Source: Bacillota bacterium (GTDB lineage: Bacteria > Bacillota > DTU025). Taken from it: DNA of 56,712 nt. The first letter of the stretch is position 1. Each line of letters starts with the position of its first letter. A program made the position numbers and the translations under genes. Below the pieces are notes generated by a model. It saw only the letters and a program-made list of their open reading frames with translations, was not told where the DNA came from and searched no databases. The DNA lies in assembly GCA_028709305.1 (NCBI GenBank), contig JAQVXE010000004.1, positions 1-56,712 of the forward strand. The letters run 5' to 3'. Shown in pieces: positions 1 to 56,712 of this stretch.

Positions 1-690
1 CTTCAGAGATTCAAACTCATGCATCTCGGCTGTTTCAGCTTCGACCAAGCTCTCATAGAATGCATGATACTCGTCTTCGTTCATCGCGCAGTTGGCGTAA
101 TCCGCATCGCCTTTGCCATATCGCGATGCCCAGTACACGCGCGACCAATCCACGGAATAACCGCTTATGATCGGAGCGACAGCATCAAAGAAGTAAAGGT
201 GCTCGCGGCCGAGGATCGATGAGATCTCCTCAGAGAAGGCCGGCGATGTTAGAGGCCCGGTGGCAATAACAACTACTGCTCCTCGAGGCGCCCTGACGAC
301 CTCCTCCCGAACCACCTCAATCTTGCCGACAGCCTTGAGCTGCTTCGTGACCTCCGCGGCAAAGAGCCCTCGATCAACTGCCAGAGCCTGCCCTGCAGGA
401 ACGCGAGTCTTGTCGGCAGAGCGCAGAATGATTGAGCCTAGAGCGCGAAGCTCCTCCTTGAGCAAGCCCGGAGCAGTTCCCACTCGATCGGAACCAAGTG
501 AGTTGCTGCAAACGAGCTCCGCGAAGTCACCCGTAGTATGCGCAGGCGTCGACACGCCCGGGCGCATCTCGTAGAGCTTGACGTCAACACCCATCTGCGA
601 GGCCTGCCACGCAGCCTCACTTCCTGCGAGCCCGGCGCCGATGATGACTACCTTACTCGGAGCCCCCAGCCTCTCCGCTTTACTTGCCAC
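1..690 (-). CDS. trmFO: TrmFO (folate/FAD-dependent tRNA m5U54 methyltransferase), N-terminal part, runs off window start
   Basis: Minus-strand translation from GTG at 690: VASKAERLGAPSKVVIIGAGLAGSEAAWQASQMGVDVKLYEMRPGVSTPAHTTGDFAELVCSNSLGSD..., an FAD-binding GxGxxG motif and TrmFO signature; overlaps the topA stop; absent from the ORF track (GTG start, no stop in window). Confidence 0.93.
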   Translation of the reverse strand, partial: MASKAERLGAPSKVVIIGAGLAGSEAAWQASQMGVDVKLYEMRPGVSTPAHTTGDFAELVCSNSLGSDRVGTAPGLLKEELRALGSIILRSADKTRVPAGQALAVDRGLFAAEVTKQLKAVGKIEVVREEVVRAPRGAVVVIATGPLTSPAFSEEISSILGREHLYFFDAVAPIISGYSVDWSRVYWASRYGKGDADYANCAMNEDEYHAFYESLVEAETAEMHEFESLK

Positions 691-2779
691 GGTCAGAGCC
701 TGCAACCTCCTTCCACGAGTTCCCACATTCGGCATTCGCACACTTGTACGCCACGTCGCGACTTCTTTGCCTCGCAGTAGTGAATGAGCCGCATATGGGA
801 CACTTAACGTTGGTTGGGCGATTCCATGCCACGAAATCGCAATCCGGGTAATTAGAACAGCCGTAGAACGTCCGCCCCTTCTTGCTCCGTCGTTCCACCA
901 CATCTCCACCGCACTTAGGGCATTTCACGTCAAGCTTCTTCACAATGCTCCGTCGATAGGTGCACTTGGGATAAGCCGGACACGCAATGAACTTGCCGTA
1001 GCGCCCGCTCTTTATGACTAGTTCGGTTCCGCATTCAGGGCATGGCTCCCCTATAGGTTCGTCCTGGATCACGATCTTCTCGGCGACTTCCTCCGCCTTG
1101 GCAAGGGTTTCCGAGAACGGCTTGTAGAACTCGTCGGTGACCCTAATCCAATCCGCTTTGTCCTCCTCTATGCTGTCAAGCTTCTCCTCCATCTTCGCCG
1201 TAAACTCCAGATCTACAACAGAAGGAAAATGCTCGCTCAGGAGATCGCAAACTGCCAGCCCTACCTCAGTTGGCACGAAACGTTTCTTGTCGAGCTCTGC
1301 GTAGTCCCTTTTTCGCAGAGTATCAATTATCGGCGCGTACGTGCTAGGGCGCCCGATGCCGTGCTTCTCAAGCTCCTTGACTAGGGTCGCTTCGGTGTAC
1401 CGCGGGGGCGGCTGAGTAAAATGCTGCTTCGGAAGAAGCTGCACAAGGTCGAGCCCTTGTCCAACGTCGAGAGCAGGAAGTTCGCGCTTATCCTCATCCT
1501 TGGAGTTCTCGTCATCGCGACCCTCCGTGTAAATCACGGTAAACCCGTCGAACTTCACCTTCTGGCCGGTTGCACGGAATCCGTGCTTGCCTGCAGATAT
1601 GTCCACCGATGTCATCTCGTTCACGGCATCCGACATCTGACTCGCCATGAACCTGGACCATATGAGCGTATAGAGCCTGAGCTGATCACGGCCCAAGCTC
1701 CCCTTGAGGCTTTCGGGCGTGCGGTCCACAGAAGTAGGCCTGATCGCCTCATGCGCATCCTGCGCTCCCTTTCTCGACGCATATCCCCGCGGCGACTTGG
1801 GAACGTACTTCGACCCCCATTTGTTGCGAGCGTAGTCCCTGGCAGCCATCTGCGCCTCCCGCGCCACGCGAGTGGAATCTGTACGCATATATGTGATCAG
1901 CGCCACATGCCCTTCTCCCGCCACCTCGACTCCTTCATAAAGCGCCTGTGCGTTCGACATAGTTCGCCTGCCCGAAAAACCAAGTTTCCTGAAAGCCTCT
2001 TGCTGCAGGGTACTTGTGATGAACGGAGGGGCAGGCCTCCTGGCTTGGTCTCTCACGTTTATCGATTCGACCACATATTCGACACCTTCAAGGTCCGCGA
2101 GGATTTTGTCGATATCCTCCTTAGAAAGGCGCTTGTCGTCCTCAGGTACAAAACGCGCCTCAAACTTCTTGCCGCGTGGTTTGGGAGAAAGCTCGGCGCC
2201 GAGGCTCCAGTACTCCTCTGACTCGAAACTCTCTATCTCGCGCTCTCGGTCGCATATTATCTTGAGCGCGGAAGACTGAACACGTCCGGCCGACAGTCCG
2301 GGTCGCACTTTCTTCCAAAGGAACGGACTGAGCTTGTATCCTACGAGCCTGTCAAGCACTCGCCTGGCCTGCTGCGCATCAACCCTGCCCTTCTCTATTG
2401 GCCTTGGGTTCTTGAGAGCGTTCTTCACAGCATTTTCAGTTATCTCGTTGAATTCGATCCGGCATTCTGATTCCGGATCTACGCCAAGTATGTAGGCTAG
2501 ATGCCACGAAATGGCCTCCCCTTCTCTATCAGGGTCGGTAGCCAGAAGTATCGTATCCGCCTTCTTGGCAGAATCCTTCAACTCACGTATCACATCGCCT
2601 TTTCCGCGGATGGTTATGTACTTAGGAGCATAGTTGTTGTCAACGTCCACTCCTAACTGGCTCTTGGGCAAGTCTCTTACGTGACCAACTGACGCCTTCA
2701 GTGCATACCGGCGCCCAAGGAACTTAGATAATGTCTTTACTTTAGCTGGCGACTCCACTATTACGAGAGTCTTTCCCAT
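680..2779 (-). CDS. topA: DNA topoisomerase I
   Basis: MGKTLVIVESPAKVKTLSKFLG... TOPRIM, YMRTDSTR active site, three C-terminal Cys4 zinc ribbons. Confidence 0.98.
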   Translation of the reverse strand: MGKTLVIVESPAKVKTLSKFLGRRYALKASVGHVRDLPKSQLGVDVDNNYAPKYITIRGKGDVIRELKDSAKKADTILLATDPDREGEAISWHLAYILGVDPESECRIEFNEITENAVKNALKNPRPIEKGRVDAQQARRVLDRLVGYKLSPFLWKKVRPGLSAGRVQSSALKIICDREREIESFESEEYWSLGAELSPKPRGKKFEARFVPEDDKRLSKEDIDKILADLEGVEYVVESINVRDQARRPAPPFITSTLQQEAFRKLGFSGRRTMSNAQALYEGVEVAGEGHVALITYMRTDSTRVAREAQMAARDYARNKWGSKYVPKSPRGYASRKGAQDAHEAIRPTSVDRTPESLKGSLGRDQLRLYTLIWSRFMASQMSDAVNEMTSVDISAGKHGFRATGQKVKFDGFTVIYTEGRDDENSKDEDKRELPALDVGQGLDLVQLLPKQHFTQPPPRYTEATLVKELEKHGIGRPSTYAPIIDTLRKRDYAELDKKRFVPTEVGLAVCDLLSEHFPSVVDLEFTAKMEEKLDSIEEDKADWIRVTDEFYKPFSETLAKAEEVAEKIVIQDEPIGEPCPECGTELVIKSGRYGKFIACPAYPKCTYRRSIVKKLDVKCPKCGGDVVERRSKKGRTFYGCSNYPDCDFVAWNRPTNVKCPICGSFTTARQRSRDVAYKCANAECGNSWKEVAGSDRGK

Positions 2780-2891
2780 ACGGGCACCTCCAAAGTCTGG
2801 ATGTCAGAAACAGTTTATCCTAGGCAGAATTCCAGGTCAACACCGCCAGGCCCTAACACGTAACCTAGCAGGCTCTATCCCCGCATTTGGC

Positions 2892-4037
2892 TCAGTGCCG
2901 CCTGGTGTACCGCATGCCAGGTTCGCGGTCTATCAGGCCTGCAAATTCCAGCCGCGTCAGGGATGTCAACAGCCTCTGAGCGGGCAACCCTAACTCCATC
3001 TGAATTGTCTCAAAACTCGTGTTTGCAGTCAAAGAGTCCAGCACAGCATGGTCTACCTGGTCAAGAATTCCTCCCGAGAATCGAATCGGGCCGTCCCCCG
3101 CAGCCAGAACGCCCCTGGACACAAGCCTGTCAATAACTTCGCCGATGTCGAGCAATGGTTCAGCCTGCGTGCCCAACATCTGGTTCGCTCCGACAGAGGT
3201 AGGCCTGTTGATGTCGCCAGGGACGGCAAATACGCACCTGCCCTGCTCAGTAGCGAAGTCAGCCGTAATCTTGGCCCCGCTTTTTGCAGCCGCTTCCACA
3301 ACGATACACGCTTCAGACATGCCGCTTATGATCCTGTTCCGAGCAGGAAACGTGTCTTTGCACGCCGCCCATCCTATGGGAAAAGGAGAGATCACGCAAC
3401 CTGAAGCCGCTACTTCTTTCATCAGCCGCCTCAGCCTTGACGTCATGCCATCCCCCAAGCCTGCCCCAAGGACCCCTACAGTGAGGCCTCCAGCCTCGAT
3501 TGCGCCACGGTGGGCAGCAGAATCAATACCCCGGGCCAGCCCGCTGACTACGCCGATGCCGGCGGAAGCGAGCAAGCGCCCGTATCTTCTGGCAATCGCA
3601 ACCCCATAGGCAGTGGCCTGCCTTGACCCAACCATCGCAACCCAAGGGACTTCCGTCAGTCCTCGGCTTCCCACAGCATAGAGAAGAATGGGCGGATCAT
3701 GTATGTTGCGCAACGGAGCAGGATAGAGCACAGACGGGCACGGGATTATGCGCGCAGATATCCTCGAGGCCCGGGATATCTCGTCCATCCCCAGTTTCAC
3801 AGGACTACTTACTCTCCCTGCCCAGTTCCATTGGGCACGTCGGGTGTATGGGGGAGGCTGCCCACCACGCCTCGCAGCGTTGAGACCTTCTATGGCCGAC
3901 CCATACTTTTCCAGCATTCGAAGGAAGCTGCGCGACCCAAATCCTGGGACCGAATTCCAGAAAACCCAGGCTGCAAGCTCTCGGCCTTCCGGCTCGGGCA
4001 CATCCTCCCATCTCAGCTTTAGTTCCCTGTCAGCCAT
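2892..4037 (-). CDS. dprA: DNA processing protein DprA/Smf
   Basis: MVGSRQATAYG...VSGLARGIDSAAHRGAI...FPARNRIISG Rossmann/DprA motifs; start trimmed to MADREL (4037), overlapping the comM stop. Confidence 0.95.
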   Translation of the reverse strand: MADRELKLRWEDVPEPEGRELAAWVFWNSVPGFGSRSFLRMLEKYGSAIEGLNAARRGGQPPPYTRRAQWNWAGRVSSPVKLGMDEISRASRISARIIPCPSVLYPAPLRNIHDPPILLYAVGSRGLTEVPWVAMVGSRQATAYGVAIARRYGRLLASAGIGVVSGLARGIDSAAHRGAIEAGGLTVGVLGAGLGDGMTSRLRRLMKEVAASGCVISPFPIGWAACKDTFPARNRIISGMSEACIVVEAAAKSGAKITADFATEQGRCVFAVPGDINRPTSVGANQMLGTQAEPLLDIGEVIDRLVSRGVLAAGDGPIRFSGGILDQVDHAVLDSLTANTSFETIQMELGLPAQRLLTSLTRLEFAGLIDREPGMRYTRRH

Positions 4038-5571
4038 GTAAACACCTCGCCCTCTCTGCAGAATCAAGCACCCTGTACTGAATCGCCTCCAGCACGTGTT
4101 CATCCTTAACCTGGCAAGAGCCATCGAGATCCGCAATGGTCCTGGCTACCTTGATGAGCTTGTGGTAAGCTCTTGCCGAAAGAGCCATCTTGTCGACCGC
4201 CTCATACAGCAAGGCGCTGGCAAGGGGCGAAAGTGACGCCACACTTTCGATGTTCCGCGAATCCATGCCGGCGTTCGTGGCAACTGGGTTGGCAAACCGT
4301 CGCTTCTGCCTTGCTCGAGCCTGGCTTACATTCGCACGAATCTGGGCCGACGAGCGGTACCGCTTTCGCCCCTGCAGATTGGACCGGCTCACACGTGGAA
4401 CATCAATCTGAATGTCGATCCGATCGATCACAGGGCCTGATAACTTCCTCTCATATCTAGTGATCTGCTCTCCACTGCACACGCACGGACGCTCCCAATC
4501 CCCAAGATAACCACAAGGGCATGGATTTGCAGATGCAATCAGCATGAACATCGAAGGGAAGACGACCCTGACCCGGGAACGAGATATAACAACATGTCCG
4601 TCCTCTATGGGGCCCCTCAGGCACTGGAGGACCGTCTGACGGTATTCGCAGTATTCATCGAGGTAAAGAACTCCCCTGTGTGCCAATGTAACCTCCCCGG
4701 GAAACGGAGGATTCCCCCCTCCCAGCATGCCTGCGGGGGTCACAGAGTGATGGGGGTTTCTGAACGGTCGCCTTTCAGCCAAGCCTTTACCCTGGGTTAG
4801 CCCTGCAACGCTCTGAATGGACGTGACCTCAATAGCCTCCTCCAGGTTCATCTCTGGCAATACAGACGGAACACACGACGCCATCAAGGTCTTGCCCGCT
4901 CCTGGAGGGCCAACCATGATGAGGTTATGCCCGCCCGCCACTGCTATCTCCAATGCGCGCACCGCAGCTGCCTGACCCAGCACCTGTTCGAAGTCGGGAC
5001 CGGAGTGCGCATCTTCGGCGGCCCCTTGAGGCGCTGGAGCAATATGCGGCGGCACACCTGTTGCTAGGAACTTCACGACCTCCCCAAGACTCTGGGCAGC
5101 AACTACCGAAACCCCAGAGATGCACATGGCCTCGTTGGCGTTTCCCGCAGGAACCACAATGACCTCGCTCCCTGCCTCCCGTGCCCCAGCACATGCCGGA
5201 AGTATTCCACGAACAGGCCTTATGATTCCCTCAAGCGAAAGCTCGCCTACGAGGGTAACCCCTCGAAGCCTCGCCTGTGGAACCTGGCCTGAAGCGGCCA
5301 GTATCGATACGGCTATTGGAAGATCGAGCCCGACGCCTACCTTTCGCACATCAGCCGGAGCAAGATTCACAGTGATCCTGGAAAGTGGAAACTCGTAGCC
5401 CGAATTCCTTATAGCAGCCCTTACACGCTCCCGTGACTCTCTGACCGTCGAGTCAGGCAACCCAACGATGTCAAAGGACGGAAGCCCTCGAGCAAGATCA
5501 CATTCGACCACCACCGGCATTCCGTTTATGCCCTGTAAAGCGCATCCCCTTGCCACAGAGAGCAACAGCAT
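4030..5571 (-). CDS. comM: YifB/ComM family Mg-chelatase-like AAA ATPase
   Basis: GLPSFDIVGLPDSTVRESRERVRAAI; GPPGAGKTLMA Walker A; NPCPCGYLGD. Confidence 0.95.
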   Translation of the reverse strand: MLLLSVARGCALQGINGMPVVVECDLARGLPSFDIVGLPDSTVRESRERVRAAIRNSGYEFPLSRITVNLAPADVRKVGVGLDLPIAVSILAASGQVPQARLRGVTLVGELSLEGIIRPVRGILPACAGAREAGSEVIVVPAGNANEAMCISGVSVVAAQSLGEVVKFLATGVPPHIAPAPQGAAEDAHSGPDFEQVLGQAAAVRALEIAVAGGHNLIMVGPPGAGKTLMASCVPSVLPEMNLEEAIEVTSIQSVAGLTQGKGLAERRPFRNPHHSVTPAGMLGGGNPPFPGEVTLAHRGVLYLDEYCEYRQTVLQCLRGPIEDGHVVISRSRVRVVFPSMFMLIASANPCPCGYLGDWERPCVCSGEQITRYERKLSGPVIDRIDIQIDVPRVSRSNLQGRKRYRSSAQIRANVSQARARQKRRFANPVATNAGMDSRNIESVASLSPLASALLYEAVDKMALSARAYHKLIKVARTIADLDGSCQVKDEHVLEAIQYRVLDSAERARCLHG

Positions 5572-5585
5572 CCCTCCAATCGATA

Positions 5586-5951
5586 TCAGGATGTTATGTT
5601 GTGAACATGGGACAGACTAGGATCGATCAGCCCGTGAGGGCCAAGTCCAGACGCCTTTATCGCAACTACATCCACGCGCACGTTGGCGCCACGATGGATC
5701 GCAGAGATTCTCGACGCAAGCTGGGAAAGAGAACGGAGCTTGGCCCAGCTTATCTGCTCCTGGGGCATTCCAAATTCCTCTGAGAGTCGAGTTTTCACTT
5801 CTATTACCACCAGAACGTCACCGTCCATAGCGAGAATATCAATCTCTCTTCTTCCAAAGCGCAGATTGCAGCCTAAAACCGCGTAGCCCAGGCTCTCCAC
5901 ATACGCGCGGGCAAACTCCTCGCCTGCCCTGCCAACAGCTTGCGAACTCAT
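5586..5951 (-). CDS. yraN: UPF0102 family YraN endonuclease-like protein
   Basis: GRAGEEFARAYVESLGYAVLGCNLRFGRREIDILAMDGDVLVVIEVKTR. Confidence 0.9.
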   Translation of the reverse strand: MSSQAVGRAGEEFARAYVESLGYAVLGCNLRFGRREIDILAMDGDVLVVIEVKTRLSEEFGMPQEQISWAKLRSLSQLASRISAIHRGANVRVDVVAIKASGLGPHGLIDPSLSHVHNITS

Positions 5952-6011
5952 TTGTGTATCTCACCTGTGTTCACGTTCTACCGCTGGACGCCCAGTTCCT
6001 GCCACAATATC

Positions 6012-6033
6012 AAAAATCGCCCTTTTGGGCGAT
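6012..6033 (-). terminator. Intrinsic terminator between rnhB and yraN
   Basis: Minus: ATCGCCC-AAAA-GGGCGAT followed by TTTT. Confidence 0.75.
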
Positions 6034-6082
6034 GCGTAGTCACCTAGAGGGTAATCTCTATTCCAGCGTCAGCCAACTCTGA

Positions 6083-6709
6083 TTAGCCCACTCCATGAAA
6101 ACTCCTTCTATGCAACGGGCACGGCCCAAGAACTGCCAGCCTCCGCAAATGCTCAGGTGTAGGATATCCTTTATGCCTGTCGAAACCGTACTCCGGGTAT
6201 GCGGTGTGGAACTCACACATGAGAGCATCCCGAACAACTTTGGCCACTATTGAAGCAGCGGCGACAGACTCGCTCCTGGCATCGGCATGCACTAGCGCAA
6301 CAGCCGGCAACAGCAGGTCGGGGAGATCCTTCCCGTCAACCAAAACCAAGTTGGGGACAGCACAAAGCTTGTCCACAGCCCGCGCCATTGCACGAAGGGA
6401 CGCCACCCGTATGTTCACCTCATCAATCTCATCTTGCCAGGCAACTCCCACACTTACCTCGACTGCGAATCTCAGGATCTCGCTGAAGACCGCCTCTCTC
6501 TTCCTAGCCGAAAGCCGCTTCGAGTCATCTATCCCCACAGGATGCTTCGCTCTGGGCAGCACCACGGCTGCCGCCACAACCGGACCAGCAAGAGGCCCCC
6601 TCCCAGCTTCGTCCACGCCAGCAACAACGGGAAATCCAGCATCTCTCAAGGAATCGTCGAACATGGCTAGGCTGCTCACTCCACTTCGCTCCTCTGTCGC
6701 GCGGCTCAC
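6083..6709 (-). CDS. rnhB: Ribonuclease HII
   Basis: VAGVDEAGRGPLAGPVVAAAVVLP...DSKRLSARKREAVF. Confidence 0.97.
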   Translation of the reverse strand: MSRATEERSGVSSLAMFDDSLRDAGFPVVAGVDEAGRGPLAGPVVAAAVVLPRAKHPVGIDDSKRLSARKREAVFSEILRFAVEVSVGVAWQDEIDEVNIRVASLRAMARAVDKLCAVPNLVLVDGKDLPDLLLPAVALVHADARSESVAAASIVAKVVRDALMCEFHTAYPEYGFDRHKGYPTPEHLRRLAVLGPCPLHRRSFHGVG

Positions 6710-7548
6710 GGCAACTCCAAGGTCGCACGACCAAGCTTCCCTAACCTGAAATCCCGCACAAGGATCTCAGCCGCCCTAGCCGTGTCGAACTTGCCTCCTG
6801 TTCTCATGCACCCGCGACTTCGCGCAACATGCTCCAACGCCTCATGAGGATCAGAGCATTCCTCAGGAACCCTGTATCTGCCTCGATAGGCGTGAATCCC
6901 CATGCTATCCAGTTGGGTCAAAAGGGCTGATGCAAGCATCTCAACATCATACGTTGAATCATCCAAACAGCCGAGGGCCGCAATGGCCATCCAAATCCGG
7001 CGGTCGCCAACACGTGGCGGCATGATGCCGGGAGTGTCGAGCATCTCGAGATCCCGGTCGATCACGATCCATTGCTTGGCTCGTGTAACTCCTGGACGAT
7101 CGCCTACCCTTGCCCTGCTCCGCTTGGCGGCCCTGTTAATGAAGGACGATTTGCCGACATTGGGTATGCCCAGCACGGCCGTGCGGAATCGCGCAGACGA
7201 ATGGCGTCCTTCGGCACGGGTTCCCTCTCCCGCCCCGGCTGCATCAATCGCCGCAGCAATAGCCTCCGGCACGCCCTCCCCTGTCTTGCAGTCAGCTGGG
7301 ATCGCGCGAATGCCGGCTGCCAGGTAATGCTCAGCCCAAACTCGTGTAGACGCTGGATCCGCCAAATCAGCTTTGCAAAGCACAACCACTCTGGGCTTGC
7401 CGCCGACTATCTCCGACAACCGGGTGTTTTGGGTAGCCCTGGGGGCACGAGCATCAAGAATCTCAATAATCACATCGATCAACTTCATGCTCTGCCTGAG
7501 CTGGGTTACTGCTTTGGCCATATGTCCCGGGTACCAACTGAAGCCCAT
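6706..7548 (-). CDS. rbgA: Ribosome biogenesis GTPase RbgA/YlqF
   Basis: MGFSWYPGHMAKAVTQLRQSMKLIDVIIEILDARAPRATQN...GIPNVGKSSFINR, circularly permuted GTPase. Confidence 0.96.
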   Translation of the reverse strand: MGFSWYPGHMAKAVTQLRQSMKLIDVIIEILDARAPRATQNTRLSEIVGGKPRVVVLCKADLADPASTRVWAEHYLAAGIRAIPADCKTGEGVPEAIAAAIDAAGAGEGTRAEGRHSSARFRTAVLGIPNVGKSSFINRAAKRSRARVGDRPGVTRAKQWIVIDRDLEMLDTPGIMPPRVGDRRIWMAIAALGCLDDSTYDVEMLASALLTQLDSMGIHAYRGRYRVPEECSDPHEALEHVARSRGCMRTGGKFDTARAAEILVRDFRLGKLGRATLELP

Positions 7549-7615
7549 TACTATTCCCCCGAAATATAGTAACGCCGGGCGCGGAGAACATCCGACCCGG
7601 CGATGCGCACTGCCA

Positions 7616-8350
7616 TCATAGCGTGCCCGGCACGATGGCCATGTAGGATCCAGGGTGATCGGGCACTCCCGAATAAGATGGATTCTTGCATGTTCTCAAT
7701 TGGCTGAAAGGCCAGTACACAAGGAAAGCCTTCCCCTGAATACTGCTGTACGGCACCATGCCCACAGATTCATGGGTGCTGTCGTGACTGGAATTCCTGT
7801 TGTCACCCAGCACAAATACTCTATTCGCCGGAACCAGAGCCGGACCATATTCGCCCATTGGCGGTTCGGCTATGTAGGGCTCAACAAGCCCCATGCCGCT
7901 TACGTAGACCACGCCTCCGGTAATCTCAACCACGTCTCCGGGAACACCTATCACACGCTTGATAAACATCTGCCGCGGGTTCTCCGGATATCGAAACACA
8001 ACAATATCGCCGCGCTTTGGTTCACTGAACCTGTAAACAAACCTGTTCACCAGGAGCCGCTCGCCATGGTGCAAAGTCGGCTCCATTGAGCTTCCCTGTA
8101 CCAGAAAGGATCTGGCAACGAAGGTCATGACGAATGCTGCCAAAACAAGAGCAACGATAATTGTGTTGGCATATTCCAGAATCACTTTCCTGGTCGAACT
8201 AACCCCCGCGTTTTCATCATAACCGTAAGCCTCATTCGGAGTACCGCCACAATCGACGCCTCGCGAGTCAGCGACGCGCCCCTCCCGGCCTGCGCCACCG
8301 TCGTTTCCTCCAGGCTCAGACCTCATCTTCTCCTGAGGAGGAATCTTCAT
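7616..8350 (-). CDS. lepB: Signal peptidase I
   Basis: N-terminal TM; VQGSSMEPTL; KRVIGVPGD; FVLGDNRNSSHDS. Confidence 0.95.
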   Translation of the reverse strand: MKIPPQEKMRSEPGGNDGGAGREGRVADSRGVDCGGTPNEAYGYDENAGVSSTRKVILEYANTIIVALVLAAFVMTFVARSFLVQGSSMEPTLHHGERLLVNRFVYRFSEPKRGDIVVFRYPENPRQMFIKRVIGVPGDVVEITGGVVYVSGMGLVEPYIAEPPMGEYGPALVPANRVFVLGDNRNSSHDSTHESVGMVPYSSIQGKAFLVYWPFSQLRTCKNPSYSGVPDHPGSYMAIVPGTL

Positions 8351-8423
8351 GCGTTCCTGACCTCCTCGCTACTATCGAAAACAAGGCGAGTTAGCAGGCA
8401 TCGCGCACAAAGCAGGACTTGCA

Positions 8424-8825
8424 CTAGGCCTGCCTCTTCTCCCTGATTCTGGCTCTACGCCCAACACGGCCACGAAGGTAGTACAGTTTCGCTTTGCGCA
8501 CATCGCCGTACCTAACTACCTCTACCTTGTCAATCTTAGGCGAATGGACCGGGAAGATCCTTTCAACTCCGATCCCAGATGAGATCTTCCTTACGGTAAA
8601 TGACTCAGAAAGACCGCTTCCGCTCCTACCCAGCACAACACCTTCGAATATCTGTATGCGCTCTCGCGCGCCTTCCACAACGCGAACATGGACTCTGACT
8701 GTGTCGCCAGCGCCGAAGTCAGGGAGGTCGGCACGCATCTGCTCGCGTTCAATTGTATCTATGATGTTCACTTCTATTCCACTCCTCAACGGGTTTTCGA
8801 CAAACGTCAGTATACCATAATGCAA
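8424..8825 (-). CDS. rplS: 50S ribosomal protein L19
   Basis: [26 protein letters not shown]...[33 protein letters not shown]-like. Confidence 0.97.
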
Positions 8826-8867
8826 CTGCGCTCATCAAGGAAGACCAACCGCCGCCTTCAGGGCCTC

Positions 8868-9623
8868 TTAGCTATCCTCCATGACTTGCTTGAGCAACTC
8901 TACGTCTTCGCCGGTCAACTCAACTTGGTCGAGCAGATCCGGGCGCCACTTCAACGTTCGCTTGAGAGCCTGCTTTCGACGCCATATCCGTATTCTCTCG
9001 TGATCTCCTGAAAGCAACACCTCAGGCACCTCCAGGCCACGCCAGATCCTCGGCCTCGTATAGTGAGGATAGTCAAGGATGCCGTTCCAAAAAGAGTCTG
9101 AGGACGCGCTCTCTTCATCTCCCAGTGCACCGGGAAGAAGGCGAGCAGTAGCGTCAACCATTACCATAGCAGGCAGCTCTCCGCCGGTGAGCACGTAGTC
9201 ACCCACGGATACTCTGTCAGTCACCAGACTCGATACTCGCTCGTCAACACCTTCATAGTGGCCGCAGATAATCACCAGATGATCGCAGGACGCGAACTCC
9301 TTGGCCATCTCCTGAGAGAATGTTGCACCTGCAGGCGTAGTCATGACTACCCTCGAAGGGGCACCTCCGGCGGCCCTACGCGCAGCAAGGGCATGCTCTG
9401 TCGCGGCTGCAATCGGCTCTGCTTTCATCACCATTCCTGGGCCGCCGCCGAAGGGATAATCGTCCACAACACGATGTTTGCTGGTGGAGAAATCGCGGAT
9501 ATCGTGGATTCGGACGGTGAGGATTCCCTTTTCCTGCGCCCGACCTAGGATGCTTTCTGAAAGCGGCCCGTAGAACATCCCCGGGAAAATCGTCAGGATA
9601 TCAATCTCCACGCTCCAGATCAC
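8868..9623 (-). CDS. trmD: tRNA (guanine37-N1)-methyltransferase
   Basis: DILTIFPGMFYGPLSESILGRAQEKG...DDYPFGGGPGMVMK...GHYEGVDERV. Confidence 0.97.
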   Translation of the reverse strand: MIWSVEIDILTIFPGMFYGPLSESILGRAQEKGILTVRIHDIRDFSTSKHRVVDDYPFGGGPGMVMKAEPIAAATEHALAARRAAGGAPSRVVMTTPAGATFSQEMAKEFASCDHLVIICGHYEGVDERVSSLVTDRVSVGDYVLTGGELPAMVMVDATARLLPGALGDEESASSDSFWNGILDYPHYTRPRIWRGLEVPEVLLSGDHERIRIWRRKQALKRTLKWRPDLLDQVELTGEDVELLKQVMEDS

Positions 9624-9680
9624 CTACCCACGCATCAATCCATCGTGCCATTCAGGCAGCACAGCCTATCCCCATTTGCC

Positions 9681-10205
9681 TTAGCGCAAGCCCGGCCTGT
9701 CGTCTATTACCATAAGCCCTTCCGCAAGATCGATCCTGTGGACAATATCATCGACCGCAGGCACCAAGAACTCGCGGCCGGAATCAGGCCTCACCACAAA
9801 GACATCGTTGGCCGGCAGATCAATTACTTCATTAACGCGGCCAATATGCTCGCCTGTCGTGGAGTAGACGTCGAGGCCAATGAGATCAAAAGCATAGTAC
9901 TCATCCTCAGGCAATGGAGGCAGCTCTGACTTGAGCAGAAAAAGCCCATAGCCTTTGAGCAATTTGGCCGACTCCGAATCCTCGAATCCCTCAAGCAACA
10001 CAAGTGAGCCCTTGCCATGTCCTCGCTCTGACACTACTCTCTGTTCCTGGAAACCAGTGCCATCGCTGCGCCCAAGGAAGACACGGTCAACTCCGCGGAA
10101 ACGTCTCGGATCACCATTCTCTGGGCGGACTCTCAGCTCGCCCCCGAGTCCATGCGTTCCCATGATTACTCCTATGAGCACAAGCTGATCTCCGCCATGT
10201 GTCAT
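9681..10205 (-). CDS. rimM: 16S rRNA processing protein RimM
   Basis: VLIGVIMGTHGLGGELRVRP...; start trimmed to MTHGGDQL (10205) at the khpA stop. Confidence 0.94.
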   Translation of the reverse strand: MTHGGDQLVLIGVIMGTHGLGGELRVRPENGDPRRFRGVDRVFLGRSDGTGFQEQRVVSERGHGKGSLVLLEGFEDSESAKLLKGYGLFLLKSELPPLPEDEYYAFDLIGLDVYSTTGEHIGRVNEVIDLPANDVFVVRPDSGREFLVPAVDDIVHRIDLAEGLMVIDDRPGLR

Positions 10206-10474
10206 TCTACGATTTCCACCATCACTCGCTTGCCTTCTCGTATCGCAGCAGCTTTCGTACAAGACCGAATAGCGCGCGCTACTCGTCCTCGCCTCCCGAT
10301 TATCTTGCCCATATCATCTGGGGCGACGGATACTTCGAAGATAACCGAGTCGTCACTTTGTATCTCGCGAACACGGACCTCTTCAGGCTCGTCCACAAGA
10401 CTTGTCGCGAGAAATGTCACCAGTTGACATAGCCTGCTCTCGTTCGTCTTGTTTCCTTCCATCTGTATCACCAA
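10202..10474 (-). CDS. khpA: KH-domain RNA-binding protein KhpA (YlqC)
   Basis: LVTFLATSLVDEPEEVRV...APDDMGKIIGRRGRVARAIR (KH GxxG); rpsP-khpA-rimM order. Confidence 0.93.
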   Translation of the reverse strand: MVIQMEGNKTNESRLCQLVTFLATSLVDEPEEVRVREIQSDDSVIFEVSVAPDDMGKIIGRRGRVARAIRSCTKAAAIREGKRVMVEIVE

Positions 10475-10789
10475 CTAGTTCTCAGCAGCTTCGGCCGCAG
10501 CTACATCGGCCTTTGCGGGCTGAGCTCCTTTTCCGGATGCCTTGCACATCTCAAGGCCTGCTTTGACTAGCAAAGCACGAACAGTCTCAGAGGGCTGGGC
10601 TCCACGCTTTATCCACTCCGCAGCCTTCTCGGTATCAACAACGATTTCCGGAGGGTCAACTCTGGGGTTGTAATGCCCCAAAATCTCAATGAATCTCCCA
10701 TCCCTCGGCGATCTTGAGTCCGCCACTACCACCCTGTAATAGGGTTGCTTTTTTGCTCCTGTTCTGGTCAACCTGATACGAACTGCCAT
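10475..10789 (-). CDS. rpsP: 30S ribosomal protein S16
   Basis: [42 protein letters not shown]. Confidence 0.98.
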
Positions 10790-10852
10790 TTGTTGTTATT
10801 ACACCTCCGATTGCTTTCCTCTTGACAGCCAGTCTGAGTCGGCACGAACCAA

Positions 10853-12193
10853 CTACGGCATGAACGGCATCTTCCTGGATGGTCCGCCGCGCTTAGCCAT
10901 ATCACCAAACTGCTTCAGCATCTTGCGAGTTTGCTCGAATTGCTTGAGAAGCGCATTTACATCCTGAACCCTGACGCCACTCCCATTCGCAATGCGCCGC
11001 TTTCGGGATCCGCCTATGATAGCAGGATTGCGCCTTTCCGCTGGAGTCATCGACCTTATTATCGCCTCTACCCTAGCAAGATCCTTCTCATCGACGGATA
11101 CGCCCTTGAGGGCCCTGGATCTGTTCAGCCCCGGAATCATCCCTAACAGCTGATCAATTGGACCCATCTTGCGAACATCCTGAAGCTGTGAGAGGAAATC
11201 CTCCAGGGTGAACTCCTCCTTGCGGAGCTTCTCCTCAAGCTTCATGGCCTGTTCAGCATTGAATGCCTCCTCGGCCTTCTCTATTATTGTGAGTACATCG
11301 CCCATGCCCAGGATTCGTGAGGCCATTCGCTCCGGATGGAATTGCTCCAGTGCATCGAGCTTTTCTCCGGTAGTCACGAACTTGATGGGTTTCCCAGTTA
11401 CGGCACGAACCGAAAGCGCCGCGCCTCCCCGAGCATCGCCATCGAGCTTCGTCAAGATCACTCCATCAATGCCCAGACGATCATTGAACACGGAAGCCAC
11501 ATTGACCGCATCCTGGCCAGTCATTGCGTCAACTACCAGCAGGATCTCTGTGGGATTGACTCTGGACTTGATCCTCTCAAGTTCATCCATCATCTGATCG
11601 TCCACATGCAATCTGCCTGCAGTATCCAGTATGACAACGCTGTTATTCATTGATCTCCCGCGTTCGACAGCTGCCGCTGCTATGTCAACCGGATCGGTCT
11701 TGTCACCCATGGAAAAGACTTCAACTCCAAGTTGATCCCCGAGCACCTGAAGCTGTTTGATAGCTGCAGGCCGGTATACATCGCCTGCAACCAGCAATGG
11801 TTTATGCCCCTGCTTGCGCATGAGATTAGCCAACTTCGCACAGCTTGTCGTCTTGCCTGATCCCTGCAGTCCCACGAGCATCATGACAGTCGGAGGGCGC
11901 GACGCAAAAGCAATCCTGGCCGCCTGTCCTCCCATCAATTCGGTCAACTCAAGCTGCACGATCTTGATGACCTGCTGCGCCGGAGTGAGGCTCTTCATGA
12001 CTTCTTCTCCGACCGCGCGTTCTCGCACTTTGGTAGTGAAATCACGAGCGACCTTGAAGTTGACGTCAGCCTCCAGAAGGGCCATCCGCACTTCCCTGAG
12101 GGCCAAATCAACATCCTTTTCAGTCAATCGCCCGCGGTTTCGCAGGTTGCTGAAAACACTCTGGAGACGGGCTGAGAGGTTCTCAAACATCAT
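10853..12193 (-). CDS. ffh: Signal recognition particle protein Ffh
   Basis: GLQGSGKTTSCAKLA; DTAGRLHVDDQ; M-domain GMIPGLNR. Confidence 0.98.
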   Translation of the reverse strand: MMFENLSARLQSVFSNLRNRGRLTEKDVDLALREVRMALLEADVNFKVARDFTTKVRERAVGEEVMKSLTPAQQVIKIVQLELTELMGGQAARIAFASRPPTVMMLVGLQGSGKTTSCAKLANLMRKQGHKPLLVAGDVYRPAAIKQLQVLGDQLGVEVFSMGDKTDPVDIAAAAVERGRSMNNSVVILDTAGRLHVDDQMMDELERIKSRVNPTEILLVVDAMTGQDAVNVASVFNDRLGIDGVILTKLDGDARGGAALSVRAVTGKPIKFVTTGEKLDALEQFHPERMASRILGMGDVLTIIEKAEEAFNAEQAMKLEEKLRKEEFTLEDFLSQLQDVRKMGPIDQLLGMIPGLNRSRALKGVSVDEKDLARVEAIIRSMTPAERRNPAIIGGSRKRRIANGSGVRVQDVNALLKQFEQTRKMLKQFGDMAKRGGPSRKMPFMP

Positions 12194-12690
12194 GCCTTGC
12201 CCCTCCTGTCGTCATCTTCCTTCTCTCTGTCGCAAAGACTGTCATCCCCTGAATCAACAGCTGCAACCAGCTGCCGAGCTGAGCCAATGATCTCCCAAGC
12301 CTGCTGAATGCCCTCACACGCGTCGCTCAACTCACACGCATCCTGCCTACAGCCGCAACGCACCGCTTCGCCCAGGCTTGCCATGGCATTCTCTAGCCGG
12401 AGGCAGGCCTCGGACAGTTTGGAATCCAGTTGGTTAAGGCGAACTTGCCGCTTTTCAGCCTTCATGACAAGGCCGAAAGCCTTCTCATGATCCTCCATGG
12501 CGCGCTCAGCGCGGGTAAGGGCATCATGAACCGCCTGGCGTGAAACCCCATACAGCTCCGATATCTCCGCCAACGAGTAATCGTTGAAGTAGTAGAGTAC
12601 GCACATTTCCTTCTGACGCTCTGTGAGTAGAGGACTATGGACATCAAAAAGAGCGCCCATTCTAAGCATCTTGTCGAGCATCGGCCTCAA
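12190..12690 (-). CDS. ylxM: YlxM-type helix-turn-helix protein (UPF0122), with C-terminal extension
   Basis: LLTERQKEMCVLYYFNDYSLAEISELYGVSRQAVHDALTRAE; upstream of ffh. Confidence 0.92.
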   Translation of the reverse strand: MRPMLDKMLRMGALFDVHSPLLTERQKEMCVLYYFNDYSLAEISELYGVSRQAVHDALTRAERAMEDHEKAFGLVMKAEKRQVRLNQLDSKLSEACLRLENAMASLGEAVRCGCRQDACELSDACEGIQQAWEIIGSARQLVAAVDSGDDSLCDREKEDDDRRGKA

Positions 12691-12804
12691 CCACCTTGCC
12701 AGTGTTAAGGTTCATGCCTTTACACCAGGCAGTATACAGGGATAAGGAGCCCTTGTCAACAACGATTTTCGACGCAAGAACTTGGCCCTGAAAGCACCAA
12801 GAAG

Positions 12805-13746
12805 TTAGCGAGCCTCGCCATCTATCCTCAGAATGCCCTGAACGAATCGGTCCGGGTTGAATGGTCTGAGATCTTCCGCCCCTTCTCCAACTCCCACGTA
12901 TTTCACGGGAATGTTCAGCTCTTGGCTGATAGCCACTACAATGCCGCCTCGGGCCGTCCCGTCCAGCTTCGTCAGGACCACGCCTGTGACTCCCACAGCT
13001 TCATTGAAGACTCGTGCCTGCGCTATGGCGTTTTGGCCAGTGGTAGCATCAACAACGAGCAAAACTTCGTGAGGAGCACCATCACACTCCCGCGAGATCA
13101 CTCTCTTTATCTTCTTCAGCTCTTCCATTAGGTTGCTCTTGGTATGAAGCCTGCCTGCAGTGTCGATAAGCAGGTAGTCGAAGCCTCGCGCTCGCGCAGA
13201 CTGATAGGCATCGAAGGCCACAGCCGCAGGGTCAGACCCTTCCTTATGGCGTATTACATTGCATCCGATTCTGTTGCCCCAGACCTCCAGCTGCTCTGCG
13301 GCTGCTGCACGAAAGGTGTCACCTGCGGCAAGCATCACCTTGTTTCCTTCACGCACGAGCATAGATGCGATCTTCCCTATCGACGTGGTCTTGCCTGTTC
13401 CGTTGACGCCGACTACCATGACCACAGTAGGAGGTTGGCCCGCCTTTACGAGAGGTACGGTGTTGGCACCCAATATGGAGACGAGCTCCTGCTCAATCAG
13501 GGCAACTGCCCCGTCGGCATCTAGTCGCTCACCTCGAGAACCACATTCACGCAGCGAGTCAATGATCGCGCTGGTCGCGGCAATTCCCAGGTCTGACTGT
13601 ATGAGAACTGCCTCCAGTTCCTCCAGTGTCTCCTCGTCTATAGCCTTCTTCTTCGAGAACAAAGCTTCAATCGGACCAACAATAGCGTCTCTGGTCTTAG
13701 TAAGCCCGTTCCATAGGTTTGAGAGAAATGATGGTGACATTTGCAT
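12805..13746 (-). CDS. ftsY: Signal recognition particle receptor FtsY
   Basis: GVNGTGKTTSIGKIA; GDTFRAAAAEQLEVW; DTAGRLHTKSNLMEELKK. Confidence 0.98.
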   Translation of the reverse strand: MQMSPSFLSNLWNGLTKTRDAIVGPIEALFSKKKAIDEETLEELEAVLIQSDLGIAATSAIIDSLRECGSRGERLDADGAVALIEQELVSILGANTVPLVKAGQPPTVVMVVGVNGTGKTTSIGKIASMLVREGNKVMLAAGDTFRAAAAEQLEVWGNRIGCNVIRHKEGSDPAAVAFDAYQSARARGFDYLLIDTAGRLHTKSNLMEELKKIKRVISRECDGAPHEVLLVVDATTGQNAIAQARVFNEAVGVTGVVLTKLDGTARGGIVVAISQELNIPVKYVGVGEGAEDLRPFNPDRFVQGILRIDGEAR

Positions 13747-13758
13747 ACCTCCATGACA

Positions 13759-16700
13759 TCAGCTTACTTGCTGATCCGTTCGAATCGAGAAGACTTTCGA
13801 TACTCCCGACTCCTCCATGGTCACTCCAAAGAGCGTGTCGGCGCATTCCATGGTGCGTTTTCTGTGCGTTACTACGACTAACTGCACTTCTTGAGAAGTT
13901 GCCCTGAGCAACTGCGCGAATCTTATGAGATTGGCCTCATCAAGGGCTGAATCGATCTCGTCAAGAAGACAGACTGGACTCGGGTTCACCCTCATTATCG
14001 CAAACAGCAGAGCAATGGCCACAAGCGACCTCTCACCCCGCGACATAAGCAACAGGCTGGAGAGCTTCTTGCCTGGAGGCTGGCAGATTATGTCGATCCC
14101 GCACTCGAGGGGATTTTCAGCATCGTCCAGGACAAGATCTGCGGTGCCTCCGCCAAACACGCTGCTGAATATGCTGGCAAACTCCTCTCTCACAGCCTCG
14201 AAAGTCTCCAAGAACTTCTTCTCGCAAGTGCGTTCGCATTCGAGCACTACTTCATCGAGTGAGGCCTGTGCAGCCTCTAAGTCCCGGAATTGACTTTCCA
14301 AAAACTCGTGCCTCTCTGCAAGCTTGCGTCCTTCCTCAACAGCTGTGTGATTCACAGGCCCCATCTCTGCAATCTCTGTGCGCAGGCGCGCAATCTCCGC
14401 CTGGGCTCCAGCCCTGGATGAAACTGTCACATCCCTGGACAAGCCGTCTTCTTCATCTATGGAGTGGGTGGAAGCCAGCCGTTCTGCACATGCCTCATGC
14501 TCCGCGGCCAGCCGCGCCTCTTCTATTCTGGCTGTGCTCAGTTTTTGGGCCACCTCTTGGTGGGACTTACGAGCCGCGCGGGCTGCAAGCTCCGCCTCAT
14601 TAACATCAGCGGCAGCCCTTGCCCGCTCATCACGGCCCTCGTCCAACAGACGCTGAGCCTCGGAGTACTCCCGAGCAAATGCTACGGCCGCCTCCTGGAT
14701 CGCCTCGATTTGGGCGGAGGCCGCAGCTAGCTCTGTCTCCAGCCGGTTCTTCTCTTCGCCAAGCTCTGCCAGCTCCTCATCGTGCGAAGCCAATTGATCC
14801 TTTGCCTTGGCAAGAGCGGTCTTTAGCCCCAACGACCGCTCCCGGTAAGCGGCGGCCTCCTGAGCCAACACAGAGTATCGCTCAGCCTCGTTCGCCTCAT
14901 CTTCCCGGAGCCTAGCCATAGATACGTTCAAAGCGGCCAAAGACTCTTCGAGCTCCTTCCGCCTGGCCCCAGAGCCCTGCGACTGCTCAGTGATACTCTG
15001 TGCTTCAGTGGCAAGCGACGAGATATCCCTCTTCACTATTTCTTCTTCAAGCTCTAGCGTTTCCAGCTCCTCGATGAGCCTCATGATCTCGGCCTCTAAG
15101 AGTTGCGACTTCTGCTCAAGACTGCCCAACGCCAGCTCCGCCCGAGCCCTTCTTTTCTCACACTCTTCCAACTCCAACTGCAGGCTGCTGGCTTCTGCCG
15201 CAGCCTCAACCTTCGTTGCGTGCAGCCGTTCGCTCTCAGCTCTCGCGTTCTCAAGTTCTGCAGCAAGCTCTTCCAGCCGCCTGGATCGTGCCAGCAGACC
15301 TCCACGGCGGTCAGGTGCCTCTCCACCGGTGATAGCGCCGCCAGCAGAAATTATGTCACCGTCCAGAGTGACCATGCGCAACCTTAGCCCGCTCCTGGAG
15401 AGGCGAACTCCGCACTCCAGGTCCCTCACTACCAATACACGCCCAAGAAGGTACTGAACGGCCTTTCGGTGCGGGAGCGAGTATTCTACAATATCAGATG
15501 CCAGCCCGATGATTCCAACCTCTGCTTTGGGGAGCTGCTCTGAGGAGATTGGGGAAGGTCTTAGAATGTCCAGCGGCAAGAAAGTGGCACGCCCTGCTCT
15601 GTTCCTCTTGAGGAACTCCACGGCGCTTTCTGCCGCCTCAGAAGTTGACGTTACTATATTCTGGACCTGAGAGCCCAGTGCCGCTTCGATAGCAGTCTCA
15701 TATTCTCTCGGAACGCGAATCAGATCAGCAACAGTCCCCAGAAGCCCGGCAGCTCTCCAGTTGTCACCTGCCAGAAGAGCTCGAACCGCCCGGCCATATC
15801 CCTCATACTGCCTCTGTAGGGCATCTATGCTGGAATGGGCAGCAGCTGCTGATGAGACCCTGGCCTCTGCCTCGGAGGCGCGCTCTAGTGCCGCCTCCGC
15901 TCCCCGCTGAGCGCGCACAAACGACAGCCTGGCATCTTCCATCCTCTTCTGCGCATCCTCAAGCTCAGCCCGAACCCGCTTTAGCTCAAACAGAAGACCA
16001 TCTGCCTCACGCCTGGCACTATCATAAACCGCAGCCTTCTCCTGCGCCTGCTCTGCCAAGCGTGCCAATCGCGCTTCATTAGACCGCCTGGACGACTCTA
16101 TGGCGCCTATGCGCGACCTCAAGTCAGCCTCCAGTGCAAGTGCATCGAATAGATCAGATTTTGCGGCTTCGATTTCCGCCTCAGCCGCAGCTCGAGCCTG
16201 AGCCGCCTTAGCTAATCGGCTGCGCGATTCATCTGCCTGCTGCATGATGTCGCGCCCTTCACACCCGGCGGCATCAACCTGGCTTGCCAGGCGGTCGCAT
16301 TCATCGGCGAGCTTAGCCCGTTTCGTCTCCCCTGCTTCGCTCATCTCGCCCACCTGTCGGGAGCGTTCCAAAAGGGTCCGCTTCCTCTCCTGCACAAGCT
16401 TGAGACGACCGCTCTCGCGTTCAGAGGCCGCAGCGGCCTGCCCAGCTGACACATGCAACGTCTCAACAGCTGATTCAGCCTGCATGGTTCGGGTTTTGGC
16501 TACTTCCAAGGCAGCCTCGCACTCAGCAGATCTTGCCGCATATTCGTGCTCTCGCATCTCAAGCTCTTCTATGCGGGCCGCAATGTCGGCGCGCCGAAGT
16601 GAAAGCCTATTGAGATCATGGCAGAGCAAATCAATCTCCAGGCGCGTCAATCTTTCTGTAAGCTGCTGCCAGCGTCCAGCCTCTTCTGCTTGGATGCGAA

Positions 16701-17313
16701 GAACAGGCAGCTGCCTGCCTAACTCCGCAACTAGGTCTCCAACCCTGAGCTGGTCAGCACGAACTTCCACAAGCTTGCGCTCTGCTTCGCGTTTCCTATC
16801 CCTATACCGTGTAATCCCCGAAGCTTCATCAAAGATAGCCCTCCTATCCTGCGAGCGAGCGGACAGTATGATGTCAATCTTGCCTTGCTCCACAACGGAG
16901 TAAGACTCTTTTCCAAGGCCCGTCCCTGAAAATAGATCGACAATATCTCTGAGCCGGCATGGAACTCCATTCAGGATGTACTCCGACTCTCCCGACCGGA
17001 AAAGTCTGCGCGTAACTGTAACCTCGGCAAATCCCAGGTTCAGAAAATCGTCTGAGTTGTCGAAGACGAGAGTAACCTCAGCATATCCGAGGCCTTTCCT
17101 GCTTTCGGTTCCAGCGAAGATCACGTCCTGCATTCTAGACCCACGTAGAATCCTAGGGCTCTGCTCGCCCAAAGCCCATCTGAAAGCATCGGCGATATTG
17201 CTTTTTCCAACGCCATTAGGCCCAACAATGCCGGTGAGCCCTGGCGTAAACTCCAGATCCACTCTGCTCGCGAATGACTTGAACCCGAACAGAGAGAGCT
17301 TCTTCAGGTACAA
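13759..17313 (-). CDS. smc: Chromosome segregation protein SMC
   Basis: 1184 aa; Walker A GPNGVGKSN, two coiled coils, hinge, C-terminal head LLDEIDSALDEAN. Confidence 0.98.
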   Translation of the reverse strand: MYLKKLSLFGFKSFASRVDLEFTPGLTGIVGPNGVGKSNIADAFRWALGEQSPRILRGSRMQDVIFAGTESRKGLGYAEVTLVFDNSDDFLNLGFAEVTVTRRLFRSGESEYILNGVPCRLRDIVDLFSGTGLGKESYSVVEQGKIDIILSARSQDRRAIFDEASGITRYRDRKREAERKLVEVRADQLRVGDLVAELGRQLPVLRIQAEEAGRWQQLTERLTRLEIDLLCHDLNRLSLRRADIAARIEELEMREHEYAARSAECEAALEVAKTRTMQAESAVETLHVSAGQAAAASERESGRLKLVQERKRTLLERSRQVGEMSEAGETKRAKLADECDRLASQVDAAGCEGRDIMQQADESRSRLAKAAQARAAAEAEIEAAKSDLFDALALEADLRSRIGAIESSRRSNEARLARLAEQAQEKAAVYDSARREADGLLFELKRVRAELEDAQKRMEDARLSFVRAQRGAEAALERASEAEARVSSAAAAHSSIDALQRQYEGYGRAVRALLAGDNWRAAGLLGTVADLIRVPREYETAIEAALGSQVQNIVTSTSEAAESAVEFLKRNRAGRATFLPLDILRPSPISSEQLPKAEVGIIGLASDIVEYSLPHRKAVQYLLGRVLVVRDLECGVRLSRSGLRLRMVTLDGDIISAGGAITGGEAPDRRGGLLARSRRLEELAAELENARAESERLHATKVEAAAEASSLQLELEECEKRRARAELALGSLEQKSQLLEAEIMRLIEELETLELEEEIVKRDISSLATEAQSITEQSQGSGARRKELEESLAALNVSMARLREDEANEAERYSVLAQEAAAYRERSLGLKTALAKAKDQLASHDEELAELGEEKNRLETELAAASAQIEAIQEAAVAFAREYSEAQRLLDEGRDERARAAADVNEAELAARAARKSHQEVAQKLSTARIEEARLAAEHEACAERLASTHSIDEEDGLSRDVTVSSRAGAQAEIARLRTEIAEMGPVNHTAVEEGRKLAERHEFLESQFRDLEAAQASLDEVVLECERTCEKKFLETFEAVREEFASIFSSVFGGGTADLVLDDAENPLECGIDIICQPPGKKLSSLLLMSRGERSLVAIALLFAIMRVNPSPVCLLDEIDSALDEANLIRFAQLLRATSQEVQLVVVTHRKRTMECADTLFGVTMEESGVSKVFSIRTDQQVS

Positions 17314-17403
17314 ATTCGGCCCTCCTACGATGTCCGCTCAGCAAAAGCCGCGCCGGAGCGGCGCAGCCTCTTGCTCATTATCCTTAATACAGAATAGTCC
17401 TTG

Positions 17404-17664
17404 CTACCGCGGCATTACAATGAACCTTATCGCCGTACGTTCCTCTCCGTCTATCTCGATTTCCAAGAAAGCGGGCACAGTCACCAGATCGATTCCATTC
17501 GGGGCCACAAAACCCCTTGCAATAGTTATCGCCTTCACCGCTTGATTGACAGCTGCTGCACCCACAGCATTAACCTGTACCGGACCTTGGTCCCTCACGA
17601 TCGCAGCCAACGCCCCGGCAACAGATTTCGGGTTTGACTGGCCGGATACTCTCAAAACCTCCAA
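17404..17664 (-). CDS. spoVS: Stage V sporulation protein S
   Basis: MEVLRVSGQSNPKSVAGALAAIVRDQGPVQVNAVGAAAVNQAVKAITIARGFVAPNGIDLVTVPAFLEIEIDGEERTAIRFIVMPR. Confidence 0.96.
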   Translation of the reverse strand: MEVLRVSGQSNPKSVAGALAAIVRDQGPVQVNAVGAAAVNQAVKAITIARGFVAPNGIDLVTVPAFLEIEIDGEERTAIRFIVMPR

Positions 17665-17761
17665 GTCGCACTACCCCCCGAAACTTGGATATATGCCGGC
17701 ATTGAGGCGCCGGCTAGCTCTACTCAGCTCTAGTCATCAAGACACAATGAGAACACCCTCA

Positions 17762-18487
17762 CTAGTCTCCGAGAGCGCCGTCCGACTCGCGAAATCCAGA
17801 GCTCTCCAGCATGTGGAGACCTTGCTTGGCCGCTTCTTGTTCTGCAGCACGTTTGCTCGGGCCTTCTCCAGTCCCAACCACCGTGTCGGCAATGAGTGCC
17901 TCCACAGTAAACCACGGCATATGTGCCGGACCCTCCATCTTTACCGTTCTGTAAGATGCTTGTCCCAGAGACTTGCCCTGAACTGCTTCTTGAAACGCAG
18001 TCTTGTGGTCGTTCTTAGGGCCGGTAATGGCATCATGGATCTCGTTTTCCAGCACCCGAATGATGAAGGTTCTGGCTGCCTCGAAACCGGAATCGAGATA
18101 CACGGCTCCAAAGATAGCCTCCATGGCGCCTGCCAAATTGCTCTGCCGCATTCTGCCGCCACTTGACTCTTCACCATGCCCCAACATGATGAAGTCCGGA
18201 ACTCCGAGCTCTACGGCAGCGCGCGCCAAAGCTTGCCCGCTCACGGCCTGGGCTGACACTTTCGACAGCCTGCCCTCGTCTGCATCGCCCATAAGATGCA
18301 TTAGCTGCTCAGCCATGACAGCCTTGAGAATAGCATCCCCGAGGTACTCAAGGCGCTCGTTGGATGCAGCCCTATCCTGGCCGTGCTCTGATACATAGGA
18401 CGTATGAGTCAACGCCCTAACCAAAAGGGACGGATCCTGGAACGTAAGGTCAAGAGCAACTGCAACCTTATCGAGCTTCGTATACAC
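17762..18487 (-). CDS. rnc: Ribonuclease III
   Basis: NERLEYLGDAIL signature plus C-terminal dsRBD. Confidence 0.97.
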   Translation of the reverse strand: MYTKLDKVAVALDLTFQDPSLLVRALTHTSYVSEHGQDRAASNERLEYLGDAILKAVMAEQLMHLMGDADEGRLSKVSAQAVSGQALARAAVELGVPDFIMLGHGEESSGGRMRQSNLAGAMEAIFGAVYLDSGFEAARTFIIRVLENEIHDAITGPKNDHKTAFQEAVQGKSLGQASYRTVKMEGPAHMPWFTVEALIADTVVGTGEGPSKRAAEQEAAKQGLHMLESSGFRESDGALGD

Positions 18488-18719
18488 GGTTATGGATGTA
18501 GTTAACAGCCTGACTAACCGTTCTCAGCGAATCAAAAGCTTCGTCAGGCACGCGCAGGTCAAATTCCTCCTCTATCTCATACACAATCTCGTTGAGATAG
18601 AGCGAATCGGCACCAAGATCATCGATGAAATCAGAATCAGGACATATGTCCTCCTCTGCAATGCCAAGCTTGTCAGCAACGATTTCGCGCACCTTAGTGA
18701 GTATTTCAGCCTCGGTCAA
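18468..18719 (-). CDS. acpP: Acyl carrier protein
   Basis: DSDFIDDLGADSLYLNEIVYEIEEEFD (phosphopantetheine DSL motif). Confidence 0.96.
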   Translation of the reverse strand: MTEAEILTKVREIVADKLGIAEEDICPDSDFIDDLGADSLYLNEIVYEIEEEFDLRVPDEAFDSLRTVSQAVNYIHNRVYEAR

Positions 18720-18810
18720 AACCGATCACCTCCAGATGAGGATACTTACTCCCATCTTATAAAGCAATTACCCTCATTTCAAGCCCATATCGATCTTCGT
18801 ATCCAATATA

Positions 18811-19818
18811 TCAGTCTCCTGCGCCCTTCATTGATGAAAGGGATCGGGAGATATTGTCAACAAGTCCCTCATCGAGCAACTCCGCAGTTGCTCTTATCGC
18901 ATTGGCGAACGCCTTGCGATTGGAGCTTCCATGCGCCTTGACGAGCAAACCCGACAGACCAAGGAGAGGAGCTCCCCCGTACTCCGTGTAGTCCATTCTT
19001 CGCTTGACGCTTTTCAGAGCCGGCTTCATCAGAAGGGCGCCTATCTTCGACCTGGTGTTCTCGCCAATCTCCTCCTTCATCATCTGGAAAATCGCGGAGC
19101 CAAGCCCCTCCGCAAGCTTGAGGACGACATTGCCCGTGAACCCGTCCATTACCACAACGTCTGCTTCCCCGAAGAATACGGAACGGCCCTCGATGTTGCC
19201 GATAAAGTTCAGTCCTGATGCGGATAGCATCTGATTGGCCTGCACCACTGTGGAAGTGCCTTTACTGGTCTCAGTGCCATTTGACAGCAACCCGATACGG
19301 GGATTCTCAATGCCGAGAAGCGCCGAGGCATAAGCAGATCCCATGATGGCAAACTCCAACAAGTTCTTAGCCTGGCACTCCGGGTTGGCGCCGATATCAA
19401 GGATGATGCAAGGAACCCCTCTTGTGGTCGGGATAGGTGTTGCAAGCGCAGGCCTTGACGCTCCCCTTAGCCGCCCCACAACTAGAGGGCCGGCTGCAAC
19501 GAGAGCTCCGGTGCTGCCGGCAGTGACTGCTGCCTTGGCCCTGCCTTCCCGAACAAGCCTTGCAGCTACTACCAATGAGGAATCGCGCTTATGACGCACG
19601 GCGGAAAGAGGGTCTTCATCCATGGAGATGGAGTCGGCAGCGTGGACGATCTCAACTTCGGATTCGCCTCGCCCGCTCGCTCCTAAGACCTTCTTTATGG
19701 TCGTCTCGTCGCCTACCAGGACTACTTGAGCCCCATGTTGATCAGAGGCCATTAGGGCTCCCGGAATCATCTCCGCTGGCCCCATATCGCCACCCATGAC
19801 GTCAACAGCTATCCGCAT
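18811..19818 (-). CDS. plsX: Phosphate acyltransferase PlsX
   Basis: MRIAVDVMGGDMGPAEMIPGAL...; start trimmed to MRIAVD. Confidence 0.97.
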   Translation of the reverse strand: MRIAVDVMGGDMGPAEMIPGALMASDQHGAQVVLVGDETTIKKVLGASGRGESEVEIVHAADSISMDEDPLSAVRHKRDSSLVVAARLVREGRAKAAVTAGSTGALVAAGPLVVGRLRGASRPALATPIPTTRGVPCIILDIGANPECQAKNLLEFAIMGSAYASALLGIENPRIGLLSNGTETSKGTSTVVQANQMLSASGLNFIGNIEGRSVFFGEADVVVMDGFTGNVVLKLAEGLGSAIFQMMKEEIGENTRSKIGALLMKPALKSVKRRMDYTEYGGAPLLGLSGLLVKAHGSSNRKAFANAIRATAELLDEGLVDNISRSLSSMKGAGD

Positions 19819-19918
19819 GTGGATACCCCCCAAAAAAGAGCTCAACAAAGACTGAGAGCGGGTTCAGCCGAACTCCGCACGTCCGAGTGAATCCGCTCTG
19901 TGCCCTTAGGTTGAAGAA

Positions 19919-20101
19919 TCACTCTGCAACCTCAATAACTGTGCGACCCCTGTAATATCCGCACTCCGGGCATGCCCTGTGAGGCAGCCTGGGTTTCTTG
20001 CACTGTGGGCAAACGGAGAGGGCCGGGGCCTCAGCTTTCCAGTTTGCGCGACGCTTACGAGTGCGTGACTTGCCAGATTTCTGTTTTGGTACAGCAGGCA
20101 T
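19919..20101 (-). CDS. rpmF: 50S ribosomal protein L32 (zinc-binding C+ form)
   Basis: MPAVPKQKSGKSRTRKRRANWKAEAPALSVCPQCKKPRLPHRACPECGYYRGR. Confidence 0.97.
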   Translation of the reverse strand: MPAVPKQKSGKSRTRKRRANWKAEAPALSVCPQCKKPRLPHRACPECGYYRGRTVIEVAE

Positions 20102-20319
20102 ATTGTTGGTTTCGTCGAGGCACAAGCTGTATGCCCCGAGGAAACCTCTCCACCCCCAATCTGTTGAGATTTAGCTCTGCTATTGTACTACTCTTAGGCA
20201 AAGCAGGCAAGGGCTCCTTCCTCTCGCCTCAGCTCGCCCGCGTAGTGCTATACTGACTCAGCAGCCTCAAGAGGCCAGCCTAACAACCCCACGGCCGCTT
20301 GCACCTATTTGCATGTGCC

Positions 20320-20829
20320 TCACGTCTCACGAATGATCTTTGCTCTCTGAAGCAGCCCCCAATCCTCATCAGGAGGACATGAACACTCGCCTTCGTTTAG
20401 ATTGTGGCCACATTGGGCGCAAAGCCCCCTGCATGCCTCATCACAGACTATCCTGATGGGAAGAAGCAGGATAAATGCCTGCTCTATGGCTGGAGCTATG
20501 TCGATCATGTCGTCTTCCCCATATTCCCGCTCATCCTCGTCGGGAAGATCAGGCGCCTCATCAGATCGATAGTAAGTCTCCAAAATCGGCGCTTCTAAAG
20601 GCATCTCAAATTCCGACAGGCATCTGTCACATGTGGCACGAACCTGGCCGTAGGCCTCCCCAGTTACCACAATTCGGTGCCCTGTATTGGTGGCCTGCCC
20701 AGTGAAGCTGACCGGTTCGACAAATACAAGCTCCGACCGGGTCAGATCAACTGGAGGAAAGTCTTCCACCATGTTGATGGGCACGGTGGCTCCCTTCTCC
20801 TCCCTTAACGTCTCAACGTTTATCTGCAC
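20320..20829 (-). CDS. YceD/DUF177 family protein
   Basis: CDRCLSEFEMPLEAPI...CDEACRGLCAQCGHNLNEGEC, located upstream of rpmF. Confidence 0.93.
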   Translation of the reverse strand: MQINVETLREEKGATVPINMVEDFPPVDLTRSELVFVEPVSFTGQATNTGHRIVVTGEAYGQVRATCDRCLSEFEMPLEAPILETYYRSDEAPDLPDEDEREYGEDDMIDIAPAIEQAFILLLPIRIVCDEACRGLCAQCGHNLNEGECSCPPDEDWGLLQRAKIIRET

Positions 20830-20851
20830 CTTAATACCACCCCTGCTGGAA

Positions 20852-22063
20852 TCAAGCTCCCATCGAGCTCACAATCTCCGCAGTATCGCGCGCAATCATA
20901 ATCTCTTCATTTGTGGGTATGGCCATGACAGTCACGCGAGACTCGGGTGTTGATATGATCTGCTCCAAACCCCTTACGCTATTCTTCTCGTTGTCGAGTC
21001 CAACACCGAAAATCTGCAGCCGCTCGCATATTCGCTTGCGCATGGTAGAAGAGTTCTCTCCTACGCCAGCAGTAAAGACTATGCCGTCAAGGGCTCCCAT
21101 AGCGGCAGCATAGGCACCAATGTACTTCACAACCCTGTAGGCGAAGACGTCAAGAGCAAGTCTGGCCAACTGATGGCCTTCCTCTGCTGCCCTCTCCAGA
21201 TCGCGAAAATCGTTGGATAACCCTCCCGATAGGCCAAGCACTCCCGAATTCTTGTTAAGGTATCCCAGCACCACCTCGCTCGCGCTCTTATCCAACTCCT
21301 CGCAGAGGAAGGAGACGATGGCGGGATCTAGGTCGCCTGATCTTGTTCCCATCACAAGTCCCTCGAGGGGCGTAAAGCCCATACTCGTATCCACAGACTT
21401 GCCCCGTTTCACCGCTGCGATACTCGACCCATTGCCCAAATGGCACGTCACCAGGCAGATCTCCTCTGGTGGCCTTTTCATGAGCATAGCGGCTCGTCGC
21501 GACACATACCTATGTGAAGTGCCGTGGAAACCGTAACGCCTTACCCCGTGATTTACATACATGTCATAGGGCAAACCATACAGGTACGCCTCTTTCGGCA
21601 TGGTCTGATGAAAAGCAGTATCGAAGACTCCCACCATAGGAAGGTCAGGCATGAGCCTCCGACAAGCCTCGATTCCCATTATGTTCGGCGGATTGTGAAG
21701 TGGCGCCAAATCCTGGCACTCATGCAGAGCTCTCATGACTTCTTCGTCTATGAGCACTGAACCGGCAAATCTTTCGCCGCCATGAACTACTCTGTGTCCA
21801 ATCGCGGAGATATCGGATAGGCTGTTTATGACTCCGATATTCGGATCTACCAAGGCATCGAAGACGTATTTCAGCCCACGTTCATGATCCGGAGCATCCA
21901 CATCACGCTTCACTTTATCATTTCCGGTACTCCTGTGAGTCATGAACGCATCCGGGGAGCCAACCCGCTCAACCCCTCCGCGTGCAAGGCATTTTTCCTG
22001 ATCCATGTCGAACAGCTGATACTTCAATGAAGAGCTTCCGCAATTGATTACCAGGATCTTCAT
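20852..22063 (-). CDS. ackA: Acetate kinase
   Basis: MKILVINCGSSSLKYQLFDM...HRVVHGGE...CHLGNGSSIAAV. Confidence 0.98.
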   Translation of the reverse strand: MKILVINCGSSSLKYQLFDMDQEKCLARGGVERVGSPDAFMTHRSTGNDKVKRDVDAPDHERGLKYVFDALVDPNIGVINSLSDISAIGHRVVHGGERFAGSVLIDEEVMRALHECQDLAPLHNPPNIMGIEACRRLMPDLPMVGVFDTAFHQTMPKEAYLYGLPYDMYVNHGVRRYGFHGTSHRYVSRRAAMLMKRPPEEICLVTCHLGNGSSIAAVKRGKSVDTSMGFTPLEGLVMGTRSGDLDPAIVSFLCEELDKSASEVVLGYLNKNSGVLGLSGGLSNDFRDLERAAEEGHQLARLALDVFAYRVVKYIGAYAAAMGALDGIVFTAGVGENSSTMRKRICERLQIFGVGLDNEKNSVRGLEQIISTPESRVTVMAIPTNEEIMIARDTAEIVSSMGA

Positions 22064-22092
22064 TACACCGACGACCTCCTTAACCTTCAAAA

Positions 22093-22115
22093 AGAAAACA
22101 TGGCATACACCATGT
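22093..22115 (-). terminator. Intrinsic terminator downstream of the LysM gene
   Basis: Minus: ACATGG-TGTATG-CCATGT followed by TTTCTTTTTG. Confidence 0.65.
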
Positions 22116-22172
22116 CAAACAGGCGCATCGCGTAGGCGCTATCATATGCATGGAGCCGCCAACAGAATCAAG

Positions 22173-23060
22173 CTAGTAGCCTACAGCTGCGTGAACCATT
22201 CTCTGATGATCCGGATCCAGCAAGGCGCTGGCATGGGTTCGGCTACCCAAGAAATGAACGCAGAAGTGGCCATCGAAATTGTTGTTCGTTATCTGACAGC
22301 CTCCATGCGGCATTCCATTGATCGAAGCAGCGATTCGCCTGCCTCCGACGACTACTATGACTGCTCGCCTGGTCCAGCTCCATTTTCCGCCACATATCTG
22401 CTTCATTGTTGCGGTATCGTCGGCCGTAAGCGGCTCAGCGTCGGCATGGTTGTAGCCTCCGCGCCTTTGGACCTTGAAAGAGAGCCCTGTAGCGCAATCA
22501 ATGATAGTTGCCCGCGTCTTGAATATCGTCTTGGCTATATCCCAATGGAGGAGCTCCACATCTGCCCGGCCTGACATGGCGCGCGAAGCTACAGCAGACG
22601 ACAGAGGGATCGTCAGCTCCTGCCCAGGCTTGATCAACTCAGGTCGTGCAACCCCGGAAGCAGCGGCTATCGCCTCCACGGTTACTCCGAATTTCTTGGC
22701 AATCCCATACAGCGTATCGCCTTTGACCACAACATACGTACGGCATGACTCCGCCTGAACCTTCTGAGCAAGAGCACTCCATGTATTTGAGCCAACAATG
22801 CCATCGACTGATAACCCAGCATCTTTTTGGAGCCGAATGACTGCAGAATGAGTTTGCTTGCCGAACATGCCGTCAGCTTCACCGTCGAGATACCCTGCAA
22901 GCGCCAGTTGCTCTTGGAGTTCACATACGCTCTCGCCGCGATCTCCTCGGCGAAGGACGGCCGCTGACGCGCCAACTCCGGCCGATACCGCAAGAAGCAT
23001 CACTACGCAGAATGCAATAGCCCAGTTAATCAAGACTAAGCGAAGCCGATATCGCACCAT
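22173..23060 (-). CDS. Secreted protein: signal/TM + PG_binding_1 + LysM + uncharacterised C-terminal domain
   Basis: MVRYRLRLVLINWAIAFCVVMLLAVSAGVGASA; LRRGDRGESVCELQEQLALAGYLDGEADGMFGKQTHSAV; YVVVKGDTLYGIAKKFGVTVEAIAAASG; C-term HADAEPLT...GMPHGGCQITNNNFDGHFCVHF; start trimmed (GGGGGG SD). Confidence 0.88.
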   Translation of the reverse strand: MVRYRLRLVLINWAIAFCVVMLLAVSAGVGASAAVLRRGDRGESVCELQEQLALAGYLDGEADGMFGKQTHSAVIRLQKDAGLSVDGIVGSNTWSALAQKVQAESCRTYVVVKGDTLYGIAKKFGVTVEAIAAASGVARPELIKPGQELTIPLSSAVASRAMSGRADVELLHWDIAKTIFKTRATIIDCATGLSFKVQRRGGYNHADAEPLTADDTATMKQICGGKWSWTRRAVIVVVGGRRIAASINGMPHGGCQITNNNFDGHFCVHFLGSRTHASALLDPDHQRMVHAAVGY

Positions 23061-23189
23061 TCTCTCCCCCCAAAAACATGCCATACCGATATTTCTACTG
23101 AACGCCGCAAAATCCTTCAGCATACGGCGCAGCGAGGGCAAATATAGATCTGAGGACGACCCATAGCATGAAAGGAAGTGTGTGCTCCC

Positions 23190-24422
23190 ATGAAGCCGCG
23201 CCTGGAACCGAGACGGCGAAGCGCCTATGTCGTTGCCGCCCTGGTCTCTCTCATCACCATCGCCATTGTCGCACTCCCTGAACAAGCGTTCCAAGCTTCC
23301 CTTGATGGCCTACGCGTTTGGTGGGATATAGTCTTCCCTGCCCTTCTGCCATTTTTCATTGCCTCCGACACTCTGATGGGCCTCGGCGCGGTGCACTTCA
23401 TCGGAGCACTCCTCGAGCCGCTAATGAGGCCACTCTTCGGAGTTCCTGGAGTCGGAGCATTCGCCTTGGCCATGGGGCTTGCATCCGGATACCCTATCGG
23501 GGCACGCATAACGGCAAGACTCCGCAGGGAAGGCCTATGCTCCAGAGTGGAGGCTGAGCGCCTTGTCTCCTTCACGAACACAGCCGACCCCCTTTTCATG
23601 GTAGGCGCCGTAGCAGTGGGCATGTTTCGCATTCCCAGCCTCGGTCCGATCCTTGCGGCTTCTCACTACGTTTCAGCTATACTCGTTGGCCTTCTGCTTA
23701 AGTCCTACGGTAGGCGCGAAAGGGAGCGGCGGATAGAAGAATATCGCAGGGAAGAATCCATGCTATCCCGCGCAGCGCACGAGCTGTATACTGCTAGGAG
23801 CCAGGATAACAGGTCATTCGGTCAGATTTTCGGAGATGCAGTGAAAGACTCCGTAGGTACGCTGCTTCTCATTGGCGGATGTATAATGATTTTTTCCGTA
23901 GTTATTCGCGTTCTCACGGTCTTCCGCGTCACTCAGTTGATTTCTGCGCCACTCACCGCGATATTGGCTCCTTTCGGCGTCCCACGGGACCTTGTGGCTT
24001 CGCTGGTAGGGGGTTTCTTCGAGATCACCATAGGAACGGAAATGGCAAGCCGCGCCGCAGCCACCATTGCGCAGCGAACGGTAGCGGCAAGCGCGATAAT
24101 CGCATGGAGCGGACTTTCAGTATTCGCTCAGGTAGCAAGCATGCTCTTTGGCACAGACGTTCGGCTCACGCCCTACTTCTTTGCAAGAATCGGCCACGCA
24201 CTATTGGCTGCCGTAGCAGCTCTGGTAATTCTAAACGTGGCTCCATGGACGGCCCAGCAGACAGCATCAGTCCCCAGCGTCGCCATTACACCTGGGTTTT
24301 GGACAGTAATCCGCTACTCGTGCACTACGCTTGGCAAGGTGCTGGCCATAGGAGCATCCGCCACCGCGGCGCTTGCGTTCCTTGCAAAGCCGCGCGTTTT
24401 CAGTTTCAAAGTCAACAAGTAG
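23190..24422 (+). CDS. ylbJ: Sporulation integral membrane protein YlbJ
   Basis: Polytopic; FPALLPFFIASDTLMGLGAVHF...LASGYPIGARITARLRREG...FTNTADPLFMVGAVAVGMF; ATG at 23190 preferred over GTG 23178 (AGGAAG upstream). Confidence 0.93.
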   Translation: MKPRLEPRRRSAYVVAALVSLITIAIVALPEQAFQASLDGLRVWWDIVFPALLPFFIASDTLMGLGAVHFIGALLEPLMRPLFGVPGVGAFALAMGLASGYPIGARITARLRREGLCSRVEAERLVSFTNTADPLFMVGAVAVGMFRIPSLGPILAASHYVSAILVGLLLKSYGRRERERRIEEYRREESMLSRAAHELYTARSQDNRSFGQIFGDAVKDSVGTLLLIGGCIMIFSVVIRVLTVFRVTQLISAPLTAILAPFGVPRDLVASLVGGFFEITIGTEMASRAAATIAQRTVAASAIIAWSGLSVFAQVASMLFGTDVRLTPYFFARIGHALLAAVAALVILNVAPWTAQQTASVPSVAITPGFWTVIRYSCTTLGKVLAIGASATAALAFLAKPRVFSFKVNK

Positions 24423-24431
24423 GACAGCGAA

Positions 24432-24881
24432 TCACCTGGCAACAGGATTGTCCTTCCTGCGCCTGAGCTCCTCTATGCCCTTCCTCACTACGAACGAGGT
24501 CCTGTCGAGGGTCTCCTGGAGAGAAGCAAGAGTAGCTTCAGCATATTCATCTGCCCCAAGCCTGATCTCCATGGCTTCTCGCTCAGCACGAGAACGCAGC
24601 TCTTCGGCATCCTCTCGTGCACTGGCGACTACGTCGCCGTTGGGCCCTACAGCCTGCGCCGACGCCACCTCGACTCCTGCCTCCGCAGCCATTCGGGTCC
24701 TCTCGGCAATCAAAGTTTCTGCCTGCCTAATCTCTTCCGGAAGCGCAATCCGTATCCTGTCGATAAGTTCGAGAAGCTCAACTCCATCGATAGCGCGTTT
24801 GCTTGAAAAAGGCAGCCTTCCACTGGACTCAATTATCGTTTCCATCCTATTCAGATATTCCACAACCGACTGCTTAACCAT
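24432..24881 (-). CDS. Coiled-coil (F-ATPase b-subunit-like) conserved protein upstream of coaD
   Basis: 149 aa, Ala/Glu/Arg-rich heptads (ASAREDAEELRSRAEREAMEIRLGADEYAEATLASLQETL), position next to coaD. Confidence 0.7.
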   Translation of the reverse strand: MVKQSVVEYLNRMETIIESSGRLPFSSKRAIDGVELLELIDRIRIALPEEIRQAETLIAERTRMAAEAGVEVASAQAVGPNGDVVASAREDAEELRSRAEREAMEIRLGADEYAEATLASLQETLDRTSFVVRKGIEELRRRKDNPVAR

Positions 24882-24885
24882 TGCC

Positions 24886-25374
24886 TTACCCCTTCCCCCT
24901 GCACCTTGCCGAAACTCGTTCGGCCAGCGGCTCGGGTACTAAGCCGTCAATACATCCACCGGAGCTTGCTACTTCTTTGACAATGCTCGAGCTGAGGAAT
25001 GAGTACTCCATAGATGTCATTATGTACATAGTCTCTATGCTGGGGTCAAGCTTCCTGTTCATCAAAGCCATTGTCAGCTCGAACTCGAAGTCCGATACTG
25101 CACGAAGGCCCCTAACAACCACGTGTGCCCCACGGTTCCGCACATAGTCCACCAAAAGCCCTTCAAAGTGATCAACCTGCACATTGGGAAGATGGGCGCA
25201 TGCAACCCTCAGCATCTCCAATCGCTCTTCCAAGGAGAACACATGAACCTTCGCATGATGCTCCAGGATCGCGACGATTACATTGTCAAAAACGGACGCT
25301 GCGCGAGTTATGATATCTAGGTGCCCCATGGTTACTGGATCGAAACTGCCCGGACATACTGCAAGGGTCAACAT
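24886..25374 (-). CDS. coaD: Phosphopantetheine adenylyltransferase
   Basis: AVCPGSFDPVTMGHLDIITRAASVFD...VVRGLRAVSDFEFE. Confidence 0.98.
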   Translation of the reverse strand: MLTLAVCPGSFDPVTMGHLDIITRAASVFDNVIVAILEHHAKVHVFSLEERLEMLRVACAHLPNVQVDHFEGLLVDYVRNRGAHVVVRGLRAVSDFEFELTMALMNRKLDPSIETMYIMTSMEYSFLSSSIVKEVASSGGCIDGLVPEPLAERVSARCRGKG

Positions 25375-25944
25375 TTATCCCTCCGACGAGTACATGTAGA
25401 AACCGACCTGCGTGTCACCGTAACGCTCCTGCCGTACCTTTATCATCCGTGAGGATTCAGCGGGAGTGGCATCCCGTGATGAGTGTTCTACGATGACGAG
25501 GCCATTTCCTGCGAGAATTCCCGCATTCTCTATGAGGAGCAACAACTTGTCGAAGACGTCCAAGGCATAGGGGGGATCCGCGAATATCAAGTCGTATGGA
25601 GCCCTCTCTGAAACAGGGCCCCGTTCGGCGCTAATTGCGCGAAGCGCGTCTGCTCCAATGACTGCGGCCATATCCCTGAAACCCAGATCATGCAAGTTCT
25701 TGTTTATCACTTCACGAGCAGCCCGATCCTTGTCAACGAATACGCAGTAGCTTGCCCCGCGGGAAAGCGCCTCGATACCAAGGCTGCCTACGCCGGCAAA
25801 CAGGTCCAGGACGACAGAACCTCCAATGCGATCTGCAATAATATTGAAGATCGCCTCGCGTACACGATCAGAAGTGGGCCTGATATTGCGCCCGCTGATC
25901 GTAGCTAACCGGCGACCTCCGGCGATGCCTGAAATCACACGCAT
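25375..25944 (-). CDS. rsmD: 16S rRNA (guanine966-N2)-methyltransferase RsmD
   Basis: MRVISGIAGGRRLATISGRNIRPTSDRVREAIFNI...DLFAGVGSLGIEALSRGA...DPPY. Confidence 0.96.
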   Translation of the reverse strand: MRVISGIAGGRRLATISGRNIRPTSDRVREAIFNIIADRIGGSVVLDLFAGVGSLGIEALSRGASYCVFVDKDRAAREVINKNLHDLGFRDMAAVIGADALRAISAERGPVSERAPYDLIFADPPYALDVFDKLLLLIENAGILAGNGLVIVEHSSRDATPAESSRMIKVRQERYGDTQVGFYMYSSEG

Positions 25945-25945
25945 C

Positions 25946-26275
25946 TTACTTGACTATGCTGTTGAACCAGGTTACGGCCATGGTTCCACGACCCGCATGT
26001 GTTCCGACTGCCTGTCCATCTATGACCTCAATGGCCTCAGGAACGAGTCCCTCGTAGGCCTCCACAAACTCAGCAGGAGATGGCTGGCATGTCATAGGCA
26101 TCACACGCGAAGCCCTGAGCTCCTCGAAGAACTGGGCACTTGTCAGCTCCACCATGTCGATGTAGATCTCATCATCAAACCGGATGGTGAGAGGCACTAC
26201 ATTGATGTTGCTGCCCCGAATCATGTACAAAAAAAAGTCGGAGATACTGCCGGTCACCAATGCTGTTCTAGACAT
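25946..26275 (-). pseudogene. Internally deleted DegV/FakB-like ORF (109 aa): N-terminal ~75 aa joined to the C-terminal GTHxGxG segment
   Basis: MSRTALVTGSISDFFLYMIRGSNINVVPLTIRFDDEIYIDMVELTSAQFFEELRASRVMPMTCQPSPAEFVEAYEGLVPEAIEVIDGQAVGTHAGRGTMAVTWF; GGAGG SD upstream; only ~345 nt between fakA and rsmD, so no room for a ~280 aa DegV. Confidence 0.75.
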
Positions 26276-26288
26276 CATCCACCTCCAC

Positions 26289-27989
26289 CTACTCAACGGA
26301 GATGAGGTAGTAATAGAGGGGCTGCCCGCCGTATTGGACTTCGAACTCGATGTCAGGGTATTCCTCTGCCAGACCGCTCGCCAGCGATTCCGCTTCTTCC
26401 TGGGTGACGCCAAATCCATAGATGATAGTGGCGATCTCATGATTCGCGGATTGGATCTCAGCAAACGTATGACGAACAACTTCGTCAACGCTCTCTCCAA
26501 CCACCTGCAAATCGCCATCGATGATGCCGATTATGTCATTTTCATGAATTTCAATACCATTGAATGTAGAGTCTCGCACTGCATATGTAATCTCCGCGCT
26601 CACCACTCTGCCGATGGCCTCAACCATCTTTGCGACATTATCTTCAAGCGGTGCGTACGGCGTCATGACGAGAAGCGCAGCCAGCCCCTGAGGCACTGTT
26701 TTGCTTGGGACTACGTGCACCTTGGTATCTCCGATGTCGGGCACCCCCGCAGCCTGCTGGGCTGTGAGAACTACATTGCCGTTGTTAGGAAGAACAATAA
26801 CCTCCCTGGCATAGGCCCTGCGCACGCCATCAGCTACATCCTGAATGCTCGGGTTCATTGTTTGCCCGCCAGTTATCACAACATCTGCTCCCAAGCTCTT
26901 GAGTATCTTCTCGACGCCATCCCCGGCAGCCACAGCAACAACACCCACATCTTTGAGCTCACGAGGCTCTTCTTCATGGGGTTCCACAGGCAATCCCGAC
27001 TCCTTGCCGGCTGCTCCCTCGAACTCCTCATGTTGGTCTTCCATGTTGTCAATATCGATTTCATGAAGCGAACCATATCCAATGCAGATTTCAAGGATGC
27101 GCCCAGGAGTGTTGCTATGCATGTGCACCTTCACAGTATTGCTGTCGCCGACGACGAGCATTGAATCGCCCACAATATCGTCAAGCAACGCACGCTTGAC
27201 CGCATCAGGGTCAAGCTCGCTTCCGCGAATTATCAGCTCTGTGCAGTAGGCATATTCGATCTCATGTTTCGTTCTCGCAGGCTCTTTCCCGGGCTTGAGG
27301 ACGACTCTATCGTCAGCAGGCACATCTGCCACACGCTCTATGGGTTCGCCCCTTAGCCCCTTGGCAAAGCCCTGAAAGAGCACTACCAGGCCCTTGCCTC
27401 CAGCATCGACGACACCAGCTTCCTTCAGCGCCGGCAACATCTCTGGCGTCTTCTCGAGAACAATCTCTCCTTGCTTCAGGACTTCGTCGACTACTCCAAA
27501 GATGTCTGCGCCGCTCCTGGCTGCTTGAACCCCGGCGCGGGCACCTACCCGCGCCACAGTGAGAATTGTACCTTCCACGGGCTTCATTACTGCCTTGTAA
27601 GCTACATTAGAGGCCTCCTGGAAAGCCGCTGCCAAATCCATCGGTTCGGCCGTTTTCAGCCCGTGCAGGCGTTTAGCAAACCCCCGCAGCAACTGAGATA
27701 GTATGACACCCGAGTTCCCCCTGGCACCCATAAGAGAGCCCAAAGCTATGGCGTCAGCTACGTCTGCCACTGAAGCCGGACCCGCCTTCTCCGCTTCCTT
27801 GAGCGCGGCGGAGACCGTGAGATACATATTTGTCCCAGTATCGCCATCTGGGACTGGAAACACGTTCAACGAGTCGATCAGACTCTTATGTTCACCAAGC
27901 CAAGCCACACCGGACTCGAAGGCAGCCGCAAGCACCGGTCCGTCTATAGCCTTCATGTGCGAGGCCTGACTCTGCTTTATTCCAGACAT
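26289..27989 (-). CDS. fakA: DAK2/DhaL-domain fatty acid kinase-like protein (YloV/FakA family)
   Basis: LIDSLNVFPVPDGDTGTNMYLTV...GARGNSGVILSQLLRG; long C-terminal domain; next to asp23. Confidence 0.92.
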   Translation of the reverse strand: MSGIKQSQASHMKAIDGPVLAAAFESGVAWLGEHKSLIDSLNVFPVPDGDTGTNMYLTVSAALKEAEKAGPASVADVADAIALGSLMGARGNSGVILSQLLRGFAKRLHGLKTAEPMDLAAAFQEASNVAYKAVMKPVEGTILTVARVGARAGVQAARSGADIFGVVDEVLKQGEIVLEKTPEMLPALKEAGVVDAGGKGLVVLFQGFAKGLRGEPIERVADVPADDRVVLKPGKEPARTKHEIEYAYCTELIIRGSELDPDAVKRALLDDIVGDSMLVVGDSNTVKVHMHSNTPGRILEICIGYGSLHEIDIDNMEDQHEEFEGAAGKESGLPVEPHEEEPRELKDVGVVAVAAGDGVEKILKSLGADVVITGGQTMNPSIQDVADGVRRAYAREVIVLPNNGNVVLTAQQAAGVPDIGDTKVHVVPSKTVPQGLAALLVMTPYAPLEDNVAKMVEAIGRVVSAEITYAVRDSTFNGIEIHENDIIGIIDGDLQVVGESVDEVVRHTFAEIQSANHEIATIIYGFGVTQEEAESLASGLAEEYPDIEFEVQYGGQPLYYYLISVE

Positions 27990-28366
27990 TATTTCTGCCG
28001 TTCCTTTCCGCCAGCACCCACTCTGACACCATGAACAGTAACATTGACTTCGGATACGTTGAGGCCTGTGGTAGACTCCAGAACGTATTTGACCTTATCC
28101 ATTACGTTGTTGGCTACTTCGGTGATACGGGTGCCATATTCCACAATGATATAAAGATCAATAGTTGCATCGTCGCCTTGCACATCCACCTCAACTCCGC
28201 GGGCGACATTCTCCATCCCCAAGAGCTCCGCAATTCCATCAGTAAAGGTGCGCGACGCCATTCCAACAAGGCCATAACATTCAGTTGCGGCCATTCCCGC
28301 TATGGCCGCCAATACTTCATCAGCTATAGTAATCTGGCCATACCTTGTATTTATCTCTTTGCCCAT
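27989..28366 (-). CDS. Asp23/Gls24 family envelope stress protein (YloU)
   Basis: GQITIADEVLAAIAGMAATECYGLVGMAS...VDLYIIVEYGTRITEVANNV-like. Confidence 0.92.
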   Translation of the reverse strand: MGKEINTRYGQITIADEVLAAIAGMAATECYGLVGMASRTFTDGIAELLGMENVARGVEVDVQGDDATIDLYIIVEYGTRITEVANNVMDKVKYVLESTTGLNVSEVNVTVHGVRVGAGGKERQK

Positions 28367-28540
28367 CGTGAAACCCCCAATACTGACCTCCAGCCTGCAA
28401 AGCGATTAAGACATAAGTGGACATTTTCTGTGTATTCTCCGCGCTCTCCGCATATTCCTTCTCGTAATACCCTTGCGTAGTCTCTCCACGTATGCTATCA
28501 TTTGTTTTGTGCGTTTTAGGCGCTATGAGGAGGAATTCTT

Positions 28541-28732
28541 ATGGCCAAAGTATGCGATATATGTGGCAAGGGCCCCGCTTCCGGGAATATTCGCAGCCAC
28601 TCAGAGATCAAAACAAGGCGCAGATGGTACCCGAATCTTCACGAAGTAAGGGCGAAGATCAACGGCAGCACTCGCCGCGTAAGGGTCTGCACCAGGTGCC
28701 TCAGGTCAGGAAAAGTAACCCGAGCTATCTGA
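28541..28732 (+). CDS. rpmB: 50S ribosomal protein L28 (Cys-containing form)
   Basis: MAKVCDICGKGPASGNIRSHSEIKTRRRWYPNLHEVRA...CTRCLRSGKV; SD AGGAGG. Confidence 0.97.
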   Translation: MAKVCDICGKGPASGNIRSHSEIKTRRRWYPNLHEVRAKINGSTRRVRVCTRCLRSGKVTRAI

Positions 28733-28773
28733 TCGTGAGCTGGCTATATGGATCTGCATATTCACAATTACTG

Positions 28774-28799
28774 ACGCTCCCTTCACATGGGGGCGTTTC
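28774..28799 (+). terminator. Terminator-like hairpin downstream of rpmB
   Basis: ACGCTCCC-TTCACAT-GGGGGCGT followed by TTCGCCTTTC. Confidence 0.5.
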
Positions 28800-28839
28800 G
28801 CCTTTCAAAGGCTGGATTCAAGAATCAAATGGCCCTCCT

Positions 28840-29688
28840 TCATTCGCGGCCCCCAGTAGCCAACGCGCGCCTGTGTAGGCTCAGCACAACTCCATAATCA
28901 GTTGTCGCCGAGCCGAGAACGACTCCTGACTGTGAAAGAGGTCCATGACAATCAGATCCTCCAGTGGCAATAAGCCCGTATTCATCAGCTACACTCTCGT
29001 ACCGCTTCTGCTGGGCCTGCGTGTGATGGGGATAGAACACCTCTATTCCGCCCAACCCGCACTCCACCAGCCCAGGTATCATCTCATCCTTGTCCGCCAA
29101 GCCTGGATGGGCCAACACTGGCACTCCCTGAGCAGTCAGGATGGCCTCAACTGCCTCAAATGGAGTCAGCTTCGACCTGCTAACATAGGCCGGAGCGTGA
29201 AAGCCTATGTAATGGGCAAAAGCTTCGTCCCAGGTAAGCACATATCCTGCTCTTACCATAGCAGCCGCTATATGCGGCCTGCCCACTGCGCCCTCACCTG
29301 CATGCTCCAGCACATCCTCCTTGTTCAGGCTGATTCCGAGAGCAGCAAGTTTCTTGAGCATCTGCTCTACCCGTCGCATCCTGCTCTCTCTCTGCGATTC
29401 CAAGAGCCCGAGCAGACCCTCATTCTTGTAGTTTATGCAAAACCCGAGTATATGAACCTCCCCGTCGCTGACGTCTGTGGATATCTCCACTCCCGGCACT
29501 ACGTACACTTCAGTCCCTTTTGCCGCCTGAAGCGCCTCCTCTATGCCATCTACTGAATCGTGATCGGTTACGGCTATGGCGGCGAGGCCGCGCCTAGCGG
29601 CCTCCTCCACCAATTCAGTTGGCGTGAACGTGCCGTCTGACATGGTAGTATGGCAGTGCAGATCAGCGCGCCCTGTTGACACCCACAA
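28840..29688 (-). CDS. PHP-domain phosphoesterase
   Basis: ADLHCHTTMSDGTFTPTELVEEAARRGLAAIAVTDHDSVDG...LAHPG...GGSDCHG. Confidence 0.93.
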   Translation of the reverse strand: MWVSTGRADLHCHTTMSDGTFTPTELVEEAARRGLAAIAVTDHDSVDGIEEALQAAKGTEVYVVPGVEISTDVSDGEVHILGFCINYKNEGLLGLLESQRESRMRRVEQMLKKLAALGISLNKEDVLEHAGEGAVGRPHIAAAMVRAGYVLTWDEAFAHYIGFHAPAYVSRSKLTPFEAVEAILTAQGVPVLAHPGLADKDEMIPGLVECGLGGIEVFYPHHTQAQQKRYESVADEYGLIATGGSDCHGPLSQSGVVLGSATTDYGVVLSLHRRALATGGRE

Positions 29689-32600
29689 TCACCTTCTCGC
29701 CGTTAACGTCCCATTCACGAACGTATTCACCCTCAGGCTCGCCTTGGGCAAGCGACGTTGAAAGGGTCTCCTTCATGAGGTAGTCCCTGTGAACCTGCAG
29801 AGCCTTCATGGAGTCGGGTCCGCCTGAGACTATCGCATCTATCCGGTCAGACACCTCAAACCCAGCCTCTTTGCGCGTTGTCTGGATCTTGTTCACCAAC
29901 TCCCTGGCGAAGCCTTCCAGCTTCAACTCCTCGGTGATGACGGTGTCGAGGGCTATCGCGCGTCCACCCTCTGACTGCAGATAGTATCCCTCAGAAGCCA
30001 CCGTTTCAATGGAAACCTCCTCAGGAAGCAGCGAAACCTCTGTTCCATCCCTCAAAGCCACGCTGAACTCTCTGCCTTCAAGAGACTTCTCGGCAATCTC
30101 TGACGCATCCGCTTCAGCCACAGCAGCAGCGATCGCCTTCATCAGATTGCCATGCTTCGGCCCGAGAAGATCGTATCTTGGTTTCACTCTGTATGACACA
30201 AACTTACCCATGTCCCTGACATACTCCAGTTCCTTTACGTTGAGCTCATCCTCCACAAGGTCTGCAAGCAGCCTCAGATCTTCTTCCTCCTGCCGAGTGG
30301 CTCTCACCACAATCTTCGACAGCGGCTGCCTGTTCTTGATGCTAACTTCGTTTCGGGCTGCCCGGCCCAGGTACACAACCTGCCTGACCAGATCCATTCG
30401 CCTTTCAAGATCGATATCCCGGCTCCATGCATCTGCTTTCGGATAGTCCTGGAGGTGGACACTGCCTAAGGCTGGCTCGAGATTGGTGAATATCTCCTCC
30501 GCCAGGAAAGGCGTAAACGGCGCAATCAGCCTGGCAATTGTCGTCAGACTCTCATGTAGAGTGAGGTATGCAGCCTGCTTGTCAACGGTCATTTCACTTG
30601 CCCAGTATCGCCTGCGACATCTGCGCACATACCAGTTGGACAAGTCGTCCACATATTCCTCAATCCTTCTTGCGGCCTGAGTTATGTCGTATGCATCCAT
30701 TGCATCAGTCACTTCACTGACAAGCCCGGATAGCCTTGAAAGAAGCCACCTGTCGATTAACGGGCGATCCTCATAGGAAACCTTGCACTGGCCGGGATCG
30801 AATTCATCGATGTTTGCATACAATACGTAGAATGCGTATACATTCCAGAGCGTACCCATGAACTTCCGTTTGGCCTCAACGATACCGTCCTCATAGAATC
30901 TCGTCGGATTCCATGGAGCGTTCACTGTATAGAGATACCATCTGACGGCATCGGCCCCGTGCTCATTGAAGAGCTTCCAAACATCCACTACGTTGCCCTT
31001 GCTCTTGCTCATCTTCAGCCCGGCTTCGTCGAGAACAAGGCCCAGCACGACACAGTTTTCAAATGGCGACCTGCCGAACAGCAGCGTGGATATGGCAAGA
31101 AGCGTATAGAACCATCCGCGAGTCTGATCCACTGCTTCAGTAATGAAATCCGCCGGAAATGCCGCAGAGAACACTTCGGCGTTTTCAAATGGATAGTGCC
31201 ACTGTGCAAAAGGCATGGAGCCAGAGTCAAACCAGCAGTCCATCACCTCAGTCACCCGTCTGGCGTCTCCTCCGCACTGGGAACATGCCAGGATTGCCTG
31301 GTCGATGTATGGCCTGTGCAACTCGAAGTGGTCGGGCAAGGACTTGGCCATGCTCTTGAGCTCCTTCACGCTTCCAACAGCATGCTCGTGTCCGCATTCC
31401 TCGCACACCCAAATTGGCAGCGGCGTGCCCCAGTAGCGCTCACGGCTTACGGCCCAGTCTATGACGTTTTCGAGGAAGTTGCCGAATCTGCCATCCTGGA
31501 TGTGCTTGGGATACCAGTTGATCTTCGCATTGTTTTCCAAGAGCTCATCCCGCAGGTCAGACATTCTAATGAACCATGAGCTTCGCGCGTAATAGAGCAG
31601 AGGCGTATCACATCGCCAGCAGAACGGGTAGCTGTGCGAGTAATCCATCTCCTCAAACAGAAGGCCACGAACCTCCAGGTCCTTTACGATTAGCGGATCA
31701 GCATCCTTGACAAACATCCCGCACCAATCACAGGCTCTGTCGTCAAATCGGCCTTGGGCATCCACAAGCTGCACTACCGGCAGGTTGTGTTCTTGTGCAA
31801 CGCGCATGTCATCCTCGCCAAATGCCGGGGCTATGTGAACGATCCCCGTTCCCTCGGAGAGCGTGACGAAGTCGCCTTCCACAACCATATACGCAGGCGC
31901 CTCAGGCTCTGCAAATGTGTAGAGCGGCTCGTACTCCATGCCTACAAGCTCAGAACCCTTGACCACGCGCAGGATGCGGTAGTCCCCTTCCAATCTGGGC
32001 TCCACAAGATCCTTAGCCATGATCAGCGTCTCCCCATTGGACTGGACATACGCATAATCGTAATCGGCGGACACAGCCAAAGCTACATTGGAAGGCAACG
32101 TCCACGGAGTGGTCGTCCACGCCAACAGCGACACGTTCTCCTCGCCCCGGACCCTGAACCTTACGAAGATGGAAGGCTCTTCTACATCCTTGTAGCCCTG
32201 TGCAACTTCGTGGCTGGAAAGCGCAGTTCCGCACCGAGGACAGTAGGGGACGACCTTGTGACCGTGGTACATCAGACCCTTATCCCAAATGGTCTTTATC
32301 GCCCACCAAACAGATTCGATGTACGAGTCATGAAAAGTCACGTAGGGGTCGTCCATGTCTATCCAAAAACCCAGTCTCTCGCTCATGCGACGCCACTCGC
32401 CTTCATACTTGAAGACTGACTCTTTGCACCTCTGGACAAACTCCTCTACGCCGTACTTCTCGATCTCGGGCTTCCCGCTTATCCCCAACTGCTTCTCCAC
32501 TTCAAGCTCGACAGGGAGGCCATGAGTATCCCAGCCAGCCTTGCGCGGCGCATAATACCCATTCATGGTCTTGTACCGGAGCACAACGTCTTTCATGGCA

Positions 32601-32785
32601 CGCGTCAGAACATGGCCTGGATGAGGCAGACCATTGGCTGTAGGAGGCCCTTCATAGAAGACGAATCGAGGTCCGCTCTCCCTCTGAGCCACACTCTTAT
32701 CGAATATCTTCTCCTCCCGCCAAGCCTCCAGGATCTCCTGTTCCATTCGGGGGAAGTCCATAGCTGAATCGACTTTCTTGAACAT
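29663..32785 (-). CDS. ileS: Isoleucyl-tRNA synthetase (type 2 / eukaryote-like form)
   Basis: GLPHPGHVLTRAMKDVVLRYKTMNGYYAPRKAGWDTHGLPVELEVEKQLGI; KMSKSKGNVVDVW; start MFKKVD. Confidence 0.97.
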   Translation of the reverse strand: MFKKVDSAMDFPRMEQEILEAWREEKIFDKSVAQRESGPRFVFYEGPPTANGLPHPGHVLTRAMKDVVLRYKTMNGYYAPRKAGWDTHGLPVELEVEKQLGISGKPEIEKYGVEEFVQRCKESVFKYEGEWRRMSERLGFWIDMDDPYVTFHDSYIESVWWAIKTIWDKGLMYHGHKVVPYCPRCGTALSSHEVAQGYKDVEEPSIFVRFRVRGEENVSLLAWTTTPWTLPSNVALAVSADYDYAYVQSNGETLIMAKDLVEPRLEGDYRILRVVKGSELVGMEYEPLYTFAEPEAPAYMVVEGDFVTLSEGTGIVHIAPAFGEDDMRVAQEHNLPVVQLVDAQGRFDDRACDWCGMFVKDADPLIVKDLEVRGLLFEEMDYSHSYPFCWRCDTPLLYYARSSWFIRMSDLRDELLENNAKINWYPKHIQDGRFGNFLENVIDWAVSRERYWGTPLPIWVCEECGHEHAVGSVKELKSMAKSLPDHFELHRPYIDQAILACSQCGGDARRVTEVMDCWFDSGSMPFAQWHYPFENAEVFSAAFPADFITEAVDQTRGWFYTLLAISTLLFGRSPFENCVVLGLVLDEAGLKMSKSKGNVVDVWKLFNEHGADAVRWYLYTVNAPWNPTRFYEDGIVEAKRKFMGTLWNVYAFYVLYANIDEFDPGQCKVSYEDRPLIDRWLLSRLSGLVSEVTDAMDAYDITQAARRIEEYVDDLSNWYVRRCRRRYWASEMTVDKQAAYLTLHESLTTIARLIAPFTPFLAEEIFTNLEPALGSVHLQDYPKADAWSRDIDLERRMDLVRQVVYLGRAARNEVSIKNRQPLSKIVVRATRQEEEDLRLLADLVEDELNVKELEYVRDMGKFVSYRVKPRYDLLGPKHGNLMKAIAAAVAEADASEIAEKSLEGREFSVALRDGTEVSLLPEEVSIETVASEGYYLQSEGGRAIALDTVITEELKLEGFARELVNKIQTTRKEAGFEVSDRIDAIVSGGPDSMKALQVHRDYLMKETLSTSLAQGEPEGEYVREWDVNGEKVIVGVNRAR

Positions 32786-32844
32786 CCGCAGACACAACCT
32801 CCTTGACTCCTACTTGACAGATACGCAGCAGAACACGGCAAAAG

Positions 32845-33115
32845 CTTAAACCCCCCGTCCACAGGGACGAGGGGTCAACTCGCGGTACCACCCTTAGTTG
32901 GCCGACCTTTGGTCTGCGTAAAGCAAGCAATCCAGCGTCTATCAACTCAAATGTCGGCCCACTCATTAGCCCGGCTAACGCCCGGGGTGCGGCACAGCTT
33001 ACTCGCTCTCTTTCAGCCTGCAACTCAGGGGTGATTTTTCCGACGTGACCTGCGCGGAGATTCCACCGTCCCCCGCTCTCTGGAGCCGTCCTGGTCGCTA
33101 CTCTTCCCCATCATC
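32845..33115 (-). promoter_or_regulatory. T-box leader (Ile specifier) for ileS
   Basis: Minus T-box AGGGTGGTACCGCGAG at 32879-32894; terminator CCCCTCGTCC-CTGT-GGACGGGGGGTTT; stem I AGAGAGC and specifier region GAAAAATCACCCCTGAG (ATC at 33033-33035). Confidence 0.95.
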
Positions 33116-33252
33116 GTTTTTTCCTTCATTCAGCTAGAATCAATCTACCATACAGCTACATCCAGCGTCAACTCGCACAAGTCTCGAAGTCTGCAGAATC
33201 CAGTCGCACTGCAACCGTTTGGGAGCAGCCTGCCCCCTCAAACCTTCCACAG

Positions 33253-33834
33253 TCATCCTCTTCCGTTCCCACCACGCTTGTTAGAATCGCCATCTTCCGG
33301 ACGCAAGACGCCTTTTTGCATCAGAATGACCACAACCATGACTGTTACGATGATCTTGGGCAGATAATAGGTGGCATTGTAGGTAAGTGAATACAGCCAG
33401 GCAGGGGTTCCCTCTGGTGCGTACTGCCCGAAGAAGATGTACCCGGAGAGGAAATGAAACACAAACCCCGCCAGTGTTCCCCCTATGGCCCCGGTCAAGT
33501 TCCGCCACCAGCCTCGCCCAAACGAAAGCCACGGCGCAATCCCGAGAGCAGTTGAAGCCAGAACGTAATCGAGAACAGCCTGCATGGGATGGATGATCTC
33601 AGATGTAGCTGTAACAAGATCAAGCACGCCTGCTATCAGGCCTGAGAGCAAGCCCGGATAGACTCCCCTCGTAAAAGCCATGTAGAGTATGGGGACCATT
33701 TCCAGGGATACAGAGCCTCCCTGCGGCATCTTGAAAAGCCTTACCATTCCCAGAACCCACGACAGCGCAGCAGCCACGCCTATCTCTGCAATTACTTTCG
33801 TCGGGATGGATTTGCGTGAACTAGCACTTGACAT
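33253..33834 (-). CDS. thiT: Thiamine ECF transporter S component ThiT
   Basis: ALSWVLGMVRLFKMPQGGSVSLEMVPILYMAFTRGVYPGLLSGLIAGVLDL...FHFLSGYIFFGQYAP; downstream of a TPP riboswitch. Confidence 0.95.
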   Translation of the reverse strand: MSSASSRKSIPTKVIAEIGVAAALSWVLGMVRLFKMPQGGSVSLEMVPILYMAFTRGVYPGLLSGLIAGVLDLVTATSEIIHPMQAVLDYVLASTALGIAPWLSFGRGWWRNLTGAIGGTLAGFVFHFLSGYIFFGQYAPEGTPAWLYSLTYNATYYLPKIIVTVMVVVILMQKGVLRPEDGDSNKRGGNGRG

Positions 33835-33877
33835 GATGCTAACCTCCTCATGCACCGTGCCGCCGGGCATCGAACAG

Positions 33878-33910
33878 AAAAACTGCGGGTTCATACATGA
33901 TGATCCGCAG
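33878..33910 (-). terminator. TPP riboswitch expression-platform terminator
   Basis: Minus: CTGCGG...CCGCAG followed by TTTTTCTG, between aptamer and thiT. Confidence 0.75.
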
Positions 33911-33926
33911 TCACATAGAGACTTAA

Positions 33927-34081
33927 CCGCTTCCCTACGCTGGTATTACCCAGGGCGGAAGGAACTTCCTCCGCGCGATCAGGTTCCAGGGTATCGGGGG
34001 GTGAATTGCTCACATGGCCCGGACTAATCAAGGCTCCTGCAACACACCTTCCCGCTCTCAGCCTGTCGGCTCCCCTAGCGG
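33927..34081 (-). ncRNA. TPP (THI-box) riboswitch
   Basis: Minus: AGGGGAGCC...GGCTGAGAG...ACCCTGGAACCTGATC...GGGTAATACCAGCGTAGGGAAG; P1 CCGCT/AGCGG. Confidence 0.96.
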
Positions 34082-34087
34082 ATCGGC

Positions 34088-34116
34088 ACAATATAAAAGT
34101 AGAATGTGGCGTACAA
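34088..34116 (-). promoter_or_regulatory. SigA-type promoter for the TPP riboswitch-thiT transcript
   Basis: Minus: TTGTAC-N17-TATTGT immediately upstream of the aptamer. Confidence 0.6.
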
Positions 34117-34157
34117 CTAGGTTATTTGACACGTTGCGAAGAAATCCTCCTTGCGTG

Positions 34158-34361
34158 CTAAATACTGAACGCCACTTGCAGGCTGTCTCCATCATGCCCT
34201 ATAAGGATTTCGCCAATCAGATGCTCGGGTATTACGGCTCCCACTGCCTTCCGAGCCCTCCGGATTATCTCGCTCTCCGACATCTGTGCTATCTCCTGGG
34301 CATCATCCTTCCCCATCACCAGGGTTGCCACGAGTACGCCCTTAATATGGGTAACTTCCAT
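34158..34361 (-). CDS. Small conserved-looking hypothetical protein (67 aa)
   Basis: MEVTHIKGVLVATLVMGKDDAQEIAQMSESEIIRRARKAVGAVIPEHLIGEILIGHDGDSLQVAFSI; SD GGGAGGAGG upstream of ATG 34361. Confidence 0.6.
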   Translation of the reverse strand: MEVTHIKGVLVATLVMGKDDAQEIAQMSESEIIRRARKAVGAVIPEHLIGEILIGHDGDSLQVAFSI

Positions 34362-34604
34362 GCAGATTGCCTCCTCCCGTCTCACGCTTCTGATTCGACG
34401 TACAGAGAGGCCATCCTGCGGTTTTCGTCCAGCGGTTTTTCGATATGCAACAACGGCGAACAGGGAATATGGTTGCATGACGCCTAATAAGCTCGACTGT
34501 CTTTCGGTCTTGACCTTTCGCGTCGAATAGCGCCGGCTTCCTCGGAAGATCACGGTGGAGTCATGCCTAGCAATATGTCCGATTCTTGGGGATATACGAA
34601 AGCA

Positions 34605-34629
34605 CGGGATCGCGGTCATAGCGATCCCG
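34605..34629 (-). terminator. Terminator-like hairpin downstream of spoVT
   Basis: Minus: CGGGATCGC-TATGACC-GCGATCCCG then TGCTTTCG; weak U-tract. Confidence 0.45.
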
Positions 34630-34656
34630 CTCTACCCTAGCTGACGATCTCTTCGT

Positions 34657-35190
34657 CTACTGTCCCAATTGCTTGGCCAAAAACCCAGCAGCTGTTTCTG
34701 CAAGCTTCAACTCGAGCTCGCCCATGGACTTGCCTTCCTGAGACAACAGGATTACCGCGCCCGCAATGTCGCCTTCGACTATTATGGGGGCAATCACCTG
34801 GCTCGACAACTCCACATCTTCTACAGGCGGATTCTCATTAGCAGTATTCGAAAGGAATGGCTTCCTATTGCGCATTACGTCCTCTACGTGCTCTGTGATC
34901 CGACGTTCATAGAAACTCTTCCTTGATGCTCCCGCTACAGCAACTATCTCATCCTGGTCTGCAATGAGCGCCACATGCCGCGTTGACTCGTACAGTGAAT
35001 CCGCGTATTCCTGAGCAAACTCTCCAAGGTCCGCAATAGGGGAATATTTCTTAAGGATCACCGAGCCTTCGCGATCGGTGAATATCTCAAGCGGGTCTCC
35101 CTCACGTATTCGAAGGGTCCTCCGGATCTCCTTGGGCACGACTACTCTACCGAGGTCATCGATTCTTCTTACTATCCCTGTCGCCTTCAC
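34657..35190 (-). CDS. spoVT: Stage V sporulation protein T (AbrB-like N-term, GAF-like C-term)
   Basis: MKATGIVRRIDDLGRVVVPKEIRRTLRIREGDPLEIFTDREGSVILKKYSP; GTG start at 35190 preferred (GGAGGG + 6 nt); the track ATG at 35196 abuts the SD. Confidence 0.95.
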   Translation of the reverse strand: MKATGIVRRIDDLGRVVVPKEIRRTLRIREGDPLEIFTDREGSVILKKYSPIADLGEFAQEYADSLYESTRHVALIADQDEIVAVAGASRKSFYERRITEHVEDVMRNRKPFLSNTANENPPVEDVELSSQVIAPIIVEGDIAGAVILLSQEGKSMGELELKLAETAAGFLAKQLGQ

Positions 35191-35319
35191 GCACATCCCT
35201 CCCTTGTTATTATTTTACCTTGGCCTAACTCCGCTTATGCTCTATAACCAGTTCCGCTTTCGGTCAAATCTGGATGGAATCGTGAAGGCAGGGGCCGTAT
35301 GACCCAGAGCGGCAAGGAA

Positions 35320-35745
35320 ATACAGAAAAAGAGGCTTACGACGATCTGCTCTCCGGCTGCTGCATCCCGATTTGCGACTACCCAACACCTTTCGGCACTG
35401 AGCAGCCGGTGCACGGAATGCAACAACCTTTGATCGACCAACGTCCGAACTTGGGCATCATGCTGCAGTCTCTCGACTGCAGCACCACACTTTCGCTCGT
35501 ACGCTGATCTTAGCTCAACCGCTGCAGATAGGTTTCCCTACAACGACGATCTCATCAACCGCCGCCATAAGTTGGCCAACCTGCAACGATCTTCGCGCCG
35601 GCCAGTTACAGTCCTACTTTAGGCTGTAACTGACCTTTGCTCGACGCACAATGGACCCGACATCTTGCGATATGGTCAGATCCATTGTGGGTCTTCGCTC
35701 GACCGCCGTAAACCTCGTTACATATAATGACCTATTGCTGTGGTT
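35320..35745 (-). ncRNA. Candidate large structured non-coding RNA, unassigned family
   Basis: No plausible CDS; minus-strand hairpins at 35647-35689 (18 bp, GCAA loop), 35600-35635 (12+4 bp), 35529-35540 (GAAA), 35461-35484 (10 bp, GAGA), 35353-35409 (9 bp enclosing a GAAA hairpin); repeated GAGCRAAG linkers; G-U pairs and GNRA loops make sense only on minus. Confidence 0.55.
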
Positions 35746-35880
35746 ATATGCGCCGCCGCCGTGGTATGTTAAACCTTTTTGACATGACAACGCCTATCAA
35801 GTCATCTTTTTCCATTTGGTGGTCCTGGCACGCCTGGCAGCATGAAAGCGGGCAATATGAGTATGGATATTTGCTCTTGC

Positions 35881-35910
35881 TGTGGGCCACCCCCTTGGGA
35901 GCGGCCCACA
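35881..35910 (-). terminator. Strong hairpin downstream of the rubredoxin-like gene (no clear U-tract)
   Basis: TGTGGGCC...GGCCCACA, 8 bp plus inner CCC/GGG; followed on minus by AGCAAGAGC. Confidence 0.35.
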
Positions 35911-35938
35911 TGTCAGTCACGGCACAATGGCGCAAGTT

Positions 35939-36274
35939 CTATCCCCACTTGCCCTTGCCAACATGAGCTTGGATCTCAGCCTTAGCCGACTGCCCGATTA
36001 TCCAGGCCTGCTCGCGCGCGCGTTTGAATACAGCAACGCAACCAGGATCGAGATCATCATCGATGCCGGCTTCGGCAATTTCCTCAACTTCCTCCATGAG
36101 CGCAACAAGCCTGCAGTGAAGATCATTGGTGAAACGAGACCTCTTGATGGCTTCCGTTTCCTTGCTACCTACTTCAGAGAATCTCTCCCTAGGGGCTCCA
36201 CACTTGGGGCATCTCTCGGCAGGAGTGTTGCCATCATGGATGAAGCCGCATACACTGCATCTCCACAGCTTCAT
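35939..36274 (-). CDS. Rubredoxin-like zinc-ribbon protein with helical C-terminal domain
   Basis: MKLWRCSVCGFIHDGNTPAERCPKCGAPRERF + helical segment. Confidence 0.82.
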   Translation of the reverse strand: MKLWRCSVCGFIHDGNTPAERCPKCGAPRERFSEVGSKETEAIKRSRFTNDLHCRLVALMEEVEEIAEAGIDDDLDPGCVAVFKRAREQAWIIGQSAKAEIQAHVGKGKWG

Positions 36275-36317
36275 GTTTATACCCTCCTCTTACCACATAT
36301 CGGTCCAGGACAACCCA

Positions 36318-36866
36318 TCAATAGTTCGCCACAAACAGCTCGAAGTATGCCTGCGGATGGGCACATGCAGGACAGGCCTTTGGCGCCTCTGCCCCTTCGT
36401 GAACATAGCCGCAGTTCCGGCACTTCCACTTAACGGGCTGGCTCTTCTTGAAAACTGTACCGTTTTCTATGTTAGCCAGCAGAGCCTTGAACCTCTTCTC
36501 GTGCTCTTCCTCGACTTCTGCGATCTCCCTGAAGGTGTCGGCTATCGCATCAAATCCCTCTTCGCGGGCTACTTTCTCAAATTCTGGATACATGCTTGTC
36601 CACTCGTGGTTCTCTCCATCCGCAGCATGCTCCAGATTATGCGCGGTGCCGCCAACTAGATCTGTGTAGTCAATGAGCCTCTTTGCATGAGCTCTCTCGT
36701 TTTCAGCAGTCTCCTCAAATACCCCTGCGATCTGCTCATAACCCTCCTTCTTCGCTACCTTGGCAAAGAAGGTGTACTTATTGCGTGCCTGCGACTCTCC
36801 GGCAAACGCAGCCATGATGTTGTCATACGTCTTAGTTCCTTCCAGCTTCTTGCCCAAAGATATCAT
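36318..36866 (-). CDS. rbr: Rubrerythrin
   Basis: [44 protein letters not shown]...; C-term [28 protein letters not shown]. Confidence 0.96.
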
Positions 36867-36971
36867 CCTCCATAAGTAGATCCTAAACTCAGTTCAAGCT
36901 TGCTGAGAGTGGAACGATCACCCTGTTCAGCAATTTCTTATGCTTCCATAGTATCTTTTCCAGTATCTTTT

Positions 36972-37130
36972 CTACGCCTCTTCAAAGAGGTCTTTGCCCA
37001 CTCCACAATCAGGACATACCCAATCATCAGGCACATCTTCAAAAGCCGTGCTTGGAGCCACTCCATTGTCTGGATCTCCCGCACCGGGGTCATAAATGTA
37101 ACCGCAAACTGTGCATACCCACTTCTCCAT
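36972..37130 (-). CDS. Rubredoxin (52 aa, not in the supplied ORF track)
   Basis: [52 protein letters not shown], both CxxCG motifs. Confidence 0.96.
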
Positions 37131-37828
37131 GTTTCTTCCCCCCTTCTATCGATCCATACAGACGCGTTAATGCCGCTCGGGCCCACACTATTCGTATACC
37201 ATCATGGGGTATATTTGTCAATAGCCTCATGCCATCGTCCCCGCCCGGCCACACCTGCGTGAGCAATGGTAACTCAATGTTCGCTCAAGGCTTAACTGAG
37301 TTGAATCACGAGCTTCCGAGGGGATGCGTTTCGCCTGAAGCGGATAGTCGCCAATGGCTTCGAACCCTGTGCCACCTAGTTTGATGGCGATTTCAAGCAC
37401 TTGAATGCGCATGTGAATGCGACTATGAGAGTTTGGGATGGGGATTTGGGGATAAAGTACAAGTAGTTAGCCGGGTGACCCATCAGTGGGCCGATGTTTT
37501 TCATGATTGGCCCATGGGCGGGTCACTTGCCCCCGAAAGCCACCCGCCAGCAGGTCATCCCGCTCCGCCACAATGAAGAAGTTACAAGATCATCACGGCT
37601 GTGAGTAAGGCCACTTCCATCGGCAACTGGCACTTTCGAGCGCAAGCCAGTCGGTACTGTTCTGTGGTTACTTTGAATGCATGAACCGACCCTCACTCGC
37701 AAAAGGGCAACCCAAACGGGGATCAATGGAGCTGTTCCCATACGTAAAGCCTCGTCTGCAACGTTCGTCGAGATTCGCCGCCTGATGCATGGGATGGCGA
37801 TGCCCGGCGTAAAGCCGGGCATCACATG

Positions 37829-38193
<365 letters not shown>

Positions 38194-38227
38194 AATATCA
38201 AGATGTTAACACCGTATCGCGTCGTAG

Positions 38228-38428
38228 TCAACTCCGCACGGCTCCGAGCAGATCCTTGTACGTGTCAGGATCCATGCCCACTTCACTTCTTTTTGCGCTG
38301 ATATCGGTGCCACGACTCCTTGCACACTCTATGCAGCGCTTGGTGCCAGGCAGAGCTTCCAGACGTTCCTTGGGTATTACTTTCCCGCAAATCTCACATC
38401 TGCGTTTCACAACATGGTTCGCCTCCAA
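38228..38428 (-). CDS. Short TraR/DksA-type C4 zinc finger protein
   Basis: RRCEICGKVIPKERLEALPGTKRCIECARSRG. Confidence 0.82.
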   Translation of the reverse strand: MEANHVVKRRCEICGKVIPKERLEALPGTKRCIECARSRGTDISAKRSEVGMDPDTYKDLLGAVRS

Positions 38429-38572
38429 TGCAGGATCTGGAGAATTGGCACCCTCTTAATTATATTTCTACACCTCGCGCAAAGTTCCTTTTGTCTAGCG
38501 CACGTAACTTGCTTCACAAAAAAGAATAGGCAGACAAATCGTCCGCCTCAGCCTTTATATGTGATAATATGG

Positions 38573-38644
<72 letters not shown>

Positions 38645-38648
38645 GTGG

Positions 38649-38720
38649 CTCCCCGAGCAGGATTCGAACCTGCGACCCACCGGTTAACAGCCGGTTGCTC
38701 TACCGCTGAGCTATCGAGGA
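38649..38720 (-). tRNA. tRNA-Asn (GUU), CCA encoded
   Basis: TCCTCGATAGCTCAGCGGTAGAGCAACCGGCTGTTAACCGGTGGGTCGCAGGTTCGAATCCTGCTCGGGGAG(CCA). Confidence 0.96.
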
Positions 38721-38905
38721 ACTAACTTGCAAAATGTATTATACCGTACGTGCCATTTGCGGTCAACACCCGCAGAAACGCGAATCCTGGCAGGACTTGC
38801 ATGCTAAACGCAGGCTTCAAGAAAGAAGGAGAGCGGCACCCTCAGGACGCCGCAACATAAGCCATAGTATCTTCCTGCCTATTGTTTCAGCCCACCCACG
38901 CCTGC

Positions 38906-40018
38906 TTACTCCAGAAAATCCTTGAGTTTTCTGCTTCGACTGGGATGGCGCAGTTTGCGCAAAGCCTTGGCCTCTATCTGCCGTATGCGCTCTCTCGTCA
39001 CTCCAAACTCCTGCCCTACCTCTTCCAGGGTGCGCGCACGTCCGTCATCAATTCCAAATCTAAGCCTTAAGACCTTCTCCTCCCGGGGCGCCAACGTATA
39101 TAGCACCTCTTCCAGTTGCTCTTTCATGAGAAGGAATGAAGCTGCGTCAGGCGGAGCTATCGCTTCCTCATCCTCTATGAAGTCGCCAAGATGCGAGTCC
39201 TCTTCCTCACCAATGGGTGTTTCCAGAGAAACGGGCTCCTGAGCAATCTTCATGATCTCCCTTACACGCTCGACCGGATAATCTATGACCTCAGCTATCT
39301 CCTCTGCCGTGGGCTCCCGGCCTAGCTCTTGCAGCAATTGCCTCTGCACGCGCACAAGCTTGTTTATTGTCTCAACCATGTGGACAGGAATACGGATCGT
39401 CCTGGCCTGGTCAGCTATGGCCCTGGTAATGGCCTGCCTTATCCACCATGTAGCGTACGTGCTGAACTTGTAACCCTTGCGGTAGTCAAACTTCTCCACC
39501 GCTTTCAAGAGGCCCAGATTTCCCTCTTGTATCAGGTCCAAGAAGAGCATGCCACGTCCTACATACCGCTTGGCTATGCTAACAACCAGCCTCAAGTTTG
39601 CCTCAGCCAAGTCCCGCCTTGCGTCTTCATCGCCCTGCTCTATCCTCTTGGCCAGCTCTACTTCCTCTTCGGCTGTGAGCAAGGCAACCCTGCCTATCTC
39701 TTTCAGGTACATTCGCACTGGATCATCCAGGGCAACACCCTCAGGAACGGATAGGTCTACTTCGACCTCCTCTTCCTCTTCTTCAGCTGAATCATCATCA
39801 ACATCAACGACCATGTCCTTGCCTTCGTCGCTATCGTCGTTGTCTGCAACGATGTCTACCCCGAATTCCCCCAGCACCTCGTACATCTCCTCGATCTGAT
39901 CCGGGGTGAGGTCTACATCTTGCAACGCATCCACTATCTCACGTTCAGTGAGAAAGCCTCGCTTCTTACCTTTAGCGACGAGGTTCTTCAATTCGGGCGC
40001 GTTCAATTCCTTTGTCAT
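38906..40018 (-). CDS. rpoD: RNA polymerase primary sigma factor (SigA/RpoD)
   Basis: Region 2 [40 protein letters not shown]-term [41 protein letters not shown]. Confidence 0.98.
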
Positions 40019-40080
40019 ATTTTCCTCACCTTCCGAATCGCCTTACCCGAAGCCAACCCGCATGCCAAAGCCTGTAGCAT

Positions 40081-41928
40081 CTAGTACAGTGCGACATTGC
40101 TTCCAAGCGAGCGTCGCAACTGCTTCTGCTCCACCTGCAGCTCGCGCACGCGCTCGTAGTCGCCTGATACGTCGGCTTCTTTGATCTCGTCGTCAATCTC
40201 ATTGAGCCTGTGCTTTATCGAAAATTGCTGCCATGCTTCAAGTGCATTCTCCAATGCGTCATCTTGTGCCTCCCACGGCTTGGCGCCGAACATTACAGAT
40301 GAAGCATAATCCTTGAGCTCAGCATCTACACAATCCACAAGCTCAGCAGGGGCAACAGACTCGTCTCCGCCTGCATCCAATAATAAGCAAAACAGTCTTT
40401 CATGTGCCGGCATCTTGAAGCCGTCATGTCCAATCACTTCCACAATGCGCGCCCTATGTTGGGACGACACAGTTGCTAACCTAATCAACGCTCTCTCGAC
40501 TTCAAGATATGCTTTGCTGCTCCATACTGGATCCTCAAGTGCCTCATTTGGGGCCGAAGGAATCGCATGGGCCACAGACCGCAGACCCTGCCCCAAACCC
40601 GGTCTTTCCGCCGTCCTCCTTGCCGACATGCGCGCCTTCTGAATGTCCATGGCCAGAGCCCCGGAATCCACATTAAGTTTCCCTGAGAGCTGCCTTACGT
40701 ACTCTGCCCTCTCAATCTCGCTGTCGACTTCAGCAAGAACGCCAACTACTTTCTCAACAGCGCGCAGGCGGCTATCCAGATCAGACCAATCTGTCTCGGC
40801 TACTATCCTATCCAGCTGATACCTGGTAAACACGACAGCCTCATCAACAGACGTCTGAAACGCCTTGCCCCCGTGTTCTCCAATAAAGCTGTCAGGATCA
40901 TGCCCTTCAGGCAAAACGGCAACCCTTACATCAAGCCCGAGAGCCGTGGTGGTATTCACCCCTCTGACCGTGGCATCTAATCCTGCCGTGTCAGCATCGT
41001 AGCAAAGGACAACCTGGTTCGCGTATCTCAAGACAACTCTCGCTTGTTCGGTAGTGAGAGCAGTTCCCAGTGTGGCCACTACATTAGTCTGACCTGCTTG
41101 ATGCGCAGAGATCACATCCATGTATCCTTCTACCAAAACAGCCTTTCCGCTTCTTCGTATGGAGTCAGATGCAAGGTTGATCCCGTAAAGGTTCGACCTC
41201 TTGCTGAAGACTGCTGATTCGGGGCTATTCAGATACTTGGGCATTGAGTCATCCAGCGCCCTGCCACCAAATCCCACAATACGGTCGTATACATTGACGA
41301 TGGGAAAGACCAAACGGTTCCTGAATCGGTCGTAATACCTGGTCGTGCCCGATGCACGGCTGGCCAATCCGGCCTCATACGCCAAAGCCGGCTGGATTCC
41401 CTTCTTGGCGAGCACCGATAGGAGCGAGTCCCACGACGCCGGCGCATAACCCAGTTTGAACTTTTCCTGGGTATCGCTCTCTATTCGCCGCCGCTTCAGA
41501 TAATCCCTTGCACGTTGGGCGTACGGTGCGCGCATCAGTATCTGCCTATAGTATGCCAAGGCAAGCCCATTTACTCTGTATATTGACTCTCTTCGCTCAC
41601 GCGCCGCGCGTTCCTGCGGAGACTCCGCATCTGTTGACACGTCAATTCCAGCGCGCTGTCCGAGACGACGTACTGCCTCAGGAAACGTGAGCCCTTCCAT
41701 TTTCATTATGAAAGTGAAAACGTTTCCGCCTACATGGCATCCAAAACAATAGAAAAGCTGCCGGTCAGGCGAAACAGAAAATGAGGGCGTCCGTTCAGTA
41801 TGGAACGGACAAAGGCCGACGAATCTGTTGCCCACCTTCTTTAGCTGCACATAGTCTGACACTACTGATATGATCTCATTTGCCTCTCTGACCTTATCTA
41901 TCAGATCATCACTGTACTTGGAACTCAA
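40081..41928 (-). CDS. dnaG: DNA primase
   Basis: CPFHTERTPSFSVSPDRQLFYCFGCHVGGNVF zinc finger; EGYMDVISAHQAG TOPRIM. Confidence 0.97.
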   Translation of the reverse strand: MSSKYSDDLIDKVREANEIISVVSDYVQLKKVGNRFVGLCPFHTERTPSFSVSPDRQLFYCFGCHVGGNVFTFIMKMEGLTFPEAVRRLGQRAGIDVSTDAESPQERAARERRESIYRVNGLALAYYRQILMRAPYAQRARDYLKRRRIESDTQEKFKLGYAPASWDSLLSVLAKKGIQPALAYEAGLASRASGTTRYYDRFRNRLVFPIVNVYDRIVGFGGRALDDSMPKYLNSPESAVFSKRSNLYGINLASDSIRRSGKAVLVEGYMDVISAHQAGQTNVVATLGTALTTEQARVVLRYANQVVLCYDADTAGLDATVRGVNTTTALGLDVRVAVLPEGHDPDSFIGEHGGKAFQTSVDEAVVFTRYQLDRIVAETDWSDLDSRLRAVEKVVGVLAEVDSEIERAEYVRQLSGKLNVDSGALAMDIQKARMSARRTAERPGLGQGLRSVAHAIPSAPNEALEDPVWSSKAYLEVERALIRLATVSSQHRARIVEVIGHDGFKMPAHERLFCLLLDAGGDESVAPAELVDCVDAELKDYASSVMFGAKPWEAQDDALENALEAWQQFSIKHRLNEIDDEIKEADVSGDYERVRELQVEQKQLRRSLGSNVALY

Positions 41929-42004
41929 ACTAACCAGCCCCTGCCGGGGTACTTTTCGCCGGCAATAAGTATTCTCCTGCTTGACGCCTGTTTCATGATG
42001 TCAA

Positions 42005-42043
42005 ACAAAAACCCGCTTCCGAATCTGCGACTTGGCGGAAGCG
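42005..42043 (-). terminator. Intrinsic terminator downstream of dgt
   Basis: Minus: CGCTTCCG...CGGAAGCG followed by GGTTTTTGTTTG. Confidence 0.75.
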
Positions 42044-42213
42044 AGGGCATCCGAACCACATAGCCACAAGGCCACTTGCACATCCGTAATTCTACCTATG
42101 ATCGAATTTCCCTTCTGAAGCACTCAATCTTTCTCCGCCCCGGGCAGAGGATTCACGCAGAACATAATGTTTCTCAATATATCCAGGTTATGCATGAGTG
42201 CCCTTCGCCTGCC

Positions 42214-43236
42214 TTAGTAGACACCCCAGGGCGCAGGGACGAACTTCGCCGTCCATTGCCTCATGGCATACCTATCTGTCATGCCTGCAATGTAATCTAC
42301 AGCAATCCTTGTAACGTCACAGTCCTCCAAAGATTCCCCAGATTCATCAATCAGTTCGTCAACGTGATCCAGATAGTAGTAGTAGAGTTGGATCAGGAGG
42401 CGCGTAGCCTTGTCAGCCTCAACCTTGGCGATGGACCCGATATAAACTTTCTCGAACATGAAGTCCCTTAATGCAGCCATGCCGCGAGCCACCTCAGGAC
42501 TCATCAGTATCCTTTCCTTGTTCGCGCTCTCGTCGATCAGATCCTTCACAAGTGTATCTAGGCGCTCGGATCTCGTGCGGCCCAGGATCTGCTGCGCCTC
42601 TTCGGGAATCATCTCTTCTGTGATAATCCCTGCACGCATCGCATCATCCACGTCATGGTTGACATAGGCAATCTTGTCGGCGTACTTCACGACCTGTCCC
42701 TCCAAGGTCGCAGCCTCCTCCGGCCATTCTGCAGAATGGCAGAGTATACCATTGCGAACCTCCCACGTGAGGTTAAGGCCGGGTGCGGACTTGCCCTCTC
42801 TGCGCTCGACGAATTCCACAACTCTCAAGCTTTGCTCATTGTGGCGAAACCCGCCTTCGACCGCCTCGTTGAGGGCAGCTTCCCCTGAGTGCCCGAATGG
42901 CGTATGCCCCAAATCGTGCCCGTAAGCTATTGCTTCGGTCAGGTCTTCATTTAGCCGGAGAGCCCGAGAAATGGTCCGGGCTATCTGGGCGACTTCTAGG
43001 GTGTGGGTTAAGCGTGTTCGATAGTGGTCGCCCTCTGGCGAAAGGAAGACCTGCGTCTTATGCTTAAGCCTCCGGAAAGCTTTGCAGTGCACAATTCTGT
43101 CTCTATCCCGCTGGTAGCAGGTGCGAAACCTATCGGGTTTCTCCTCCCGATCGCGCCCCCGGGTATTGAGTGAAAGCGCAGCGTATGGAGAAAGCCTCTC
43201 CACTTCCTCGTTTTCCAAGCGCTCTCTAATTGTCAC
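42214..43236 (-). CDS. dgt: dGTPase-like HD-domain phosphohydrolase
   Basis: RLTHTLEVAQIARTISRAL...AYGHDLGHTPFGHSGE; likely GTG start (VTIRERLENEE); track ORF begins at 43278. Confidence 0.92.
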   Translation of the reverse strand: MTIRERLENEEVERLSPYAALSLNTRGRDREEKPDRFRTCYQRDRDRIVHCKAFRRLKHKTQVFLSPEGDHYRTRLTHTLEVAQIARTISRALRLNEDLTEAIAYGHDLGHTPFGHSGEAALNEAVEGGFRHNEQSLRVVEFVERREGKSAPGLNLTWEVRNGILCHSAEWPEEAATLEGQVVKYADKIAYVNHDVDDAMRAGIITEEMIPEEAQQILGRTRSERLDTLVKDLIDESANKERILMSPEVARGMAALRDFMFEKVYIGSIAKVEADKATRLLIQLYYYYLDHVDELIDESGESLEDCDVTRIAVDYIAGMTDRYAMRQWTAKFVPAPWGVY

Positions 43237-43373
43237 AGCGCACCCTCCTCCCTCATGTTGCCGGCGTAAGTGGCCCACGCGGCATGCCTACCACGTGGGC
43301 CACAGACAACTCCTAGATAGGGAGCTTCACATCTTGCGTTGCGATTTCTAGCTGGAGCTTCGCTCAGCTCTCC

Positions 43374-46025
43374 CTACTTCCTGGGTTGCTTGATCTCGGC
43401 CTGTGCTGCAGCAAGACGGGCAATCGGCACACGGTAAGGAGAGCAGCTCACGTAATCAAGCCCAACTTCGTGGAAGAACTCAACAGAGTCAGGGTCTCCA
43501 CCATGTTCACCGCATACACCTATCTTCAGGTTTGGCCTAGTGGATCGTCCGCGTTCCACACCCATAGCCACCATCTGGCCCACGCCTTCTTGATCCAAGG
43601 ACTGGAACGGGTCATGCTTGAGCACGTTACGATCAATGAATTCACCGAGGAACTTTCCTGCGTCGTCCCGGCTGTAGCCGAAGACCATCTGCGTCATGTC
43701 ATTGGTGCCGAACGAGAAGAACTCGGCAGATTCGGCTATCTTGTCAGCCACCAATGCTGCGCGGGGAACCTCGATCATGGTTCCGACCATGTAGTCAAGA
43801 TCCACTCCGTATTCCTCGATCGTTTCGTCTGCCACACGCACAACGTACTCCCGGATCATCTCGATCTCGCCTGTTGTACCCACGAGAGGTATCATCACCT
43901 CGGGCATCACGTTGACCCCTTCACGAACTAGCTCGCATGCGGCCTCGAATATGGCCTTCGTTTGCATCTCGTAGATCTCAGAGAAAACAACGCCAAGACG
44001 GCAGCCTCTGAATCCCAGCATCGGGTTGAGCTCATGCAATGCGCCTATGCTGTCGCGCACTTTCTGCACGTGAATGCCCATGTCAGATGCCAGCTCCTCG
44101 ATCTGCTTGGTCTGGTCGAGGCTTGGCAGGAACTCATGAAGCGGCGGATCCAGCAGCCTGATGGTAACAGGCAGACCGTCCATCTCGCGGAAGATGCCCA
44201 TGAAGTCACCCTTCTGGTAAGGGAGCAACTTGGCTAGAGCTGCACGTCTCTGCTCTTCTGTATCAGACAGGATCATCTCGCGCATGGCGCGTATCCTATC
44301 TTCCGCAAAGAACATATGCTCAGTTCGGCACAGCCCGATCCCCTCGGCTCCGAAGACTCGCGCCTGCTTAGCATCTTGCGGCGTATCAGCATTGGTCCGG
44401 ATGTTCAGAGCACGGAACTCGTCGGCCCACTCCATCATTTTCCCGAAGTTTCCTGTAAGCTCAGGTTCCACCAATGGCACTTGCCCAAGTATGACTTCAC
44501 CTGTAGACCCGTTCAGAGTAATCCAATCACCCTCTGAGATGGTCAGGTCGCCACAGGTTATCTTCTTGTCCTTCTCACTAATAATGAGAGAACCACAACC
44601 TGCCACACAGCAAGTCCCCATGCCTCTGGCAACAACAGCCGCGTGGCTCGTCATGCCGCCTCGGCTGGTAAGGATGCCTGCTGCAGCGTGCATGCCACCG
44701 ATATCCTCAGGCGAAGTCTCGGTCCTCGCAAGCACTACCTTCTCCCCACGGGAATTCCATTCCTCGGCAGCTGCGGCAGTGAAAACTACGCGTCCTACTG
44801 CGGCCCCTGGCGATGCCGGCAAGCCCTTGGCAATCACATTGGTCTTGGCCTTAGCGTCTATCATCGGGTGCAGCAACTGATCGAGCTGGGCGGGGGGCAC
44901 ACGGAGCACCGCTGTCTTCTTGTCAATCAAACCTTCCTCAACCAACTCCACGGCAATTCGAACTGCAGCGGTTCCAGTTCTCTTTCCGGTTCTCGTCTGG
45001 AGCATGAAGAGCCTACCATCCTGGATCGTGAACTCTATGTCCTGCATGTCCTTGTAATGCCGCTCCAGAGTGAGATATATCTGCTCTAGCTCAGCATATA
45101 TCTCCGGCATTGCCGCCTTCAGATCGCTGATGGGATGTGGAGTTCTGATGCCTGCAACGACATCCTCGCCCTGGGCATTCATGAGGTACTCGCCATAGAA
45201 AACATTCTCGCCGGTTGCGGGGTCGCGCGTAAAGGCGACTCCTGTGCCGGAAGTTTCGCCCATGTTTCCAAAGACCATGGTCTGGACGTTAACTGCAGTG
45301 CCCCAATCTCCCGGAATACCATTTATCTTCCTGTAAGTTATTGCACGCTGATTGTTCCATGAACTGAAAACGGCATTGATCGATCCACGAAGCTGCTCCC
45401 ACGGATCCTCTGGGAATTCCTTGCCCGTATGCTTCCGTGCAATATCCTTGTACTCTTCCACCAGTTCCTTGAGGTCGTCTGCCGTGAGATCCATGTCAAG
45501 TTTGACTCCGCGAGCCGCTTTCTTGGCAGCAATAGCTTCCTCAAAAGCCTCGTGTGGAACCTCTAGAACAACATCGGAGTACATGTGCACGAACCGTCTA
45601 TAGCTATCATAGACGAACCGAGGATTTCCGCTTCTCTTGATAAGACCCTGGGCAGTAGTATCGTTCAAGCCAAGGTTGAGGACTGTGTCCATCATTCCGG
45701 GCATTGAAACACGAGCGCCCGACCTCACCGAAAGCAAGAGCGGATTGACGGGATCTGCGAACTTGGCTCCCATCTCCTCCTCGAGTCGCGTCAGATTCTC
45801 GCGAATCTCCTCCTCGAGCCCCTCTGGCCATTTCCTGTCATGTTCATAGAAGGCAGTACATACTTCGGTCGTAATAGTAAATCCAGGCGGAACAGGAATC
45901 CCAAGGTTGGTCATCTCGGCAAGACCTGCTCCCTTGCCGCCTAGAAGGTTCTTCATATCGCCTTTGCCATCGGCGTGTTTACCTCCGAAGTAGTATACAT
46001 ACTTTGGAACGTTATTCTTTCCCAT
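43374..46025 (-). CDS. ppdK: Pyruvate, phosphate dikinase
   Basis: 883 aa; YYFGGKHADGKGDMKNLLGGKGAGLAEM; GGMTSHAAVVARGMGTCCVAG phospho-His motif; GVCGEHGGDP. Confidence 0.98.
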   Translation of the reverse strand: MGKNNVPKYVYYFGGKHADGKGDMKNLLGGKGAGLAEMTNLGIPVPPGFTITTEVCTAFYEHDRKWPEGLEEEIRENLTRLEEEMGAKFADPVNPLLLSVRSGARVSMPGMMDTVLNLGLNDTTAQGLIKRSGNPRFVYDSYRRFVHMYSDVVLEVPHEAFEEAIAAKKAARGVKLDMDLTADDLKELVEEYKDIARKHTGKEFPEDPWEQLRGSINAVFSSWNNQRAITYRKINGIPGDWGTAVNVQTMVFGNMGETSGTGVAFTRDPATGENVFYGEYLMNAQGEDVVAGIRTPHPISDLKAAMPEIYAELEQIYLTLERHYKDMQDIEFTIQDGRLFMLQTRTGKRTGTAAVRIAVELVEEGLIDKKTAVLRVPPAQLDQLLHPMIDAKAKTNVIAKGLPASPGAAVGRVVFTAAAAEEWNSRGEKVVLARTETSPEDIGGMHAAAGILTSRGGMTSHAAVVARGMGTCCVAGCGSLIISEKDKKITCGDLTISEGDWITLNGSTGEVILGQVPLVEPELTGNFGKMMEWADEFRALNIRTNADTPQDAKQARVFGAEGIGLCRTEHMFFAEDRIRAMREMILSDTEEQRRAALAKLLPYQKGDFMGIFREMDGLPVTIRLLDPPLHEFLPSLDQTKQIEELASDMGIHVQKVRDSIGALHELNPMLGFRGCRLGVVFSEIYEMQTKAIFEAACELVREGVNVMPEVMIPLVGTTGEIEMIREYVVRVADETIEEYGVDLDYMVGTMIEVPRAALVADKIAESAEFFSFGTNDMTQMVFGYSRDDAGKFLGEFIDRNVLKHDPFQSLDQEGVGQMVAMGVERGRSTRPNLKIGVCGEHGGDPDSVEFFHEVGLDYVSCSPYRVPIARLAAAQAEIKQPRK

Positions 46026-46113
46026 GCTGATCCCCCATTCTAATGCAGCAATATACGCATCAAGTGGAATTGAATTCTACATCCACGCGCTTTTTCCTTC
46101 TTGGTCATCTGGG

Positions 46114-48225
46114 TTAGTCTCCGGCAAAGACTATTCGGGTTACATCTATCACCGAAGACGCTACATTCAAGGCCTGTTTGAGGGTTGCAAGCCGGTTACG
46201 CTTTACCCGGTCGTCATCCACCATTACCAGCACCTCATCGAAGTACCTGTCTATGTCGCCGCAGATCTCTGCCGTTCTCTTCAGGGCACCTACATACGCG
46301 TCCCTCTCCACGAAACCGGCAGAGGTTTCCCGTTCACAAACTGCCAAATCCAACCCTAGCTTTCTAGTCGCGTCATATAGACCGATTTCAGCGGGATCCT
46401 CAAAAAGCCCGGGATCGCATTCGTCTGACTCAAAGCTTCCGGCTATGTTCCTGATTCTTGTTGCTGCAGTGGCCAGGCGTGCAAACCAATCCTCATCAAC
46501 TACAGAGGCGACTGCATGTGCCTTCTCCCAGACACAAGCAGGCATTCCAACACCTGAAGCAATTGCGGCGTCTGCAATGTCATGGCGAATCCCCGCATCC
46601 TGCAGAGACACTTTGAGCCTGATCCCAAGGAATTCGAGGACATCCCGAACCAGCCGTTCACCGGAATCCTGTATTACTCCCGCTTCCCGATACAGCTCTG
46701 CAGAGAGCCTAGCAAGATCATCTAATCCTCTGACGAACTTCCACTGGGCATGAACAGCGAGCATCCCTGCTGCTTGCCTTCTCAGGGCATACGGGTCAGC
46801 CGACCCTGATGGCACAAGCCCTATGGCAAAGTAGCCCATTAGAGTATCCATCTTGTCTGCAACGCTGAGTGCAGCGCCCACTCGAGTTCTGGGGAGGATA
46901 TCTCCTGCATGTCGCGGCAAGTAGTGCTCGAATATGGCTTGAGCAATCCTGTCATCCTCACCTTGCCTGAGAGCGTATTCTCTTCCCATTACACCCTGGA
47001 GCTCAGTAAACTCGCGCACCATCGCTGTAACGAGATCAGACTTGGCTAGAAGCGCTGCCCGCTCCAAGACTCCAGCCTCATCAGGTTCCTCTACCAGCCG
47101 ACGTCCGAGGGCTCCAATGCGCTCTGCCTTTTCGTACATTGTGCCCAGCTTCTCCTGAAAGACCACATCCTCCAGATCAGGTGTTCTCTCTGCGAGGCGA
47201 ACCTTCATGTCCTCCTCATAGAAGAAACGCGCGTCGGCTAGTCTTGCAGCAAGCACCCTTTCGTTTCCGGCAGTCACCAGGTCAAGATGGTAGTCGTCAC
47301 CGTTCCTCACTCCGATGAAGACGGGCATAAGGCGACCATCGCTCTTTCGAACGGGGAAGTAGCGCTGATGCCCCACCATGGGAGTTATGACGCACGGCTC
47401 AGGAAGGTCAAGGTAGTCGCGGGAGAACCCTCCCGCAAAAGCCGTTGGCCATTCGACCAAGAACGTGACTTCCTCAAGAAGGTCGTCTTCTACAACCGCG
47501 GTTCCTCCATGCGCCTCTGCAAGAGATTGTGCCTGGCTACGAATTACGGCCGCACGTTCCTTGGGATCGATCATGACCCCAATCTCGCGCAACTGAGTCC
47601 AGTAGTCTGCAGCAGAAGCAATCTCCGCAGGACCCGGAGCCAAAGTACGATGTCCCCACGTAGCACGTCCGCTGCGAACGCCGTGATAATCGAAGTCCAC
47701 AACATTCTCATCGATCAACGCCAGTATCCACCTGATCGGCCGGGCAAAACGCAAGTCTCCCCAACCCCATCTCATGGATTTCGGGAATCTCAGTGAATCG
47801 ATGATCTTGGGAAATGCCTCACCGAGCACTGCTGCTGCATCGTGGCCGCCTTCTCGGACTATGGCATACACATATTCGCCTTGAGGCGTATCTCTACGCA
47901 CTAGTTCAGTCGCCGGGATACCAGCTGAACGGGCAAATCCCTGAGCCGCACGAGTGGGGTTCCCGTCTTCATCATAAGCAATACGGACTGCAGGGCCGCG
48001 CAACTCACGAACAAGGTCAGCCTGGGCCGGTGCAACACCGTCTAGGCTCACAATGATCCTGCGGGGAGTGCCATACGCAGAAACCCGGGCAACATCAAGG
48101 CGAGCAGCTTCAAGGACCGACAGAGCGATATTCCTGGAATCTTCCAATGCCTGTGGCATGTATCTGGCAGGCAATTCCTCAGTTCCTATCTCGAGGACCG
48201 CCTGCTTGCGATCACTTCGAACCAT
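46114..48225 (-). CDS. glyS: Glycyl-tRNA synthetase beta subunit
   Basis: [25 protein letters not shown]...[25 protein letters not shown]. Confidence 0.97.
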
Positions 48226-49108
48226 TCTCTGCCGCCTCCTCTTCCTCACGCCTTACCCATGCAAGTGCAACTTTCCTCGCCAACGTTCGGACGCGTCCCA
48301 TGTATTCAGCGCGCTGGGCAGCCCCAAAGGCACCCCGCGCATCGAGAAGGTTGAAGACGTGCGAACACTTTAGTACATAATCATACCCGGGGAGCAGTAA
48401 GCCAGACTCAATACATTGAGAGGCTTCATGCTCATAGTTGTCGAAGGAATCGCTGAGCGCAGCTATGTCGGCATGCTCAAAGGCGTACTTGGAAAACTCA
48501 TATTCAGCTTGGTGATACATGTCTCCATAGGAAATGCCGTCGGCCCAATCCATATCATAGACGTTGTCAACACCCTGGAGATACATGGCTATCCTTTCAA
48601 GGCCATAGGTGAGTTCCACTGCGACAGGCCTTGCGTCAATCCCGCCAACCTGTTGGAAGTAGGTAAATTGCGTGATCTCCATCCCATCCAACCATACCTC
48701 CCACCCCGTGCCCCATGCACCGAGGGTAGGGGCTTCCCAGTTGTCCTCGACAAGTCGGATATCATGTTCCTTCGGGTCTATTCCTATTTCCGATAGGCTC
48801 CCCAAATATATGTCGACCACATCGTCGGGATTGGGTTTGAGTATAACCTGATACTGGTGATGTTGATAAAGCCTGTTGGGGTTCTCTCCGTATCGGCCAT
48901 CAGCAGGCCTGCGCGATGGCTGAACATATGCAACCGTCCATGGTTTTGGCCCCAAAACCCGCAAGAAAGTGTGGGGGCTCATGGTGCCTGCGCCCACCTC
49001 TATCACATAGGGCTGCTGAATCGTGGCGCCATGGCGCGCCCAGTACTGCTCCAGAGTGAATATCAATTCCTGAAAGTTCAAGCGCGGTCCCTCCCGTCTC
49101 ATCGTCAT
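48212..49108 (-). CDS. glyQ: Glycyl-tRNA synthetase alpha subunit
   Basis: [48 protein letters not shown]. Confidence 0.98.
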
Positions 49109-49761
49109 AGAGGCAGCGTCGACAAGTGCGGAGCCAACGCCCGGATGATTGCAGGCGTAACCTTGAGCTCCACTACAGCAGCTATGGCAAGCAGTGGCAG
49201 GCAAAACAGGCCAAGGATGATCGCCCCTTCAGCCGCCGCGCGTCCCAAGTCGTCTCTGCTTGCACGCCCTCGCCATACTACTGGGATCAAAAAGCCCAGC
49301 CTGAGCCCTACGATCTGCCCTGCCAAAAAGGCCGGCAGCTCCAATACTCCATGTGGAAGAAATGACGCAATCACAATAGGCATAGGCAAAGCATCTTTGG
49401 CCACCATCAGTTTGGCGCCGGCCCCTATAATAACTCCATTAAGGCAAATGCTGACCATAGGGATGATTCCAAAAATCCATCCCAATCCGATGGAAATAAG
49501 TGTGGACTTCAGGTTATTCCAAAACAGCATCGCCATCTGCTCCAGTTCGGAGGCGCCTGCCATGGAATCCCTAAGCTTCACCAGATTGTCGAATATCCAT
49601 GGAAGCGAATCAGCAGAGGGGTTGAAACCTCGATAGCCCACCATGATGCAGGTTGTAAGAAGCATGGCCGCAAAGAGCAGGTACCGCCTGTAACTGCGGA
49701 ATGCTCGGAGCAAGGCCTCAGCATAAACGTGGGCAAGCACCCTCAAGAAGTTCACCTCCAT
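49105..49761 (-). CDS. SpoIIM/DUF95 family membrane protein
   Basis: Polytopic; [35 protein letters not shown]...[23 protein letters not shown]; start MEVNFLR at 49761. Confidence 0.88.
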
Positions 49762-49762
49762 G

Positions 49763-49786
49763 AAAAAAAGCCTCCGCCCCAGAGGC
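49763..49786 (-). terminator. Terminator-like hairpin directly before the SpoIIM-like start, 3' arm contains the SD
   Basis: Minus: GCCTCT-GGGGC-GGAGGC-TTTTTTTC-ATG. Confidence 0.65.
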
Positions 49787-49978
49787 TCATGGGGGCACGG
49801 GAGGCTATGTTCCCGAAGCGCCGGGCGCGTCAATTTGCACGCTGTCATTTGACCTAACTATAGCAAATAGCTCTACAACATGTCAATTCCGAGATCCAAA
49901 GGCTTCTCAGGAACCCCAGCGCCTGACATACGCACACACAAGACCCGAAATCTTCTCTACGCGCGGTGTCAGTGGAGT

Positions 49979-50389
49979 TCACTCGCTCTGACTCTGCTCC
50001 AGCCTCAGAGTGCACCTGGTCGCCAGGGCGACAATGGCTCCCACTGCTGCCAGCTCAGGCGCGAATATGGCGCCAACCAATCCCGCTGCGACCGGCATAT
50101 GAGCCACACTAGTTCCATCACGCTCCACGACCAGTCTCATTGCAGAACCGCGCCTCACAGTCTCTGCCAGGCGCGCGGCCCACGTTGAGGCCTCTTCAAA
50201 CTCGTAACCATCAGGTTCTATGCCGGAGCCATCGTATCCATCATCTACAGAAGATCCGAAGTCCCGTTCTGCCATTATCAGGGCCCGAACAAGGTCGCCT
50301 CCTGCTGCTTCCAAGTATGCACTGGCTTCTTCATAGGTGAGATCAACCCTCGCGCGGAGACTGTCAATCTTCTCTAGATCAACCTTCAA
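49979..50389 (-). CDS. DUF4342-type protein with N-terminal UBA-like domain
   Basis: KIDSLRARVDLTYEEASAYLEAAGGDLVRALIMAERD (UBA/NAC-like) + C-term IFAPELAAVGAIVALATRCTLRLE. Confidence 0.75.
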   Translation of the reverse strand: MKVDLEKIDSLRARVDLTYEEASAYLEAAGGDLVRALIMAERDFGSSVDDGYDGSGIEPDGYEFEEASTWAARLAETVRRGSAMRLVVERDGTSVAHMPVAAGLVGAIFAPELAAVGAIVALATRCTLRLEQSQSE

Positions 50390-50394
50390 CTGCC

Positions 50395-51159
50395 CTACCT
50401 GCCTCCTCGCTCCATCGATTTCAGGTCAGAGATGAAGTCAAGTGAATGCAACTTGCGGCCTACTCGCTGATCCACATAAGCCCTGAAGGCCGTCTCCAGT
50501 TCCACAGTGCTGTCGCGACTAGCTTTGAGCACTGCTAACTTATTGTAGTCCCATAGCAAAAGGCGCTTCGCCAATTCGCGAGTTGCAGCAGAGAATCTGG
50601 TACCCCCGGCATCCACACTCCGGCATCGATCACACAGCAATCCGCCGGCCTCCGGACCGAACCAAGAAGCCTCATCCTCAGAAGCACCACACGAAACACA
50701 TCTTGAAAGCTCGGGACGAAACCCTGACACTGACATGAACTTGATTTCAAAGGCCCTCAGCACCATTTCCAGATCTGCAGGCCCTGTATCGAGCGCTTCG
50801 AATGTCGATACCACCAAAGCATACAGTAACTCGTTGCGCTGCCTCTCGCCTGTCATCCGATCCACGAGCTCAGCCACATACGATGCGTAAGCCATCTTGG
50901 CAACATCCAATGAAAGGCTGGGATAGGAGGATATCAACTCGAAAGTGTTCAGCGTATCCAGGCTTCTGCCACGGAACAACAGCATGTTTCCCCGGGAGAA
51001 TTGCTGAGTAACACCTACCAATCGGCTTCGAGGGCGCCGGGCGCCACGGGCTACGGCATCGAACTTTCCATCTGTATCAGAGAGGATCGTCAGAATTCTG
51101 TCGGCTTCTCCGAAATCCCTGACCCGGAGGACAACTCCTTCACATTTCAATAACGACAA
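50395..51159 (-). CDS. recO: DNA repair protein RecO
   Basis: CEGVVLRVRDFGEADRILTILSDTDGKFDAVARGARRPRSRL; CVSCG...CDRC zinc motif. Confidence 0.96.
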   Translation of the reverse strand: MSLLKCEGVVLRVRDFGEADRILTILSDTDGKFDAVARGARRPRSRLVGVTQQFSRGNMLLFRGRSLDTLNTFELISSYPSLSLDVAKMAYASYVAELVDRMTGERQRNELLYALVVSTFEALDTGPADLEMVLRAFEIKFMSVSGFRPELSRCVSCGASEDEASWFGPEAGGLLCDRCRSVDAGGTRFSAATRELAKRLLLWDYNKLAVLKASRDSTVELETAFRAYVDQRVGRKLHSLDFISDLKSMERGGR

Positions 51160-51258
51160 TCCGCATCATCCTCAATATGCGGATCACCGAGGCTTCGTAA
51201 TGTAACGTTCCCATCGGTGCTCCGCGCTATGCAAGAACCGGGCTGCTTCCTGTCTGGT

Positions 51259-51837
51259 TCAGGACCTGTTGGAAGCGGCATTGCTATCTCGTTTCTTCGA
51301 CTTGCGGAGCTTCGGGGAGTAGCGTTCCTCTTCACTGAATATGCACCCGCAATATGGCTGCCTGTAAAGGCCCAATTCTCGAGAGATTTCAACGCTCCGC
51401 CTGTATCCCGGCGTGAAATCGTAGTACACAAAGGGCACGCCCACTTCCTTCGACACATCTTCCCCCACTCCCACCAGGAGCTTGTGATCCTGATACGGGC
51501 TGATGGAGAGGGTGGTAGTGAACGCATCAGCACCCCTCCGGAGTGCGAGTTTCGCTGCAGAAAGCAGGCGCATCCGATAGCACGCAACGCATCTGCCCTT
51601 GACGTCTCCGCCGATCTCCGCCAAATACTGCCTGAGGCCATATTCGTCATCAATATCGGCATCCAACCCCACCAGTGCGCAGTAGTCCCTATATGCATCA
51701 AGCCTTCGCCTGAATTCAGTATATGGATGTATGTTCGGGTTGCAGAAATACCCGTGCACTTCGTGCCCGTCCAATCTCAGCTTCTCAAGGCAATAAGTAG
51801 TGCACGGCGCACAACAAGAATGTAGCAGCAACCTCAT
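51259..51837 (-). CDS. queH: Epoxyqueuosine reductase QueH (DUF208)
   Basis: [18 protein letters not shown]...[19 protein letters not shown]...CVACYRMRL...[12 protein letters not shown]...[13 protein letters not shown]. Confidence 0.95.
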
Positions 51838-52862
51838 AACAACCTCGCCTGCCCATCTGTATCATCTGCCGGGAGCTCCCTGCCTAAATGCTGGTACGCA
51901 TTGACTGTGACCACCCGCCCGCGCGGAGTTCTGTCGATCAACCCCAGCTGCATCAGGTAAGGCTCATACACATCTTCGATTGTATCTCTCTCCTCATTGA
52001 CAGAAGCCGCAATAGTCTCAACCCCTACAGGGCCGCCTCCGAACTTGTCGATTATGGTGGACAGTATCTTACGGTCAAGCCTGTCGAGGCCCAATTCATC
52101 CACATCAAACATGGCCAAGGCATCGCAAGCAACATCCTCAGTAATAACGCCATCAGCGCGCACCTCTGCATAGTCGCGAACACGCCTCAGTATCCTGTTG
52201 GCAACCCTGGGAGTGCCTCGAGACCTGCTGGCTATCTCGTATGCTCCCGCGCTGTCAATCCCGATATCAAGAACCTGAGCCGACTTTGAGACAATCGTCG
52301 CAAGATCCTCCACAGAGTAGAACTCCAGTCTGTGGACGACTCCAAACCTGTCGCGCAAGGGAGAAGAAATGAGCCCTGCCCGGGTTGTGGCGCCTATCAG
52401 CGTGAACCTTGGAAGGTCTATTCGAATAGACCTTGCCGATGGACCTTTGCCTATGATGATGTCAAGCGCGTAGTCCTCCATCGCCGGGTAGAGTATCTCC
52501 TCCACCGGCTTGCCTAGCCTGTGAATCTCATCCACGAACAGCACTTCGCCGGGGGCCAGATTGGTGAGTATGGCGGCCAAGTCACCTGCGCGCTCTATGG
52601 CCGGCCCCGACGTAACTCGAAGCCTAACCCCCATCTCCACAGAGATTATGCTTGCCAGTGTCGTTTTTCCAAGGCCTGGAGGGCCATAGAGTAATACATG
52701 ATCGAGGGGTTCACCCCTGCTTCTGGCAGCTTCTATGAAAATTGATAGGCTCTCTTTCACCCTGTCCTGGCCTATGAACTCAGAGAGCCGCCTTGGACGG
52801 AGACTTAACTCAGACCCACGATCTTCATCTGTCTTCTCCCCCGTCACCATTCGTTGTTCCAT
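51834..52862 (-). CDS. ruvB: Holliday junction DNA helicase RuvB
   Basis: [50 protein letters not shown]. Confidence 0.98.
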
Positions 52863-52881
52863 GGGAATGCCCTCCGATCAG

Positions 52882-53490
52882 TCATTCAACGCGCGACATT
52901 CTGGAAAGCGCCGCACGGATAATAGCAGAAGCATCATCTGAATAGCCCGCCGCCACAGCAGCTGCCACCGCTCTTTCTGCTTCAAGCGGTGAGTAGCCCA
53001 ATGACGTAAGCGCACTGATTGCATCTCCAGTAGCTGTCTGATCTGTGTCCACGGGTGTGCCCGTCATCGCAGACTCGCCAGACAGAAACTGCCCAACCTT
53101 CCCCCGGAGCTCAACTGCAAGCCGCTCTGCCGTTCTCTTGCCCACGCCTGGAGCAGTGGCTAGCATCGCAATATCTCCTGCAGAGATCGCCATGGAAAGC
53201 CTCTCCGGAGAGAGCGACGACAAGATCGATAACGCAGTTCTGGGGCCGATCCCTTTGACTTCGCATAGCATGTGGAAGAACTCGCGTTCCTCTGTGCTTT
53301 CAAAACCGTAGAGGTCCATAGAATCATCGCGAACCACCATTGCAGTAAAGAGTCGCACTTCCTCTCCCACTCGGCCCAACGACGCTCGCGTTCCGGATGG
53401 CACCGACACAGAGAACCCGATGCCCCCTACATCCAAAACAATAGCCTCTCGCTCAACTGAAACTACGTTTCCGCGAAGCCGGGAAATCAT
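52882..53490 (-). CDS. ruvA: Holliday junction DNA helicase RuvA
   Basis: MISRLRGNVVSVEREAIVLDVGGIGFSVSVP...KGIGPRTALSILS...PGVGKRTAERLAVELR. Confidence 0.98.
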   Translation of the reverse strand: MISRLRGNVVSVEREAIVLDVGGIGFSVSVPSGTRASLGRVGEEVRLFTAMVVRDDSMDLYGFESTEEREFFHMLCEVKGIGPRTALSILSSLSPERLSMAISAGDIAMLATAPGVGKRTAERLAVELRGKVGQFLSGESAMTGTPVDTDQTATGDAISALTSLGYSPLEAERAVAAAVAAGYSDDASAIIRAALSRMSRVE

Positions 53491-54008
53491 CGACGCTCAC
53501 CATCCCTGGAAATCAGTTCAAGATAAGGAGCAGTGGATAGATGGCAGATGGCTATCGCCAATGCATCTGCAACGTCATCCGGCTTTGGTTCTTGATCCAA
53601 AGCCAATAGCAACTTCACCATGCTTTGCACCTGTTTCTTGTCTGCCCTGCCATACCCGGCAACCGCCATCTTGACCTGAAGCGGAGTATATTCCGCTACT
53701 GGAATGCCTGCTTTCGCACACGCCAAGAGAGCGACGCCACGCGCATGTCCTACTGCTAAGGCGCTTTTAGCGTTAACGTTAAAGAAAAGTTGCTCAATTG
53801 CCGCACAATCCGGCTTGTCCCGTTCTATGATCTCGCGAAGTTCATCGTAGATCTGCAGCAGCCTAGTAGCAAGGGGCAGCTCTGACCGGGTAAGAACGCA
53901 GCCCATGTCCTCACATGCAAGCTTGCCGTTCTCTTCGCGAACAAGACCGTACCCTGTGATGGCCGTTCCAGGATCGATGCCAAGCACAAGCACTACCACC
54001 ACTCCCAT
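53487..54008 (-). CDS. ruvC: Crossover junction endonuclease RuvC
   Basis: VLGIDPGTAITGYGLV...CAAIEQLFFNVNAKSALAVGHARGVAL. Confidence 0.97.
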   Translation of the reverse strand: MGVVVVLVLGIDPGTAITGYGLVREENGKLACEDMGCVLTRSELPLATRLLQIYDELREIIERDKPDCAAIEQLFFNVNAKSALAVGHARGVALLACAKAGIPVAEYTPLQVKMAVAGYGRADKKQVQSMVKLLLALDQEPKPDDVADALAIAICHLSTAPYLELISRDGERR

Positions 54009-54067
54009 CGTAACAGCACGTCAACTTGGAAAGCACAGCAAGCCCTTCACTGATGCTTGCCCACATA

Positions 54068-54098
54068 GAAAAGCGGCCACGCCTAGTGCGTGGTCGCT
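54068..54098 (-). terminator. Intrinsic terminator downstream of yebC
   Basis: Minus: AGCGACCACGC-ACTAG-GCGTGGCCGCT followed by TTTC. Confidence 0.75.
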
Positions 54099-54120
54099 GT
54101 GGAAAGGAAGAAGCGCCCGC

Positions 54121-54885
54121 TTAAGCTCCTTCCTTCTCCAGCTCCTCAAGCACTTCGTCAGGAATATCGAAATTCGTGTATACGTGCTGCACATCGTCAT
54201 GTTCGTCAAGGGCATCGACGAGGCGCATAGCCGTGCCCGCCTCTTTCACCCCAAGAACCATCACATTCTGCGGCATCCGGATTATCCGAGCTCCGGAGTA
54301 CTCGACGCCGGCAGCCTCCATAGCCTTCCTTACTGCGTCAAGATCCTCAGGTGAAGAGATGATCTCAAAGTAGTCATCGTACACTTTCAGATCCTCGGCT
54401 CCAGCCTCAAGCGCGATCATCATCATGTCATCTTCATCGCCGGCAAAGGCTTCGGTGTCAACTGTAATAGAGCCTTTCCTGTTGAACATCCAATTCACGC
54501 ATCCCGTTTCTCCCAGATTGCCTCCGTGGCGTGAGAAGAGATAGCGAACATCAGATGCAGTGCGATTCCTGTTGTCAGTCATGGCCTCTACAATAAGTGC
54601 AACCCCAGCGGGGCCATAGCCTTCGTAAACGACCTCTTCGTAGCTTTCGCCGTCTGCGTCGCCGGCCGCCCTCTTGATAGCCCGATTAATCGTGTCGTTC
54701 GGCATGTTGACGGACCGTGCAGCCTGAATAGCCATCTTCAGTCTGAAGTTCGTCTCTGGATCAGGCCCTCCCTGTTTGACGGCAACGTGCAGTTCGCGCG
54801 ATGCTTTCGTGAAAGCGGCACCTCGCTGAGCGTCAGCTTTGGCCTTTTTATGCTTAATGTTGGCCCATTTCGAATGTCCAGACAT
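54121..54885 (-). CDS. yebC: YebC/PmpR family transcriptional regulator
   Basis: MSGHSKWANIKHKKAKADAQRGAAFTKASRELHVAVKQGG; start trimmed to MSGHSK. Confidence 0.97.
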   Translation of the reverse strand: MSGHSKWANIKHKKAKADAQRGAAFTKASRELHVAVKQGGPDPETNFRLKMAIQAARSVNMPNDTINRAIKRAAGDADGESYEEVVYEGYGPAGVALIVEAMTDNRNRTASDVRYLFSRHGGNLGETGCVNWMFNRKGSITVDTEAFAGDEDDMMMIALEAGAEDLKVYDDYFEIISSPEDLDAVRKAMEAAGVEYSGARIIRMPQNVMVLGVKEAGTAMRLVDALDEHDDVQHVYTNFDIPDEVLEELEKEGA

Positions 54886-55005
54886 TTGGCCTACCCCCTT
54901 CCGTAGGAACTCCAGTAGCTTAAGTCGCGTACATTCTAACACAGCCCTAGCTCGTTGGAAAGGATTCAGTGTGAAAGCGCAGTAGCAAGGGATGCACAGT
55001 CGCCA

Positions 55006-55776
55006 TCAGGCACGGTTCGAGCTATCCGGTTCATCTCCGTCCGTCATGCCTCGGTCTCCGGAGAATTCGTCAGCTTCACCCCCACCCACAGACACTCTGA
55101 ACGGAGAGGCATGGAGCGCAGTACGTATCTTCCCGATGAGCCCGGCATAGAGCAGAACCACCACGAGCAGAGTAAGATAGAAGTTCATCAACCCGGTCAT
55201 AAGAAGGAAGTCATACAGCCCGTGAAGGACGGATGCAACCATCAGACCCCTCACAATCAGCGGCCCCTCCATCGACTTCGGAACGAACTTGGCAATGCCC
55301 ATGTTGAACCCAACGATCCCAGAAAACGACGCATGCACCAAAGATGTGAGAGCGCCTCTCACGACTCCAACTGAAAGGCCATATGAGGCAGCATACAGAA
55401 CATTCTCGAAGGCGGCAAAGCCCAGCCCGGCTGAGACCGCGTAGATGATGCCATCCACTGGTTCGTTGAAATCGGCGAGATCATACACCGTCTTTCGCAC
55501 AGCCAGGTACTTGAAGAACTCCTCAACTAAGCCTATTCCAAAAACAGATGCAAGCAGAAGAATGGGCAAACTCGGGGGGTTCGTGAATACGCCTCGGAGA
55601 GGCGCCTCAACCAATCCTGCCGGAATTATCATCAACGCCCCTGCAACAAATGCTTTGGCGACCAAACGCGCCGGTTCTTTGTCGTATATGTCTTTTCGGT
55701 AGAAGTAGATAACCCATAGAATCCCAGGAATCAGGGAGACCGCAAGGAGTTTAGAAATTGCTGCCATAATGCTCAC
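55006..55776 (-). CDS. PrsW-family intramembrane metalloprotease
   Basis: FGIGLVEEFFKYLAVRKTVYD; EPVDGIIYAVSAGLGFAAFENVLYA; HASFSG; HGLYDFLL. Confidence 0.9.
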   Translation of the reverse strand: MSIMAAISKLLAVSLIPGILWVIYFYRKDIYDKEPARLVAKAFVAGALMIIPAGLVEAPLRGVFTNPPSLPILLLASVFGIGLVEEFFKYLAVRKTVYDLADFNEPVDGIIYAVSAGLGFAAFENVLYAASYGLSVGVVRGALTSLVHASFSGIVGFNMGIAKFVPKSMEGPLIVRGLMVASVLHGLYDFLLMTGLMNFYLTLLVVVLLYAGLIGKIRTALHASPFRVSVGGGEADEFSGDRGMTDGDEPDSSNRA

Positions 55777-55875
55777 TCCATCCTTCGTGGCCAGTTACGT
55801 AAGAGTATCTCCAGACAAGTAGGAGTAGTCAGCTGTATATAGACTCCTAACCCGGAAATAATTCTATCATAAGCC

Positions 55876-55905
55876 TTGACAACACCAAAACAAGGAGTAT
55901 ATCAT
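55876..55905 (+). promoter_or_regulatory. SigA-type promoter for groESL
   Basis: TTGACA (55876-55881) and TATATC/TATCAT (55898-55905), 16-18 nt spacing, just upstream of CIRCE. Confidence 0.7.
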
Positions 55906-55912
55906 GTCTTTG

Positions 55913-55939
55913 TTAGCACTCGCCTCAATTGAGTGCTAA
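55913..55939 (+). promoter_or_regulatory. CIRCE operator (HrcA site)
   Basis: Perfect TTAGCACTC-N9-GAGTGCTAA. Confidence 0.98.
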
Positions 55940-55968
55940 GAGCAATGCCGTGAAGGAGGTAAACGTCG

Positions 55969-56253
55969 ATGGTAAAACCTTGTGCTGACAGAGTGCTTGT
56001 TAAGCCTAGTGCGGAAGAAGAAAAGACTCCGGCCGGAATAGTTCTTCCGGATACTGCTAAAGAGCGCCCGCAGTGGGGCGAAGTGAAGGCTGTTGGACCC
56101 GGGAAGTGGGATGATGAGGGCAAGCGCCGCATCCCCATGGATGTATCAGTAGGAGACAAAGTGATTTTTGCCAAATACGGTGGAACTGAAATCAAGGTCG
56201 GCGATGAAGAGTACTTGATTCTTCGCGAGTCTGATATCCTCGCCGTCAAGTAG
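55969..56253 (+). CDS. groES: Co-chaperonin GroES
   Basis: [47 protein letters not shown]. Confidence 0.98.
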
Positions 56254-56300
56254 AACTTGCTGCTCCGCGAAGGGCAACATGAAATTACTAGTGCGTATGA

Positions 56301-56712
<412 letters not shown>

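Follow-up and report, generated by a model that had tools for sequence, protein, structure and literature searches.

An open 109-residue reading frame beside fakA is most probably the remnant of a recently inactivated fakB-type degV gene

Does an open reading frame of 109 residues, which resembles a DegV protein without its centre and lies beside fakA, encode a new mini-protein, or is it what remains of an ordinary gene? The window (the whole stretch of 56,712 nucleotides analysed here) is one entire contig of a 2.38-Mb draft genome in 192 contigs (G000). A sequence-only reading had described the frame, named mini-degV below, as free of internal stops, preceded by a good Shine-Dalgarno sequence and placed in the usual fakA-degV position. 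All of this is borne out: the frame is open and is located between intact fakA and rsmD. Along the minus strand, the cluster runs from fakA (upstream) through mini-degV and rsmD to coaD, with the following features.

26289..27989, minus strand: fakA, 566 aa, intact three-domain protein (PF02734, PF21645, PF13684; TIGR03599, 608.9 bits)
26280..26286, minus strand: Shine-Dalgarno sequence GGAGGTG of mini-degV (duplex energy -14.0)
25946..26275, minus strand: mini-degV, 109 aa plus stop, very probably a decayed fakB-type degV (ORF call, Pfam, tree, alignment)
25375..25944, minus strand: rsmD, 16S rRNA methyltransferase type (PF03602), start codon 1 nt past the mini-degV stop (very weak Shine-Dalgarno sequence, duplex energy -1.6)
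24886..25374, minus strand: coaD, phosphopantetheine adenylyltransferase (PF01467), next in the cluster and used as a control

Scanning the fakA-degV-rsmD-coaD cluster for promoters and terminators gave results at chance level. Elsewhere in the window, we observed a class A RNase P RNA (RF00010, 326 bits; 37828-38186, minus strand) with two tRNA genes just upstream (38573-38720), and a T-box leader (32860-33123, minus strand) upstream of a 1044-aa ORF (29663-32797) that, read by eye, we take to be isoleucyl-tRNA synthetase. A SpoVT gene (PF15714; 34657-35196, minus strand) is also present, so the organism probably forms spores.

The proposed homology to DegV is confirmed by a Pfam PF02645 match of 65.9 bits (cut-off 27), which spans only profile positions 2-81 of 280. 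The scores against the NCBIfam models TIGR00762 (DegV family; 73.3 vs 99.7) and NF038249 (39.5 vs 350) fall below their cut-offs. As had been noticed from the sequence, a conserved motif is altered, with TDSSSD changed to TGSISD, and the second signature is likewise altered from GTHAGPG to GTHAGRG. AlphaFold modelled the mini-degV product with a pLDDT of 39, but a full-length DegV control given an equally shallow alignment also failed, reaching just 44.7. A scan of genome contigs with the mini protein retrieved just two distant full-length Ruminococcus DegV genes, and a search of plasmid records returned ordinary DegV matches only.

Alignment to 284-aa orthologues showed that about 30 residues are missing in one in-frame deletion and about 145 in another. 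The centre was thus lost in frame as the sequence-only reading had proposed, not by a single deletion but by two, which flank the short block PEAIEVIDGQAV. Approximately 175 of the 284 residues are missing, or 62% of the coding length, and three blocks are retained.

26042..26275, minus strand: block 1, with TGSISD and TCQPSP, orthologue residues 1-78 (codon alignment to G003, G004, G005, G007 and G008)
26006..26041, minus strand: block 2, PEAIEVIDGQAV, orthologue residues 109-120, between the two deletions (alignment)
25949..26005, minus strand: block 3, GTHAGRGTMAVTWFNSIVK, orthologue residue 266 to the end (codon alignment; NSIVK and the rsmD start region conserved in G001)

The fakA-rsmD interval was compared across genomes of the order, from the window genome (G000) to G008. 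A full-length degV of 284-286 aa occupies the slot in five relatives, G003, G004, G005 and G007 of the same family and G008 of the same order, so that four other genera of the family or order keep an intact orthologue at this locus. These relatives show the order fakA-degV-rsmD-coaD and are likewise without recG in that interval, so that its absence beside mini-degV is nothing unusual. The sole same-genus genome with the slot assembled (G001, locus L070) has 248 bp between fakA and rsmD, containing a frame-broken degV remnant. Its 74-aa frame begins with MSRLAAMTDNSCD, aligns weakly to the DegV N-terminus and then departs from the original frame; no DegV profile matches it. Against the G003 orthologue the remnant scores 63.5, where the best of 300 shuffles reaches 49.0, a margin that is smaller or absent against some other orthologues. 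The remnant shares with mini-degV the slot, the start (MSR..A..T), the reduced state and a nearly identical final 25 nt upstream of rsmD, whereas its deletions are different and it lies outside the original frame. G001 lacks stretches that are present in the window genome, and the two genes were therefore reduced at least partly independently. In another genus of the same family (locus L075, G006:C18), degV is cleanly gone, leaving a 3-bp gap between the fakA stop and the GTG start of rsmD. Another same-genus genome (G002, completeness 72%) had no match to fakA or rsmD; both G001 and G002 are incomplete drafts.

The junction of mini-degV was found in none of the other genomes among 399 of the phylum, and the relatives compared contain no intact short form of degV; the shared short form that had been sought is thus missing, the G001 remnant being of another kind. 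A full-length degV in every close relative, which would have marked this copy as a unique, simple pseudogene, is not what the comparison shows: it is present in other genera but not in G006, nor in G001 of the same genus, where the gene is more degraded. At a contig end in G001 lies a second DegV gene (L036 1436-1852, G001:C42), nearest to G000_C147 and its relatives, which is interrupted by frameshifts and stops. Barring assembly errors, this points to a turnover of DegV paralogues in the window genus.

In a DegV protein tree, mini-degV falls inside the fakA-linked clade, whose members include G004, G003 and G007, and is placed beside G004 (local support 0.79) on a branch of 0.56, compared with 0.15 for G004. 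The window genome encodes five further full-length DegV proteins, which answers the question whether intact paralogues exist elsewhere. We considered whether one of them is the intact gene, moved to another site, and rejected this, as 0/5 fall in the fakA-linked clade. A fragment at the edge of contig C98 was also rejected as the missing C-terminus, since its sequence differs (AHSGPGTLSVFF).

The codons that remain were examined for constraint, with the five orthologues as the reference for invariant residues and fakA, rsmD and coaD of the window genome as controls. Where the five orthologues all share the same residue, mini-degV is changed at 11 of 52 positions, compared with 23 of 369 in the three controls together (Fisher p = 0.001). 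Relative to the G003-G004 distance, its amino-acid branch is 1.41 (95% CI 0.83-2.39), and those of fakA, rsmD and coaD are 0.52, 0.42 and 0.26, respectively. Judged from these alignments, constraint on the remaining codons is relaxed. Changes are commoner at codon position 3 (4/12) than at positions 1 and 2 (11/126), which suggests that mini-degV was under constraint until recently; the excess at positions 1 and 2 by itself is not significant (p = 0.24). A dN of 0.25-0.30, well below a dS of about 2 or more (saturated), indicates that most of its history was constrained, and with one sequence for the window species these figures do not isolate selection since the deletions. Neutral drift of 0.1 substitutions per site would leave an ORF as long as this one open with a probability of 0.44, and an open frame is therefore not by itself evidence of function.

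The residues known to matter in FakB proteins allow the product to be judged. In Staphylococcus aureus FakB1, Thr62, Ser95, Ser171 and His270 form the network that holds the fatty acid carboxylate (PMC8892158), Arg173 is required for phosphorylation, and Arg205 is needed for FakA and membrane binding (PMC9136124). We mapped these residues onto the orthologue through a FakB1 alignment. The Ser95 equivalent lies in the first deletion and those of Ser171, Arg173 and Arg205 in the second, leaving only the Thr62 and His270 equivalents of the carboxylate network. With that network incomplete and both arginines missing, mini-degV is predicted not to form a functional FakB subunit. The window FakA itself keeps a C-terminal Glu equivalent to Glu548 of S. 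aureus FakA, which is the FakB docking residue (PMC9136124).

Taken together, these results make it most likely that mini-degV is a gene undergoing ordinary decay and not a novel mini-protein, and we consider it very probable that it is a fakB-type degV inactivated recently and still decaying. This member of the fakA-linked clade has lost two internal in-frame segments and has drifted at conserved residues; in the same slot, a sister species carries a gene with a different reduction and another genus has lost it altogether. Any product would probably be unstable and unable to bind or present a fatty acid, and FakA may be served by the five full-length DegV proteins encoded elsewhere in the genome, its likely partners. 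The window copy has neither stop nor frameshift, the frame being broken in G001, and it would still be open because little time has passed since inactivation and neither deletion, by chance, shifted the frame. Several observations fit decay less well, including a frame that remains open behind a strong Shine-Dalgarno sequence, a dN still well below dS overall, and a sampling of one sequence for the species alongside two incomplete drafts. The suggestion of a recent in-frame deletion pseudogene nevertheless agrees with the relaxed constraint, the parallel losses in the sister species and the other genus, and the intact paralogues. The alternative put forward with it, a retained mini-DegV that carries no fatty acid but acts on FakA by binding it, as a regulator or decoy, found no positive support. 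The open frame, its strong Shine-Dalgarno sequence, the adjoining intact fakA and the retained Thr62 and His270 equivalents are compatible with such a role, but the arginines for FakA binding and catalysis are deleted, as are both serines, the form is absent from relatives, conserved residues have drifted, and the sister species retains even less. We regard a decoy as very improbable. An assembly or binning artefact hiding a full-length gene is slightly less credible still: the assembly is a draft in 192 contigs, but the two junctions are clean and in frame within a 56.7-kb contig, the genes on either side are intact, and the slot in G001 is independently reduced. Moreover, no second copy or leftover of the missing middle occurs in the assembly, where the sole partial DegV (C98) belongs to another paralogue.

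A further reading concerns the start of rsmD and could hold alongside the decay of the protein. The mini-degV frame may act as a translated spacer whose protein is irrelevant, carrying ribosomes by coupling to the start of rsmD (possibly also coaD), so that the surviving deletions would be those that keep a frame ending at the rsmD start. The rsmD Shine-Dalgarno sequence is weak in all eight genomes (-0.5 to -7.1; -1.6 in both G000 and G001), whereas those of degV and coaD are strong (duplex energy -10 to -14), and in every relative with an intact gene the degV stop adjoins or overlaps the start of rsmD. In each of the three reduced lineages, a frame ends less than 10 nt from the rsmD start (1 nt in G000, 9 nt in G001 and 3 nt in G006, where the frame is that of fakA itself). 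Against this, deletion simulations with remnant length left free and little drift, using two random deletions for G000 and two to four for G001, gave an open frame ending at rsmD with a chance of about 0.18-0.28 and 0.18-0.31, respectively. The G000 value counts against plain two-deletion decay; with just two partial remnants, at about 0.2 each, the joint chance is about 0.04-0.07, and the hypothesis was framed after the data had been seen. We therefore hold the spacer role in the window to be possible, with the balance tilted against it. The wider proposal, that the degV slot is being lost in the family while selection keeps a translated leader handing ribosomes to rsmD and the remnant is kept for its frame and not its sequence, is somewhat more doubtful. 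For the decaying gene, rsmD initiation by ribosomes leaving mini-degV may also help to hold the frame open, which is suggestive only.

As an ordinary decaying paralogue, mini-degV matters little in itself. It does warn that a frame may be open and have a good Shine-Dalgarno sequence without encoding a functional small protein, and it documents the repeated loss of a fakA-linked fakB within one family whose genomes still hold several other DegV genes. Should the coupling prove real, the locus would be a simple example from nature of a pseudogene whose frame stays open because this serves the next gene downstream.

The closest known systems are FakB1 and FakB2 of the DegV (EDD) family (S. aureus FakB1, PDB 5woo and 7sg3; FakB2, 4x9x). 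With them mini-degV shares the N-terminal 78 residues, the C-terminal GTHxGxG segment and the Thr62 and His270 equivalents, and it directly follows fakA. It differs from them in the loss of Ser95, Ser171, Arg173 and Arg205 and in its altered TDS and GPG motifs. Another FakB with a missing segment is the truncated FakB4 of Streptococcus suis, a protein of 222 aa without residues 5-69 that formed inclusion bodies in vitro (PMC10138225). FakB4 lost its N-terminal part and kept the rest, whereas mini-degV lost its centre and kept the N-terminus.
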